Below, one piece after another: positions 1-64,000 of a stretch of 64,000 nucleotides of DNA. Every line of letters starts with the position of its first letter. Position 1 is the first letter of the stretch. The notes under the pieces were generated by a model. The model searched no databases. It worked only from the letters and a program-made list of their open reading frames with translations, and had not been told where the DNA came from. Position numbers and translations under genes: made by a program. Origin of the DNA: Psychrobacter celer (GTDB lineage: Bacteria; Pseudomonadota; Gammaproteobacteria; Pseudomonadales; Moraxellaceae); the NCBI RefSeq assembly GCF_016107555.1, contig NZ_JABASU010000005.1, positions 1 through 64,000 on the forward strand. Reading direction: 5' to 3'.

Positions 1-55
1 GTTGCGCCAATGGTAGTGTGGCTCCGGCCATGTGAGAGTAGGTCATCGTCAGCTC
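1..55 (+). rRNA. rrf: 5S rRNA, 3' end (partial)
   Basis: The first about 55 bases match the 3' part of bacterial 5S rRNA, including the conserved stretches TGGTAGTGTGG and CATGTGAGAGTAGG. The 5' part lies outside the window. It is followed at once by a strong hairpin terminator, as expected at the end of an rRNA operon transcribed towards the right. The exact 3' end is estimated. Confidence 0.88.
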
Positions 56-67
56 TCTATTCTAAGA

Positions 68-102
68 AGAGTCATCCTTAACCGGGTGGCTCTTTTTTTT
101 TG
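68..102 (+). terminator. rRNA operon terminator
   Basis: A 10-bp stem (AGAGTCATCC with GGGTGGCTCT, allowing G-U pairs) has a short loop and is followed by nine T residues. It lies about 12 bases after the 5S rRNA end and fits intrinsic termination of the rRNA operon. Confidence 0.85.
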
Positions 103-146
103 CCTTTAATTTAGTCATTACCATGTGACCTACGCAGCTATTCCTA

Positions 147-182
147 AAAAGCCCCAACATACTAATGTATGTTGGGGCTTTT
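147..182. terminator. Bidirectional terminator
   Basis: A near-perfect 16-bp stem, AAAAGCCCCAACATAC with GTATGTTGGGGCTTTT, encloses a four-base loop. The flanking A and T tracts let it work in both directions. It probably serves the minus-strand gene ending at 259 and backs up rRNA termination. Confidence 0.85.
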
Positions 183-258
183 CTTTGTCTGCTATTTTTT
201 TATTGGTTTTGCCTTGCCTGTAAGAATTATCTCTAATCCTTACGGTTTTTATCAAGAG

Positions 259-1977
259 CTATAGAACAGATGACTTACGGAAAATAAAAACATTATGATG
301 AATAGCTTCATTAATTTTCTGCACATCGAACGTTTCTTTATCTTCAGGAAGTCTTAATACTTTAGGCAAACGTGTGATAACCATTTTGTCATTGGCGATA
401 GCATAGTGTCTATAATATTCATTAATGGTCTCATCACAGTCAAACTCTAAATAAATAATATTATCAGTATGACTTTTTGCCAATCTAACGATCGATAAGA
501 AAAACTCATTCTTTAATTGATTCTTTGAGTGTTCAATATCTTTGAAATCATATCTTGGTTGCCATCCTACTATTAGTCTTTGCCAAAGATTTCCTTTTTC
601 CTTGGTCTCATGATAAAGCTTTAGCTTTTGTTCTAGACGCGATATCTGTTTGAGATTGCTTTCCACATCATCGAACTCTTCTTTGATTATATCTATGATC
701 TTTTTGGAGGCTTCAGTAAGTGCTTTTGCATTATAGTTTTTATTCTCTAACGAATCGTAGATCATATCTAATAAGTGCCTAAAGCTAATTAGTCTGGCAA
801 TCATAATCTCTACGTTATAAGAGTAAGTTGCAATAGGTAGTAATTGAAAGTTCTGAATACTATCAATCATTCTATTAAAAATTTTACTCAAGTAATAAAA
901 TAGATAGTCTCGATCGTCCTTGTCGCTGATAGCGTTTTCGATAAGGTTGTTTAGCTTATTGAGTATCAATACAGTGATTTGTTGTTCATACTCATTCATA
1001 CGCTTGTGAATATGAAATTCTGTTTCTTCACCGTCTTTTTCAAGGGGTTTTTTAAGTAACGGTTCAATTTGCGTCTTACATTTATATTGTGCATCTTCAA
1101 TAAACTTGATAATCGTATCTGATACGCCAGCATCTAAAGTATAGAGGCGACTCATGCAATAAGTAACGTGCTTAAGGTAGCGCTCATTATCTAAAAGGTT
1201 TTTTCTGAGAACTACATGAGTTAAATATACGTATAGTTCATTTTGCATACTGTCTTCATGCAAAAAGCGTTTGAAAGAGTAAGGGTTTTGTCTAGGCTTA
1301 TCAGCGATACCAATCAAATACCAATACTTTTCACTTTCGATTACAAAGAACTTTTTACGCTTAGCTTCTTCTCTGATAATACTAGGTAAGTTTTCTTGTT
1401 CTTGAAAATCAATATCAGTCGAGTCCCAAGCACGAAAGTCACGTTCTTGAATCTTTTGTTTGATAAAAACTTCTTTAAAATACGTTTTTACAACGTCAAC
1501 ATTAAGCTTTCTAATGCCAGGTTGTACTATCAGATTTACATTATCAATCCAAGTCGCTAAATCGTATAAAAAAGCACGCTTTATACTCTTTCGACTCTGT
1601 TGGTCTAAATGATGATCGCCTATATCAATTCGATTAATATAGTCGATCATAGCTTCTACTTTATCTGCAAGATCAATAGCATCGCAGGTTTGCGGTTGGG
1701 ATTCGACCAACTTTAGCATCTGTAGGCTAATCGCTTGCAACTCTTTATTGCGTACTGCGGTGTTAGATAATACACTTCTAAGGTTTTCTGGAATGATATA
1801 AGTAAAATTTGCGCTAATATTTCTCTTTGACAATATTTTTTCGTACACACTTTTACGACTAGCAGGGTCAAGCTGTGGCAAAATATTGGCAATGATTGTT
1901 TTCCAATTAGTACTTAAAGCTGGATCTATCGATTTTAATTGATAAATTTGATACTCTGAGAGCTCATATACGTGCAT
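259..1977 (-). CDS. Orphan protein of about 572 aa, function unknown
   Basis: A long intact open frame that I do not recognise. The product is soluble-looking, with no signal peptide or membrane segment, rich in Lys, Glu, Ile and Asn, and probably mostly helical, with heptad-like stretches near residues 415-450. The start at 1977 (MHVYELSEY) is preferred over the ATG at 1998 because AAAGGAA sits seven bases upstream of it. The first about 80 residues look like a compact helical module, which loosely recalls the adaptor domains that begin many bacterial defence proteins, but no motif proves this. The DNA is clearly more AT-rich than its neighbours and the gene stands alone between an rRNA operon and an OsmC gene, which suggests acquisition by transfer. 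Confidence 0.75.
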   Translation of the reverse strand: MHVYELSEYQIYQLKSIDPALSTNWKTIIANILPQLDPASRKSVYEKILSKRNISANFTYIIPENLRSVLSNTAVRNKELQAISLQMLKLVESQPQTCDAIDLADKVEAMIDYINRIDIGDHHLDQQSRKSIKRAFLYDLATWIDNVNLIVQPGIRKLNVDVVKTYFKEVFIKQKIQERDFRAWDSTDIDFQEQENLPSIIREEAKRKKFFVIESEKYWYLIGIADKPRQNPYSFKRFLHEDSMQNELYVYLTHVVLRKNLLDNERYLKHVTYCMSRLYTLDAGVSDTIIKFIEDAQYKCKTQIEPLLKKPLEKDGEETEFHIHKRMNEYEQQITVLILNKLNNLIENAISDKDDRDYLFYYLSKIFNRMIDSIQNFQLLPIATYSYNVEIMIARLISFRHLLDMIYDSLENKNYNAKALTEASKKIIDIIKEEFDDVESNLKQISRLEQKLKLYHETKEKGNLWQRLIVGWQPRYDFKDIEHSKNQLKNEFFLSIVRLAKSHTDNIIYLEFDCDETINEYYRHYAIANDKMVITRLPKVLRLPEDKETFDVQKINEAIHHNVFIFRKSSVL

Positions 1978-2099
1978 ATCATAATTCCTTTGAACCATTT
2001 ACAGTACTAATGTTTGCATAAGTGTCGTAATCTTAGCATTTATTAAATAGTCATAACACTGCCTATCATTCAAAATATTATTAAATCAGAAGGAGCCCT

Positions 2100-2507
2100 A
2101 TGACAACTTCAAAAGTAACCTATCAAGGCGACTTGCGTACTAGCGCTATTCACTTGCAATCAAACAATGAAATTATTACCGATGCACCGACTGATAATCA
2201 AGGCAAGGGTGAAGCTTTTTCACCGACTGATCTATTAGCGACAAGCTTAGCCAGCTGTATGCTAACGATCATTGGGATTAAAGCGCGTGATATAAATGTC
2301 GACCTTGCAGGTACTACTGCTGAGGTGACCAAAGTGATGACAGCTGATCCAAGACGTGTCAGTGAAATACATGTTGCGATCATTTTTAATCAACAGCTCG
2401 ATGAGAAAACGCAAAAGATATTTTATAACACAGCACTGACTTGTCCAGTTGCGAAAAGCATCCATCCTGATATTACGCAAAAGGTGACTATTCATTCTAA
2501 GAACTGA
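2100..2507 (+). CDS. OsmC family protein
   Basis: A 135-aa protein of the OsmC/Ohr fold, a group that includes thiol-dependent peroxidases acting on organic hydroperoxides. The hallmark SPTDLLATSLASC segment places one conserved Cys at residue 53 and TCPVAKS places the second at residue 115, the usual pair in this fold. Its short length and the CPVAKSIHP ending resemble the generic YhfA-like OsmC branch more than true OsmC or Ohr. AAGGAGCCCT just before the ATG is a good ribosome binding site. A flavodoxin-like gene follows closely, so the two may be cotranscribed. The actual substrate is not shown by the sequence. Confidence 0.9.
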   Translation: MTTSKVTYQGDLRTSAIHLQSNNEIITDAPTDNQGKGEAFSPTDLLATSLASCMLTIIGIKARDINVDLAGTTAEVTKVMTADPRRVSEIHVAIIFNQQLDEKTQKIFYNTALTCPVAKSIHPDITQKVTIHSKN

Positions 2508-2530
2508 TATATTTTATAATGGTGATTAAT

Positions 2531-2995
2531 ATGGCTTCCAAGACTTTACTTATTGTCGCGCATGCACCATCACCGAATACTAAAAAGTTGGCGCAAGCCG
2601 CTCATGACGGTGCCAATCATCCCGATATAGCTATCAATGTCCTTTTAAAGTCACCGAAAGATACGCAGCCTGAAGATATAATGGCAGCGGATGCGTTATT
2701 GTTAGGTACGACTGAGAATTTGGCGTATATGGCAGGACTGACCAAGGATTTCTTTGATCGCTGTTATTACGCGGTATTAGAGCACAAACAGGGGCTGCCT
2801 TTTGCATTATATATTCGCGCTGGGTTTGATGGGACGGGAACTAAACTGGCTATGAAAACGATTATCACTGGTTTGCGCTGGAATCAAATCCAAGATACGC
2901 TTATTTTAAAAGGTGATTGGCAAGAGGTGTTTGTGGAGCAAGTGGAAGAGCTGGCAATGACGCTAGCTGCTGGTGTTGAGGCAGGGATTTATTGA
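2531..2995 (+). CDS. Flavodoxin-like / NAD(P)H-dependent oxidoreductase
   Basis: A 154-aa protein with a flavodoxin-type beginning (LLIVAHAPSPNTKKLA), where a Ser/Asn/Thr loop binds the FMN phosphate, and a central LLLGTTENLAYMAG segment that fits the second FMN-contacting loop. It probably binds FMN and moves electrons in the cytoplasm. The ATG at 2531 is chosen because GGTGA at 2521-2525 is well placed for it, while the in-frame ATG at 2519 has no ribosome binding site. It follows the OsmC gene by 23 bases, so a two-gene operon is likely. The partner and substrate are unknown. Confidence 0.8.
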   Translation: MASKTLLIVAHAPSPNTKKLAQAAHDGANHPDIAINVLLKSPKDTQPEDIMAADALLLGTTENLAYMAGLTKDFFDRCYYAVLEHKQGLPFALYIRAGFDGTGTKLAMKTIITGLRWNQIQDTLILKGDWQEVFVEQVEELAMTLAAGVEAGIY

Positions 2996-3049
2996 TATAT
3001 TAGCTTTGGATTGATAATTTATATATAAGAAAGCAATCGTAAGGACGTT

Positions 3050-3704
3050 ATGAATAAAGACAATCTCGGAAATACCGATATCAGTAGCGCAGACAGACTA
3101 CCTTTTTCACAAGCTTGTGAAAATAATAAACAACCTATCCTAGAAGTACTACAAAAAGAACTGCAAGACTCTACTCATGTATTAGAAGTAGGCTCAGGAA
3201 CCGGTCAGCATAGTGTGTATTTCGCGCCAAATTTGCCGCACCTGCACTGGCAAACCAGTGATGTTATTTAATCATCAGGCGATCCAATCTTGGCATGAGA
3301 GCTATCCTGCGCCAAATTTGCATGCGCCATCAGTATTTAATCTCATGACAGATTCTATTCCAAAGTTGCAAGACGCTCCACCTTATGACGCTATTTTTAC
3401 TGCCAATACCTTACACATTATTGCTTGGCCTTTGGTTGAGAGGCTGTTTGAGTTGGTCGGAGAAGCATTACCGTTAGACGGCAAGCTGATTGTTTATGGG
3501 CCATTTAATGAAAACGGACACTATACCAGTGCGAGTAACCGGCAGTTTGATAGCAGTTTGCGCCAGCGTGATTCTAATAGCGGTATTCGCCATAAAGAAG
3601 ATATAATCGCTTTGGCAAAACAGCATAATCTAGAGTTAAGTTATAAATACCAAATGCCAGCGAATAATCAAATTTTGGTTTTTCAAAAAATAACCGCTAA
3701 CTAA
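3050..3704 (+). pseudogene. DUF938 SAM-dependent methyltransferase, frameshifted
   Basis: Two overlapping frames together give one complete DUF938-type class I methyltransferase. The first (3050-3271) carries LPFSQACENNKQPIL and the SAM-binding motif VLEVGSGTGQHSVYFA, and ends at a TAA at 3269-3271 just after HWQTSDVI. The protein continues in the +1 frame with NHQAIQSWHE, ANTLHIIAWP, VYGPFNENGHYTS and the family's typical MPANNQILVFQK ending. Removing one T from the TTT near 3267-3269 would restore the whole frame. A good ribosome binding site (TAAGGA) precedes 3050. It may be a recent inactivation, a sequencing error in a short T run, or, least likely, programmed frameshifting. Confidence 0.85.
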
Positions 3705-3719
3705 GTCAGCGGTTATTTG
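3688..3719. terminator. Bidirectional terminator between the DUF938 gene and ppc
   Basis: An 11-bp stem (AAATAACCGCT with AGCGGTTATTT) encloses a short loop, with A residues before and T-rich sequence after. It overlaps the end of the DUF938 reading frame and lies between two convergent genes. Confidence 0.7.
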
Positions 3720-3742
3720 CGTTTTAATATCAGTACCAAGTT

Positions 3743-6523
3743 CTAACCAGTATTACGTAGTCCTGCTGCAAGGGCATTGATACTGCGAATTAGTGGATCT
3801 TCTACCGCCAGTTTGTCGGTACTTTTAGCATTATTATTATCAGGTTGGCGCATGCGTTTGAGTAGCTCGATTTGGATATAGTTGATCGGGTCTAAGTAAG
3901 CATTGCGCCATTGTAAAGACGCTGCCAGCTCTTGCTGCGTGGACAATAATGAGGTTTGCTCGAGCAGGGAGTTTAGGCCAGAGTGAGTAAGCGCGTGCTC
4001 GTGCTCGACAGCCTGCATGACTTGTGTGCGTAAGTGCTCATCTTTGCACAGCTGACTGTAGGCGTGGGCGATATTCATCTCCGATTTGGTAAAGGCCATT
4101 TCGATATTGCTGATAAAGGCGCTAAAAAACGGCCAGTTTTTATTCATCTCTTTCATCAATCCTTCGTTTTGTTTGACACTCTCTAATGCTGTGCCCACGC
4201 CATACCACGCAGGAAGGGTAAAGCGGGCCAATGACCAGCCGAACACCCAAGGTATCGCCCGAATTGTTGATTTGCTTGGCAAGCCTTTTTTGCGGTGGGC
4301 AGGGCGCGAGCCGATATTTAGCAAAGAGATCTCTTGTACGGGCGTGGCCTCGGAGTAAAACTGATAAAACCCGTCTGTATTATCCGTCAGTGCTCGATAT
4401 TGCTGCTCGCCTGCATCGGCTAAATCTGCAAACAGTGCTTCATAGCTATCGAGCTGGGCCGGCTGCGCCACAAAGCGTGATGAGCTGGCTTTTAGCGCGC
4501 CTGTGATACCCATGGTCAGCTCAAACACTGCGGTATCTGGATTGGCGTATTTGGCATAGAGCACTTCGCCTTGCTCGGTAAACTTGATTTGTCCGTTTAA
4601 TGTACCAGCGGGCTGCGCGGCAATGGCCTGATGAGTTGAGCCGCCGCCGCGACTGACAGATCCGCCGCGGCCATGGAACAGACGGGTGCTGATGCCGTAT
4701 TGGTTGGCAATACGAGTGATGGTTTGCTGGGCGCTATACAGCTGCCAAGCCGAGGTGATAATGCCGCCGTCTTTAGAAGAGTCAGAGTAGCCCAGCATAA
4801 TCTCTTGAATATTGCCTGAGTGCTCAAGTAGCTCGCGATACAGGGGGTTGTCCAGTACCGTTGGCATGATTTTATCGATGTTTTTTAGGTCTTCGATGGT
4901 TTCAAACAGTGGCGCTACCGGCAAGGCGGCAAATAAGTGTCCGTCGTCATTGATACCAGACAACCCTGCAAAACGCATCAGCAGCAGTACTTCTAGTAGT
5001 TGACTGGCGTTATTGGTCATCGAGATGACGTAGCTGCCAAAAGTATCGTCGCCGACCAGTTTGCGCAGTTTGGCCACCGACTGCATCAATGCCAGCTGCT
5101 CACGGGTTTGCTCGCTTAAATTATCGGTATAAATCAGCGGTGTGCCTGGTTTTTGTAGTAGGCGGGTCAGCCACGCTTGGCGCTCTGCTTCGCTTAGCAC
5201 CTTGTAATTGGGCAAGTTGGAGGTATTGGCAAAAATATCGGCAATGACCTCGCCATGATAGCCTGAGTCTTGGCGAATATCGAGCGCGGCCAGATGAAAG
5301 CCGCAGGTTTTGACCAAGCGGATGGTATCTAGCAGTAGCCCTTCGGCATGGGCGCTATCATGCGTGTTGACGCTCTTGCGGATAAGGCGTAAGTCATCTA
5401 ACAGTGCGGCCGGCGATAAGTACGCGTCTTTTGCTGCATTGTCGTCTGTGCCTTGGCTTTGGATATACTGGTTGGTTGCTTTTATTTTGGCAAGGATGAG
5501 TGACAACAATCTACGGTATGGCTCATGATTGTAGTCATCAGGGTTATAACAAAACACCTGCTGATCCAGCTCGCTATAGTCTTTAATGCGCTCATAAATC
5601 TCGGGCGCGATGGTGACGATGCTATCGCTATGAATCAGCTCGCGGCGCAGCTTTCGGATCAATACTTGGTAATGGCGCAGCACGGTATTGGCATGCATCA
5701 ACACGGCCATTTCTGTGGTCTCATGAGTGACGAAGGGGTTGCCATCTCTATCGCCGCCGATCCAAGAGCCAAAATTGACAAAAGCGGGCAGCGCATAGTC
5801 ACTAAGCTCTGGATAAATCTCTACGATTGCGTCTTTAATATTGCGATAGACTTTCGGTATGGCGGTAAAAAGACTGGCATCAAAATAATGCAGGCCATTA
5901 TTAATCTCATCATAGACCAATGGTTTACGAGTCCGCACCTCATCTGATGACCATAGCAGGTCAATGGTTTCTGCGGTTTTTTGTTTGGCCTGCTCAAAGG
6001 CGAGACTGCCCTCAGGATAGACACCCATGGCATCGGTATGTTCGTATAGCGTTTGCAGGATATTCATCGTCGTACGGCGACGCGCCTCGGTAGGGTGCGC
6101 GGTAAAGACGGGAATAAATTTTAGCTGATCGATGAGCTCTTTGATTTGTTCAGGTTCGATCTGGCGCTCACGGCATTCTGATAAAGTACGGCGAAAAGAG
6201 CCTTCCCAGCTTTGGTTGGACTCTGCGCGCATCACTTGCCGCTGCTCACGTAAGTAGTTTTCTTCGGTCAGGTTTGCCAAAAAAAAGTAAATAGAAAACG
6301 CGCGAATGACGTTTTTTAGTGTTTGATTGTCTAGCGAGGCGATGAGCTCGATAAGTTGTTGTTTTTGTCCGTCGTTATGCTCGCGGCGCTCTTGGATAAA
6401 ACCTTGGCGCAAGGTCTCGATGGTATCTAAGGTTTGTTGCCCAGATTGGCGAGAGATGGCCTCACCTAAAAACGATCCTAATAAACGAATGCGCGCACGC
6501 AATACGTCGTTATCTAATAACAT
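3743..6523 (-). CDS. ppc: Phosphoenolpyruvate carboxylase
   Basis: A 926-aa enzyme that carboxylates phosphoenolpyruvate to oxaloacetate and so refills the TCA cycle. The N-terminal catalytic motif TAHPTEARRRT (residues 141-151, catalytic His143), the GYSDSSKDGG motif, and the glycine/arginine loop FHGRGGSVSRGGG are all present. The protein ends in RNTG, the invariant C-terminus of the family. Length is normal for the bacterial enzyme (E. coli 883 aa). AAGGAAGACAGTT before the ATG gives a good ribosome binding site. It is a single-gene unit, convergent with the DUF938 gene and divergent from katE. There is no sign of decay. Confidence 0.98.
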   Translation of the reverse strand: MLLDNDVLRARIRLLGSFLGEAISRQSGQQTLDTIETLRQGFIQERREHNDGQKQQLIELIASLDNQTLKNVIRAFSIYFFLANLTEENYLREQRQVMRAESNQSWEGSFRRTLSECRERQIEPEQIKELIDQLKFIPVFTAHPTEARRRTTMNILQTLYEHTDAMGVYPEGSLAFEQAKQKTAETIDLLWSSDEVRTRKPLVYDEINNGLHYFDASLFTAIPKVYRNIKDAIVEIYPELSDYALPAFVNFGSWIGGDRDGNPFVTHETTEMAVLMHANTVLRHYQVLIRKLRRELIHSDSIVTIAPEIYERIKDYSELDQQVFCYNPDDYNHEPYRRLLSLILAKIKATNQYIQSQGTDDNAAKDAYLSPAALLDDLRLIRKSVNTHDSAHAEGLLLDTIRLVKTCGFHLAALDIRQDSGYHGEVIADIFANTSNLPNYKVLSEAERQAWLTRLLQKPGTPLIYTDNLSEQTREQLALMQSVAKLRKLVGDDTFGSYVISMTNNASQLLEVLLLMRFAGLSGINDDGHLFAALPVAPLFETIEDLKNIDKIMPTVLDNPLYRELLEHSGNIQEIMLGYSDSSKDGGIITSAWQLYSAQQTITRIANQYGISTRLFHGRGGSVSRGGGSTHQAIAAQPAGTLNGQIKFTEQGEVLYAKYANPDTAVFELTMGITGALKASSSRFVAQPAQLDSYEALFADLADAGEQQYRALTDNTDGFYQFYSEATPVQEISLLNIGSRPAHRKKGLPSKSTIRAIPWVFGWSLARFTLPAWYGVGTALESVKQNEGLMKEMNKNWPFFSAFISNIEMAFTKSEMNIAHAYSQLCKDEHLRTQVMQAVEHEHALTHSGLNSLLEQTSLLSTQQELAASLQWRNAYLDPINYIQIELLKRMRQPDNNNAKSTDKLAVEDPLIRSINALAAGLRNTG

Positions 6524-7236
6524 AACTGTCTTCCTTGTCTATAACTAGGGAATATATCCAATAAAGCTTGGATATGGCTATTTTCCTTACTTAACGAACA
6601 ATACGCCCTAGACGGATGAATAAAAACGGCCCGTAAATACAGTTACGAACCGCCTTATACAAAGTGATGCATCAAGCCTTTTATGATGGCTATAAGCGAT
6701 GGTTATAAAAATTTCGCTTGATCAGAACTCGCCGCTAGTGTTTGCCACAGCTTTGATGCTGGCTGACTTTATTTTATGCCTGTCCTTATAATTTAACTGA
6801 TAATCAGCCCGAACGCTATCGATATTCTTTAGCCAAAAAATCCAAAGAGCGCTGCCATGAGCGTTAAGGACTTAGCAATATATTTGATGATAGTAATGTG
6901 CTAATAGTTTGGCTCGTTGGTTTAACCAAAAATCAACAAGCTTCACGATATATGTGACATAAATCGCGAAGTTTTTAAGTAAGATGAGAGATGAGCACCA
7001 TGGTTGGCAATGCTAGCGGTTGACATTGCGAACGGTTGGCACTGCCAGTCATAGTAGCGAAAGAGCAAAAAAGCGAAAGAGCAACAATAAAAAGTTAGAT
7101 CATCAACCGCCGCGTAACCCATAAAGCATGAAGCGACAGTCGAAGTCACTATATAGATACAAGGATATAAATACTGGGTTTACGCACTTTGGATAGTCTC
7201 ATCAGAGGCCATTTTATTCATCAGCTAGGATATATT
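6524..7236. other. Intergenic region between ppc and katE, no gene seen
   Basis: About 710 bases between two divergent genes. It must hold both promoters, but I cannot place them with confidence. I see a short tandem repeat of GCGAAAGAGCAA near 7056-7085 and related GGTTG-CA-TGC strings near 7003-7048. The sequence ATACGCCCTA at 6605-6614 resembles the ends of the repeat family found elsewhere in the window. A 68-codon open frame here has no ribosome binding site or convincing composition. Confidence 0.5.
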
Positions 7237-9324
7237 ATGAAAAAGCATCTTGATCATACTGACCCCGCAAAAGACATGAACCCAACTCGCGGCAATGGCG
7301 GCGAGACTCACCAACGTGCAGACGACGACACAAAAGCGCTCACTACGCAGCAAGGTGTCGTTATCTCTGATAATCAAAATTCTTTGAAAGCCGGTAGCCG
7401 AGGCCCGAGTCTTTTAGAAGATTTTGTATTACGCGAGAAGATCAACCACTTTGATCACGAGCGTATTCCTGAGCGTGTTGTTCATGCTCGCGGTAGTGCG
7501 GCGCATGGTTATTTTGAGCTGACAGAATCATTAGAAGAATACACGACCGCCAAAATCCTTACAGAAACAGGGAAGCAGACACCTTTATTTACGCGTTTTT
7601 CGACTGTGGCGGGCAATAAAGGCTCAAAAGATACGCCTCGCGATGTCCGTGGCTTTGCGGTAAAAATGTATACTGAAGAGGGGAACTGGGACTTAGTTGG
7701 CAATAATATGCCGATCTTCTTTATTCAAGATGCTATTAAGTTTCCTGATCTCATTCATGCAGTCAAGCCGGAGCCTGATCGTGGTTTTCCGCAAGCGGCC
7801 TCTGCCCACGATACCTTTTGGGACTTTGTCTCGCTAAGCCCAGAGACGATGCATAACCTGATTTGGCTTATGAGTGATCGTGCATTGCCGCGTAGCTTTA
7901 GCATGATGGAAGGTTTTGGTATTCATACCTACCGTTTGATCAACAAAGAAGGTAAGAGTACTTTCTTCCGTTATCATTGGAAACCAGTAGCAGGTGTACA
8001 GTCGCTTATTTGGGATGAAGCTGTAAAAATATCTGGTGCTGACCCTGATTATAACCGCCGTGACATGTATGAAGCGATTGAAAATGGTATGTATTTTGAG
8101 TGGGAGCTTGGTGTTCAGTTATTTACTGAAGAAGAAGCCAATGAGTTTCCGTTTGACCATTTAGACGCTACCAAATTGATTCCAGAAGAGCTAGTGCCAG
8201 TTAAAATCATCGGTAAAATGGTACTGAACCGTAATCCAGATAATTTCTTTGCAGAAACTGAGCAGGTAGCCTTCTGCCCATCGCATATACCACCTGGTAT
8301 CGACTTTAGTAACGATCCCTTATTACAAGGCCGTCTATTTAGTTATTTGGATACTCAGTTGTCGCGCTTGGGCTCACCAAACTTTGCTCAGATTCCTATC
8401 AATGCGCCTAAATGCCCATTTGCAAATAACCAGCAAGACGGTCATATGCAAATGCAAGTGCCTAAGACTCGTGTCCTTTATGAGCCTCAAAGTCTAGATC
8501 TAGACCGTCCACGTGAAAGTCCTCAAAAAGGTTTTAACTCGTTTCATGAAAAACTGGACGATGGCGTAAAAGGTCGTATCCGTGCTGAGAGCTTCGCTGA
8601 TCACTATAGTCAGCCACGTATGTTCTATCGTAGCCAAACCCCTGCTGAGCAAGCACACATTGCATCAGCCTACGCGTTTGAGCTTGGTAAAGTAGATGCG
8701 CCGCATGTTCGTACTCGCGTGCTCAGTCACCTTATCAATATTGATGAAGATCTAGCTAATCGTGTTGCCAATGCCTTAGGTATGGAGCTACCAGAAGCGG
8801 CAGAACCAGCAGCACCAGTACAAGATATGGACACCTCTAAGCCTCTACAAACGATTGGTCGTACGCCTAAATCACTAAAAGGCCGTTTGGTTGGTATCTT
8901 AGTGGCTGAAGGATCAAACCATGAGCAAGTTAAGAAGTTTGAAGATGCTATTAACGCTCAAGGCGGTATGGTCAAAATTGTTGCTCCTAGCAAAGAAGTC
9001 AAGCTTGACGACGATACGCGTATCCAAGCAGATGAGCGTGTCGCTGGCGCACCATCAGTATTCTTCGATGCGGTAGTGAGTATCATTATGCCGGATCAAG
9101 CTAAAAAACTAGCAGAGGATAGCTCAACGCTAGATTGGTTCACTGATGCTTATGTACATTGCAAAGCCATTGCTTATTGCGGTGCAACGGATGAGTTTAT
9201 CTTAAGTAAACTTCCTGTAGAAAAAGATGAGTTTGTCACACCGCTCGCTGAGCTTGATAGCTTTGTAGAAAATGCAAAATCTCGTCTATGGGAGCGTGAG
9301 CCTAAGGTTCGTGACTTGGCTTAA
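7237..9324 (+). CDS. katE: Large-subunit catalase HPII
   Basis: A 695-aa clade 2 catalase that breaks hydrogen peroxide into water and oxygen in the cytoplasm. The distal-haem motif [15 protein letters not shown] contains the catalytic His, VGNNMPIFF the catalytic Asn, and [14 protein letters not shown] the haem-ligating Tyr. After about residue 550 comes the flavodoxin/class I amidotransferase-like C-terminal domain ([12 protein letters not shown]) that marks the large catalases. The frame opens upstream with a TTG at 7189, but the ATG at 7237 (MKKHLDHTD) has an AGGATA ribosome binding site and fits family N-termini. Such catalases are often stationary-phase controlled, but no sigma site can be called here. 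Confidence 0.97.
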
Positions 9325-9351
9325 TCCGATGAAGTTGTAATTATGATGAAG

Positions 9352-9386
9352 AAAAACTCAGCCTAAGTGCTGAGTTTTTTTATTTT
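9352..9386. terminator. Bidirectional terminator after katE
   Basis: The stem AAAACTCAGC with GCTGAGTTTT and a short loop has T-rich tails on both strands. It sits between the convergent ends of katE and the DUF3142 gene. Confidence 0.85.
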
Positions 9387-10298
9387 TTAGCGCAAGAACA
9401 CCACATAACCTTGAAAGTGTGGATTGTCTTCTAAAAATGCAGCCCCTTGCCATTGACCACCTTCAATGATGCCTACTTTAAAATCAAAGGGCAGGTCTTT
9501 TAGCCGTATGAGGTGCTGCGCATAATTCGTCAAGGTGGTCGTGCCCTGATAAGTTTGTATCACCAGCTCGTCGATGGGGTCATTAAGCTGAATAAACTGA
9601 GAGTCTTCGGCTTGGTTTGACCAGTCCAGCAGACCAGTCACACTGAGTTGATACTGCGCGGGCAACTGCTGACGAATCTGCTTAAGCAAAGCGGCGTATT
9701 CGCCCAATCGGTAGGTTGGCGCATCATAGTCTATCTGAATACCCATAACGTGATTGCCTGCGCGTTGCCATTGCTCTAAGCGCTTTATAAGCTGTGGCAT
9801 GACGTCCTCAGACCACGTCTGACTGGTCGCACGGTAGACCAGCCACATTTTTTTACCGCGTAAAGGTCGCACACCTAGCCCCTGCGTTATCAATGTCGCT
9901 GGTAATGCCTGAGCATTATTGTCATGGGTATCGGGGCGATAGTAGGGCATGTTGGGCGCACGTATCTCACCTTGTAATAGATACAACGTATGCGCTTGGC
10001 TGAGCTTGGTACTGTCTTTGGGCGGTGTCCACAGCCAAAACTGCTGGTAATCATTGGCCTGGATATTGGTAGTGTTCGTGGGCATGGTAATAGAGCCAAT
10101 TTTACTGGCATCACTATCCTGTGATGGTATCTGCGTTATCTGCTTAGATGGCGCAGATGAAAAACGGCTTGCACCTTGATAGTAAACCAAAGCGGCAAAC
10201 ATAATAATACCCAGACCCAGCAAGCCTGATAGCCATCGCTTAAACGTAAATTGCTGATACTTTTGTGGATAATTACTCAAACCAGTAGCCCACCACAT
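9387..10298 (-). CDS. DUF3142-type membrane-anchored protein
   Basis: A 303-aa protein with a short cytoplasmic N-terminus, one membrane anchor at about residues 23-42 and a periplasmic domain. The domain contains GIQIDYDAPTYRL, LSVTGLLDW and VIQTYQG, which look like beta-strand ends of a TIM-barrel glycosidase-like fold and which I associate with DUF3142; the acidic residues in IDYDAP could be catalytic. The gene begins directly after the stop codon of the upstream 769-aa protein gene (TAA then ATG), so the two are translationally coupled and probably act together. A role in handling polysaccharide or envelope material is only inference. Confidence 0.7.
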   Translation of the reverse strand: MWWATGLSNYPQKYQQFTFKRWLSGLLGLGIIMFAALVYYQGASRFSSAPSKQITQIPSQDSDASKIGSITMPTNTTNIQANDYQQFWLWTPPKDSTKLSQAHTLYLLQGEIRAPNMPYYRPDTHDNNAQALPATLITQGLGVRPLRGKKMWLVYRATSQTWSEDVMPQLIKRLEQWQRAGNHVMGIQIDYDAPTYRLGEYAALLKQIRQQLPAQYQLSVTGLLDWSNQAEDSQFIQLNDPIDELVIQTYQGTTTLTNYAQHLIRLKDLPFDFKVGIIEGGQWQGAAFLEDNPHFQGYVVFLR

Positions 10299-12608
10299 TT
10301 ACCAGTAGTATTTTTGGTTTTTTGCCCAAGTGGTTTGGCTAAAGTCAGATTTTAGACGTTTAAACCATGCTTTGCGCACGGACAAATCAACCTGCTTATC
10401 GCCGCACTGGTTGTTACCCGAGCTGGCAAAACAACCTATGGCACGATGCAGCGCATAGGCGGACAGCTCGTCATCTTGATTGTCTGTAAATATGGCGCGG
10501 TAGATATCGAGTCTGCTGAGCGTTTGACCTGCGAAGTGACTGGGGACGTCACCTAAGTACGGATAGGGCTCGCTTGGATCATCGTCAACAATATAGCGAA
10601 ACTCTTTGTCGTAGTCATCGAGGTAGCTGGTCAAATCGGTATCATACATAAACTCGGTCAGACACAAGGTTTGTAGTCTGTCGTTAGGGCGTTTACTGAG
10701 GCGCGTCACCGTGGTTGTCAAGTTTTGACACTTGATATGAAGGCTGATTTGTTTACCTTGCCAGTTAAATTGACTAAAAGTAGGGAAGTGCTTTAAGGTC
10801 TCATCCTTACTGCTATAGCCCTGATACTTTTGGGCGTTCTTTGGCAAATAACGCTGCTGGTAGGTTAAATAATCGTCGTAGCGTCCATGTATCAGTGATT
10901 TGGCGAGTAGCGCATAACGCGCCTCAACACCCAGTGCGTTTGTATTTGCATGATTGTCTGCAATTTGCTTTAGCAAGGTAGGGTCGGCTGAATATTTGAT
11001 GACGCGCATCTTTAAGGCTTGTGATTGTATGCTGGTATCAGTAAACAATGAACGGTAATTATTGGTCTTGTCAGCATGCAGTGCTAATGCCAGCTCAGTG
11101 ACGGTGTTTTGAAACGGCTGCTTGGGCAAGGTATGTAGCTGCTGCCATAGGGTATTGGCTTCATCGGTGCGTCCGAGTTGCTGTAATGCTTTTGCTTTTA
11201 AAGCGTATTGGCTAAATTGAGTATAAGACAGCTTACCCGTTGGCGTAGCGGTGGGCAAATAGGTTAGGGCGCGTTTTGGATTATTTTCTTGTACAAAATA
11301 ATAGGTCGCGATCAGATACTGATACAAGTCCATACTGCCTTTAAACTTGGGCTTTAGACGCTCAAGCGCTGCCAATGTTATGGGTTTGGTGTTCATGAAG
11401 TTGCTGGCAGGTCGTAGACGATATAAGGCAAAACTGGTCAGCAATATGGGGTCATTAAGCACATTGATATCGACTTGTTTATCACTATCTGGAAAAAACA
11501 ATCGTCTCTCAATCTCTTCTGGCAAGCGGCGACTGTCTAGGTTAAAGGCCAATGACTGTGTATGCTCGATTTGCCATTCTATTTCATCAACTAATTGTTC
11601 TTGCTTCCCTGACAGCCAATAGAGTCGGCGCTGTAATCCGCGAGCGGATGCTGTATACTGCCCTTTTTTAAAGCGGCTGAGATAAGTATTGATGGCGCTT
11701 TGCGTGCTGGCAAACAGTCTTGGGTCAACCGTTTTATGGTCATAAAAATAATCTTGCGCGCCTTGCTGATAAATACGATTGATACCTGTGCGAATCAGCA
11801 TATAGTTGACCGTATCGAGCAGCCAAGCGCGTCCTGCATTATCCCCCGCATCAAGCGTGGTCAACGCGCTATATAGGTTATGCGCGCTATCAAAGTCTGA
11901 TTTTTTGCCCAAATAAAACAGTTGTGTCGCCATGATGTAGTCCGCGTAGGGCTGTGCGTGGACAGACCACTTTAACGGAAAAGTAGCAGTATCTTTGAGC
12001 GCAGCGGTCTCATTATCAAATGAATCGGCACACTCACTGCGAATGGCGTCACGAAATTGCATCAGTTGTGCGCGCTCTTTTGGGGTTAATGCCTGATCTA
12101 GTGTTAGCGCGTTTTCTAGCGCCGTTTTACCTGTATAAAAGCTATTACAGTACTCAGCATAATTGCTGGTTTCAGAGGGCTCTAAAAAAGACTGATTGGG
12201 ATTTTGTACTTGATTTACTGCCGCGTGCTTTAATGTGCGTAAGTTAAGCGGAAAGTCATAATAATAACCGCTGGTATGTAGCGTGTCAGGCTCATCAAAG
12301 GTGATTAAGCCCTTATCGGCAAGTAATAAATACAAATTGGTTTGGGTGTCATTGCCAGTATCTAAGGTGGGGAAGTTAATCTGACAGGCATTGTAGTAGC
12401 GATTGTCTAACGAAAAGTTAGAGCCACAGTATTCGCCGCCACCTGCTTGTGCAGACATACCAACGCTCATCAGACTGGCTGTCAACAAGCCTAAAAGCAA
12501 ACTTTTGGGAACAGAGTTCAAAAAAGGTGAGGGGTGTCGTGTTGTATTGTCTGCGGTAGATTTCATAGCCAACTCGTGAGCGCGTACTGGATTGGAGTCT
12601 GTAATCAT
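10299..12608 (-). CDS. Large secreted protein of 769 aa, function unknown
   Basis: I do not recognise this protein. An N-terminal Sec signal is visible (hydrophobic segment LLLGLLTASLMSVGM, then AQA) with predicted cleavage near residue 55, so it is exported. The mature part has several Cys residues near its start (EYCGSNF, YNACQINF) and long helical stretches in the middle (about residues 400-600) that resemble tetratricopeptide-like repeats. The start is uncertain: the ATG at 12608 lacks a clear ribosome binding site and an in-frame ATG (MKSTADN) 14 codons later would leave a more usual signal peptide. It is coupled to the downstream DUF3142 gene. Confidence 0.7.
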   Translation of the reverse strand: MITDSNPVRAHELAMKSTADNTTRHPSPFLNSVPKSLLLGLLTASLMSVGMSAQAGGGEYCGSNFSLDNRYYNACQINFPTLDTGNDTQTNLYLLLADKGLITFDEPDTLHTSGYYYDFPLNLRTLKHAAVNQVQNPNQSFLEPSETSNYAEYCNSFYTGKTALENALTLDQALTPKERAQLMQFRDAIRSECADSFDNETAALKDTATFPLKWSVHAQPYADYIMATQLFYLGKKSDFDSAHNLYSALTTLDAGDNAGRAWLLDTVNYMLIRTGINRIYQQGAQDYFYDHKTVDPRLFASTQSAINTYLSRFKKGQYTASARGLQRRLYWLSGKQEQLVDEIEWQIEHTQSLAFNLDSRRLPEEIERRLFFPDSDKQVDINVLNDPILLTSFALYRLRPASNFMNTKPITLAALERLKPKFKGSMDLYQYLIATYYFVQENNPKRALTYLPTATPTGKLSYTQFSQYALKAKALQQLGRTDEANTLWQQLHTLPKQPFQNTVTELALALHADKTNNYRSLFTDTSIQSQALKMRVIKYSADPTLLKQIADNHANTNALGVEARYALLAKSLIHGRYDDYLTYQQRYLPKNAQKYQGYSSKDETLKHFPTFSQFNWQGKQISLHIKCQNLTTTVTRLSKRPNDRLQTLCLTEFMYDTDLTSYLDDYDKEFRYIVDDDPSEPYPYLGDVPSHFAGQTLSRLDIYRAIFTDNQDDELSAYALHRAIGCFASSGNNQCGDKQVDLSVRKAWFKRLKSDFSQTTWAKNQKYYW

Positions 12609-12814
12609 AACAGAGTTTTATTTTATCAATGTTATTTTTCCCCACAAAAATCAGCTTATATACCACAACGTGTCATCAACTAGTCCTAAGTCTGATACCT
12701 AAAATTTTAGCAAAACGCCTAAACGACGAATTGCAAGGAGCAAACGGAGTACAAGCGTTCATTGAAAGTCGAGTCGTACATAAGCTTCTGTACTACAATC
12801 AAAACAAGGGGTGT

Positions 12815-12960
12815 CATCAGTCCGCAGGGACAGGACTCTTTTTTGCCGCTTCATCATTAAAAATAAGCGCTTAGAGTGACTAAACTTATTATTTTTAACC
12901 TCGAATCGTCTAAAAAATAGTCGCTGTCAGTGCCATGGTCGAATGTTCGACACGCCCTAA
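12815..12960. repeat. Intergenic repeat, right half of a MITE-like element
   Basis: This stretch is closely similar to 48813-48955: both run from CATCAG through GGACAGGACTCTTTTTTGCC to an end in ACACGCCCTAA. It contains a hairpin at 12857-12898 (TTAAAAATAA with TTATTTTTAA). The left half of the element is diverged or missing here. The rest of the 12609-12981 gap holds no gene that I can support. Confidence 0.8.
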
Positions 12961-12981
12961 GCAAACACTCAAGGATGACTT

Positions 12982-13776
12982 ATGCGCTTAGATAAGATTG
13001 TGCGATTGGACGGTTATATTCAAAGTATTTATTTGGCGGTATATGCTAATAAGTTGCTGCTGCTTGACGGCTGCTGCCGTGCTGATGTGCCGATGGTACT
13101 GGCGTACATCACAGACACACTACAGCGCCCGATAAGCCAGCTTAAGGTAGTCATGGTGACACACATGCATCCTGATCACGCAGGCGGTGCAAATGCGCTT
13201 AAAAAAGCCACAGGCTGCCGTATCGTCTCAGCAGAAAAGTCACGGCAATGGTATGCAGGTATCGGCGGGCAAATGATGCATCTGGTTGATACAGGGCTGG
13301 CGTATTATGTGGCGCATCGCCAAAACCGTCCGCTAAAAAACCTATGGTATCCTGCGCACCTGCATCCTGATGTGACGGTAAGTGAGGAGGATAAAATTCC
13401 TCACTTTAGCGATTGGTTGGTACTTGAGACACCTGGACATACCGACCGTGATTTGTCGTTATTTCATCTGCCCAGCCGGCAAGTATATACAGCAGACTTG
13501 ATTATCAAGCTGCGTCACAAGTTTGTCGCGCCATTTCCTATTTATGATCCAAAACTATATATTCAGTCGCTGCAAAAAATCAAAGCGTTAAAGCCCTCGG
13601 TAGTGATGATGGCGCATGGCCGCGAGCTGGCGATAGACGACGCCACTTTTGATATGCTCATCACGCAGGCACCCAAGCATCCGCGTACCATCAAAGACAC
13701 CATCAAACATAAGCTGCTATGGCGCAAAGACGCTGATTTTACTGTCTTTTCGCGTCGCCGTAAGCTTAAACGATAG
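12982..13776 (+). CDS. MBL-fold metallo-hydrolase
   Basis: A 264-aa metallo-beta-lactamase-fold hydrolase. The metal-binding motif THMHPDHAGG places His61, His63, Asp65 and His66; His153 in ETPGHTD and Asp172 in YTADLI complete the usual dinuclear site, and MMAHGREL near the C-terminus supplies the last His. This fold covers glyoxalase II-like, lactonase and other hydrolases, and the sequence does not tell which. AAGGATG five bases before the ATG is a good ribosome binding site. It is a single-gene unit between a repeat element and a strong terminator. Confidence 0.88.
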   Translation: MRLDKIVRLDGYIQSIYLAVYANKLLLLDGCCRADVPMVLAYITDTLQRPISQLKVVMVTHMHPDHAGGANALKKATGCRIVSAEKSRQWYAGIGGQMMHLVDTGLAYYVAHRQNRPLKNLWYPAHLHPDVTVSEEDKIPHFSDWLVLETPGHTDRDLSLFHLPSRQVYTADLIIKLRHKFVAPFPIYDPKLYIQSLQKIKALKPSVVMMAHGRELAIDDATFDMLITQAPKHPRTIKDTIKHKLLWRKDADFTVFSRRRKLKR

Positions 13777-13795
13777 CGGTAACAGGCACGCAAAA

Positions 13796-13833
13796 AAAAG
13801 CCCCGTCACTATTAAGTTAGTGATGGGGCTTTT
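13796..13833. terminator. Terminator between the MBL gene and the tRNA-Lys cluster
   Basis: A long stem AAAAGCCCCGTCACTA with TAGTGATGGGGCTTTT (one G-U or mismatch position) has T-rich ends on both strands. It can end both the MBL gene transcript and the minus-strand tRNA transcript. Confidence 0.88.
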
Positions 13834-13839
13834 CAAATA

Positions 13840-13915
13840 TGGTGGGCCGACCGCGACTCGAACGCGGGACCAATTGATTAAAAGTCAACTGCTCTACCAA
13901 CTGAGCTATCGGCCC
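13840..13915 (-). tRNA. tRNA-Lys (UUU), copy 3 in transcription order
   Basis: A 76-nt tRNA with encoded CCA end, acceptor GGGCCGA pairing with TCGGCCC, D-arm AGCTCAGTTGGTAGAGC, anticodon loop CTTTTAA (anticodon TTT) and T-arm GGTTCGA-type loop GTTCGAGTC. It is identical to the two upstream copies. Confidence 0.97.
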
Positions 13916-13937
13916 TAAAAGGGTGTGAAAGAAAAAG

Positions 13938-14013
13938 TGGTGGGCCGACCGCGACTCGAACGCGGGACCAATTGATTAAAAGTCAACTGCTCTACCAACT
14001 GAGCTATCGGCCC
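13938..14013 (-). tRNA. tRNA-Lys (UUU), copy 2
   Basis: Identical in sequence to the flanking copies, 76 nt with CCA encoded and anticodon TTT. It is separated from its neighbours by identical 22-base spacers, giving an exact 98-bp repeat unit. Confidence 0.97.
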
Positions 14014-14035
14014 TAAAAGGGTGTGAAAGAAAAAG

Positions 14036-14111
14036 TGGTGGGCCGACCGCGACTCGAACGCGGGACCAATTGATTAAAAGTCAACTGCTCTACCAACTGA
14101 GCTATCGGCCC
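14036..14111 (-). tRNA. tRNA-Lys (UUU), copy 1
   Basis: The promoter-proximal copy, 76 nt, identical to the other two, with anticodon TTT and encoded CCA. It is preceded by a leader of about 45 bases and the promoter at 14163-14190. Confidence 0.97.
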
Positions 14112-14162
14112 TAACTTTTCTCTCTCGTTTAAGAAGTTCTGTATCCCTAAACGTGAGAGCAT

Positions 14163-14190
14163 AGTATATAGATAATTTTGAGTAATGCAA
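14163..14190 (-). promoter_or_regulatory. Sigma-70 promoter of the tRNA-Lys cluster
   Basis: Read on the minus strand, TTGCAT (-35) is followed by a 16-base spacer and TATACT (-10), then a GC-rich discriminator GCTCTCACG. This layout is typical of strong, growth-rate-controlled stable RNA promoters. It lies about 50 bases upstream of the first tRNA. Confidence 0.8.
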
Positions 14191-14262
14191 CCCTTAATTT
14201 AAGAAAACTGCCTTTTTTCTTAGTTTACCGTGATTTTGAACATATTTATGTCCCATGTTGCT

Positions 14263-16269
14263 TTAATCGCGCGACAAGGCATCGACAGGGTCGAGCTTGG
14301 CGGCGTTGCGCGCAGGTAAAAATCCAAAAACCACACCAATCAGGGTCGAGCAAACAAAAGCTGCGATAATAGAGGTCGGTGAGTAGATAACCTGAAAGCT
14401 GTCACCGCCCACACGATTAATCACCTCACCAATGGCAAAGGCCAGTCCGATACCCAGCAAGCCCCCCAATACGCACACCAAAATGGCCTCAATCAAAAAC
14501 TGCTGCATGATATCGCTTTGCCGCGCGCCGACAGCCATGCGCACCCCAATCTCATTGGTGCGCTCGGTGACAGATACCAGCATGATGTTCATGACGCCGA
14601 TACCACCAACAACCAATGAAATGATAGCAATCGAAGAAATTAATAGCGTCATGGTCGAAGTCGTGGACTCAATAGTCTGGCGAATAGAGTCAGAATTGCG
14701 GGTACGAAAATCGTCTGCGCCGTGCCGCTCTTCAATCAGCTGCGAGATGGCTGACTCTGCCGCTGACGATGAGATGCTTTCATCCACCAAGGCCACGAAA
14801 TTCTCAATATAGGCACTGCCTTCAATACGCGACATGACAGTCGTGTAGGGCATGTAGATGGTTGGAGAATCAGAGCTTGGGCCAAAGCCACTGTCTTTGG
14901 GTTCAAGGACACCTATCACGCGCCCTGGTACTGCGCCAATTAGTAGAACCTCACCAATAGGGTTGTCATTATCCGCGAAAAAAGTATTTTTGGCATTGTC
15001 ATCTAAGATGACGTCTTGTGTACGCCGCAAAATACTTTGTTCATCAAAGGCTTGTCCTTGTGCCAGCGTTTCGCCCGTCACATCCAAATAGTCTTTACCC
15101 ACACCACTGACGGTCGCTGATTCTTGGATACTGCGATAGCGAACGGTAGCGCTGCCATCTAACTGAGGACTGACGCTGACCACATAAGGCTGCGCGGCAA
15201 CGGCATTGGCGTCATCAGGGGTTAAGTTGTCATCGTTGTAACTGCGCCTTGGATCCCCCCATGGATAGCCATCGGTGACAGTGATGGTATTGGTGCCAAG
15301 CGAGCTGATATTGGTCAAAATTTGCTGCTGTGAGCCTTTACCCAAGCCCACGACTGAGACGACTGAAGCAATACCAATAATAATGCCCAGCATGGTCAGC
15401 AACGTGCGCATTTTGTGCGCGCGCATGGCCAGCAGCGACATTTTAAAGGCCTCAAGCAGACGATCAATAAAGCTACCGATGCGGCTTTTTTTGTGCTGTT
15501 CTAGGATGGCCTCAGGCTGCTGTGTGCTATGCTCATAATGGTCATTGTGATAGTCATCAATAATATAGCCGTCTTTAATCTCGATGACACGCTCAGCTTG
15601 CGCGGCGATGTTGGGGTCGTGCGTCACCATAATGATGGTGTGCCCTTGCTCGTTTAACGACTGCAAGATTTGCATCACGTCTTTGCCCGATTGACTATCG
15701 AGCGCGCCTGTCGGCTCATCGGCAAGGATAATCTCGCCCCCATTCATCAAAGCGCGTGCAATAGAGACACGCTGCTGCTGACCGCCTGATAGCTGGCTGG
15801 GACGGTTGCCAACCTTGTCTGCCAGACCCAAATCACCGAGCAGGTGTGCGGCGCGTTCGCTACGTGCTTCTTTATCCATACCTGCATAGACGGCAGGCAC
15901 GGCAACATTGTCGCGTGCGTTAATGTCGCCAAGCAAATGATAGCGCTGAAAAATAAAGCCAAAATGTTCACGGCGCAGGGTCGCCAGCTCATCGGCCTCA
16001 AGCTGGTTGACTGACTTGCCATAAATCTTATAGTCGCCTGCGCTGGCTTTGTCCAAGCAGCCCAAGATATTCATCAAGGTTGACTTGCCTGAGCCTGATT
16101 GCCCGATGATGGCAACCATCTCGCCTTGATAGATGGTCAAGTCAATATCATGCAGTACCCGCATTATCTGTTCGCCTGCGCGAAACTCTCTAATGACGCC
16201 TGTCAGCTGCATTAATGGTGGCGCATCAGCCGTTTCAGCGTGCATTTTTTGGGTATTCATAACCAGCAT
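14263..16269 (-). CDS. macB: MacB-type ABC efflux ATPase/permease
   Basis: A 668-aa inner-membrane protein with an N-terminal ATPase (Walker A GQSGSGKS at 56-63, signature SQLSGGQQQR near 158-167, Walker B ILADEP at 181-186) joined to one membrane helix, a large periplasmic domain (about 305-530) and three C-terminal helices. This is the MacB layout: it couples ATP use to export of macrolides, peptides or siderophore-like substrates from the periplasm. It follows macA by 52 bases. The outer-membrane partner (TolC type) is not in the window. AAAGG lies close to the ATG at 16269; an ATG at 16260 is possible. Confidence 0.95.
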   Translation of the reverse strand: MLVMNTQKMHAETADAPPLMQLTGVIREFRAGEQIMRVLHDIDLTIYQGEMVAIIGQSGSGKSTLMNILGCLDKASAGDYKIYGKSVNQLEADELATLRREHFGFIFQRYHLLGDINARDNVAVPAVYAGMDKEARSERAAHLLGDLGLADKVGNRPSQLSGGQQQRVSIARALMNGGEIILADEPTGALDSQSGKDVMQILQSLNEQGHTIIMVTHDPNIAAQAERVIEIKDGYIIDDYHNDHYEHSTQQPEAILEQHKKSRIGSFIDRLLEAFKMSLLAMRAHKMRTLLTMLGIIIGIASVVSVVGLGKGSQQQILTNISSLGTNTITVTDGYPWGDPRRSYNDDNLTPDDANAVAAQPYVVSVSPQLDGSATVRYRSIQESATVSGVGKDYLDVTGETLAQGQAFDEQSILRRTQDVILDDNAKNTFFADNDNPIGEVLLIGAVPGRVIGVLEPKDSGFGPSSDSPTIYMPYTTVMSRIEGSAYIENFVALVDESISSSAAESAISQLIEERHGADDFRTRNSDSIRQTIESTTSTMTLLISSIAIISLVVGGIGVMNIMLVSVTERTNEIGVRMAVGARQSDIMQQFLIEAILVCVLGGLLGIGLAFAIGEVINRVGGDSFQVIYSPTSIIAAFVCSTLIGVVFGFLPARNAAKLDPVDALSRD

Positions 16270-16321
16270 CTACCTTTATCATCTCTTTTTAGTACGTCTT
16301 CATTGTTGACCTGTGTTGCCG

Positions 16322-17635
16322 TTAAAATGGTGGGCGACCACCGCCAGATTGGTTGCCTTTACTGCTACTATTGGCTTCGCTTAAGATGACATCGTCACCT
16401 GCTTTCAAGCCGCTAAGAATTTGCGCATTGACGCGGTTATTAATCCCAACCGTAACAGGCTGTTCTTTAACCGTGCCGTCTGCTTGTAGTACGCGTACGG
16501 TCGCAGTTGTCTTACCGCTAGTATCGGTCTTGCTGTTTTTAAGGGCGGTAGAGGGTATCAATAGCGCATCTTTGGCTTGGTCAATGACCACGTACACTTG
16601 CGCCGTCATATCAATACGAAAGCGGCGCTCAGGGTTGGGCACTTCTAAATAACCAATGTAGTAGATAGCGGTGTCGGTCGAGCTGGTCTCACTGATTTGT
16701 TCAGGAGCAGGCTCAATAGCTTTGAGCGTGGCATCAAATTTCTGCTCAGGATTACCAATGATGTTAAAGTACACTGGCATGCCTGCTTGTACATTAATCA
16801 CATCTGCTTCGGAGATTTGCGCGTTAATACGCACGGTGGATAAGTCGGCTAAGGTAACGATGGTCGGTGCGGTTTGATTGGCATTGACGGTGCTGCCTTG
16901 CTCAGTGGTGATAGAGACAACTGTACCTGACATGGGCGCGCGGATGGTGGTATAGCCCAAATCTTGCTGAGCAGTATTGACGTTGGTTTGTGATTTTCTA
17001 AGCTCGGCTTGTTGGCTACTGATATCGGCATTGGCAGTCACGATAGCGGCCTTGGCAGTGTCAATCGCCGCGCGTGCATTGTCTACTGCCGCTTTAGCCG
17101 TTTGAACCGCTGTGGCTTGGGTGTCGTATTCTTGCTGACTGATGGCGTCAATTTCTACTAAGGATTTTAAGCGGGCAAAGTCAGATTGTGCCTGTTTAAG
17201 CTCAGATTGACGACTGGCCAAATCGGCATAAGCGCTTTTTAAGTTGGCACGTTTACTTAATACATCTGCTTGAGCGCTTTGTAATGCTGCTGCGCTTTGC
17301 TCTAGTGTGGCTTGTTGATTGTCTAAGGCATTTCGTTGCGTGACTTGGTCAATTTGAGCAATCAAATCACCTTGCTGGACTTGGTCGCCAATATCGACAT
17401 ACAGCTTTTTGACTTCACCAGAAACCTGCGCGCCAACCTCAACCGTATTTAGCGCTTTGACCTTGCCTGATGCCATGACATTGTTTTCGATATCACCGAT
17501 TTCGGCTTTAGCGGTCAGATAATTGGGTTCAGCGGCTTTTGGTTTTAACTGTTGATACGCAAAAACCCCAAGTAACAGCACAACGATTGCGGCAACCCCC
17601 CATTTTATTGCCGTTTTTTTACTTACCTTTTGCAT
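16322..17635 (-). CDS. macA: MacA-type periplasmic adaptor
   Basis: A 437-aa membrane fusion protein: one N-terminal membrane anchor (WGVAAIVVLLLGVFAYQQ), a split lipoyl-like region (VEVGAQVSGEVKKLYVDIGD), a long alpha-helical hairpin rich in Ala, Gln and Ser (about residues 85-215), then beta-barrel domains. It links MacB to an outer-membrane channel and stimulates its ATPase. The frame extends upstream to a TTG at 17662 with no ribosome binding site, so the ATG at 17635 (MQKVSKKTA) is preferred. The C-terminal tail is Ser/Gly-rich. Confidence 0.95.
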   Translation of the reverse strand: MQKVSKKTAIKWGVAAIVVLLLGVFAYQQLKPKAAEPNYLTAKAEIGDIENNVMASGKVKALNTVEVGAQVSGEVKKLYVDIGDQVQQGDLIAQIDQVTQRNALDNQQATLEQSAAALQSAQADVLSKRANLKSAYADLASRQSELKQAQSDFARLKSLVEIDAISQQEYDTQATAVQTAKAAVDNARAAIDTAKAAIVTANADISSQQAELRKSQTNVNTAQQDLGYTTIRAPMSGTVVSITTEQGSTVNANQTAPTIVTLADLSTVRINAQISEADVINVQAGMPVYFNIIGNPEQKFDATLKAIEPAPEQISETSSTDTAIYYIGYLEVPNPERRFRIDMTAQVYVVIDQAKDALLIPSTALKNSKTDTSGKTTATVRVLQADGTVKEQPVTVGINNRVNAQILSGLKAGDDVILSEANSSSKGNQSGGGRPPF

Positions 17636-17838
17636 CACACTTGCCCCGTAACCTTGAATCAAATGCAGTTATAGTAAAAGGTTGCTTGTCAAAAGGGAAT
17701 GAGAATTAGTTTAAGAAAGGTTAAGGAGGATCGAGAGAACCAAAATCTGCCACTCGGCTGTGGCGAATTTGGTCGTCTTTTATACAAGTAAGTCGTTTAT
17801 AGAAGTAAATTAGAGATGGCGGTCAAACGAGAGGTGTA

Positions 17839-18930
17839 TCAAGCGATAAACAAGCGTTTGCCGGACAGCTCAAGCGCTGCTTGTAACAACAGCTCCCATG
17901 CAGGCTGACGGATAAGTCCTTTGATGGCTTGGTCGCAGCGATAAAGCAGCGCCGGCCACTGCGCGGTCTGCGCCTTTGACTGGCGACGACACGCCTGCTG
18001 ATATAAGCCTTGTTTGCTGCGCCAAATGCCGAGCGCCTGCGGGTCTTGTCCATCTAGCAGCTGCATAATCTGGCGCATGTCTTTACTGATTGCCCACAGT
18101 ACCAACGTTGTCGGCTCATCGGTGGTCTTGAGCTGCGTGATGATTTTGGCTACCTGCGCGCTGTTGCCAGCCAGCATGGCATCGGATAAATCAAAGACAC
18201 TAAACTGAGCATCACTGACCAGCGCGGCTTGTAGATCATCAATATCTAATGCGACGTTTTCGGTATGAGTCCCGCCGTCAGTTGAGCTGGTAGAGTGATG
18301 GGCTGATTGTTGATGAGGAGTCGCCGCAGGTGTGAGCTGCGGCGCAAACAGATAAGAGAGTCGCCATAAGGTTTGATAGGCGCTTAGCAGATGGTGCTCG
18401 GTATGCGACATCAGCAGCTGCCACGCTTCTTGTGACAGCGTGAGGCCAAACTGCTGGGCCTGTATCTGTAATAACTGCTGACGCTGCTGCTCATTGTACA
18501 AGTTGCAATCAATCACGTGACCGTACTGAGCAAACGGCGCAAACCATTTGCTGCTCTGGCTGCGCTTGTCTTGCTTAGGCGTGAGCCATAGCAGGCTGTG
18601 ACTGTGCGTGCCTGCTTGTGCCTCGATAGCAAAACGTTCGAGCGCGGCAATGACGGCTTTATCAGGCTTGTGATTGCCTGTCACAATCAGCGCACTGGCA
18701 TCGTCAAACAACGACTGACTGCCAAGCTCGGATAACACATCTTGCCAGCTTTTGACTGACACCAGCTCGATGCGTTTGATGGCATAGTTTTGCGCGCGCC
18801 AGTGCGGACGCATGGCATCGATAAGCCATTGACTGAGTAACGGCTCATCACCGTGTGCCAGCCACAAGCCAGCTACTGTCGCCGCGGGTTGTAGTAGTTT
18901 TGGATAGGCTTGGATAAAAGTATCTTGCAT
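17839..18930 (-). CDS. holA: DNA polymerase III delta subunit
   Basis: A 363-aa clamp-loader subunit that opens the beta sliding clamp. The N-terminal AAA-like fold is seen in LWLAHGDEPLL and VTGNHKPDKAVIAAL, and the C-terminal collar domain is present. A Thr/Ser/His-rich stretch at about residues 205-230 is an expanded linker between domains. The gene follows lptE by about 90 bases and leuS further upstream, the same leuS-lptE-holA order seen in many gammaproteobacteria. An in-frame GTG at 18945 adds five residues but lacks a ribosome binding site. Confidence 0.92.
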   Translation of the reverse strand: MQDTFIQAYPKLLQPAATVAGLWLAHGDEPLLSQWLIDAMRPHWRAQNYAIKRIELVSVKSWQDVLSELGSQSLFDDASALIVTGNHKPDKAVIAALERFAIEAQAGTHSHSLLWLTPKQDKRSQSSKWFAPFAQYGHVIDCNLYNEQQRQQLLQIQAQQFGLTLSQEAWQLLMSHTEHHLLSAYQTLWRLSYLFAPQLTPAATPHQQSAHHSTSSTDGGTHTENVALDIDDLQAALVSDAQFSVFDLSDAMLAGNSAQVAKIITQLKTTDEPTTLVLWAISKDMRQIMQLLDGQDPQALGIWRSKQGLYQQACRRQSKAQTAQWPALLYRCDQAIKGLIRQPAWELLLQAALELSGKRLFIA

Positions 18931-19021
18931 AGGCTGAGGATACACAGGTTAAAAAAAAGAAGAAAAGAGCGGCGTTACATGATCATGAAGAATAGCAGAG
19001 CATTCCTACAAACTTATAAAA

Positions 19022-19708
19022 TTACTGGGCGTTTGGCACCATCACGGTGGGTGCAGTGGCGCTGTTTATCATGGGTACTGCCTGCTTACCAGCAGGTGGC
19101 ACTTTGGGTAAGGAGATGGCGACGTATTGATCCGTGATACGGCGTGCCAAGCGCTCATAGAGCCAGTCACGAATCTGATCGCCTTGCTGATCGTCAGTGC
19201 TGACCGAGGCTTCGTTGTACTGATAGCTGCGATCGACTTGGATGGCGTTTTTGAGTATCACAGGTTTGCCATTTTCAAAAGTTTGATAGCTGACATCGGC
19301 TGAGAGCACCAAACGGATTTCTGTCAAAACCCCAACCAGCTCATAACGCTTAAATCGCACATTGCTGATATCGATGACGGCGATGGGCTCTGCATGTGCT
19401 TGTCGATTGTTACGTGCCACATCATCTAAGGTCATATTGCTCATGACTTCCGCGCCTAGGGTTTTTAGGCGCTGAGTCAATGGCAGCTTGAGCGGAAACG
19501 ACGTGCGATCATCTTCGATAATGACCGCTGTTTTGGCCACATCGAGCAGCATTGGTGTTTCATAACCGCGCAGCTGAAAGCCGCAGCCACTCAGTGCGGT
19601 GGTGGCACCGAGCACGGTCATCATCGGCAAAGCAGCCAGTAACGCTGTCGCAAGTTTTTGTCCGCTGGTCGATGATTGTGACGGTACTGCTCGGTGCTTA
19701 TACGACAT
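19022..19708 (-). CDS. lptE: LPS-assembly lipoprotein LptE
   Basis: A 228-aa lipoprotein. A long signal region ends in the lipobox LSGC, so the mature protein begins at Cys42 and is anchored in the outer membrane, where LptE plugs the LptD barrel and helps insert lipopolysaccharide. GFQLRGYE after the Cys and the NAIQVDRSYQYNEASVS segment are typical of the family. AAGGAT eight bases before the ATG supports the start. It sits between leuS and holA, the usual place for this gene. Confidence 0.92.
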   Translation of the reverse strand: MSYKHRAVPSQSSTSGQKLATALLAALPMMTVLGATTALSGCGFQLRGYETPMLLDVAKTAVIIEDDRTSFPLKLPLTQRLKTLGAEVMSNMTLDDVARNNRQAHAEPIAVIDISNVRFKRYELVGVLTEIRLVLSADVSYQTFENGKPVILKNAIQVDRSYQYNEASVSTDDQQGDQIRDWLYERLARRITDQYVAISLPKVPPAGKQAVPMINSATAPTVMVPNAQ

Positions 19709-19885
19709 AATCGCTATCCTTTAATGATAAAAAGCTTGGGAGGTGCCCTCAAGTCCTCGTCTTTGGCCTAGTGAAGCAGTAAAGGCCGCTATCGAATAGA
19801 GGTGAGGGCCCGCCCTAACGTAATAAAGACGCATCGCAGAACAGCGCTAGCGGGTAGCGCCTAGCGCCTAGCTAAAGACGATGTA

Positions 19886-22603
19886 CTAGCCTGCAACCAC
19901 GATATTGACCAGCTTATTGGGTACGACGATCTCTTTTTTGATGTCCCCTGTCAAAAACTTGGCCACACCCTCAAGTGTGCGGGCTTGCTCTTTTAGTTGC
20001 TCAGGATCGCTGTTCGGTGCGACATCCATCTTACCACGCATTTTACCATTGACCTGAACGACCATTGTGATCATGTCCTGTACCAGCGCACTTTCATCAA
20101 CAGTCGGGTAATCTAAGGTTAAAGTATCAAGGCCGAGCTGCTCAAGCAAATGCTCACCAACGTGCGGTGCGTAGGCAGATAGCATGATTAATAAATCAAT
20201 CAATGCTTCGTGCTGTACTCGCAGGTCTTGCTCACTGCTGGCTTTAAAACCAGTCAGCTCATTGGCAAGCTCCATAAGGCTTGATACAGGTGTGTTGAGT
20301 GCTAAACGATCACCCAAATCACTATCAATCTTGGCGATGGTTTCGTGCGTTTTACGGCGTAAGTTTTTGGCTTCTTTACTCAGACCCTCTGTGTTCAATG
20401 TCGCACCGTTCAGCGTATCAATGCTGATATTGGCGGCCGTTAGCGCTTGCATGTGATCATTAGCGATGCGCCATACTTTTTTAACGAAGTTATAGGGGCC
20501 TTTTAGCGCGTCATCTGACCACTCAAGCGTCTGATCGGCAGGGGCGGTAAATAGCGTGTACAAACGTACGGTATCCGCGCCATATTTATCAATGGTGATT
20601 TGTGGATCGACACCGTTGTTTTTTGATTTGGACATTTTTTCTATTTTGCCGATGGTGACAGGCTGTCCATCAGATTTTAAAATCGCTTTAACTGGCTGAC
20701 CGCGCTCGTTATAGTCGATATCGACATCTTCGGCGAAGTAGTAAGTGGTGCTGCCATCAGCGTTACGGCGGTAAAAAGTGCCCGCGAGCACCATGCCTTG
20801 CGTCATCAAGTTGGCAAATGGCTCATTGCCTGATACCAAGTTTTCGTCGCGCATGAGCTTATGGAAGAAACGCGCATAAAGTAGATGCATGACCGCGTGC
20901 TCGACACCGCCGATGTATTGATCGACAGGCAGCCATTTATTAGCGGCAGATTTATTGACCATGTTTTGCGTGTCGTTTGGACTGGCAAAGCGTGCGTAGT
21001 ACCAGCTCGACTCAACAAAGGTGTCAAAGGTATCGGTCTCGCGCTCAGCTGGGTTGCCGCACTTTGGACAAGTGGTGTTGACAAACTCTGGCATGCTTTT
21101 GAGCGGGTTGCCGCGGCCATCAGGGACGACATCCGTTGGCAGTACGACAGGTAGGTCTTGCTCTTCGACAGGCACCGTGCCGCAGTGCTCACAGTTGATC
21201 ATTGGGATAGGGCAGCCCCAATAGCGCTGACGCGAGACGCCCCAATCACGCAGACGATACTGGATTTTTTTCTTCGCAAGCTGTTGCGGCTCAAGTTTGG
21301 CAAGCATTGCCTCAAACGCTTGATCAAAATCCAAGCCGTCGAATTCGCCTGAGTTCACCAAGATATTGCGCTCAGTATAAGCAAGATTTGGCTCAGAGCC
21401 GTCCGCTTGAGCCGCAGCAAGGACGGATGCTTCAAAGTCTGCAGGCGACTGGATGACTTGCTTGATAGGTAGGCTGTATTTGGTTGCAAACTCATAATCG
21501 CGCTCATCGTGCGCTGGTACCGCCATCACTGCGCCTGAGCCATAGCTCATCAAGACATAGTTGGCGACCCACACAGGGACTTCTTCACCAGTGAGAGGAT
21601 GGGTCACGGTCAGGCCTGTATCCATACCGATTTTTTCGGCTTTGGCCAGATCCGCTTCGGCGACCGAGCCTTTTTTGCACAGTGCACAAAACTGAGCGAT
21701 GGCGTCATCATGCTCAGAGGCGTACTGAGCTAACGGATGCTCAGCGGCAACGGCGACATAAGTGACGCCCATCAAGGTATCAGGGCGAGTGGTAAACACT
21801 TCTAAGGTGTTGCGCTCGCCGGCGAGCTCATAAGGGAAGTGTACTTCCATACCCGCGCTACGGCCGATCCAGTTGCGCTGCATGGTCAGAACTTCAGATG
21901 GCCAATGACCCTCTAGCTGGTCTAAATCATCGAGCAGCTCATCGGCATAATCAGTAATATTAAAGTAATACATCGGGATGTCGCGCTTCTCAACGGGCGC
22001 GCCACTACGCCAGCCTTTGCCATCGATGACTTGCTCGTTGGCAAGAACGGTGTTGTCGACCGGATCCCAGTTGACGGTAGAGAGCTTTTTGTAGACCAAG
22101 CCTTTTTTGTAGAGCTGCAAAAACAACCACTGCTCCCACTGATAATACTCAGGGCTACAAGTGGCAAACTCACGTGACCAATCGATAGAGAGACCGAGCA
22201 ATTTTAGCTGGGCGCGCATGTTGTCGATGTTAGCAAATGTCCAAGCAGCAGGCGGCGTTTGGTTGGCGATGGCGGCGTTTTCTGCTGGCAAGCCAAAGCC
22301 ATCCCAGCCCATTGGCTGCATGACATCAAAGCCTTTGAGGCGATAATAACGGCTGAGTACATCAGAGATGGTATAGTTACGCACGTGTCCCATGTGCAGC
22401 TTGCCACTTGGGTACGGAAACATCGACAGCATATAGCGACTTGGCTTGTCGCTTGGCGCATTGCTCACTTCATAGCGTTTGTCCGTTGCCCATTTTTTTT
22501 GTTGTGCCGCTTCGATCAGCTGCGGTTGGTATTGGGTAGGGTCTATAGAAGTATTGTTGGTCTGATTGGTATTAGCAGTTTCTGCTGTCACGGCGTTGCT
22601 CAT
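19886..22603 (-). CDS. leuS: Leucyl-tRNA synthetase
   Basis: A 905-aa class I synthetase that charges tRNA-Leu. The HIGH-type motif HMGH is at residues 70-73 and KMSKS lies near residue 655; between them is the CP1 editing domain, and the anticodon-binding domain forms the C-terminus. There are Cys pairs ([13 protein letters not shown]) that form a zinc-binding insertion. The open frame runs upstream to 22678, but MSNAVTAET at 22603 fits the family and the upstream stretch overlaps the promoter region of the divergent gene. Confidence 0.97.
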
Positions 22604-22801
22604 AGTCGGCTCGAAATTGATGATTACAGATAAATTGGGTAAAACAAAATAATGCCATAGCATAGCGTAATTTGGCAAAAATTGCGATGGTATGATGACG
22701 CGTTTGCGCTGTCACGACAACAGGTTGGCGAGTTGGGGGAAAGGCATCATAGCAGCGACAGGAGGTTTTTGTTTAATAAACCAAAAATTAACCGGCTTCG
22801 G

Positions 22802-22807
22802 TATAAT
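22802..22807 (+). promoter_or_regulatory. Probable -10 box of the ArsC/Spx-like gene
   Basis: A perfect TATAAT lies 34 bases before the start codon. No good -35 box is found at the right distance, so this is a tentative call. Confidence 0.4.
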
Positions 22808-22840
22808 ACAGCGACTAATGATTATAGATTGGGAGTTTTT

Positions 22841-23221
22841 ATGAGCATCACTGTTTATGGCATCAAATCTTGTAGCACCATGAAAAAAGCGTTTACTAAG
22901 CTTGATGAGTTGGGTGTCAGCTATGAGTTTCATGATTATAAAAAGCAGGGTATTGATAAAGAGAGCGTAGAGCGTTGGGTAGATTCGCTAGGTATCGATA
23001 AAGTGCTAAACAAGCGTGGTACCACATGGCGTAAGCTGACCGATGAGCAAAAGCAAGCAGCTGATGACAGTATAGATAAAGCGATAGATTTGCTGGTAGA
23101 AAATACCAGCATGATTAAGCGTCCGATTGTGGAAGGTCAGATTGACGATAAAAATCAAGGTCAGCCAATATTGTTGTGCGGCTTTGATGAAGCTGAGTTT
23201 GAGGCGGTTTTTTATAAATAA
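22841..23221 (+). CDS. ArsC/Spx-family reductase-like protein (YffB type)
   Basis: A 126-aa thioredoxin-fold protein. ITVYGIKSCSTMKKA carries a single N-terminal Cys in place of a CXXC, as in the YffB/Spx/ArsC group, and RPIVEG near the C-terminus is the conserved cis-Pro segment. YffB-like proteins are thought to use glutathione; arsenate reduction is not implied. GGGAG five bases before the ATG at 22841 decides the start, although the frame is open from 22682. It is divergent from leuS. Confidence 0.9.
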   Translation: MSITVYGIKSCSTMKKAFTKLDELGVSYEFHDYKKQGIDKESVERWVDSLGIDKVLNKRGTTWRKLTDEQKQAADDSIDKAIDLLVENTSMIKRPIVEGQIDDKNQGQPILLCGFDEAEFEAVFYK

Positions 23222-23296
23222 TTTTTATAAAAAAGCTGTCACTTTGACAAATAATAAACTATGCTCTCATAGGTAGAATTAAGTTTACTAATTCAT

Positions 23297-23356
23297 AGGG
23301 TTTATTGAATATTCAGATGTGCTACCAGCACGATATCTGAATATTCAATAGACCCT
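23297..23356. repeat. 60-bp palindromic element
   Basis: Two 22-base arms (23297-23318 and 23335-23356) are complementary except for one position that can form G-U, and enclose 16 bases. The outer sequence AGGG..T.TTGAATATTCA matches the terminal repeats of the 266-bp element at 48690, so this looks like a minimal member of the same family, made of little more than its two ends. It ends 16 bases before the start codon of the next gene, so it could fold in that gene's leader. Confidence 0.8.
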
Positions 23357-23372
23357 AATGTTCGAGGATAGA

Positions 23373-23735
23373 ATGATGAAAAAATTATTACTGATGGCTA
23401 CGCTTGCAGCAACACCTATAATGGCCACAAGCGTACAGGCGGCAGACTCATCAACTAAAGTAACCTTTGCAAAAGACAGCTATTGCGGTAACTTTACAGG
23501 CAATATCAAAGATGGAAAAGTGTTTCGTTTATGGCTTGCAGCAGACCAGAATTTAGTAATTCGTAATGTCGGCGATGATCGCATCAATGTGGCTTACGTC
23601 TCAGGGCCAAGTGGTCGATTGGACGGTGACCGCTATGATAATGAAACGTCTTATATTACTGAGAGCAAAGGCAATCACTATATGAAGGTTTATGGCAATA
23701 GTTACCATAGTTCTGTTGAGTTCTGTGCTTATTAA
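23373..23735 (+). CDS. Small secreted protein, function unknown
   Basis: A 120-aa precursor with a classical signal peptide (MMKKLLLMATLAATPIMA...VQA) and a mature domain of about 100 residues with two Cys (SYCGNF near the start, EFCAY at the end) that probably form a disulphide joining its termini. The beta-rich pattern, with G-N-I-G-F-W and a VYGNSYHSS ending, loosely resembles periplasmic lysozyme inhibitors of the PliG type; this is a guess from overall layout. GAGGAT four bases before the first ATG of the ATGATG pair fixes the start. The gene stands alone behind a palindromic element. Confidence 0.8.
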   Translation: MMKKLLLMATLAATPIMATSVQAADSSTKVTFAKDSYCGNFTGNIKDGKVFRLWLAADQNLVIRNVGDDRINVAYVSGPSGRLDGDRYDNETSYITESKGNHYMKVYGNSYHSSVEFCAY

Positions 23736-23786
23736 ATTCATCTTGTTTGAATGAATGTTGATGGGTCATAAAATTGATAAACAGTT

Positions 23787-23824
23787 AAAAAGCCCGAGCT
23801 TAGAGTCTAAGCTCGGGCTTTATA
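23787..23824. terminator. Bidirectional terminator
   Basis: The stem AAAGCCCGAGCTTA with TAAGCTCGGGCTTT and a short loop lies between convergent genes and overlaps the stop codon of the small minus-strand membrane protein gene. Confidence 0.85.
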
Positions 23825-24030
23825 ATACCTACGACAAACCAAATCGCGCTGAAGCACCAAATAATGAGCACGTAAAGACGAATTTGCTCTGCTGTCCAAT
23901 CAAGCGCAAACCACTCAATCATAAAGAACGACTTCCAGCCCTCTATCCAGCGCGCACCGCCGTAGCCAATAATCCACCAGCAATATAGGCTCTCTAAAAC
24001 AAACAGTAGGCACCACAGCCACAGCGGCAT
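23800..24030 (-). CDS. Small membrane protein, 76 aa
   Basis: A short Trp-rich protein with two hydrophobic segments (about residues 2-23 and 51-70) separated by an amphipathic stretch, so probably an inner-membrane hairpin protein. GAGGAG six bases before the ATG is one of the best ribosome binding sites here, which supports it as real. It starts 18 bases after argB and likely ends the dut-algC-argB transcript. No function can be assigned. Confidence 0.75.
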   Translation of the reverse strand: MPLWLWCLLFVLESLYCWWIIGYGGARWIEGWKSFFMIEWFALDWTAEQIRLYVLIIWCFSAIWFVVGIIKPELRL

Positions 24031-24048
24031 GATTGACTCCTCAAGAAG

Positions 24049-24969
<921 letters not shown>

Positions 24970-25023
24970 CTACGGTAAAGGTACAGGGTCAAAAATATAA
25001 GCCAAAAAAGTGGGGGTGATAAG

Positions 25024-26907
25024 TTATTCAGCAGCAATCGCGATGATTTGCTCTGCCAGTCTTTGATCAAAGGGTCGGCACAAAGCGGCAAATCTGTTTT
25101 GTACTTCTTTTAAATCGTCAAGACTATCACCTGCAAAGCGCGCGGTCAGGTGATGACTGGTATTGGACTGCCGCAATACGCCAAAACCATGCGCAAAATC
25201 CAAGCGCACACCGTCGATACAGCTCAGTCTCGTGCCGATAGGCAATAACTGCCGCGCCTGCGCTAAGGTGATAGCGGGCTGTTGCGCTATACAATCACAA
25301 GACGAGCGTTCATTAGTAACTGTGTGGCTGCAGGTAGGATTGACCAAGCAATCTTTTTGAGACTCTGCTATATCGGACTGCTCGCAGGCCGCATCCATGA
25401 GCTGCTGTATATACTGACAAAAAACCTGTAGCTGCGTCACGATAGAGCGCTCGCGCGTGAGGGCATACGGTACTGGCAGATAATGATCGGCGGTACTGAC
25501 CAGCGTAGGCAGGCTTTGGGTGATAGCTGCTAAGGATGTTTTGATAGCATCGTCCGGCTGAGCGGCCAATCCATGCAATAGCCGTAATGCCGCGTACATG
25601 GCATCATCATAAGCGATAAAACGCTTGTCATTAAAAATAAAATGCCCCGATAGCTCGCCTGCAAAGACAATGCGGCTATCGGTATGCTGCATCTGCTGGC
25701 GCATCAGACTGCTCCCCGTCCTGCTCACGATAGGCTCAGCGCCCAGCTCGGCCAGCAATGCAGGCAGATGGTGGGAGCACTTAACATCAAACAGTACTTG
25801 AGGCACCGCGGTTGACGCTGGGTTAGGCGCGCTATCGCAGAGCGCGGATTTTGCCAGTAGATACAACAGATGATCTGGCATCACCGTCTTGCCATTTTCA
25901 TCGACGACCATCAGCCTGTCGCCATCGCCATCGAACGCCAGTCCGATATCGGCTTTGTGCGTGGTGACCGCTTGCTGCAACTGTTTGAGCCGACTTGGCT
26001 CAGTAGGGTCGGGGTTACCCAAAGGAAAATGACCGTCTGCTGTATCGTTAAGCATGACAACGCTCTGACAAAAACGCTGAAATAAAGGCTGAGCGATGTG
26101 ACTGGTCGCCCCGTGCATACAGTCGATCACTACCGTCAGCTCAAGCTTGGGCGCAGCATAGCGCCAGTCGCTGCATGGCCGCTGGGCTGCGCTGTATTGT
26201 CCGTGATGGGGCGATGCTTTATCACAGGCCTGCTCACCACTTATAGGGTATAGAGGATATAGCTGGCTAAAAACATGATAAATGGCGTCGATATAGCCAT
26301 GACTCACTTGCTCCGTTGGCAGATGCCCCAGCGAACCTATCGCTGCAGTCAAAGCAAGCTGCGTATCAGGAGGCGCCAGCTGCTGATAGAGCGCTTGAAT
26401 CTCAGCACAGCTAGGGGACTGATGGTTTACCAGCCATTTTATGCCTAAGATGTCTTTGGCCGAGTGACTGGCGGTCACCATAATGCCATGTCCCTGATAT
26501 TGCGCCGCCCAATATGCCATCATCGGTGTGGTCACCAAACCGAGCTGAATGACATGCAGGCCATGCTGTGCCAAGATAGTCGCTAAGGTATGTGCGATGT
26601 CATCACTGCTGCAGCGCACATCGTAGCCGATGACGACGATGCTTTGTTTGTTGGTGTTGTTTATGGTATTAGGAAGGATATGCTGCTGACTGATGCTGTG
26701 CGGATCCGTGTTTGGCCGACTGATATTTGACGGATCGACATTTGCCAAAGCATCCATATCAGCACTGGTGTCTCGGTATTCGGCGGTTTGATACAGATGG
26801 GCAAAAGCGTGCCCCAATGCCTGAATAAAATCGGTGGTAAAATGCTGCCGCGGCCCGCGAATATCATAAGCACGAAATAAGGATTGCTGGGCAGCAAAAG
26901 ATGGCAT
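25024..26907 (-). CDS. algC: Phosphomannomutase/phosphoglucomutase, AlgC type
   Basis: A 627-aa alpha-D-phosphohexomutase that interconverts hexose 1- and 6-phosphates for LPS and exopolysaccharide precursors. All four functional loops are found: the phosphoserine loop TASHS (catalytic Ser147), the metal loop DGDGDR, the sugar loop GELSGHFIF and the phosphate loop RQSNTSHHL. Two things are odd. The usual Asn-Pro after SH is Ser149-Ala150, and the protein is about 160 residues longer than Pseudomonas AlgC because of linker-like insertions near residues 47-88, 232-262 and 530-570. The order dut-algC-argB is that of pseudomonads. AAGGAG seven bases before the ATG gives the start. Confidence 0.9.
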   Translation of the reverse strand: MPSFAAQQSLFRAYDIRGPRQHFTTDFIQALGHAFAHLYQTAEYRDTSADMDALANVDPSNISRPNTDPHSISQQHILPNTINNTNKQSIVVIGYDVRCSSDDIAHTLATILAQHGLHVIQLGLVTTPMMAYWAAQYQGHGIMVTASHSAKDILGIKWLVNHQSPSCAEIQALYQQLAPPDTQLALTAAIGSLGHLPTEQVSHGYIDAIYHVFSQLYPLYPISGEQACDKASPHHGQYSAAQRPCSDWRYAAPKLELTVVIDCMHGATSHIAQPLFQRFCQSVVMLNDTADGHFPLGNPDPTEPSRLKQLQQAVTTHKADIGLAFDGDGDRLMVVDENGKTVMPDHLLYLLAKSALCDSAPNPASTAVPQVLFDVKCSHHLPALLAELGAEPIVSRTGSSLMRQQMQHTDSRIVFAGELSGHFIFNDKRFIAYDDAMYAALRLLHGLAAQPDDAIKTSLAAITQSLPTLVSTADHYLPVPYALTRERSIVTQLQVFCQYIQQLMDAACEQSDIAESQKDCLVNPTCSHTVTNERSSCDCIAQQPAITLAQARQLLPIGTRLSCIDGVRLDFAHGFGVLRQSNTSHHLTARFAGDSLDDLKEVQNRFAALCRPFDQRLAEQIIAIAAE

Positions 26908-27011
26908 CGCTTACTCTCCTTATGGCGTGATGGTTAAAATAGTAGAGGTTTTCTAGAGCCTGTCTTCCATTCAAGCGACAGTTATTAAATAGTCAAAAAA
27001 AGCAAGTCGGT

Positions 27012-27476
27012 CTACTGGCGACCTGAATGACCAAAACCGCCTGCGCCGCGCGCACTGGTATCACTAAACTCTGACACCACGGTAAATTCAGGGCGAGCGA
27101 CAGGGACGACAATATACTGCGCCATGCGCTCTGCTGGGTTTAATACAAAATCCGCAGCGCTACGATTCCAAATACTGACCATCAGCTCGCCTTGGTAGTC
27201 GGCATCGATCAAACCCACCAAATTCCCTAAAACAATACCGTGCTTATGGCCCAGCCCTGAGCGCGGCAGAATCATCCCAGCATAATTAGGGTCCTCGATA
27301 TACACAGCCAGACCTGTACCGACAAGATGTGTTTCCCCTGCTTTGATGGTCAAAGGCGCATCGATACAGGCGCGCAAATCAATACCAGCACTGCCATCGG
27401 TTGCACGTGTCGGCAAAGAAAATGCCTTGTCTTCAACGATTTTCGGGTTTAACACTTTTACTTGTACAGCTTGCAT
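27012..27476 (-). CDS. dut: dUTP diphosphatase
   Basis: A 154-aa trimeric dUTPase that hydrolyses dUTP to dUMP, keeping uracil out of DNA and feeding dTMP synthesis. The five family motifs are visible: [40 protein letters not shown] and the C-terminal GAGGFGHSG arm that closes over the substrate. The frame opens at 27575, but [10 protein letters not shown] at 27476 matches family N-termini. It precedes algC and argB on the same strand. Confidence 0.96.
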
Positions 27477-27594
27477 AACGCACTCACTCAACGATTGGAT
27501 AGGTTGTAAATTAAATTCAAAAAAAATGCCTGATTCAGGCGACGCCGATTGGCTTTGTAAAAACAAAAAAGTCAATGACTGCTTTGGTGCTCAC

Positions 27595-28998
27595 TCACAG
27601 TATCAGCACACTTGCTAGGCCCAGAAACGACATAAAACCGACAATATCAGTGACGGTGGTCAAAATCACCGACGCTGATAGAGCAGGGTCGATATTCATG
27701 CGTTTTAGCAGTAAAGGAATGCTAATGCCTGAGACATTGGCTGCAGTCATATTGATGGCGATTGCCAAGCCAACGACCGCACTGATCTTGATATCATGAA
27801 ACCACAATTGGGCGATAAACGCCATGATTATCGCCCATATCATACCGTTTATCGCGCCGACCCACAGCTCTTTGTTCAGTAGCCATAGGCGGTTGGAGCC
27901 ACCAATTTGACCCATCGCTATACCACGAATGACGACTGTTAATGTTTGCGAGCCAGCGATACCGCCCATACTGGCAACCACGGGCATTAAAATCGCCAGC
28001 GCCACCACTTTTGCCAACACCGCCTCAAACTGACCGATGACCGCCGCCGCCAATAGCGCAGTACACAGGTTGATACCGAGCCAGATACTACGGCTTTTGG
28101 CGCTGGTCAAGATAGGGGCAAACAGCTCCTCATCTTGGCTGACACCTGCGAGGTTTTTCATGGTGCTATCGACATCATCTTGGATAATCTCCATGATGTC
28201 CTCGGCATTCAACTGACCGACCAGCTCGCCATGGCTGTTGATGACAGGGGCAAAACGAATGTCTTCTGAGCGAAAAATCGCCGCCGCATCGGTGATATCG
28301 AGGCGATCATTGATGGTGATAGCAGGGTCGATAAGCGCTGACACCAAAGTGGTTTGATCATGTTTGATCAAATCCACCAAGCTTAGCAGTCCAAGCAACT
28401 GCTGGCTTTGATCGACGACCAACAGCTCTTGGCTTTCGTCATCGAGCAGATCGTCATTGTCGCGCAGCCAGTCTTGTACCTCAGCCAGCGTAATGTCGTC
28501 TCTGACCTGAATGGTATCAGGGTCCATATAGCGACCGACTTCCCAATCGGCATAGGTGTCGAGCTTATTGACCTGCACACGGATATCTTCGTCCAGCGTC
28601 GCCATCACCGAGGTGCGGACGCTGTCGGTCACCGTGTCCAAAATCTCCGAGATGTCTTGCGCGTCAAGGTCTTGTGTAAACAGCGATATCTCTTTGGATG
28701 AGATGTTTTCCATCAATGGCTGGCGCGTATCGACTTCTAGCTCGGCCAGCACCTCACCTTTGATATTATCGGGTACTTGCTCCCAAATCAGCAGGCGGTC
28801 TTGTGTTGGAAAAGACTCAAGTAAGCTGGCAGTTTCATACTCTGATTGCTTTTCTAAAAACGCGGTAATGTCTTCAAATGCCCTGTCAGCCACCAGACTT
28901 TGTAGATACAGCAGCTTGTACTCAGCGCTATACTCTGCAGGATTGTAATCTCCTTGCAGGGTCGATGGTCGTTCTTGTTCAGGCGGTGGCGTAGGCAT
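27595..28998 (-). CDS. mgtE: Magnesium transporter MgtE
   Basis: A 467-aa Mg2+ channel. The N-terminal helical MgtE_N superhelix (about residues 35-140) is followed by two CBS domains (about 145-270) that sense cytoplasmic Mg2+, a plug helix, and five C-terminal membrane helices (about 310-467). The pore segment GSQTLTVVIRGIAMGQI and the Asp in the last helix region (VTDIVGF) fit the ion path. No leader resembling an Mg2+ riboswitch is evident upstream. It lies 119 bases before dut on the same strand and may be a separate unit. Confidence 0.95.
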   Translation of the reverse strand: MPTPPPEQERPSTLQGDYNPAEYSAEYKLLYLQSLVADRAFEDITAFLEKQSEYETASLLESFPTQDRLLIWEQVPDNIKGEVLAELEVDTRQPLMENISSKEISLFTQDLDAQDISEILDTVTDSVRTSVMATLDEDIRVQVNKLDTYADWEVGRYMDPDTIQVRDDITLAEVQDWLRDNDDLLDDESQELLVVDQSQQLLGLLSLVDLIKHDQTTLVSALIDPAITINDRLDITDAAAIFRSEDIRFAPVINSHGELVGQLNAEDIMEIIQDDVDSTMKNLAGVSQDEELFAPILTSAKSRSIWLGINLCTALLAAAVIGQFEAVLAKVVALAILMPVVASMGGIAGSQTLTVVIRGIAMGQIGGSNRLWLLNKELWVGAINGMIWAIIMAFIAQLWFHDIKISAVVGLAIAINMTAANVSGISIPLLLKRMNIDPALSASVILTTVTDIVGFMSFLGLASVLIL

Positions 28999-29038
28999 AA
29001 AGGTTCCAATGTTTTTTACAAATGCTAGGACAGGTACT

Positions 29039-29055
29039 AGGGCGTGTCTTCAATT
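29039..29055. repeat. Solo end of the intergenic repeat family
   Basis: AGGGCGTGTCTTCAATT sits in the gap between rep and mgtE. It shares AGGGCGTGT with the 48690 element and, apart from one base, is the inverse of the end at 56961-56977. A TA precedes it as in other copies. Confidence 0.55.
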
Positions 29056-29161
29056 TACTCGGTAGTTGTCTCATCACGCAGCCATGTCGATGTTTTCTGT
29101 GCTGTGCCCTTATGATAACAAAGACGGGGACGAACTGCGCTCGCTGAACGTTTAGTAACCG

Positions 29162-31195
29162 TTAACGATTGCCCAATAATGCTCGAATATTGGCCAAATA
29201 TTCATCAGCGACTTTTTCAGGGTCTTTGCTGGCTTTTTTCTTTTTGGCTTTGGCAGGCCAGTCGATATGATCCTCTGGCAGCTCATCTAAAAACCGCGAC
29301 TCGGAGGTGACGCGCATTTGTCCACCAGCGCGGCGCTGAGTTGCCAGCGTCAGCGTCAGCTCACGGCGCGCGCGGGTGATGCCCACGTACATCAAACGCC
29401 GCTCTTCTTCGATGGTCTCACTGATGATAGAGTTGCGATGCGGCAGCATCTCTTCTTCTAATCCCATGATATAGACAAAATCAAACTCCAAGCCTTTGGC
29501 CGCGTGCAGGGTCATCAGATTGACTTTATTGGTGTTTTCTTCTTCTTGCTGTTGCTCGAGCATATCGAGTAATACCAGTTTGCGAATGATGGTATCAATG
29601 GTGCGATCTTCATCGTCTTCTGCGCGGTTGATCAGCGACTGAATACTGGTGTAGAGCATGTCGATATTGTCAAGGCGGTTTTTTTCTTGCTGCGGCGTCT
29701 TGGCATCGCTACGGACAAAGTCGATATAGCCTGTCTCATCAATCATCTGGCGCACGATGGGCACAGGGTCAGGGTGCTGATCCAGCTCGCGGGTATAGTG
29801 TTCGATAAACTCGCCAAACTCCTTTATCGTACCATAGGCTTTGGATGGCAATACGTGCGAAAGGCCCGCATGGGTACAAGAGGCGAGTAAGGAGATACTA
29901 TGCTCTTGGGCAAATAAGCCTAACTTCTCAAGCGTCGCAGGCCCCATACCGCGTTTGGGCGTATTGATGATACGCAAAAACGCACTGTCGTCTTCTGGGT
30001 TTAATATCAGGCGCAGATAACCCATGATGTCTTTGATCTCACTGCGCGCAAAAAACGACTGACCACCAGAGAGCTTATAAGGCACTTGCAATTGGCGCAA
30101 TTGTGCCTCGAGCATACGTGCTTGGAAGTTACTGCGATAAAGCACCGCGTATTGCTCCCACTCGTTGCCAAAGCGCAGCTTGTGCGTGACGATTTCTTTG
30201 GCGACCCGCTCGGCCTCATCATCGTCATTACGGCAGTTGATGATGCGGATTTTTTCGCCTTGGCCTTTATCCGACCAGAGCTTTTTTTCAAATAAATGCT
30301 CGTTGTTAAGAATCACCGCGTTGGCTGAGGTCAAGATACGGGTGGTCGAGCGGTAGTTTTGCTCGAGCATGACGATTTTTAGTTTGGGAAAATCTTCTTT
30401 GAGCAGTGCCATGTTTTCAGGTTTGGCACCGCGCCACGCATAGATCGACTGATCGTCATCACCGACCACGGTAAAGCGACCTTGCGGCCCGACCAAGTAT
30501 TTGATCATCTCATACTGGGCGGTATTGGTATCTTGATACTCATCGACCAATAAGTAGCGAATGCGGTTTTGCCATTTGTCGCGCAGCTCCCTGTTTTCAC
30601 GTAGTATCTTGGTCGGCAAGACGATCAAATCGTCAAAATCCACAGCGTTATACGCACGCAGATTGCGCTCATATAGACCATATAGCGTGGCAAAGATCAT
30701 GTCTTCTGGATCGTCTAGCGTCTCCATCGCCTTATCCGGCTCAATCAAGTCGTTTTTCCAGTCTGAGATCATCTTGATGGCTTTGCCGACCAGCTCACGA
30801 CTCTCAGCGCCGCTTAGGTTGTCGCGCATCATCAGCTCCATCAGCAGGCGCTTACTGTCGTCGCTGTCCATGATAGAAAAATTGCCCTTGAGCGGCGTAT
30901 GCATCAGCTCATAACGCAAAAACTGCAGACCAAATTGGTGAAAGGTTGAGACCGTCAGACCACGCATCTTTTCGCTAGGGAGTAGCTTGCTGACACGCGC
31001 TTTCATCTCGCGCGCCGCCTTGTTGGTAAAGGTCACCGCGGTGATACGCTCTGCTGGCATGTTGCACTCTTCAATTAGATACGCAATCTTGCGGGTGATC
31101 ACTGATGTCTTACCAGAGCCGGCACCCGCCAGCACCAATAGTGGGCCTGAGACGTAGAGCATGGCCTCGGATTGTTTGGGATTGAGTTGACTCAT
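29162..31195 (-). CDS. rep: ATP-dependent DNA helicase Rep
   Basis: A 677-aa superfamily 1 helicase that unwinds DNA 3' to 5' and helps forks pass protein blocks. Walker A AGAGSGKT (residues 23-30), the Q-motif LNPKQSEAM at the N-terminus, DEYQDTN (Walker B), GDDDQSIYAWRGA, and motif VI MYVGITRARREL are all present. Length and the lack of the long C-terminal tail fit Rep better than UvrD. AGGT seven bases before the ATG supports the start. It is a single-gene unit. Confidence 0.96.
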   Translation of the reverse strand: MSQLNPKQSEAMLYVSGPLLVLAGAGSGKTSVITRKIAYLIEECNMPAERITAVTFTNKAAREMKARVSKLLPSEKMRGLTVSTFHQFGLQFLRYELMHTPLKGNFSIMDSDDSKRLLMELMMRDNLSGAESRELVGKAIKMISDWKNDLIEPDKAMETLDDPEDMIFATLYGLYERNLRAYNAVDFDDLIVLPTKILRENRELRDKWQNRIRYLLVDEYQDTNTAQYEMIKYLVGPQGRFTVVGDDDQSIYAWRGAKPENMALLKEDFPKLKIVMLEQNYRSTTRILTSANAVILNNEHLFEKKLWSDKGQGEKIRIINCRNDDDEAERVAKEIVTHKLRFGNEWEQYAVLYRSNFQARMLEAQLRQLQVPYKLSGGQSFFARSEIKDIMGYLRLILNPEDDSAFLRIINTPKRGMGPATLEKLGLFAQEHSISLLASCTHAGLSHVLPSKAYGTIKEFGEFIEHYTRELDQHPDPVPIVRQMIDETGYIDFVRSDAKTPQQEKNRLDNIDMLYTSIQSLINRAEDDEDRTIDTIIRKLVLLDMLEQQQEEENTNKVNLMTLHAAKGLEFDFVYIMGLEEEMLPHRNSIISETIEEERRLMYVGITRARRELTLTLATQRRAGGQMRVTSESRFLDELPEDHIDWPAKAKKKKASKDPEKVADEYLANIRALLGNR

Positions 31196-32205
31196 AACGT
31201 GACCTGTAAGACAAAAGCAAAAGATAAAATATCGTCGATTCTAAATAAAAGCGTCATGCGTTTATTGACCAGAAAGGCCGATAAAAATTTTCTGGCGTGC
31301 TATGCCGCTGCAGACAGAGGCTGCAAAAATTTCTATCAGCCTTGCTATAACATTTTATAGTGAACTGACTATAGCGGTATAAACACTGTACCGACAGCCA
31401 CTGGATAAAAATAAACCATCACTGTCATCTAAGAGGGACAAACAAATATTGCCAATATAGGCTAAGATTTTTCATCAGATATCGTGCTGTAGGTTTATCA
31501 TTACCGAAGATGATTGAGATGCTGCCAAAGGTGTCTTTGTGCCAATGGCGAGACATAATTAAAATTCGGTGAGGTATTATAAAGCAAAAACAACGACTTT
31601 GGGGAGGAGATGGCCGCGCAGAGATGCCGAGTAAAGCCAAGTGGTTTTGCTCAATAATGATATGGTATCAATTATAAGTAAAATTTATGGATTTGGGGTT
31701 AATATAAGGTAATGTCTATATCATAATTTATAGTAAAAAAAACATATTTTTTTTATAGAGAAAGTGACCGTCCAATACAGTTAAAAACTAGCTTTTGGGC
31801 ACTGAAATGCGTATAGTACGTAAATAATTTATGCCAGTTGTCTCGTCCATTGTTGACTACGTGTAATGAGTTATTAAATCAATTAAGTAAGCAGTGCGAT
31901 ATGATATTGATTTAATAAGTTGATCTTACGTTGTTACAAGCGGGGTTAGATGACCAGCTTGCTCCGTATGTCTAGCGGAACCTCTACAGTTGGTCATGTC
32001 TGACATCGTCGTCAATACACTTGATAATTGGCTATTACCAGCACAGTACCTAATATGGTTATTTAGTCGTTACTTAAATACAGTCAGTGGCTCAATGACA
32101 GTCGCTTTGTGTTTTCGTCTGCGTCAAGCCTGCCGCTCACCGACCCTTATTGGTCAGTCTCTGCGCGGCGCTTGATACTCGATTGGGTGAGGAGCACGTA
32201 TTATC
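31196..32205. other. Long intergenic region upstream of the nuo operon
   Basis: About 1 kb without a supportable gene between divergent rep and nuoA. It contains a repeat module near 31234, an AT-rich tract near 31690-31760 with runs of A and T, and a final GAGGAG ribosome binding site for nuoA. The nuo promoter must lie here, but I cannot place it. Short open frames at 31425-31640 (minus) and 31990-32175 (plus) lack ribosome binding sites. Confidence 0.5.
31234..31341. repeat. Intergenic repeat module, related to 53717-53817
   Basis: Starts GTCGATTCTAAATAAAA and contains the stretch TGCGTGCTxTGCC...GACAGAGGCTGC.AAAATTTC in similar order and spacing to the stretch at 53717-53817. The middle of the two copies differs. 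It lacks the ACACGCCCT end that the 53.7-kb copy carries. Confidence 0.65.
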
Positions 32206-32829
32206 ATGTCTGCTTTTAATTGGTCAGCAATTGCTTTTATCTTAGCCGCCATTGGGCTAGTTGTTTTTATGCTGGTCGTGCCGCGTTTACTTGGCGGTCG
32301 CTCTCAAGGCTCACAAAAAGAAGAAGTATTTGAAGCGGGTGTTGTCGGAGCAGGCAACGCCCGTATTCGTCTGTCTGCCAAATTTTATTTGGTAGCGATT
32401 TTCTTTGTGATTTTCGATTTAGAAGCGCTGTATCTTTATGCGTATGCCGTTTCAGTGCGCGAAGCCGGCTGGTTAGGGTTTGCTGCCGCCGCCATCTTTA
32501 TCACAATCTTAATCATCGGTCTGATATATGAGCTGAGTCTGGGCGCGATGAACTGGGCACCAGCGGACAAGCGCCGCAAAAAACCTCGGCTACATGCCGC
32601 GCCAGCTGGTTTTAATTTGGCAGACATCACCCGTTTTGATGGCGCGCACGAGCTGATGATCGATCCGACAGGTAAAGTCCCAGCGCAGTCATCAGGGCAG
32701 ATCAATGTCTCAAACAATATCGAGACCAATCGTCGCCATCTACAAAATATCGATCATATCAATACCACGGGCAATGTGACTTCCGTGGATTTTGCCACGT
32801 CTGCGCAAAAAGACAGTGTTGAGCGTTAA
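32206..32829 (+). CDS. nuoA: NADH-quinone oxidoreductase subunit A
   Basis: A membrane subunit of complex I with three transmembrane helices and the conserved loop KEEVFEAGVVGAGNARIRLSA..FYL and FDLEALYLY. At 207 aa it is about 65-80 residues longer than typical NuoA; the extra part is a hydrophilic, low-complexity C-terminal tail after about residue 130 (RRKKPRLHAAP onwards). It is the first gene of the nuo operon. GAGGAG lies 11 bases before the ATG. Confidence 0.95.
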   Translation: MSAFNWSAIAFILAAIGLVVFMLVVPRLLGGRSQGSQKEEVFEAGVVGAGNARIRLSAKFYLVAIFFVIFDLEALYLYAYAVSVREAGWLGFAAAAIFITILIIGLIYELSLGAMNWAPADKRRKKPRLHAAPAGFNLADITRFDGAHELMIDPTGKVPAQSSGQINVSNNIETNRRHLQNIDHINTTGNVTSVDFATSAQKDSVER

Positions 32830-32952
32830 GACGGTCAAGCTGTACAAAACCTTAGGGTTTTATGATGGTATATCAATGATCACTTATGAATAATGGGCGC
32901 GCGCGGTGGCAAGATGATTGTCCTGCAGTGCCCCATATAAAGGTTGTATGTT

Positions 32953-33621
32953 ATGAAATACACATTAACAAAAGCCAACCCTGATGCAGATACCTATCCT
33001 GCTCAGACCAGTCAAACGGTCAAAGACCCTATCGAAGATGAAGTCAATAAAAACGTCTTTATGGGTCGTCTCGAAGACCTTGTCCATTCAACAGCAAACT
33101 GGGGTCGCAAGCACTCGCTTTGGCCATTTAACTTTGGTACCTCTTGCTGTTATGTCGAATATGCCACCACGTTAACTGCGGTTCATGACTTGTCGCGCTT
33201 TGGTGCCGAAGTCATTCGCGCCTCGCCGCGTCAGGCCGATGTGATGATCGTTGCTGGGACTTGTTTTGTCAAAATGGCCCCTGTTATCCAGCGTCTTTAT
33301 GAGCAAATGCTAGAGCCAAAGTGGGTCATATCAATGGGTGCCTGCGCCAACTCAGGCGGTATGTATGATATCTATTCTGTCGTACAAGGTGTGGATAAGA
33401 TTATCCCTGTCGACGTTTATGTGCCAGGTTGTCCGCCGCGTCCAGAAGCGCTGATTCAGGGGCTGATGCTGCTACAAGAGTCTATTACCAAAGAGCGCCG
33501 TCCGCTGGGTGTCCATGTCAATGAGCAGGGTATCTACCAGCCGCAAATGACGCCTGAGCGCGATCGCAAACAGGCAGACCGTATCGCGGTAAAAAACCTG
33601 CGCAGCCCAGACAGTATCTAA
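32953..33621 (+). CDS. nuoB: NADH-quinone oxidoreductase subunit B
   Basis: A 222-aa peripheral-arm subunit that holds cluster N2, the last iron-sulphur centre before quinone. The unusual tandem Cys65-Cys66 in GTSCCYVEY, with later Cys in [10 protein letters not shown] and GCPPRPEA, are the cluster ligands. The frame also opens with TTG at 32944, but the ATG at 32953 has AGG at proper distance. A gap of 123 bases separates it from nuoA. Confidence 0.97.
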
Positions 33622-33766
33622 GCGCGCTGTTAGCGCCAGCGGTTATGTAGTCTGGCGAGGGTTTTATCGTTAATAATTCGTAGACGTACTCAGTACGCGT
33701 ACGCCCATCACAGTTCGGTTATGATTAACATCGTTTAGTTATGATTAATGAAGGAATACATCATTC

Positions 33767-35557
33767 ATGGTCACGGTAGTCGAAAACACAGATCCTAACA
33801 ATAGGGGTCCTAAGAGCAAGCCTGCTCCAGCAGTCATCCAAGAGCTTACCCATAAATATGCTGGCAAGTTTGTGGTGCAGCATACGGTTGATGAGATTCC
33901 AACGGTGTGGGTGGCGCGCGCAGATTTGCTTGAGATATTGTTATTCTTGCGCAAGTTGCCCAAGCCCTATGTCATGCTATTTGACTTATCCGCGATAGAT
34001 GAGCGGTTGCGCCAGCACCGTGCCGGTCTGCCAGATAGCGACTTTACGGTGTTTTATCATTTAATGTCGCTTGAGCGCAATAGTGATGTGCGTATCAAAG
34101 TGGCGCTAAATGAAGACGATTTGACGCTGCCGAGCGCCACGCAGATTTGGCCAAATGCCAACTGGTATGAGCGCGAAGTCTGGGATATGTTTGGGATTGT
34201 CTTTAGTGGCCATCCACATCTGACGCGCATCTTATTGCCGAAATACTGGGAAGGCCATCCACTGCGCAAAGAGTATCACGCGCGCGCCACTGAATTTACG
34301 CCGTATTTCCTAAACGCGGCAAAACAACAATACGAGCAAGAAAACCTGCGCTTTGTCCCAGAAGAGTGGGGTATGAAGCGCTCGGGCCGCGATGAAGACT
34401 TTATGTTTTTGAACATCGGGCCTAACCACCCTTCAGCGCATGGTGCTTTTCGTTTGGTACTACAGCTCGATGGCGAGGAAGTCGTTGATTGTATTCCTGA
34501 TATTGGCTATCACCATCGCGGCGCAGAAAAGATGGCTGAGCGTCAGACGTGGCACTCATTTATCCCTTATACCGACCGTATCGATTATCTGGGCGGGGTG
34601 ATGAATGAGCTGCCCTACATCATGTCGGTGGAAAAGCTCGCTGGTATTAAGGTACCGCCGCGCGCTGAGACCATCCGCGTGATGATGAGCGAGTTTTTCC
34701 GTATTACCAACAACCTATTGTATGTCGGTACCTTTATTCAGGATGCCGGTGGCATGACGCCGGTATTTTATATGTTTACCGACCGCCAAAAAGCCTATGA
34801 TGTCATCGAAGCCGTCACCGGCTACCGTATGCATCCAGCGTGGTTCCGTATCGGCGGTACGGCTGCTGACCTGCCGCGTGGCTGGCAGCGCTTGGTACGT
34901 GAGTTTTTGGAGTGGATGCCCAAGCGTTTGGATGAGTATGTCAAAGCGGCACTACAAAACAGTGTGCTCAAGGGTCGTACTCAAGGCGTGGCACAGTACA
35001 ATGCCAAGCAGGCTTTGGCTTGGGGTGTCACCGGAGCCGGTCTACGCGCGACAGGGGTGGACTTTGATCTGCGTAAGGCGCGTCCATACATGGGTTATGA
35101 GAATTTTGACTTTGAAGTGCCAGTTGGCTACAACGGTGATGCTTATGATCGCTGTATGGTAAAAGTCGAAGAGATGCGCCAGTCGCTGCGTATTATCCGC
35201 CAGTGTATGGACAACATGCCGCAAGGCCCGTACAAGGCCGACCATCCGCTAGCGGTACCACCGCCAAAGGACCGTACGCTAAATGACATTGAGACGCTGA
35301 TCAACCATTTTATCTCTGTCTCTTGGGGCCCTGTGATGCCAGCGGGTGAGTGTGCCACCATCGTAGAAGCGACCAAAGGCCTCAACAGCTATTACATCAC
35401 GTCTGACAAAGCCACGATGAGTTATCGCACTCGTATTCGCACCCCGACATTTGCTCATTTGCAGCAGATGCCGTCAGTGATTAATGGATCCTTGGTCTCT
35501 GATGCCATTATGTATCTGGCATCGATTGATATTGTGATGGCAGACTGTGACCGCTAG
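33767..35557 (+). CDS. nuoC: NADH-quinone oxidoreductase subunit C/D (fused)
   Basis: A 596-aa fusion of the 30-kDa (NuoC, residues 1 to about 190) and 49-kDa (NuoD, about 205-596) subunits, as in E. coli and other gammaproteobacteria. [19 protein letters not shown] is the NuoC signature, and the NuoD part carries [14 protein letters not shown] and the His/Tyr region that forms the quinone pocket next to N2. AAGGAA precedes the ATG. It lies 145 bases after nuoB; that gap holds no gene. Confidence 0.97.
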
Positions 35558-35729
35558 CGCTGTGATTTGAGATGAGTGTTTTTTTAAGATAAGTCAATCA
35601 ATATATTATTGCCTGATGGCACGCCAAAATGCGATCACCTGTCAATATCATACAGTGTCTTTATGTCAGTGACGATAAGGCTGTAGTGGCTAGGTGCTTA
35701 GCATGATGAGTGAGGAAAGATAGAAGATT

Positions 35730-36239
35730 ATGAAAATTGTTTCCGACAAAATGCCAAAAGTAGATGTGGCCAGCATCCTCACCCCTGAGGAGATTGCTGC
35801 CATTCATGAATATATGCATCACTATCCCCATGCGCGCGCCGCCTCGTTAGATGCGCTAAAAATCGTACAAAAGCGCAACGGCTGGGTCGATGATGCGCAG
35901 GTCAATGCTATCGCCAATATATTAGACATTCCGATGTCGGATATGGACGGCGTTGCGACTTTCTTTAACCGTATTTATCGTCAGCCTGTCGGCCGTCACG
36001 TTATCCTGATTTGTGACTCAGTGGCCTGCTACCTAACAGGTTATGAGGCATTATCGGTTGAAATTCGATCACAGCTGGGTATTGAGTATGGGCAGACCAC
36101 AGCTGATGGCCGTTTTACGCTATTACCGATTTGCTGCTTGGGTAACTGTGATAAAGGCCCTGCGGTGCTGATAGACGAAGACACTTATGGTCCTGTCCAG
36201 CCATCTGAGGTCGCGCAATTATTGGAGCTATACGCATGA
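35730..36239 (+). CDS. nuoE: NADH-quinone oxidoreductase subunit E
   Basis: A 169-aa subunit of the NADH-dehydrogenase module that binds the [2Fe-2S] cluster N1a. The ligand pairs Cys95/Cys100 (CDSVAC) and Cys136/Cys140 (CLGNC) have the normal spacing. Its stop overlaps the nuoF start by four bases (ATGA), so the two are translationally coupled. There are 172 gene-free bases between nuoCD and nuoE. Confidence 0.97.
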
Positions 36240-37660
36240 GTTTAACGATTTCAGAGCAAATTGCTCGTCGCGGTCAAGGTAAAGCGCCAAGCCAGCTAAA
36301 CGAACAGCGTATACCAATTTATGGTGATAAGGCGACCGCCACCAGCGAAACCAAACCATTGACTTGGCGTTTGGCGCATCATGATGCCGTTTTGGATTTA
36401 GCGACTTATGAGTCTCTACAAGGCTTTACGGGTTTAAGAAAGGCATTGTCCAAATCACCAAAAGAAGTCGGCAATATGATCAAGGCGGCCAATGTCAGAG
36501 GACGCGGCGGCGCAGGCTTTAACGCTGGTCTAAAGTGGTCGTTTATGTCGCCGCCAGATGGCTTGCCGCGCTATCTCATCTGTAATGCCGATGAGATGGA
36601 GCCGGGCACCTTTAAAGACCGTTTGCTCATGGAGCGCCTACCGTTTCAGCTTATCGAAGGTATGCTCATTACTGCGCATGCGATCGGTGCCACCGATGGT
36701 TATATCTTTATCCGCGGCGAGTACATCTTAGCTGCTGAGCGCTTGGTCACAGCTATTGAAGAATGTCTAGCCAACAACCTGATGGGCGACAACATTCTTG
36801 GCTCAGATTTTAGCTTTAATCTGCATGTACATACGGGTGCTGGCCGCTATATCTGCGGTGAAGAAACCGCCTTGATCAACTGCCTAGAAGGTCGCCGCGC
36901 CAACCCTCGTACCAAGCCGCCGTTTCCGCAAATCTCTGGGGCGTGGGGCAGACCGACGGTGGTCAATAACGTCGAGACGTTAAATAATATGCCTGCGATT
37001 CTCAATCATGGTGTCGAGTGGTATCAGTCACTATCAAAGATCAAAGGCAAAAGCGAAACCCCTGGTACTAAGCTCTTTGGCTGCTCAGGATTGGTCAATG
37101 ACCCAGGTCTATGGGAGCTACCATTTGGCTATACCGCTCGCGAGATCATCGAAGAGTTGGCTGGCGGCATGAAAGATGGCAAGACACTCAAAGCATGGTT
37201 GCCTGGTGGTGCCTCGACCGACTTTTTGACCACAGAGCATTTGGACGTGGTGATGGATTTTGACACCATTCAAAAAGCCGGTAGCCGTATGGGTACTGGG
37301 CTGATTATGGTCGTCGATGAAGCGCAGGACATGGTGCCGCTGCTGCGCAATCTTGAGATTTTCTTTCAGCGTGAGTCATGCGGTTGGTGCACGCCATGCC
37401 GTGATGGTCTGCCGTGGGGTGTCAAGCTGCTTACCGCCATCAATGATGGTGAGGGACAAGTCGGCGATGTGGAAAAATTAGAAGGCCTCACCCGTGACTT
37501 GTGGATTGGCAAAACATTCTGTGCCCATGCGCCTGGTGCGATGGAGCCACTGATGAGTGCGATTAAATATTTTCGTCCTGAGTTTGATCAAAAAATCGCG
37601 CAGGCGGTTGGTGTCGATGTCATTGATGCGGCAGCCAACCAACAGCCAGAAGTGAAATAA
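36236..37660 (+). CDS. nuoF: NADH-quinone oxidoreductase subunit F
   Basis: A 474-aa subunit that binds NADH and FMN and cluster N3. [16 protein letters not shown] is the glycine-rich nucleotide site, [12 protein letters not shown] gives three cluster Cys and TFCAHAPGA the fourth. It is coupled to nuoE by the ATGA overlap and lies ten bases before nuoG. Confidence 0.98.
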
Positions 37661-37670
37661 GGAGAGCGGC

Positions 37671-40600
37671 ATGGCAGTCATACATATTGATGGTACCACT
37701 GTCGAAGTAGATAGCAGCGATAACTTGCTGCAAGCCTGCTTATCACTCGGCATTGATGTGCCGTATTTTTGTTATCATCCAGCCCTTGGCTCGGTCGGCT
37801 CGTGCCGTCAGTGCGCAGTCAAGCAGTTCCAAAACAAAGACGATATGGAAGCAGGCCGCGGTCGTCTGGTGATGTCTTGCATGGTCGCTCCTGGCGATGA
37901 CATGTATATTTCAGTGACGGATGACGAAGCCAAGGCATTCCGCAAGTCGATGGTTGAGCTACTCATGACCAACCATCCGCATGACTGTCCAACCTGTGAA
38001 GAAGGCGGGCATTGTCACTTGCAAGACATGACTTATATGTCAGGTCATAGTCGTCGTCGCTATCGCTTTACCAAGCGCACGCATCATAACCAAGACCTTG
38101 GGCCATTTATCGCTCACGAGATGAACCGCTGTATCGCATGCTATCGCTGTGTGCGTTTTTATAAAGACTACGCAGGCGGCGAAGATTTGGGCGTTTATGG
38201 CTCAAACAACCGTGTGTATTTTGGCCGTGATAAAGACGGTCAGTTCGAAAGCGAGTTTTCAGGCAACTTAACCGAAGTGTGCCCAACTGGGGTATTCACT
38301 GACAAAACGCATTCTGATCGCTACAATCGTAAATGGGACATGCAGTATGCGCCCAGCATCTGTCATGGCTGCTCGGCGGGCTGTAATATCTCGCCAGGTG
38401 AGCGTTATGGCGAGCTGCGCCGTATCGAAAACCGTTATAACGGTGACGTAAACCGCTATTTCTTATGTGACCGTGGCCGCTTTGGTTATGGCTATGTCAA
38501 CCGCGCTGATCGTCCAACCCAAGCGCTTGAACGTATCAATGACAAACACGTCAAAATCAATATTGACTACGCGCTTGATGAAACCATCAAACGCATCAAA
38601 GACAAAAAAGTCATCGGTATTGGCTCACCGCGCGCCAGTCTCGAGACCAACTTTGCGCTAAAAAATCTGGTCGGATTTGATAACTTTTCAACCGGCCTCA
38701 ATCATCAGCAGCAAGCATTGGTCAATAAATGTATCGAAGTGCTCAGCACTGAAGGTATCTATAATCCTAGCATGGCTGATATCGAAGCACATGACGCTGT
38801 GCTGGTGTTGGGCGAAGACATCACCCAAACTTCATCACGTGTCGCACTGTCAGTACGTCAAGCCGCGAAAAACGAAGGCTTGAAAATGGCGGCGGCGCTG
38901 CAAACGCAGCCTTGGCTTGCCGAGCCTGTCAAGCGTATCGCGCAAGACGCGTTAAGCCCAGTATACGTCGTCGATGTGACCCAAACCAAGCTAGAAGACA
39001 TCAGCAAAGCCAGCGTGGTAGCGACTCCTGAAGATATTGTTAAACTTGGTTTTAAAGTTGCTGATGAGATTGCAGGTCTGGCAGATGATTTGACGCAGAT
39101 TGTAGCGCCGCAAGCGGATACTGCCGAGCGCGAGACCGATGCGATGCAGGCACTCGCGCAGCAAATCGCATATGATTTGATTCAAGCCGATCAGCCGCTG
39201 GTGGTTTCGGGTAGCAGCTTATCTTCTACCGCACTGATAGAAGCAGCGGCGCAGATTACCCAAGCGTTGACCCAAAAACGCGCGGCAATCAAAGCGACTG
39301 AGCAACAGCAGGTTGAGGCACATAATGCCAAAGTACAGGCAGCACAAGCGAAAGCGGCTAATGACCAGCCTGAAGAAGACCAAGATTTATCTGCTAAGCC
39401 GAACAAACCTGAAACAGGCGTGAATACAGAAGTGCAGGATGATGTCGAGCGCGAGCCTGCTGAAAACCTTGAGTTAAAAGAAGTAAATAACAGGTATCAG
39501 GCACAAGCAGGTATCTATCTAACGGTACCTGATGCCAATAGCATGGGCGTTTGTATGCTTGGCGGTCAGTCAGTTGAAGAGCTACTAGCCACTGACTTTG
39601 ATGTGGTGGTGGTTGCAGAAAACCAGCTGACCGATGCCATTGATGCCAATAAGTTGACGCAGTTACTCGCTGATAAGACCGTCATCGCCCTTGATCATCA
39701 GCTGCTTGATTGGCACAAAGACGTCGACATCGTCTTGCCAGCCGCCAGTTTTGCCGAAGCGGATGGTACGCTTATCTCTGCTGAGGGCCGTGCGCAGCGC
39801 TTCTTCCAAGTTTATGATAATGAATATTATCATCCAATGAGCAGTATCAAAGAAGGCTGGCGCTGGTTACATGCGGTGCATAGCAGTATCGAAGGCCGTG
39901 ATGTCGATTGGACACAGCTCGATGATGTCATCAATGCATTGATCGCCACCCATCCAAAGCTTGCTGGTATCAAGGGCGCCGCGCCCGATGCGGACTACCG
40001 TATCACGGGTCTTAAAATTGCGCGTCAGCCGCGGCGTTACTCTGGTCGTACTGCCATGCGTGCGCCGATCTCAGTGCATGAGCCAATGCAGCCAAAAGAC
40101 TTGGATACAGGATTGACTTTCTCTATGGAAGGCTACACGGGCAAACAAACACCAAGCTCGATGGTTCCTTTTGCTCATGCTGCTGGCTGGAACTCGCCGC
40201 AAGCATGGAACAAATACCAAGACAAAGTCGGTGGTCATCTAAAAAACGGTGACCCAGGCGTGCGTTTGTTCGATATGCTCGAGCGCCTACCGACACGTCA
40301 GTATGTCGCACCAGAAGCCCTGTCTGCGACCACGACTGACATGCAGCAGGGACAAGCCAAACTGGTGCCTATCTATAACATCTATGCCAGCTCAATGATG
40401 GCATCGCGCAGTCCTATCGTCGCCGAACAGCTGCCGGTGGCGGCATGGCGTATCGGTATGGATGATGCCAAAGACTGGAATATTGCCGCTGGTGATTACT
40501 TAGCAATCGAGATTGACAAACAGCAAATCACCCTGCCAGTACAGATTGTCGGTTATCTAGCAGAAGGTTGTATTGGTTATCCTGTCGGGCAGGTGAGCAT

Positions 40601-40742
40601 CATTCACCCTTCGATGCCAGCCTCAGTCCGTAAAGTCGATGCGCCCGTGACAATGAGGGGCGGTATGGCGGATAGTGCTGACGATACCACCAACCGCGCA
40701 GCGCCAACCAGCACCGCGCCGACCACCACACAGGAGGTGTAA
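37671..40742 (+). CDS. nuoG: NADH-quinone oxidoreductase subunit G
   Basis: A 1023-aa subunit that carries most iron-sulphur clusters of the peripheral arm. Cys34, Cys45, Cys48 and Cys70 form the [2Fe-2S] N1b site; the [15 protein letters not shown] segment and later [11 protein letters not shown] hold N5 and N4; ICHGCSAGC with a later Cys forms the off-path N7 site. It is about 115 residues longer than E. coli NuoG. The extra length is largely a charged Gln/Ala/Glu-rich stretch near residues 535-605 in the molybdopterin-like domain, with no visible motif. AAGGAG six bases before the ATG gives a strong start. Confidence 0.97.
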
Positions 40743-40743
40743 T

Positions 40744-41787
40744 ATGCAAGTTACCCGTATTATCCCTGATGTGCCAAGCTTTTTGGCCAGTAGTATGAGC
40801 TTTGATACTTGGTCCGTTTTATTTATGGTGGTGCAAGCACTGGTCATATTTTTGGTGGTCGTTATCGTGGCGGCGTTGATGATTGTCTATGAGCGCCGCA
40901 TGCTGGCATTATGGCAAGATCGTTATGGCCCCAACCGTGTCGGGCCGTTTGGCTCCTTGCAGCTGGTCGCTGATATGCTCAAAATCTTCTTTAAAGAAGA
41001 CTGGACACCAAACTTCACCGATAAGTTTATGTTTACCTTGGCACCTGCGGTCGCCATGTTTACCGCATTGGCCTCATTTGCCATTATCCCTATCTCGCCG
41101 ACCCTTGGGGTAGCGGATTGGGATATCGGTATTTTGTTCTTTTTTGCCATGGCAGGTATCGCCGTCTATGCGGTGATGTTTGGCGGCTGGGCGTCTGCCA
41201 ACAAGTTCTCGCTATTGGGCGGCCTACGCTCGGCGGCACAAACCATCAGTTATGAAGTGTTCTTAGGCTTATCATTGATGGGCGTGGTGGCCTTGACCGG
41301 CTCGTTTAATTTGCGCGAAATCGTTGAGTCACAGATTGACGGCTGGTATATCATTCCGCAGTTTTTTGGCTTTTTGACCTTTGTGGTCGCTGGTGTGGCG
41401 GTGACCCACAGGCATCCGTTTGATCAGCCAGAGGCCGAGCAAGAGCTGGCTGAAGGGTATCATGTCGAATACTCCGGTATGAAGTTCGGTATGTTCTTCA
41501 TTGGGGAATATGTCAACGTCGTCCTGATTTCAGCCTTGATGACCTGCTTGTTTTTTGGCGGTTGGCTGGCGCCGTTTAATTTAGATATTCCATTTATTCC
41601 ACCAGCTTTTTGGTTCATGATTAAGACGCTGTTTTTTATGACCCTATTTGTTTTGGCTCGAGGCTCACTCATGCGTCCGCGCTATGATCAGGTGATGAAC
41701 TTTGGCTGGAAAGTCTGCCTGCCAGTGACGCTGATTAACTTAATCGTTACTGCTGCAGTCATTTTGATCTTTTCCCCAACGTTGTAA
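40744..41787 (+). CDS. nuoH: NADH-quinone oxidoreductase subunit H
   Basis: A 347-aa membrane subunit with eight predicted helices that joins the membrane and peripheral arms and forms part of the quinone tunnel. Family motifs [20 protein letters not shown] and the acidic loop [23 protein letters not shown] are present (only parts quoted). An upstream frame opens at 40675 inside nuoG, but the ATG at 40744 has GGAGGTG just before it and fits the family. Confidence 0.97.
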
Positions 41788-41842
41788 TCATTACTAGCCA
41801 TCATTGATGAACTAGGGTAAAGCTGATAAGGATAATAATCCC

Positions 41843-42391
41843 ATGTTTACTACCATAAAAAAGACCGTCATTGGTATCTTTACCATTGTCCGCAGCATGT
41901 GGATGGTCAACAGTCATGCGCTTAGGCCACGTGACACCATTCTTTATCCTGAAGAGCCAGTGCCAGTGCCGCCACGCTTTCGCGGGCGTATTGTGCTGAC
42001 GCGTGACCCTGATGGTGACGAGCGCTGTGTGGCGTGTAACCTATGTGCCGTCGCCTGCCCAGTAGGCTGTATCTCACTACAAAAAGCCGAGCGTGACGAT
42101 GGACGCTGGTATCCAGAGTTTTTTCGTATTAACTTTTCGCGCTGTATCTTTTGCGGAATGTGCGAAGAAGCCTGTCCGACGACAGCGATTCAGCTGACGC
42201 CAGATTTTGAGCTGGGTGAGTATAAGCGCCAAAACTTGGTCTATGAAAAAGAGCATTTGCTCATCTCAGGTCCAGGCAAATATCCTGATTATAACTATTA
42301 TCGTGTGACCGGTATGGCGGTAGCGGAAAAACCAAAAGGCGCTGCTCAAAACGAAGCGGCACCGATTGATCTAAGGAGCTTGCTACCATGA
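41843..42391 (+). CDS. nuoI: NADH-quinone oxidoreductase subunit I
   Basis: A 182-aa ferredoxin-like subunit with clusters N6a and N6b. Two [4Fe-4S] motifs are clear: Cys62, 65, 68, 72 ([11 protein letters not shown]) and Cys101, 104, 107, 111 ([11 protein letters not shown]). The stop overlaps the nuoJ start by four bases. Confidence 0.98.
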
Positions 42392-43095
42392 TGACTATTT
42401 TAAACAGCCCTGAGCTGGCAGGGTTTTATGCGCTGGCTGCTGTGGCGATATTTGCCAGCCTGCGCGTGGTGACGCAGGCCAATCCAGTACATGCCATCTT
42501 GTCGATGATTGTGTCTTTGCTCGCCATCTCAGGTATTTTCTTTGTCTTAGGTGCGCCGTTTGCAGGGGCGTTAGAGATCGTCGTCTATGCTGGCGCTATC
42601 ATGGTGCTGTTCGTCTTTGTCATTATGATGCTCAACTTGGGCATGAGTAATGATGAGCGCGAAGAGCGCTGGCTCGATGCTGGCACGTGGGCGCTGCCGA
42701 CCGGCCTGACGGTTATCATCGGCGTTGTACTGTATGCGATGATAGGTATGGGGCATGATGACGCGGCGATGATTGGTGGTACCACCATCTCTGCCAAAGC
42801 AGTCGGTACGGTGCTCTTTACCAAATACGTCATGCTCATCGAGGTGGCGGCGCTACTGCTGCTAGCCGCTTTGGTTGCCGCCTACCACTTGGGCAAAGAG
42901 ACGAAAGATGATGAAGTCATCGGCAATGGTAGCCGAGACGTGCAGCCAGCTGTCGGCAGTATCAAATCATATGATAACGACGATAGCCATGCAGCACAGA
43001 TGGCGGAGCCTTATGAATACAAAGATGTTGACCCGCATGACTATGTCGGTAAGCAAGTAGGTGTACAACGAGTCACGCGCAAGGAGTCAGACTGA
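42388..43095 (+). CDS. nuoJ: NADH-quinone oxidoreductase subunit J
   Basis: A 235-aa membrane subunit with five helices; the third contains the glycine-rich pi-bulge segment [20 protein letters not shown] typical of NuoJ. A hydrophilic tail of about 55 residues follows the last helix, a little longer than usual. It overlaps nuoI by four bases and nuoK by one base (TGATG). An ATG one codon later is equally possible. Confidence 0.96.
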
Positions 43096-43502
43096 TGGTA
43101 CTAGCAGCGAGCGTGGCACAAGATGTGTCAAACGTGCCGTTTGCCCACGAGGTAGCAGGCTTAGTACAGCCAGCTGCTGAGGCGCAAAATGTACTGGGTA
43201 TGATACCCATGAGTCATGGACTGATTTTGGCAGGTATTTTATTTGCCATCGGTCTGTGCGGCGTCATGGTACGACGTAACTTTTTATTTATGCTAATGAG
43301 TCTTGAGATTATGATGAACGCGACAGCATTGGCATTTGTAGTAGCAGGCAGTCGCTGGGTCGATCCAGATGGGCAGATTATGTTTATCTTCATTTTGACT
43401 TTGGCCGCGGCTGAAGCTTCAATCGGTCTGGCAATATTATTACGGTTTTATCATAAGCGTGGGCATCTCGATGTCGATAGCGCCAATGAGATGAAAGGAT
43501 GA
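43095..43502 (+). CDS. nuoK: NADH-quinone oxidoreductase subunit K
   Basis: A membrane subunit with three helices and the proton-channel glutamates in MSLEIMMNA and [11 protein letters not shown]. At 135 aa it is about 35 residues longer than usual (100-102) because of an N-terminal extension before [11 protein letters not shown]. The upstream start is supported by AAGGAG eight bases before it and by the TGATG overlap with nuoJ; the internal ATG at 43200 has no good ribosome binding site. Confidence 0.95.
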
Positions 43503-43506
43503 TGTC

Positions 43507-45381
43507 ATGAGTTTATTACCATTAACCTTTATATTCCCGCTCATTGGCTTTTTAATCTTAGCCTTTATGCGCGATAAACTCACCGAGCAGGTGGCGAGGA
43601 TAGTCGGTGTCGGTAGTATGCTGCTATCTGCGCTTTGTACGCTCGTTGTCAGCTATACTTTTTTGACCAGTTACCCTGCAGGTACGGTCGTCGAGATGCC
43701 GCTGTGGACGTGGTTTCAGGTCGGGGATTTTGCTCCGAGCTTTGGGCTGAGTTTTGATGGCTTGGCATTGACCATGACAGGCATCATCACGGGCATCGGT
43801 TTTTTGATTCATATGTTTGCCGCTTGGTACATGAAAGGCGATACCGGCTTTGCCCGTTTCTTTAGCTATATGAACTTATTTGTCGCCAGTATGTTGTTAC
43901 TGGTGTTAGCAGATAACTTGTTTTTGCTGTATCTGGGCTGGGAAGGCGTGGGTATTTGTTCGTACTTGCTGATTGGTTATTATTACCACGACAGAGCCAA
44001 TGGCCGCGCGGCGATGAAAGCCTTTACGGTCACGCGTGTCGGTGATGTGTTTTTAGCCTTTGGTTTGTTTTTATTGTTTCGCGAGTTCGGCACGCTGCAT
44101 ATTCAAGAGATTATCACCCGCGCGCCCGAAGTCTTTGACCTAAACAACCCCATAATGATGCTCACCACTATGATGCTGGTGGGCGGCGCGATGGGTAAAT
44201 CAGCCCAGTTGCCACTACACACATGGCTTGCTGATGCGATGGCAGGTCCAACACCAGTATCGGCATTGATTCACGCCGCGACGATGGTCACCGCAGGGGT
44301 GTATTTAATCGCCCGCCTGCATCCATTGTTTGAGCTAACGCCAGGTATTTTATTGTACTGGGTCGGAGGTGTCGGGGCGTTAACGCTTGTGGTTGCTGGA
44401 TTTTGTGCGCTGGCGCAAACCGATATCAAACGTATCCTTGCTTACTCGACCATGAGTCAGATTGGCTATATGTTTTTGGCCTTAGGCGTGGGCGCGTGGC
44501 AAGGGGCTATCTTTCATTTGATGACCCATGCTTTTTTTAAGGCGCTGTTGTTCTTGGCATCAGGTGCGGTCATTCTAGCGGTACATCATGAGCAAGACAT
44601 CTTTAAGATGGGCGGCTTACGCAAAAAGATACCTTTGGTATTTTGGTGTTATATCGTCGGTGGCGGAGCACTCGCTGCGATACCTTGGGTCACCGTTGGT
44701 TTTTATTCTAAAGAAGCGATTCTTTGGGAAACTTATGCCACCGGTCACTTAGTACTATTTTACATGGGTGTGTTTGGTGCATTCTTAACGGCAATTTATA
44801 CCTTCCGTATGATCTGGATTGTCTTTTTTGGTGAAGAAAAGACCCATGCGCATAAGCTGTCAGGGGTGTCATATTGGTTACCACTTACCGTGCTTTTGGT
44901 ACTATCGACCGCTGTCGGTGCGTGGATTACGCCGCCATTGCAAGGTGTATTGCCCCAGAGCGTTGGGCATCTATTAGAAGTGGCTGGTCAAGCAGAGGCC
45001 AAGCATACTGCAGAGTATATCGCCATGGGTGCGATGCTGGCAGGTTTGGTATTGGCCGCGCTGTTATATGTGATCAATAAAGGTCGCCTGCTTACCAGCT
45101 TTAAGCGCTCGCGTGTCGGCGGCGCGCTGTATCACTGGTGCTATCACGGCCTAGGTTTCGATGCGCTATACGATTTACTTTTTGTAAAACCCTTTTTGTT
45201 CATCGGCCGCTTATTAAAAGCTGACCCTATCGATAAAACGTGGTATGTCTTACCTAAGCTGGCATCAGCAGGTAATAAGGTATTGTCTGCGACGCAAACA
45301 GGGTCACTTCGAGGTTACGCTGCAAGCTTTGGCTTAGGCGTTGCTGTATTGCTCGTGCTGGTAATGATAACGGTGGTATAA
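43507..45381 (+). CDS. nuoL: NADH-quinone oxidoreductase subunit L
   Basis: A 624-aa antiporter-like subunit, the distal proton pump of the membrane arm, with a C-terminal lateral helix that braces NuoM and NuoN. LGWEGVGICSYLLIG and the helix-breaking segment with Lys in MGKSAQLPLHTWLADAMAGP are typical. AAAGG eight bases before the ATG; it starts four bases after nuoK ends. Confidence 0.98.
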   Translation: MSLLPLTFIFPLIGFLILAFMRDKLTEQVARIVGVGSMLLSALCTLVVSYTFLTSYPAGTVVEMPLWTWFQVGDFAPSFGLSFDGLALTMTGIITGIGFLIHMFAAWYMKGDTGFARFFSYMNLFVASMLLLVLADNLFLLYLGWEGVGICSYLLIGYYYHDRANGRAAMKAFTVTRVGDVFLAFGLFLLFREFGTLHIQEIITRAPEVFDLNNPIMMLTTMMLVGGAMGKSAQLPLHTWLADAMAGPTPVSALIHAATMVTAGVYLIARLHPLFELTPGILLYWVGGVGALTLVVAGFCALAQTDIKRILAYSTMSQIGYMFLALGVGAWQGAIFHLMTHAFFKALLFLASGAVILAVHHEQDIFKMGGLRKKIPLVFWCYIVGGGALAAIPWVTVGFYSKEAILWETYATGHLVLFYMGVFGAFLTAIYTFRMIWIVFFGEEKTHAHKLSGVSYWLPLTVLLVLSTAVGAWITPPLQGVLPQSVGHLLEVAGQAEAKHTAEYIAMGAMLAGLVLAALLYVINKGRLLTSFKRSRVGGALYHWCYHGLGFDALYDLLFVKPFLFIGRLLKADPIDKTWYVLPKLASAGNKVLSATQTGSLRGYAASFGLGVAVLLVLVMITVV

Positions 45382-45382
45382 G

Positions 45383-47008
45383 ATGATTGAGTTACAACAA
45401 ACGTGGATGCTACCAGCATTGATTGCAATTCCTTTTATTGCAGGGTTGCTATGCTGGCTGGTAGAGCGGATTAATAAACGTCTGCCGCGCTGGATCGCCT
45501 TAATCGGGATGATCATAACCTTTGCTTTGTCACTCGTGCTATGGCAGTACGGCGACTATAGCGGTATGAGTAAGCAGGTGATCGCGCCAGATGCAAACGT
45601 GCCATGGGTCGCTGAGTTTAGTGTGCCGTGGATACCAAGCTTTGGTATCAGCTTTCATTTGGCGCTAGATGGTTTGTCGCTGCTGATGGTGGGTCTAACA
45701 GGGCTGCTCGGTATTGCCGCTGTCGCTTGTTCGTGGAACGAGATTCAGCGCCGTGTGGGTTTTTTCCATCTCAACTTACTATGGAGCTTGGGCGGTGTCA
45801 TCGGTGTGTTCTTAGCCATTGATCTGTTTTTGTTCTTCTTCTTTTGGGAGATGATGCTGGTACCTATCTACTTCTTGATCGCGCTATGGGGTCATGATGT
45901 GGTGGGCAAAACCAAAGAGTACGCAGCGACCAAGTTCTTTATTTATACCCAAGCGTCTGGGCTAATCATGCTCATCGGTATCTTGGTGTTGGTCATTATC
46001 AGCTATGCGCAAACTGGGGTGGTCAGCTTTAATTATAATGACTTGCTCGGTACCTCGCTTGGCGGCTGGGAATATCCCATTATGCTGTGCTTCTTTATCG
46101 GTTTTGCGGTGAAGTTGCCGATTGTACCTTTTCATGGCTGGTTGCCAGATGCGCACGCTCAAGCACCAACAGCAGGTTCGGTGGATTTGGCTGGGGTTCT
46201 AATTAAGACTGCCGCCTATGGTTTGATTCGTTTTGTCTTGCCATTATTTCCAGCCGCGTCGCAAGAGTTTGCACCGATTGCCATTACCTTGGGGACGATT
46301 GGTATCTTTTATGGGGCGTGGCTCGCCTTTATGCAGACCGACATGAAGCGTCTATTGGCATATACCAGTGTCTCGCACATGGGCTTTGTGGTATTGGCCA
46401 TCTATGCTGGTACGCTCATCAGCTTACAAGGCCTGATGATTCAGATGCTGGCGCACGGGCTTAGCTCGGCGGCACTCTTTATCATGGCAGGACAGCTGTA
46501 TGAGCGCTTACATACGCGCGATCTGACTTTGATGGGCGGTATGTGGGGTCAGTTCCGCTACTATGCACCGATACTGATGTTCTTTTGCGCCGCTTTATTG
46601 GGTATCCCGGGTACGGGTAACTTCATTGGCGAATTTATGATCTTATTTGGCTCATTTGCTCAGTATCCTGTGTTTGTGGTTTTTGCTACGTTCAGCTTGG
46701 TACTTGCAGGCCTATACTCGCTCATTTTGATTCACCGCGCCTTGTTTGGTAAAAACAATATCGAAGCGCTGGCGATGCACGAAACCAAATCGCATGGTCT
46801 GCCGACGCGTAGACTAAAAGATTTGGGCAAACGTGAGCTTTCGTTGCTGCTTATGTTAGCAGCAGGCTTGGTTTGGCTAGGATTGTATCCGCAGCCATTC
46901 CTCGATACGTCAAGTCACGCCATGCAGTGGATCAATAATGCATATATATACAGTCAAGTCACACAGGTAGATGCCATGCAACTGCTTGATGCAATGGAGG
47001 CACGTTAA
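45383..47008 (+). CDS. nuoM: NADH-quinone oxidoreductase subunit M
   Basis: A 541-aa antiporter-like proton-pumping subunit with about 14 helices. The glutamate in FFFFWEMMLVPIYFLI and the lysine in AVKLPIVPFHGWLPDAHAQA are the key channel residues. It starts one base after the nuoL stop codon, so translation is probably coupled. Confidence 0.98.
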   Translation: MIELQQTWMLPALIAIPFIAGLLCWLVERINKRLPRWIALIGMIITFALSLVLWQYGDYSGMSKQVIAPDANVPWVAEFSVPWIPSFGISFHLALDGLSLLMVGLTGLLGIAAVACSWNEIQRRVGFFHLNLLWSLGGVIGVFLAIDLFLFFFFWEMMLVPIYFLIALWGHDVVGKTKEYAATKFFIYTQASGLIMLIGILVLVIISYAQTGVVSFNYNDLLGTSLGGWEYPIMLCFFIGFAVKLPIVPFHGWLPDAHAQAPTAGSVDLAGVLIKTAAYGLIRFVLPLFPAASQEFAPIAITLGTIGIFYGAWLAFMQTDMKRLLAYTSVSHMGFVVLAIYAGTLISLQGLMIQMLAHGLSSAALFIMAGQLYERLHTRDLTLMGGMWGQFRYYAPILMFFCAALLGIPGTGNFIGEFMILFGSFAQYPVFVVFATFSLVLAGLYSLILIHRALFGKNNIEALAMHETKSHGLPTRRLKDLGKRELSLLLMLAAGLVWLGLYPQPFLDTSSHAMQWINNAYIYSQVTQVDAMQLLDAMEAR

Positions 47009-47011
47009 GTC

Positions 47012-48490
47012 ATGAATGATATTACGATGAATGATTTGATGGGATTGCTACCTTACGCACCGATCATCGCCGTAGTGATTACGGTGTTGGTGGTGATGAT
47101 TGCCATCGCGGTAAAACGCTCACATGTGGTGACAGGTACTGTTACGGTGGTGGGCTTAAACGTTGGGCTATTTACCTTGCTGGCGCAGATGGCTGGTATC
47201 GTCAGTAGCGGCGCGGCTGCGCCTAGCGCTGAGCAGTTATTTATCATTGATAATTTTGCTCAGTTTAATATGGTGGTGATTTTTATCTGTGCATTGGCGT
47301 GCTGTACGCTGTCTTATGCTTATCTTGCTAACCTAAAAGACAATAAAGACGAGCTGTATCTGCTGATGTTGCTATCGACAATCGGCGCGCTGCTGATGGT
47401 CAGTGCTCAGCATTTGGCGGCGTTCTTTATGAGTCTTGAGATGCTATCGATACCGCTATATGGCTTATTGGCCTATACTTATATGCGTAATCGTTCGCTT
47501 GAGTCGGGGCTGAAGTATCTGGTGTTATCAGCGACCGCATCGGCCACACTACTGATGGGCATGGCCTTTATCTACGCTGAGGTGGGCGCGCTGGCGTTCA
47601 AACCGATCAGCTTGGTATTGGGTAATGTATTTGAGTCGCCACTCTTGATACTTGGGGCGGCGATGATGCTGTTCGGTATTGCCTTTAAACTCTCAGCAGC
47701 TCCTTTTCATATGTGGACCCCCGATGTCTATGAGGGTGCACCAGCTCCTATCGCTACGTTTTTGGCGTCTGTCTCAAAAGTGGCGATGATGGCTTTGGCC
47801 GTGCGTTTCTTAATCGATACTGCGTTATTGGCGCTGCCGTCTGTACAGATACTGCTGATGGTGATGGCGACCTTATCGATATTGGTAGGTAACTTACTAG
47901 CCGTACGTCAGACCAGTCTCAAGCGCTTATTGGGTTATTCATCCATTGCGCATATGGGTTATGTGCTGATCGTTATTGTTAGTATCGGTACCGCAGCCGA
48001 TAGCATCTCTAGCATGTATATGGCGGTCTATGCCTTTACCTCTATCGGTGCCTTTGGGGTAGTGACCTTGATGTCGAGTCCTTATCGCTTGGCAGGTGAG
48101 GCTGATGAGCTGACTCACTATCAAGGGCTGTTTTGGCGTCGTCCCGTGCTGACGGCGGTCATGACCATTATGATGCTGTCACTGGCTGGTATTCCGCTTA
48201 CCGCAGGCTTTATCACCAAGCTGTTTGCGATATTGGCGGCGGTACAAGGGACCAACTGGTTCTTGGCTGCGATGATTATCCTAGGCAGTGCCATCGGTCT
48301 GTTTTATTACTTGCGCGTGTTGCTTACTTTATTTAAGCGTCCTAAGCAATTCATCGAGTTTGATGTGGCAGGACAGTGGGGTATTCGCACGGGTGGTATC
48401 ATGGTCATCGCCGTCACAGCGATTATTTTGTTCTTTGGTATCTTGCCAAACAGTATGATTGAGTGGGCGAGCATGGCACGTATCTGGTAA
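47012..48490 (+). CDS. nuoN: NADH-quinone oxidoreductase subunit N
   Basis: A 492-aa antiporter-like subunit, the third proton pump, and the last gene of the operon. FFMSLEMLSIPLYGLLAY and FKLSAAPFHMWTPDVYEGAP carry the conserved Glu and Lys. GGAGG lies 11 bases before the ATG, inside the end of nuoM. A terminator follows at 48588. Confidence 0.98.
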   Translation: MNDITMNDLMGLLPYAPIIAVVITVLVVMIAIAVKRSHVVTGTVTVVGLNVGLFTLLAQMAGIVSSGAAAPSAEQLFIIDNFAQFNMVVIFICALACCTLSYAYLANLKDNKDELYLLMLLSTIGALLMVSAQHLAAFFMSLEMLSIPLYGLLAYTYMRNRSLESGLKYLVLSATASATLLMGMAFIYAEVGALAFKPISLVLGNVFESPLLILGAAMMLFGIAFKLSAAPFHMWTPDVYEGAPAPIATFLASVSKVAMMALAVRFLIDTALLALPSVQILLMVMATLSILVGNLLAVRQTSLKRLLGYSSIAHMGYVLIVIVSIGTAADSISSMYMAVYAFTSIGAFGVVTLMSSPYRLAGEADELTHYQGLFWRRPVLTAVMTIMMLSLAGIPLTAGFITKLFAILAAVQGTNWFLAAMIILGSAIGLFYYLRVLLTLFKRPKQFIEFDVAGQWGIRTGGIMVIAVTAIILFFGILPNSMIEWASMARIW

Positions 48491-48587
48491 TGTACTGATA
48501 GTAATATGCTGATAGATAGGTAGCAAATAAACCGCTACAGTGCGGCAATCTATCGTGCCGCACATCCGCTGTGATGGTAAACCACCC

Positions 48588-48626
48588 AAGATGCGCCAGC
48601 TTTATGATAAGCTTGGCGCATCTTTT
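48588..48626 (+). terminator. Terminator of the nuo operon
   Basis: A long stem (AAGATGCGCCAGCTT with AAGCTTGGCGCATCTT, with one bulged position) is followed by TTTT. It lies about 100 bases after nuoN. Confidence 0.82.
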
Positions 48627-48689
48627 GGTTTGACCCCTTTAAAAACAAATAAACACAACCATCAATAGAAGTATTAAAAGAAAACGACG

Positions 48690-48955
48690 AGGGCGTGTTG
48701 AATATTCACAAATAGGCACTGCTGATCGCTAAAATTGTTCCAGACAAGGCGCAAAGCGACGATAATGCAGATGCCTTAGCTAGATTTGCAACGCAGTATG
48801 GCGCAATTTTAGCATCAGCCGTAGGGACAGGACTCTTTTTTGCCGCTTCATTGGTAAAAATAGACGCTTAGAGCGACTAAGCTTACTATTTTTACCTTCG
48901 AATCGTCTAAAAAATAGTCTCTGTCAGTGCCATGGTTGAATGTTCAACACGCCCT
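48690..48955. mobile_element. MITE-like element, 266 bp
   Basis: The left end AGGGCGTGTTGAATATTCA (48690-48708) and right end TGAATGTTCAACACGCCCT (48937-48955) are inverted repeats matching at 18 of 19 positions. There is no open frame inside, so it cannot encode its own transposase. It holds a strong internal hairpin at 48853-48896. The right half recurs at 12815-12960 and the far right end at 53835-53877. The right side is followed by TAA as in other copies; a clear target duplication is not seen. Confidence 0.78.
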
Positions 48956-48981
48956 AATAAAAACGAGAGTGATTAACGATT

Positions 48982-49797
48982 ATGAGTGACAATATTCAGA
49001 CAGTAACGGTGCTCAGTAAAACCACGTGGACACCCAATTTATTTAGCTTTACGGTCAGCCGTCCTGACAGTTTTAAATTTACTGCAGGGCAGTTTGTGCG
49101 TTTGGGGGTCAACCCCAGTCGGCTGAAGTATTATCAGCAGCAGGACGAGGAATTAGCAGCATTGGACGAAGACATATTTCGTGCCTACTCAATTGTCTCC
49201 TCACCATTTGATGAGGTGTTAGAGTTTTTCTCTATTGTCATTCCTGATGGCGCTTTTACCTCGCAGTTGCAGCACTTAGAAGTGGGTGATGAGCTGCTGC
49301 TCAATACCATGCCATTTGGCTTTTTGACGTTGGCTCGCTACCAAAAACCTCTACCCAAAGACTTATGGTTATTGGCGACAGGTACAGGCTTGGCACCTTT
49401 CTTGTCGATGCTCCAAGACCTAAAGACATGGAACGACTACGAGCATATTGTACTGGCCTACAGTGCGCGCTCGGTGGAAGAGCTGGCTTATATTGAGCTG
49501 ATTGAACGCTTGCAAGCAGACTTTGGCTCGTTGGTGGACAACCCTGCCAAGCTGATTTTTATTCCTATTGTCACCCGCGAGCCCGTCGATGGCGCATTGA
49601 CGGAGCGCTTGCCGAAGCTGCTATTGGACGGTACGCTACAAGAGCGTGCAGGTATTGCGCTGGATGTCGACAGCACCCATGTGATGCTCTGCGGCAACCC
49701 TGAGATGGTAGAGGATACCAAAGAAGCCCTAAAGACATTGGGGCTGGTGATGAACCGTCGCGGCGAGGGCAATATCGCGGTAGAAAATTATTGGTAA
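48982..49797 (+). CDS. fpr: Ferredoxin--NADP+ reductase
   Basis: A 271-aa FAD flavoprotein that exchanges electrons between NADPH and ferredoxin or flavodoxin in the cytoplasm. FRAYSIVSSPFDE is the FAD-binding RxYS motif, LLATGTGLAPFLSML the NADP pyrophosphate site, and VMLCGNPEMVEDTKEAL the conserved CGxPxM segment. The C-terminal NYW end is close to the family's aromatic terminus. A short insertion near residues 48-60 (YYQQQDEELAALDED) sits before the FAD motif. It is a single gene between the MITE-like element and a terminator. Confidence 0.93.
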   Translation: MSDNIQTVTVLSKTTWTPNLFSFTVSRPDSFKFTAGQFVRLGVNPSRLKYYQQQDEELAALDEDIFRAYSIVSSPFDEVLEFFSIVIPDGAFTSQLQHLEVGDELLLNTMPFGFLTLARYQKPLPKDLWLLATGTGLAPFLSMLQDLKTWNDYEHIVLAYSARSVEELAYIELIERLQADFGSLVDNPAKLIFIPIVTREPVDGALTERLPKLLLDGTLQERAGIALDVDSTHVMLCGNPEMVEDTKEALKTLGLVMNRRGEGNIAVENYW

Positions 49798-49878
49798 AAG
49801 CTATTGATGTATTGATAAAAGCTGCCGCTACAGGTGTTTGCTTAAATCTGATAAATAAGAGTTGTATTGCCGTTGTAC

Positions 49879-49920
49879 AAAAACGCCGCTACTTGATAGA
49901 CGAAAAGTAGCGGCGTTTTA
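49879..49920. terminator. Bidirectional terminator after fpr
   Basis: A 15-bp perfect stem (AAAACGCCGCTACTT with AAGTAGCGGCGTTTT) with A/T tracts at both ends lies between convergent genes. Confidence 0.9.
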
Positions 49921-49961
49921 ATGGTTTATTACGTACGATTGATAACCCATGTAGTTGGATA

Positions 49962-50753
49962 TCAAACCTGACTGGGCTCGGTGGCATCTGCGACAGGGTT
50001 GATCGGGCCTTGCATCAGTTCAGGCTCATCGGCATCGCTAATGATATCTTCATTGCTACTGGCGGCCAGTAGGTCACGATAGTTGATCTGAGTCTTTAAG
50101 ATCATCTGCTCTTCTTCAAGCTCGCCATAATTGACCTGCACCTTGTGCAGTGTGCTGATGATTTTTTTGTTCTTTTTTAGCCAGCGGTTGATATCGAGGT
50201 AGATAACCTCGTCTTTGGCACGAGCGATGTTGATATACGATAAGATAAAGCCGAGTGGGTCTTTTTTGAGGATACGATGATAAAACCAGATAAACAGCTT
50301 GATGCCTTGGCGCTTGATAAAAGACTCGCAGCGCAGGTTTAGTACATCGGTATAGGTCTGCTGGCCAAAGACAAAACGCTGCACATTGCGATCGAGCTGT
50401 ACATGAATCAAGCTAAAGTTACTGGCGACCTCGATATAGATGCCTGAGATATCAATAGTACAGTATAGGCGAAACCAGTCGTCGTGCATCTCAACGCGCA
50501 GCTCTAAGATGGCCTTTACATTGTCGGTGACAAACTTTTGCAAGGCATCGTTGACGTATTGCTGCGCCACCGGCAGCGATAGCTCGTTTTCAAACTTATC
50601 GGTGGTTTTGTTATAAAGGTTTTTGACAGATTGGGTGAGGCGCTCCCAGCCGTCGCTAAATGACTCATCAAAACGATAGCCAATGTTTTCAAAGTACTCA
50701 TCAAAACTGTCTGAATTGTTTACGTTATCACTCATGTTATCAAAGCCACTCAA
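49962..50753 (-). CDS. Conserved-looking cytoplasmic protein, function unknown
   Basis: A 263-aa protein that I do not recognise. It is acidic at both ends and has a basic, aromatic-rich middle (RCESFIKRQGIKLFIWFYHRILKKDP at about 138-163, quoted in part) that could be an amphipathic or membrane-touching helix, but there is no signal peptide. The frame starts with TTG at 50753, which has AAGGAT seven bases upstream; the ATG at 50735 (MSDNVNN) has only a weak GAGTGG, so the TTG is preferred. The tail from about residue 230 is low complexity. It is a single-gene unit. Confidence 0.7.
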   Translation of the reverse strand: MSGFDNMSDNVNNSDSFDEYFENIGYRFDESFSDGWERLTQSVKNLYNKTTDKFENELSLPVAQQYVNDALQKFVTDNVKAILELRVEMHDDWFRLYCTIDISGIYIEVASNFSLIHVQLDRNVQRFVFGQQTYTDVLNLRCESFIKRQGIKLFIWFYHRILKKDPLGFILSYINIARAKDEVIYLDINRWLKKNKKIISTLHKVQVNYGELEEEQMILKTQINYRDLLAASSNEDIISDADEPELMQGPINPVADATEPSQV

Positions 50754-51116
50754 ACGTATTATCCTTATAGTGCGCTATTAAAGTATGCACTTCTTGTTGT
50801 GTTCCTGCATATTATTGAAAGCAAGCATCCCAATGATAGGGTGTTTGTTTTATAGTATCTCGACTATAGCATTTATAAAGCAGTATATAACAAATATCGT
50901 GGCTTCAAAATGAACACAGGCGTTTTATCGTAAATGATTTGTTTGCAGTGTGGATGGCGCGCCTGTTTGGCGGTTGTGCTAGCGACGCAATTCTATGTCA
51001 TGTTATGATAGCCTCGGCACGGCATGAGTCAACCGCTTAGCGGTGCCTATTCATTGATACATAGATGAGCGGCAGACTTGTGCTGCGACGCTCATACCCT
51101 TAAGCTGAGAGCAACT

Positions 51117-52004
51117 GTGGCCTATATTAAAGACTCACAAAGTTATCATTTTTCAGCGCAAGCCCCTAAGCGCGATAGAAGCCTGCCTATGGCGATCGTC
51201 ATCGCTGTGAGTGTGCATGTGCTGATTATTTTTGGTATCAGTTTTTCTATGGGGCAAGATCCGGCAGCGATGATGCAGGATGTGGCCAAGGCCTTGACGG
51301 ACAACATGCAGCCAAATGAGGACGCGCACTTTATCGCCAACGCCTCGCAGGTCGGTGGCGGCACGATAGAAGAGCAGCTCAGGCAAGAAACCGATCAGGT
51401 CAGCCCGCTGTCAGCTGAGCAAATGAGCGAGACACAAGATGTGATCAACTTGCAGCGGCAGACCCGTCAGCAGCGCTATCAAGAAAGCTACCTGCGTACC
51501 ACCTTGAGCTGGCGACAGGCAACCGTCGAGTCTGATAATGACAGTACGCAAGAGCAAGATGATATCTTGGCGCAAGAGGAGCGTCTGCGTAAACAAATCG
51601 CGACATTAGAGGCGCAGTTGTCCCAGCGTCAGCAGATCTATGCGACCAAATCAAAAGTGGTGACGGTCGATAGTAACTCAACGACGCGCGGCGCTGCAGC
51701 GGATTATATCAATACGTTTCGTGAGCATGTCGAGCGGGTCGGCAACCTGCATTATCCAGCGCAAGCTCGGGCGCAGGGTATCACCGGCGACGTACGCTTG
51801 ATGGTGGTTATCAGTAGTGATGGCAATGTCAAAGCCATCCGTTTGCTAGAGAGCTCAGGCTCGACGATATTGGATGAAGCGGCAAAGCAGTCAGTGCGTC
51901 AAGCAGCACCCTTTGGCAAATTTACCGAAGACATGAAAGATATTGTAGAGCTGCGTTTGATACGCACTTATCAGTACAGCGATACAGTCAATGTGACGTA
52001 TTAG
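51117..52004 (+). CDS. TonB-family energy transducer-like protein
   Basis: A 295-aa protein with a cytoplasmic N-terminus, one membrane anchor (AIVIAVSVHVLIIFGISFS), a long Gln-rich helical linker (about residues 75-190) and a C-terminal TonB domain (YPAQARAQGITGDVRLMVVISSDG at the core, quoted in part). The usual Pro-rich linker of TonB is replaced by a Gln/Glu-rich coiled coil, a form seen in some TonB paralogues. It may pass proton-motive-force energy to outer-membrane receptors; ExbB and ExbD are not nearby. A GTG start at 51117 with GAGAG six bases upstream is chosen over a TTG at 51078. Confidence 0.75.
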   Translation: MAYIKDSQSYHFSAQAPKRDRSLPMAIVIAVSVHVLIIFGISFSMGQDPAAMMQDVAKALTDNMQPNEDAHFIANASQVGGGTIEEQLRQETDQVSPLSAEQMSETQDVINLQRQTRQQRYQESYLRTTLSWRQATVESDNDSTQEQDDILAQEERLRKQIATLEAQLSQRQQIYATKSKVVTVDSNSTTRGAAADYINTFREHVERVGNLHYPAQARAQGITGDVRLMVVISSDGNVKAIRLLESSGSTILDEAAKQSVRQAAPFGKFTEDMKDIVELRLIRTYQYSDTVNVTY

Positions 52005-52126
52005 CGGATGAGGTATCAATAAGCGACGTATTAAAAAGCGATACAGCAAATCAAATAAAAGCTGTTTGCCAGCAAAGGCGAACCGGCACTTAGATATCAC
52101 AATACACTTAAACAAAAAGAGTCAGT

Positions 52127-53002
52127 ATGGAATTTTTAGGTTTTACAGTCGATGTTGCTGCTTTGACCAGTAACGCATTGAGCTTGGTAATCAAAGTGGC
52201 TTTTGCCATCGTTATATTTGTGGTCGGGCGCTGGCTGGCCAAAAAGGCCGTTACCTTTGCTCATGGTATTATGCGCCGCAGTCATTTAGATGATACGGTG
52301 GCCAGCTTTTTAGGGCGCTTGCTTTATGGCGTATTACTGGTGGTAGTGGTGTTGGCCGCGCTGAGCAAGGTTGGGGTCCAAACGACATCGGTCGTTGCCA
52401 TACTGGGCGGTGCAGCGGTCGCGATTGGTCTGTCGTTAAAAGATCAGCTATCAAACTTTGCCGCTGGTATCATGATCGTTACTTTTCGCCCCTTTGTGCG
52501 CGGTGATTATGTACAGATTAGCAGCTACACAGGGACGGTGACCGATATTACATTGATCAATACTCACCTAACCACGATCAATAACCACGACATCATCATC
52601 CCAAATGGCGATATCACCACCTCTGCGGTGACCAATTATACGGCGCTGCCCAATCGCCGCGTCGATATCACGGTTGGGATCGGCTACGATGCCGATATCA
52701 AAACTGCCAAAGAGGTGATGCTGAGCTTGGCCAGAAACAACCCAATGGCCTTTACCGACCCTGAGCCTATCGTACGCGTGACCAATCTGGGCGACAATTC
52801 GGTAGATTTGACCCTCAATGTCTGGACGACCAATGCTGATTGGTGGACGATGCAGTGTGATTTGCTTGAGCAGTTTAAATACGCTTTAGACGATGAAAAG
52901 ATTGAGATTCCATTCCCGCAGCGTAGCGTCCATGTCAAAGGCTTGGATCAGATGATTAATCAAATGGGTCAGTCGCAAAAACTGCCCATGACTAAAGACT
53001 GA
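52127..53002 (+). CDS. mscS: Small-conductance mechanosensitive channel MscS
   Basis: A 291-aa MscS channel that opens under membrane tension in osmotic downshock. Three N-terminal helices end in the pore-lining TM3 (VAILGGAAVAIGLSLKDQLSNFAAG), followed by the beta domain FVRGDYVQISSYTGTVTDITL and the cytoplasmic cage. Length is close to E. coli MscS (286 aa). It lies 122 bases after the TonB-like gene on the same strand and may be cotranscribed. Confidence 0.95.
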   Translation: MEFLGFTVDVAALTSNALSLVIKVAFAIVIFVVGRWLAKKAVTFAHGIMRRSHLDDTVASFLGRLLYGVLLVVVVLAALSKVGVQTTSVVAILGGAAVAIGLSLKDQLSNFAAGIMIVTFRPFVRGDYVQISSYTGTVTDITLINTHLTTINNHDIIIPNGDITTSAVTNYTALPNRRVDITVGIGYDADIKTAKEVMLSLARNNPMAFTDPEPIVRVTNLGDNSVDLTLNVWTTNADWWTMQCDLLEQFKYALDDEKIEIPFPQRSVHVKGLDQMINQMGQSQKLPMTKD

Positions 53003-53086
53003 GCATATAACTAAAGACTGAACAAGGATTGGTTATTCAGCGCTTGTTCTAAGGGATTGGTTCGGTCAAAAACCATCTCGTCAAAT

Positions 53087-53692
53087 TTAAGCGTTTGGTA
53101 GATAGGGGTTTGGGAGATTGAGACTTGCCAAAATCCCTATCTCAAACCCTTCCATCTCCTCTTGCTCAGCTTGTCCAAGCTCGTGATCAAAGCCTAGTAG
53201 ATGTAGCATACCGTGTACCAATAAATGACTGATATGCTGCGCGACGGTCTTGTCTTGTTCGGCGGCTTCTCGTACCACGACTTCATGACAGATGATCAGC
53301 TCGCCGAGTGGTAGGGTCGGCATCAAGTCAATAATAGCGACGGGTAAGTCGCTTGGATAGGATAAGATATTGGTCGCATAATCCTTGCCCCGTGCCTCTA
53401 GGTTTAATTCACGACCTTCAGTTTTGTCAGTAATATAGATATCTAGCGCTTTGATTTTGTGCTGCCACGTCTCAAGACTAATATCTGTAAAATAAGGGAG
53501 CATCAGACCGTTTTCTATACGTCTATCTATATATTTCAAAGTTGCAGCCATGATTGGCAATAGGCGATCTGCACTGTAGTAACGACTAATTAATCCTTCA
53601 TCGATACTATCAAGAGCGCTGACATCAAGCTCAACTTTTTCTAGATTATTTATCTTTAGGGCGTTCATGTTATCGTTGTTAGATTGGTTCAT
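53087..53692 (-). CDS. ybeY: rRNA maturation endoribonuclease YbeY
   Basis: A 201-aa single-strand endoribonuclease for 16S rRNA 3'-end maturation and ribosome quality control. The zinc motif HGMLHLLGFDH is at residues 160-170 and the TNILSYP segment is also typical. It is about 45 residues longer than E. coli YbeY, mostly at the N-terminus. AAGGTGA before the ATG supports the start. ybeZ lies upstream on the same strand, but a repeat element and a hairpin separate them. Confidence 0.94.
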   Translation of the reverse strand: MNQSNNDNMNALKINNLEKVELDVSALDSIDEGLISRYYSADRLLPIMAATLKYIDRRIENGLMLPYFTDISLETWQHKIKALDIYITDKTEGRELNLEARGKDYATNILSYPSDLPVAIIDLMPTLPLGELIICHEVVVREAAEQDKTVAQHISHLLVHGMLHLLGFDHELGQAEQEEMEGFEIGILASLNLPNPYLPNA

Positions 53693-53716
53693 AGCGTCAC
53701 CTTAGGGGGAGATATA

Positions 53717-53877
53717 GTCGATTCTAAATAAAAAAGATAGATTGTATGTCAACGTGGAACTGGTATAAATTTTTCTTGCGTGCTGTGCCTACGCCGACAG
53801 AGGCTGCGAAAATTTCACTGCGCATTGTCTGAAAAATAGCCGCCGCCAGTGCCACATTTGAATGTTCAACACGCCCT
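53717..53877. repeat. Composite intergenic repeat between ybeZ and ybeY
   Basis: The first about 100 bases match the module at 31234-31341, and the last about 45 (from GAAAAATAGCC to TGAATGTTCAACACGCCCT at 53859-53877) match the right end of the 48690 element. It therefore looks like two repeat types joined together, or a longer element of which other loci keep only part. Confidence 0.7.
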
Positions 53878-53881
53878 AACG

Positions 53882-53919
53882 AAAAGACCAGATCACTATG
53901 TTTAGTAATCCGGTCTTTT
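53882..53919 (-). terminator. Possible terminator after ybeZ
   Basis: AAAAGACC.GAT pairs with ATC.GGTCTTTT around a 14-base loop just past the ybeZ stop codon. On the minus strand the hairpin is followed by TTTTCGTT. It would reduce read-through from ybeZ into ybeY. Confidence 0.6.
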
Positions 53920-53950
53920 GGGTTAGACATAACGGTTTAATGACGTTTAG

Positions 53951-55057
53951 CTACAGTTTAGAGGCTGCATCTGCCACCGCCTGTCTGCGCTCTTGCTCTT
54001 TGATGCGCTCAAACTTACGTTTTTCTTGTAGCGCGATTTGCTCTTCATCAAACACATCATAGGCTTCGACGATTTTTTGTACCAACTGATGGCGCACCAC
54101 GTCTTTTGAGTCAAACTTAGTAATATGAATCTCTTCGATACCGCTTAAAATATCCATCGCCTGTGCCAAGCCTGATTTGGTACCGCGTGGCAAGTCGACC
54201 TGTGAGATGTCACCGGTGATGACCGCGCGTGAGCCAAAGCCAAGACGCGTCAAAAACATCTTCATTTGCTCAGGTGTGGTGTTTTGCGCTTCATCCAAGA
54301 TGACAAATGAGTTGTTTAAGGTGCGGCCACGCATATAAGCCAGCGGCGCAATCTCGATGATTTGTCGCTCGATCAATTTGCCGACCTTCTCAAAGCCAAG
54401 CATCTCATAGAGGGCATCGTAGAGTGGCCGCAGATAGGGGTCAATCTTTTGTGTGAGATCACCGGGTAAAAACCCAAGCTTTTCCCCAGCTTCTACCGCT
54501 GGACGTACCAGCAGTATGCGCTCAATCTCATTGCGCTCTAGCATATCGACCGCGCAGGCCACCGCCAGATACGTTTTGCCGGTACCGGCAGGCCCAATAC
54601 CAAAGGACACATCAGAGCTGAGCACGTTTTTGACATAGCGCTGCTGGTTGCCCCCGCGCGGGATGATACGGCCTTTGCGCGTGCGCAGGCTAATGGGGGT
54701 AAACTCATTTGCCGAATCCAAATCAGCTGTATCGCTCTCATCATCGGCAGACTCTTGCTCATCGTCTGCCATGTCTTCATCGCGGGAGACGCTCGATTGG
54801 ATAATCAAATGCAGCTCTTCTGCACTGATATCCTTGGTGTTTTGCGCTTCATCGACCAGCTTATAAATGATGCGTTCGCCGCGCTCGACCGCAGTCACAT
54901 CTCCGCTCAGGCAAAAGTCGCCTTGGCGTTGAATGATCTTGATATCGAGGCGATCTTGTAGGTATTTCATGTGGTTGTTGTATTCACCAAGCACGGTTTT
55001 GAGCTGTGCTGGGGTTAATGATTCAAACTTTATACGGCGGCTCATAGAATCAGTCAA
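53951..55057 (-). CDS. ybeZ: PhoH-like ATPase YbeZ
   Basis: A 368-aa PhoH-family protein, a putative RNA-associated ATPase that works with YbeY. Walker A GPAGTGKT is at residues 155-162, with the later FVILDEAQNTTPEQMKMFLTR Walker B region and the GDISQVDLPRG motif. A strongly acidic linker at about residues 91-118 separates the N-terminal KH-like part from the ATPase. The frame starts with TTG at 55057, and AAGGAT stands nine bases or fewer before it, while the next ATG (55045) is too far from it; so a TTG start is favoured. Confidence 0.93.
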   Translation of the reverse strand: MTDSMSRRIKFESLTPAQLKTVLGEYNNHMKYLQDRLDIKIIQRQGDFCLSGDVTAVERGERIIYKLVDEAQNTKDISAEELHLIIQSSVSRDEDMADDEQESADDESDTADLDSANEFTPISLRTRKGRIIPRGGNQQRYVKNVLSSDVSFGIGPAGTGKTYLAVACAVDMLERNEIERILLVRPAVEAGEKLGFLPGDLTQKIDPYLRPLYDALYEMLGFEKVGKLIERQIIEIAPLAYMRGRTLNNSFVILDEAQNTTPEQMKMFLTRLGFGSRAVITGDISQVDLPRGTKSGLAQAMDILSGIEEIHITKFDSKDVVRHQLVQKIVEAYDVFDEEQIALQEKRKFERIKEQERRQAVADAASKL

Positions 55058-55606
55058 GCGATTATCCTTGTGTTGTGTACCCGCTGCTATCGCCTAGTCT
55101 GATGAGATCAACATGGAGAGTGCTACGGGCTTCAGAGATAAAAAATAAAATGATAAAAAATAAAATGAGTAATAAAAATCGTTCGTCAAAGTGTCTGGGC
55201 GGGCAGTGTGTCACGCGCCTTTTAACACGCAGGAGGCCTATCTGCTAGCGATATAGATAACGGTAAATTATTATTGGTTTTGGGGTTAATGATAAATCAA
55301 TGTCTTGTCTTCATTATGGTAGATAGTTTTTAAAATTCAAGCCATTGCCTGCCCAGATGGCGGGGTTTTTGTATGTAGATTGCAACCACAGGCTGGTGGG
55401 CAAATGGCTGCAATGGTGAGATATGCTTTGGCGTAGCTTACCCTCATGTCAGTCTTTTATGATATGACCGCAAACAGGCGAGTACACGCTTTGCATACGT
55501 GTCAGGACACAGAAACACAAGCAAACTGTGGTAATCTAGGGCATTAATAAATAACGCCTGAAAAATAAGAAAGCACACCATTAAAAGCAATATGATTAGG
55601 AATAGC
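55058..55606. other. Intergenic region between ybeZ and ubiH, no gene seen
   Basis: About 550 bases between divergent genes. I note a short direct repeat (AAAAATAAAATGA twice near 55140-55168) but no gene, known RNA or clear promoter. A 72-codon minus-strand frame at 55444-55662 overlaps ubiH and has no ribosome binding site. Confidence 0.45.
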
Positions 55607-56905
55607 ATGATGCAAAATACCAATGCAACGTCATCAACTGTCAAAAAAAAAGCAGCAATCACCGACCAGCAAGTGCTGATCGCAGGCGGCGGTCATGTGG
55701 GTCTGTCTTTTGCCTTGCTGCTCGCCCATCACGGCATCAAAAGTACTTTACTTGAAAAAAACAGTTACCCAACCATCAGCCCGCAAGATGACCGCACGCG
55801 CAGTCATTATTTGGACAGTCGCAACACCGCTCTGTCGCGGCGTACCGTACAGATTTATCAAGAGATTGGGCTGTGGGATGAGCTACAAAGCCATGCCTGC
55901 CGTATTGATGCGGTACAGATCAGCGAGCAAGGCAGCTTTGGCCGCGCGCAATTAAATAAGGCGGACGAGCAAGTCGAGTCGTTTGGGCAAGTGATGGAAA
56001 ACGCTTGGCTGGGGCGTAAGCTACTACTGGCCGCGCAGCAGGAGTCGCTGATTAGTATCATTGATAATGCCAACGTCATCGCTGTCGAGCAGCAGCCTGA
56101 TGGCGTGACGCTCAGCTTTAGCTACTACGGCGAAGAAGAGCACGAGCAGCAGCTGCAGGCCAGTCTACTGGTCGCTTGCGATGGTCGCGACTCTACCGTG
56201 CGTCAGTTATTGGACATTGGCACGACGACGTATGACTATCAGCAGACCGCCATCGTCGGAGTGGTAGAGACGGATAAGCCGCACGACCATGTCGCCATTG
56301 AGCGCTTTAGTCCAGCAGGGCCACTGGCGGTGCTGCCATTGACCGACCCAGAAGGCGATGGCAATGAAGAATATCAACAAGGCTACAGACGCTCGGTGGT
56401 TTGGGTCTGCCCAAAAGGCGAAGAGACAAGATACCTAGAAGATGATGCGCATTTTTTGGCGACATTGCAGCAAGCGTTTGGCGAGCGTGCTGGCACGTTT
56501 GTCAACGCTGGTCGCCGCGGTGGCTACCCGCTGACGCGTGTACTGGCAGATAAACAAGTCGCTGGCCGCTGCGTCATCATGGGTAATGCCGCCCACACCT
56601 TGCATCCCGTGGCAGGTCAAGGCTTTAATCTGTGTATGCGCGATGCTCACGTACTGGCAAAAATGCTGAGCGCGCAAGTGCTGCGAGGCGAGGATATCGG
56701 TAGTCCGGCATTGCTCACGCGCTACGAAAAAGCCCGACAAACCGACCAAAAGCGCGTCATTCGTTTTTGTGATGCGGTCGTCCATGGCTTTACCCATCCC
56801 AATCCAGCGATTAAGCTAGCGCGTAACATGGCACTGGTGGCGTTTGATAAACTGCCCAATATCAAACCGCTGGTGGCAAATTATGCCATGGGCTTAAAAT
56901 CGTAA
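55607..56905 (+). CDS. ubiH: UbiH-type FAD hydroxylase of ubiquinone synthesis
   Basis: A 432-aa FAD monooxygenase. The dinucleotide motif IAGGGHVGLSFALLLA, the ACDGRDSTVR (DG) motif and MGNAAHTLHPVAGQGFNL are in order. The Asn in GNAAH, where related enzymes have Asp, is also found in E. coli UbiH and favours this branch over UbiF or UbiI. It would hydroxylate the ubiquinone ring at the membrane. The start is the first ATG of ATGATG at 55607, with TAGGA six bases upstream; an ATG at 55592 is less likely. It lies before a second hydroxylase gene. Confidence 0.88.
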   Translation: MMQNTNATSSTVKKKAAITDQQVLIAGGGHVGLSFALLLAHHGIKSTLLEKNSYPTISPQDDRTRSHYLDSRNTALSRRTVQIYQEIGLWDELQSHACRIDAVQISEQGSFGRAQLNKADEQVESFGQVMENAWLGRKLLLAAQQESLISIIDNANVIAVEQQPDGVTLSFSYYGEEEHEQQLQASLLVACDGRDSTVRQLLDIGTTTYDYQQTAIVGVVETDKPHDHVAIERFSPAGPLAVLPLTDPEGDGNEEYQQGYRRSVVWVCPKGEETRYLEDDAHFLATLQQAFGERAGTFVNAGRRGGYPLTRVLADKQVAGRCVIMGNAAHTLHPVAGQGFNLCMRDAHVLAKMLSAQVLRGEDIGSPALLTRYEKARQTDQKRVIRFCDAVVHGFTHPNPAIKLARNMALVAFDKLPNIKPLVANYAMGLKS

Positions 56906-56960
56906 TACCCATAACTAAAGTGATGCGCTATTTTTAGCCCATTTAGATAATTATCAAGTG

Positions 56961-56977
56961 AATTGAAGATACGCCCT
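56961..56977. repeat. Solo end of the intergenic repeat family
   Basis: AATTGAAGATACGCCCT, followed by AA, sits in the 100-base gap between the two hydroxylase genes. Its reverse complement differs from 29039-29055 at one base. Confidence 0.5.
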
Positions 56978-57005
56978 AACACGTCCTGATATCGAGAGCT
57001 AACTT

Positions 57006-58259
57006 ATGACAAACAACCATACACTCATTATCGGCGGCGGTATCGTCGGTGCGACGCTGGCGCTAAAGCTGGCGCAGGCCAAAATGCCCGTGACCTTAAT
57101 CGATGCGCGTCCTGCTCGAGATGAATCTGCATGGCAACAAATGCTTGGCAAGCGCGATGCCCGTGTTTATGCGCTGAGCCTCGCCAGTATTGCGCTGTTA
57201 AAAGACGTAGGCGCTTGGCAAAAGATAGCGCTATCAGGACGAAAGGCGGATTACTCGCAGATGCAGGTATGGCAACTAAATGGTATGGGCGAGCTATTAT
57301 TTGGCGATAGTGAAAGCAGTACGCCAGCGCTGCTTGGCAGTATGGTTGAACCAGCGGTCATCGAGTATGCCTTGTGGCAGCGTCTGTCTGAGGAGGATGT
57401 CAGTGATTATCTGACCGTCATCGCAGGGCAAAAAGTTGTCAATATGGACTGGCGCGGGACGCAGCAGGGCTACCGTGTGACGCTAGCGGACGGCGCTGCT
57501 ATCGATACGCATCTGCTCGTCGGTGCCGATGGTCGCGGCTCGTTTGTCCGTCAGCAGGCGGCGATTGGGCTGGACACGCTTGATTATAACCAAACCGCGA
57601 TTTGCTGTGCGATTCAGACTGCCAAGCCCCATCAAGCGACCGCGCGCCAAGCCATGCTACCGACCGGCACGCTGGCTCTGTTGCCCTTAGCGGATATCAC
57701 TGATGAGGATAAAGCTACGCCGCAGCATTGGCAGTCCATTGTCTGGACACTACCGCGCAATGACGCACTGGCTTTGCTCGAGGAAGACGAGCGCGTGATC
57801 GCTGATAAATTGGCCGCTGCCAGTCATTATGAGCTTGGCGCAATCGAGCAGATAGAGTCCATCGCCAGCTTTCCACTGACCGCGCAGCAAGCGAAGCGTT
57901 ATGTACAGGACAATTTGGTACTAATAGGCGATGCCGCCCATGGTGTGCATCCGCTGGCAGGTCAGGGGTTAAATCTGGGTATGCTCGATGTCAAGGCGCT
58001 AAGTGAGCATCTGATGCACGACTATGCGCGTAGCGGCGATAAGCTGTGGGGCAGTAACCAAACCTTGCGTAGCTATGAGCGTCTACGCCGACCGCATAAT
58101 AGCCTGATGATGCACAGCTTTTCGGCGCTTAATTGGCTGTTTGCAGGCTCGCTTGCGCAGATGCGTCCGATTCAGCAGATTCGCAGCGAAGGCATGTACC
58201 GCGTTGGCAAGATAAAACCACTCATGCGATTGTTTGCGAAGCAGGCGAGTGGGGTTTAG
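57006..58259 (+). CDS. UbiI/UbiF-type FAD hydroxylase of ubiquinone synthesis
   Basis: A 417-aa FAD monooxygenase of the UbiH/UbiF/VisC/COQ6 family. LIIGGGIVGATLALKLA binds the ADP part of FAD, GADGRGSFVR is the DG motif and LIGDAAHGVHPLAGQGLNL the GD motif. Unlike its upstream neighbour it has the normal Asp in the last motif. It probably acts on another ring position of the ubiquinone precursor; which one (C5 or C6) cannot be told from sequence. GAGAG seven bases before the ATG. It lies 100 bases after ubiH, with a repeat end in between. Confidence 0.88.
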   Translation: MTNNHTLIIGGGIVGATLALKLAQAKMPVTLIDARPARDESAWQQMLGKRDARVYALSLASIALLKDVGAWQKIALSGRKADYSQMQVWQLNGMGELLFGDSESSTPALLGSMVEPAVIEYALWQRLSEEDVSDYLTVIAGQKVVNMDWRGTQQGYRVTLADGAAIDTHLLVGADGRGSFVRQQAAIGLDTLDYNQTAICCAIQTAKPHQATARQAMLPTGTLALLPLADITDEDKATPQHWQSIVWTLPRNDALALLEEDERVIADKLAAASHYELGAIEQIESIASFPLTAQQAKRYVQDNLVLIGDAAHGVHPLAGQGLNLGMLDVKALSEHLMHDYARSGDKLWGSNQTLRSYERLRRPHNSLMMHSFSALNWLFAGSLAQMRPIQQIRSEGMYRVGKIKPLMRLFAKQASGV

Positions 58260-58341
58260 GATTGCTTATTTTTAGTGACATAGAGTTAGTGACATAGCAT
58301 GAGTATAAGTATGACCTATCATAACCAGTAAGGCATTCACT

Positions 58342-58959
58342 ATGACAAAGTTTAAGACAACAAAATTCTCTACTGCCTTATGGATGATAGGAGCTGTGGT
58401 AATAGCAGGCTGCCAATCAGTGACTCCAGCCACAAATAACATGGCACAAGAGGTTTTAAAGCCCTCCACTTGCGTGGTTGAACCGCCACCTGTTGATGAA
58501 AATGGCAAACCTATGCCAGTGGATTTGGACGATAGATTGTCTATGGAGTTACGAGTGTTTTTCGATAAATATAGTGCCGAAATAAAGGAACAATATACTC
58601 CAGAATTGAATAAGATCATAGCGTTCGCGGATCGCTGTTCTAACCTGACTTTTTTTGTCCAAGGGCATACCTCCACAATTGAACAGCAAGCCATTGACGA
58701 GAAAGCTCTACATCTCAAAGGCTCGTCTCAGCCACTGGACTTTATCTCATTAGCGAGTGCTCGTGCACAAAGTATCAAAAACTACTTGGTTAATTTGGAC
58801 CTGCCAGCGCATAGAATTCGCACCTTTGATTGTAGCGCTGATAATCCTATTGCTCCTAATGATACCGAGGAGGGAGCTATTATGAATCAGCGAGCGTTCG
58901 GTTGGATATCAGCGCGAGATAGGTATGATCAAATGCTACTAGAATGCAGAGAATTTTAA
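58342..58959 (+). CDS. OmpA-like lipoprotein (first of a pair)
   Basis: A 205-aa lipoprotein: the signal region ends in IAGC, so Cys24 is lipidated. The C-terminal half is a divergent OmpA-type peptidoglycan-binding domain (RVFFDKYSAEIKEQY, VQGHTS, SLASARAQSIKNYL, NPIAPNDTEEG, NQRAFGW). It would tether the outer membrane to the cell wall. TAAGG lies eight bases before the ATG. It is followed after 12 bases by a paralogue, and both are more AT-rich than neighbours. Confidence 0.82.
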   Translation: MTKFKTTKFSTALWMIGAVVIAGCQSVTPATNNMAQEVLKPSTCVVEPPPVDENGKPMPVDLDDRLSMELRVFFDKYSAEIKEQYTPELNKIIAFADRCSNLTFFVQGHTSTIEQQAIDEKALHLKGSSQPLDFISLASARAQSIKNYLVNLDLPAHRIRTFDCSADNPIAPNDTEEGAIMNQRAFGWISARDRYDQMLLECREF

Positions 58960-58971
58960 AGGCAAAATATT

Positions 58972-59556
58972 ATGAAAACCAAATTGAGAAATACATTTTT
59001 AATTTTGGTAAGTGCTTTGGCGTTATCAGCCTGCCAAACATCTGTTTCACAAAATCAAGCAACTCAAAATATTAATGCCCCAGTTGCTAAAGCTATTTTA
59101 GACAGCGATGGGGATGGTGTGCCTGATGAGCTGGATCAATGCCCAGGCACTCCGTATAACGTGGTAATAGATGAAAGAGGCTGTCCGCACTCCTTACTTT
59201 TTGCTGAAAATGAATTCAGAATGGAAGCTAGAGCCTATTATGATGAAAATAGCAGTGAGATAAAAAGTGAGTATTATGAACAGCTAGATAACGCAGGCAA
59301 GAAAATGCAAGATCATTTGGACGCTGTCATGCGTGTTGAAGGGCATATATCCAAGCGTGAAGAAACTAACGCCAATCAAACATTATCAAGATACCGTGTG
59401 GAAGGGGTCAAAAACTATGTGATCATGAAGTATGATATTGACCCTGACCGTATCAAAACTTCTTATTATGGTTCAGATCGCCCAATTGCACCAAATGATG
59501 CTGAAAACAGTTGGCTCAACCAGCGTATTTATGCGCTTATTAGCAATGTTGAATAG
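58972..59556 (+). CDS. OmpA-like lipoprotein with a calcium-type repeat (second of a pair)
   Basis: A 194-aa lipoprotein with lipobox LSAC (lipidated Cys21). After it comes one thrombospondin type 3-like calcium motif (DSDGDGVPDELDQCPGTP), then an OmpA-type domain (ARAYYDENSSEIKSEY, RVEGHISK, LSRYRVEGVKNYV, RPIAPNDAENSWLNQR). It shares the unusual spacing and NQR ending with its upstream neighbour, so the pair probably arose by duplication. AAAGG nine bases before the ATG. Confidence 0.85.
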   Translation: MKTKLRNTFLILVSALALSACQTSVSQNQATQNINAPVAKAILDSDGDGVPDELDQCPGTPYNVVIDERGCPHSLLFAENEFRMEARAYYDENSSEIKSEYYEQLDNAGKKMQDHLDAVMRVEGHISKREETNANQTLSRYRVEGVKNYVIMKYDIDPDRIKTSYYGSDRPIAPNDAENSWLNQRIYALISNVE

Positions 59557-59599
59557 TGTATTCAGCGTTTGAAAATTAAAAAAGTAAACTTATCAAATG

Positions 59600-60511
59600 C
59601 TACCCCAACGCCGAAAACGCCACCATCAGTACGGGCGAGACAATATTAATAATAAAGCCAAAACTAATCGCCAGTGGCACCACTTTTAGACCGCCAGATT
59701 GTTGAATAATCGGCAAGGTAAAGTCCAAGCTCGTTGCGCCGCCAAGGCCGACCGCTGCTGACGGATACTTACGCATAAAGACGGGAATAAATAGCAGCGC
59801 AAAAAACTCACGTATCAAGTCATTAAACAGCGCCACGCTGCCCCAAATCGCCCCATAAGCATCGGTCATGACGATGGCCGATAGCGAGTACCAGCCAAAT
59901 CCAGACGCCAGCGCCAAGCCTTTTGTCCACGATACATCGCTAAACATCAGCGCAAAGACAAGTCCGCCTACCAATATCGAAAAGGTAAAGATAATACTCA
60001 TCTCTACCCCGCGCTTATTGAGCAAGACTTCTTTTAGGGTGATGCCTGAGCCTTTGAGACCGATACCGACGAGTAAGATCAAGATCATCAGCAGGACAGT
60101 CATGGTGTTCTCAGGCGGTAGATAGCCTTCGGGCAAAAAATACCCAATCACCATACCGATGACGACGCAAACCACTTGTGCCAAGCTGCCTCTAATACTG
60201 ACCCGATGCTCTTTAGATTTGGCTACTGGTTTTTTGGCTTGCCAAGGTTTTAGATGATCAAAGAGCATTAGGCTAAATAGCCCCGTACCTATGGTCAATA
60301 TCGACAATATAATGACATACAAGGCAATCTCACCTATCTGACTGCCCAGCCCTTCCACTTGTGACAGCTCGATACCGATGAGCGCCAAGATAATAAACAC
60401 CAAGTACGACAAGCCTTTATCCGCAAGCTTGGTCATTTCGGGATTTGAGGGGATGGCAAAGCCAATGAACATCGGCATAAGAACAAGAACAAGGGTAATC
60501 AGGCTTTGCAT
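59600..60511 (-). CDS. lysO: Lysine exporter LysO family protein
   Basis: A 303-aa inner-membrane protein with about eight helices in two halves. SGFGWYSLSAIVMTDAYGAIWGS and VGLGGATSLDFTLPIIQQSGG closely match the LysO (YbjE) signature known from E. coli, where it exports lysine and thialysine (motifs quoted in part). There is no clear ribosome binding site at the ATG, but the start gives a proper first helix. It is convergent with the OmpA-like pair and stands alone. Confidence 0.88.
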   Translation of the reverse strand: MQSLITLVLVLMPMFIGFAIPSNPEMTKLADKGLSYLVFIILALIGIELSQVEGLGSQIGEIALYVIILSILTIGTGLFSLMLFDHLKPWQAKKPVAKSKEHRVSIRGSLAQVVCVVIGMVIGYFLPEGYLPPENTMTVLLMILILLVGIGLKGSGITLKEVLLNKRGVEMSIIFTFSILVGGLVFALMFSDVSWTKGLALASGFGWYSLSAIVMTDAYGAIWGSVALFNDLIREFFALLFIPVFMRKYPSAAVGLGGATSLDFTLPIIQQSGGLKVVPLAISFGFIINIVSPVLMVAFSALG

Positions 60512-60707
60512 GTTGGCAGGCTCGCAGCGGTTTTAAACAAGCCGAAGATTGTATCATATTCATTTATAAATACGGCTATCCGCGCATGATATTCATCATA
60601 AAATAGAACGATACTGGCCGCGAGTAGTACTTTTATATGCTTGGCTTGTCTTTACCTGATCAACTTTTGTTGCTACATTAAGGCACTCAATCTCTGTGGT
60701 CAGCCCT

Positions 60708-63359
60708 ATGTCGCTCTATCAGCTCAAATCTCAGTTTCAAGACCAGTTGCGTCCCATAAGCGATACATTGGCTAAGTCAGGATGCAGCGCCAATCAAGTG
60801 ACGATATCTGCTGTGATACTCAGCCTAGGGACGGCCTATGTGATTGCCAAGCCTGCGGCACACCATCAGGCGCTTTGGGCGCTGCTACCGTCGTCGCTGT
60901 TTGTGCGTATGGCGCTCAATGCCATCGATGGCATGATGGCGCGTGAGCATGCACAGGCATCTGCGCTGGGCGGTGTGCTCAATGAAGCAGGTGACATTAT
61001 TGCCGATACGGCGCTCATCAGCAGCTTGCTACCTCATAGCGCTCAGTCAAGCTGTCCATCTAAAAATGTGATTGACCAACAGGCTCATCAGCAGCGTCAT
61101 GTCTTTGTGCTGATGATACTGAGTGTCAGCACTGAGCTGATAGCCATCGCCTGCGATGCTGCGGTGGGCGCTCGAGCCAATCAAGGGCCGCTGGGCAAAA
61201 GTGACCGTGCGTTTGTGTTGGGCGTGCTTGGGGCGGCAAAAAGCCTTAGCGTACCGATATCATTGTCTCATCGCTCAGCAAGTCCGTTTTTTATGCTAAT
61301 AGAAATACTACTGCTAAAAACGTGCCTCAATCGTCTGCGCTATATGGCTGCATTGTATCTACAGCATCAGCCGCCTGTACCGCGCTCAGCCCATACTACT
61401 TTGGAGTCCCAGACCATGTCTTCTGATTTTATAAATATAAATGATACAGCGGCGCAGGATATGCCAGCCTCTCCTAGTGCGGCGACAGAAGTATTACAAG
61501 CTGCCGTGATAGAAGGCGAGAGCTGCTATAACGCGTATGATGGCACGGCGATTTATTACCGTTATTGGCTAACGATGCCTATTGAGCAGTTAAAAAACGC
61601 CGATCAATGCTTACGGCAAGTGATTTTGTTGCACCGTGGTCATGAGCATTCAGGACGTCTGGCAGAGCTGGGGCAGCAGTTTGCAGCGGCAGGCTATCAG
61701 GTGTTTGCGTGGGATGCGCGCGGCAATGGCCGATCAGGCGGTATCAAAGATCATGCCGAGAGTGTCACCGAGCTTGAGCGCGATTTAAATGACTTTGTTC
61801 AGCTGGTGATGGGACAAACCGGCATCGCCATCGACGACACACTAATCGTCGCCAGTAGTATCGGTGCCGTGCTTGCCGCCGCGTGGGTGCATGATTATGC
61901 GCCCAACATCCGCGGCATGATACTCGGCACACCTGCGCTCAAGATACGTCTGTATCTGCCTTTTGCCATACCGTCGCTAAAGGTAGCGCGTACGCTTGGG
62001 CTGATGTCACGCGTCAGCAGCTACGTCAAAGCGCAAGTACTCACCCATGACCAAGACGCGCAGCACGCCTACAATGCCGACCCGCTGATCTCTAGCAGCA
62101 TCTCAACCGACCTGCTGATCGACACGCACGCGACCGGTCAGCGTCTGCTCGATGATGCAGAGGCCATCACCGTACCGACCTTTGTCTTGTGTGCTGGCAA
62201 AGATTATGTGGTAGATAAGCAAGCAGAGCGGACATTTTATGAGGCGATCAATAGTTCAAGCAAACGCTGGCAGCTGTATCCTGATAGCTACCATGCCATC
62301 TTTCATGAGACCAACAAAGCCGACGTGTTTGCCGACTGTCTAGCGTTTGCCGAGGAGGTATTTAGCACACCGGTACAAACAGTGGATTTAAGAGCGGCGC
62401 ATTTGCATAGCGCTAGCAAAGACAAGGTCGATCGACTGGCCATCAAGCCATTTAATCCAAGCTTTGCGCTAACTCGGTTGGCGATGCAAAAATTTGGTCA
62501 TGTCAGCGATGCGATCGCCACAGGGCTTGAGCATGGCTTTGACTCAGGGCATTCGCTCGATCATGTCTATCAAAACCAGCCTAGTGGCCAAAACAAGTTT
62601 GGTCAAGCGGTCGATAAATTCTATCTTAACAACATCGGCTGGCAAGGCATTCGTATCCGCCGCGAGCATATATTAGAGCTGGCGCGTACCGCACTGACAG
62701 CTATCGAAGACAACAACCCCCAAGGTAAAAAACCAAGTAGCTCTAAGCGCTATCAACCAAAGCTGCTAGATATCGCCAGTGGCCATGGTTATTATGCATT
62801 TGATCTGTTGACGGAATTTACGGGACTACAAGCTGAGCTGCGAGATTATGAGGTACATAATATTCAAGCGCTACAAGCAAAAGCTGAACGCTTAGGTATC
62901 ACTGATCGAGTGGTGGTCAGGCAGCAGGACGCTTTTGACCCTGCCAGTTATACGCAGGCCGTGCAGGAGGATAGTGTCACCGCATCATCACTACACATGT
63001 CATCATCAAACAACGCAAAATCTGATGCAGGGTTTGATATCGCTATCGTCTCTGGATTGTTTGAGCTGTTTTCTGACAACCGCTTACTCGAGACTGCATT
63101 AGCAGGTATTTATGATAACTTAAACACAAATGGCTACCTGATTTATACCAATCAACCATGGCACCCTGAGCAAGAGTTTATCAGTAAAACCTTAAACAAC
63201 CATCGCGGCCGTGACTGGGTGATGCGTTGCCGCTCACAAGCGGAGATGGACCAGCTGATCAGGCAGGCAGGCTTTCAAAAAGTCAGCATGCGTATCGATC
63301 GTTTTGGTATCTTTACAGTGTCGCTGGCGGTAAAGGTCGCCCCGCTCGATGACAAATAA
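60708..63359 (+). CDS. Fusion: CDP-alcohol phosphatidyltransferase + alpha/beta hydrolase + methyltransferase (YnbA-YnbC type)
   Basis: An 883-aa protein with three parts. Residues 1 to about 215 form a CDP-alcohol phosphatidyltransferase membrane domain; its active motif reads N71xxD74G..A78R79...G88xxxN92xxxD96, with Asn at two of the four usual Asp positions. About residues 250-560 form an alpha/beta hydrolase (HRGHEHSGRL, DARGNGRSGG, nucleophile in ASSIGAVLAA near 382-387, late DSYHAIF). About 600-883 form a class I methyltransferase (LLDIASGHGYYAF near 686). E. coli has the first part as YnbA and the other two as YnbC, so this looks like a ynbA-ynbC fusion. The ATG at 60708 (MSLYQLK) fits YnbA N-termini; a GTG at 60696 is possible. 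It overlaps the next gene by 11 bases. Confidence 0.88.
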   Translation: MSLYQLKSQFQDQLRPISDTLAKSGCSANQVTISAVILSLGTAYVIAKPAAHHQALWALLPSSLFVRMALNAIDGMMAREHAQASALGGVLNEAGDIIADTALISSLLPHSAQSSCPSKNVIDQQAHQQRHVFVLMILSVSTELIAIACDAAVGARANQGPLGKSDRAFVLGVLGAAKSLSVPISLSHRSASPFFMLIEILLLKTCLNRLRYMAALYLQHQPPVPRSAHTTLESQTMSSDFININDTAAQDMPASPSAATEVLQAAVIEGESCYNAYDGTAIYYRYWLTMPIEQLKNADQCLRQVILLHRGHEHSGRLAELGQQFAAAGYQVFAWDARGNGRSGGIKDHAESVTELERDLNDFVQLVMGQTGIAIDDTLIVASSIGAVLAAAWVHDYAPNIRGMILGTPALKIRLYLPFAIPSLKVARTLGLMSRVSSYVKAQVLTHDQDAQHAYNADPLISSSISTDLLIDTHATGQRLLDDAEAITVPTFVLCAGKDYVVDKQAERTFYEAINSSSKRWQLYPDSYHAIFHETNKADVFADCLAFAEEVFSTPVQTVDLRAAHLHSASKDKVDRLAIKPFNPSFALTRLAMQKFGHVSDAIATGLEHGFDSGHSLDHVYQNQPSGQNKFGQAVDKFYLNNIGWQGIRIRREHILELARTALTAIEDNNPQGKKPSSSKRYQPKLLDIASGHGYYAFDLLTEFTGLQAELRDYEVHNIQALQAKAERLGITDRVVVRQQDAFDPASYTQAVQEDSVTASSLHMSSSNNAKSDAGFDIAIVSGLFELFSDNRLLETALAGIYDNLNTNGYLIYTNQPWHPEQEFISKTLNNHRGRDWVMRCRSQAEMDQLIRQAGFQKVSMRIDRFGIFTVSLAVKVAPLDDK

Positions 63360-64000
63360 GCACACAACATATGAGCGTGTGCAGCTGTTTTCGGGAGGCG
63401 GCTCGCGCTTTGCCTATTATCTGGGCAGTTATGCCGCGCTGGTCGCCCATGATTTGAGGCCAGATATGATCATAGGTACTTGCGGCGGTAGCCTCTCGGC
63501 GTATTTGGTACATCTTGCGCCTGAGCCAAAAGACTTGCAAGCACTGCTGTATAGCCATGAGCTGTATACCGCTATTTGTGCAATCAGGCATGTCAGGCCA
63601 GATGAAGCAAATAGACGATTAAAAATGCGCTATATAACGCAGGCCATACAGCGTTGGCGCTTAGCAAGCAAGCAAAGCACCAAACCGCAACGCTCATCGC
63701 CAGCCAGCTATGAGCAGCTACTCGCAGAGCTGCAGCAATTGGCCATGTTTCGTATCGATGATGAGCGGTATTGGCTCGATGCGCTATCTGGTGTTGTCAA
63801 TGAGCGTAATGAGCGTAGAGACAAGAGTGCCTGTGGTCATAAGCGTATTCAAAGCACCAAGCAAGCCATACCTGAGGTTGCCATCATCGCCAGCCGTCTG
63901 CAAAAAGCCTCTGGGGTTGACAGCGCGTGGCCACCTGCCTCATATACGGGGGCGGGTCCAGCAGCAGTATTGCAAGAGTTGTTATTTGCCTCGCCGCGTG
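63349..64000 (+). CDS. Patatin-like protein (partial, runs off the window)
   Basis: An open frame of 217 codons with no stop before the window end. The start MTNKHTTYERVQLFSGGGSRFAYYLG has the oxyanion-hole glycine loop of patatin-like phospholipases (GGGSR, residues 16-20; quoted to twenty below the limit in parts), and IIGTCGGSLSA stands where the nucleophile elbow GxSxG is expected, with Cys45 in place of Ser. The catalytic Asp is not yet reached. It overlaps the fusion gene by 11 bases, so translation is probably coupled and the proteins probably act on the same lipid. A real change or loss of hydrolase activity is possible. Confidence 0.75.
   Translation, partial: MTNKHTTYERVQLFSGGGSRFAYYLGSYAALVAHDLRPDMIIGTCGGSLSAYLVHLAPEPKDLQALLYSHELYTAICAIRHVRPDEANRRLKMRYITQAIQRWRLASKQSTKPQRSSPASYEQLLAELQQLAMFRIDDERYWLDALSGVVNERNERRDKSACGHKRIQSTKQAIPEVAIIASRLQKASGVDSAWPPASYTGAGPAAVLQELLFASPR

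Follow-up and report, generated by a model that had tools for sequence, protein, structure and literature searches.

Within the window, the whole 64,000-nucleotide stretch of DNA analysed here, a 266-bp non-coding element (positions 48690-48955) lies as a small transposon between two genes. Its 5' neighbour is nuoN (47012-48490; TIGR01770 above cut-off), and its 3' neighbour is a ferredoxin-NADP reductase-like gene (48982-49797), which scores above the cut-off for PF00175 and under it for NF008178, and whose ATG starts 26 bp past the last base of the element. The first-pass annotation had described 19-bp inverted ends matching at 18 positions and an absence of coding capacity, and both points are borne out. 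Positions 48690-48708 and 48937-48955 pair at 18 of 19 positions. No other two 19-bp arms in the window match at 18 or more positions over a span of 200-330, and 20 mononucleotide shuffles of the window gave none; no ORF of at least 60 aa covers 48690-48955.

The left terminal inverted repeat, GGGCGTGTTGAATATTCAC (48691-48709, + strand), pairs with the right terminal inverted repeat (48936-48954, - strand), the last 18 bp of which are identical to the right end of an insertion sequence (IS) described below. The inner part of the terminal stem, GGCACT (48715-48720, + strand), pairs with 48926-48931. Between them lie the left (48721-48819) and right (48826-48925) hairpin arms of a Y, both on the + strand, which were delimited by the predicted fold and by pairing across copies.

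Related pieces had been reported at five other intergenic sites in the window; three such sites hold up here. The right half of a second copy, its left half lost, is found at 12815-12958 (+ strand; 90% over query positions 124-266), and the right end of a third, partial copy at 53813-53877 (+ strand; 80% identity), each with TA at its right end, while a 60-bp TA-flanked hairpin at 23297-23356 has the related ends GGGTYTATTGAATATTCA and is connected by these ends only. Two other matches are weak and unconvincing, one inside an ORF (27424-27484) and one at 38302-38330. The TA borders reported for several copies are likewise present in part: each partial copy has TA at the end it retains and the window copy has it on the right, but the left border of the window copy reads GA.

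Copies and target sites

The element's own genome (G000; 73 contigs, 3.02 Mb) contains 27 matches to it, eight of them full-length at 75-100% identity, and the 18-bp end occurs with up to two mismatches at 41 places, as against none for the reversed control. The search for further paired copies, suggested as a check, thus returned these eight and 86 distinct paired elements overall. This 86-copy set was drawn from L061-L082, L217 onward and the eight own copies, with duplicates removed; as both ends were required to lie within two mismatches, copies with strongly changed ends are absent from it. The length between TAs is 264-265, 276-277 or 290 bp in 74 of the 86. In an order-wide search of 57 genomes, 29 match, namely the own genome and 28 of 35 congeners (some with partial copies only), and none of 21 genomes from other families of the order does so. 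A 31-bp left-end pattern, searched in one genome per species, gave 96 stretches; among 80 of these, 79 are from Psychrobacter and one is from an uncultured Acinetobacter. The element has no match among 50,697 phage records, and phage cargo was accordingly rejected. No published description of this MITE family was found in the titles, abstract openings and selected passages that the literature search covered, subscription journals and ISfinder lying outside it. Psychrobacter gains a widespread intergenic MITE family plus a probable parent IS.

TA flanks both ends in 82 of the 86 distinct paired copies. The base before these TA-flanked copies is T or C in 66 of 82, and the base after is A or G in 69 of 82. 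The MITE would insert at TA, in the favoured context Y-TA-R, with the TA becoming duplicated.

The window copy reads GAC-GA-(264 bp)-TA-ATAAA, with GA at its left border and TA at its right, and the corresponding locus in a relative (L159, genome G114) reads GAC-TA-ATAAA. There, the sequence ...GAAAACGAC TA ATAAAAACGAGAG... has matching flanks and no element. As this empty site contains a single TA, the TA was duplicated at the window site, giving the right target duplication (TA, 48955-48956) and a left target duplication (48689-48690) that has since decayed to GA. An empty site in a relative, a further check put forward in the first-pass annotation, is seen at L159, and the element is absent from the window locus in 29 of 29 relatives' loci (BLAST, E 1e-3). 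These 29 comprise every relative's locus returned: among 102 relatives, 29 matched the downstream gene. The exact empty site is clear in L159, but in several of the loci the intergenic remainder is too divergent to place it. Site L003 was examined for a further empty site, but G123, the one close relative compared, carries a copy there (L360), so that the MITE is present at this site in both genomes. Spanning 279 bp, the copy in G123 has 93.5% identity to the window copy, and the whole 2.4-kb aligned stretch is 96% alike.

A candidate parent insertion sequence

An IS with the same ends as the element, the presence of which had also been proposed as a check, was found. When its 29-bp end is searched for with three mismatches allowed, 41 of 105 genus genomes, the own one among them, contain it; where both ends are present, they enclose some 860 bp (859 bp from TA to TA in L105, the one measured). 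Among 13 copies examined, ten are 864-865 bp as cut and have a whole open frame of 262 codons, or 250 aa from its Met, and the other three are shortened or broken. The frame encodes a transposase of the IS5 family (NF033580, 255 bits vs a cut-off of 110; PF13340 and PF01609). The right 18 bp of the MITE are identical to the right end of the IS, and its left 16 bp differ from both IS ends by at most one mismatch, so that MITE and IS share 16-18 bp of their ends as well as the TA borders. Beyond the ends, no significant match between the two is found inside, and significant identity is confined to the ends.

A direct search of the own assembly for the transposase returned only relatives at 41-54% identity. 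Contig C7 breaks off 51 bp into an IS left end that departs from L105 at a few bases. The terminal 52 bp of the IS stand at either extremity of contig C34, where the GGGCGTGTTGAACATTCA end continues into sequence unlike that of the MITE. These contig ends suggest that the IS is present at two or more sites in the own genome, its body probably lost in assembly. One of the two IS ends that close off C34 (L090, 9604 bp) lies within an IS630-like transposase gene; the contig carries what we take to be pqq-like genes, their names being assigned from the translations.

The IS and the MITE do not always occur together. With the pattern used, the IS end is present in 11 of 28 MITE-bearing congeners and in 2 of 7 MITE-free ones, so that co-occurrence is weak. 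In three genomes rich in MITE copies (G030, G011 and G009), a search for the transposase at E 1e-10 gave no match; despite this, 12 copies from G030 are 91-98% alike.

The assignment of the 266-bp element to the MITEs is supported by its short length, lack of coding sequence, terminal inverted repeats, TA duplication, empty site and an IS with the same ends. The first-pass reading of a MITE family gains the same support, from the further paired copies, the empty site and the matching IS. Judged by its ends and target, the element is a MITE of the IS5 family, like the IS427 group, and the likely mobiliser is the IS5-family IS, rather than a transposase of the Tc1/mariner or IS630 type. An IS5-family (IS427-like) transposase, made by the separate 859-bp IS, would act on the two ends of the MITE and move it in trans. 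We hold with high confidence to this reading as a whole: a MITE duplicated at TA, favouring Y-TA-R, with its ends recognised by the transposase of a separate IS and with a Y-shaped interior that is kept paired. MITE and IS together would account for intergenic hairpins and some assembly breaks in Psychrobacter genomes.

TA duplication is typical of the IS630/Tc1-mariner group, and a transposase of this type could on that ground be taken to move the element, as the first-pass annotation had done; the own genome also has three matches to DDE_3 transposases. We consider this very improbable, as the IS with matching ends and TA borders encodes an IS5-family protein and not one of this group. With one mismatch allowed, no GGGCGTGT end was found within the 3.0 kb surrounding the DDE_3 gene of C23 or the 2.5 kb surrounding that of C73, and because such ends are absent there, an IS630/Tc1-mariner mobiliser with GGGCGTGTTGAA ends in the own genome was rejected. 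The third DDE_3 gene, on C34, is interrupted by an IS5-type end. TA direct repeats are, moreover, described for ISPssp5, a member of the IS427 group of the IS5 family (passages in PMC6514802).

ISPssp5, an 837-bp IS from the Psychrobacter plasmid pP32BP2, is a published element that resembles the candidate parent in family, genus and borders: both have a TA direct repeat and ends that begin GGGYGTGT (passages in PMC6514802). The two differ in that the ISPssp5 ends continue CATCAATTA, as against TGAACATT here, and in that its transposase is encoded by two overlapping genes, unlike the one open frame of the 859-bp IS; the word MITE is absent from the main text of that paper (PMC6514802). ISAba31-type IS of Acinetobacter plasmids also resemble the parent, with an IS5-family transposase at 61% identity, TA borders and a length of 861 bp including both TAs, but their ends, TAGGGTCTGTTGACATTT, are unlike those of the parent IS. 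The copy examined (H26, the same as L418) is labelled "IS5 family" only, and others of equal identity are labelled ISAba31.

As for other small repeats, REP and REPIN sequences resemble this MITE in being dispersed intergenic palindromes; they are served by RAYT and are not known to have TA-duplicated transposon ends. ISAba12 belongs to the IS5 family. MITEAba12 of Acinetobacter, likewise of the Moraxellaceae, resembles our MITE in having only its ends in common with its proposed parent, ISAba12; it is 113 bp long, and identity with it was rejected, as its ends, GGCTTTGTTGCACAAA, and its 9-bp duplications differ from those here (passages in PMC6382973, which also mention two further Acinetobacter MITEs, of 439 and 502 bp). 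Correia elements of Neisseria are also intergenic MITEs, with TA as their most common duplication, and are likened here by description, not by sequence; unlike here, promoters and RNase III processing are reported for them (passages in PMC10969869 and PMC9330008). The kind of element is already known, and what is unusual is its branched interior, the halves of which change together.

The Y-shaped interior

The predicted fold of the element is a Y, in which a terminal stem carries two long hairpin arms. Its energy lies below that of shuffled sequences by 10.2 SD as RNA on the + strand, 9.1 SD as RNA on the - strand and 10.6 SD as DNA on the + strand. For a comparison of copies, clustering at 96% of the 85 (out of 86) longer than 200 bp gave 26 groups, and an alignment (A1) was made of 24 representatives, two outlying lengths (325 and 231 bp) being left out. 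The structure predicted for A1 has 94 pairs, with 96.5% of cells paired. Double changes are found at 31 of the 94 pairs, in 109 cells, as against 14 pairs and 25 cells in shuffles that are uncorrected for relatedness, and none of 500 shuffles reaches the observed values. Slid structures, used as a control, have 7-10 pairs with double changes, a comparison in which the tested structure is favoured, as it was predicted on A1 itself. The interior would thus form a Y of two long hairpins, the pairing of which appears to have been kept during divergence.

What keeps the arms paired can be read in several ways. One is that the element is a domesticated functional RNA or regulatory element (a terminator or an RNase site), with mobility a matter of its past. 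The stability of the fold as RNA on both strands (z of -10.2 and -9.1), the double changes and the position of the copies, none of 85 overlapping an ORF of >600 nt by >100 bp, fit this reading, as does a terminator-like hairpin with a T-run at 48866-48882, found on both strands. G-U cells also outnumber A-C cells by 99 to 27, but only when three G-U-consensus pairs are counted; outside these, the numbers are 41 and 27 cells (27 vs 21 pairs), and at opposed unpaired positions A-C exceeds G-U (42 vs 18). Of the 85 copies, 77 are flanked by genes on both sides, and the orientations of these genes are evenly spread (++ 23, -- 25, divergent 20, convergent 9). Taken together, the base counts and the even orientation give no clear sign of one functional RNA strand, and we regard the RNA or regulatory reading as improbable. 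A promoter-like site is absent from 48450-49050. No Rfam match at E <= 1 falls inside the element, the two matches obtained (E 0.28 and 0.61) lying outside it, and a known RNA family was rejected; so was a terminator role, since convergent pairs, 9 of 77, show no excess, though the hairpin with its T-run matches.

We infer instead that the kept pairing is a property of the DNA element, which may either be selected as DNA or arise by copying from arm to arm. In quasi-palindrome correction, one arm is copied into the other during replication, and the double changes in the arms could come about in this way, not by selection, an explanation that is compatible with the MITE reading and to which we give a little under even weight. 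In its favour, blocks of neighbouring bases are changed on both arms in one group (L077, L287 and L009), and a strand preference is not clear. Opposed mismatches that are nearly fixed (G-A at columns 71/127 and T-C at columns 88/111, each in 23 of 24) count against it, because such correction should erase them. That the arms are selected as DNA and not as RNA, with a cruciform-capable interior or a folded single strand (e.g., on the lagging strand or in an excised form) raising the element's own copying, seems to us unlikely. If it were true, the armless 64-bp and 26-bp forms described below would show what the absence of the arms costs or keeps. The MITE family suits the question of whether paired arms are selected or come from templated copying.

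Short forms, end variants and a 1.5-kb unit

A form of about 64 bp resembles the full element minus the interior that lies between the AAATAG stretches at element positions 21 and 223. A search with this form matches 66 of 105 genus genomes, many rows being the right 44 bp of longer elements only. The whole 64-bp form or a near variant is found at 15 distinct sites in the loci examined, 13 of which are TA-flanked on both sides and four of which have one inner flank in common. A still shorter form of 26 bp consists of both ends fused into a palindrome and, when two mismatches are allowed, is present in 42 of 105 genomes. Among 32 loci (e.g., L316:1048, L317:1038 and L187-L216), this palindrome is TA-flanked on both sides at 11 distinct sites, and two further sites, without TA on both sides, recur in 10 and 9 loci. 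The 64-bp and 26-bp forms may be mobile or may have been made by deletion in place, and the 26-bp palindromes are possibly the smallest relics of the MITE family, or re-used hairpins.

The two ends of a copy tend to change together, though not always. Among 12 copies fetched from G030, nine have GGGTCTG at both ends, one has GGGTCTG with GGGTCTA, and two keep GGGCGT. The 13 copies from G013 have a TTTGAT-type end on both sides in six cases, on one side in three and on neither in four, with L413, one of two further variants, counted as one-sided. Copies, empty site, shortened forms and end variants make up a natural system for the joint change of ends in a transposase and its non-autonomous followers.

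A 1.5-kb unit with a cation diffusion facilitator (CDF) gene has the 64-bp MITE form at one edge (L356:3643-5137 on own contig C11, L125:2223-3724, L353:3558-5057, L357 and relatives). The unit has the same borders, TA on each side and different outer flanks in the own genome (96.4%) and in an Acinetobacter variabilis plasmid (99.9%). In the draft genome G095, a contig end cuts its right border, and in Psychrobacter plasmids its right edge abuts the IS. The other edge is without a MITE end and by eye is like an end of the IS630-like IS on C23.

Two further kinds of repeat are seen in the window. Beside the partial copy, at 53757-53812, a ACTGGTATAAATTTTTCTTG...ACAGAGGCTGCG stretch resembles one at the edge of the CDF unit and is perhaps another repeat family. 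At 29040 and 56960, TA-preceded GGGCGTRTCTTCAATT-type ends are close to the published ISPssp5 ends and perhaps represent another MITE or IS remnant family.
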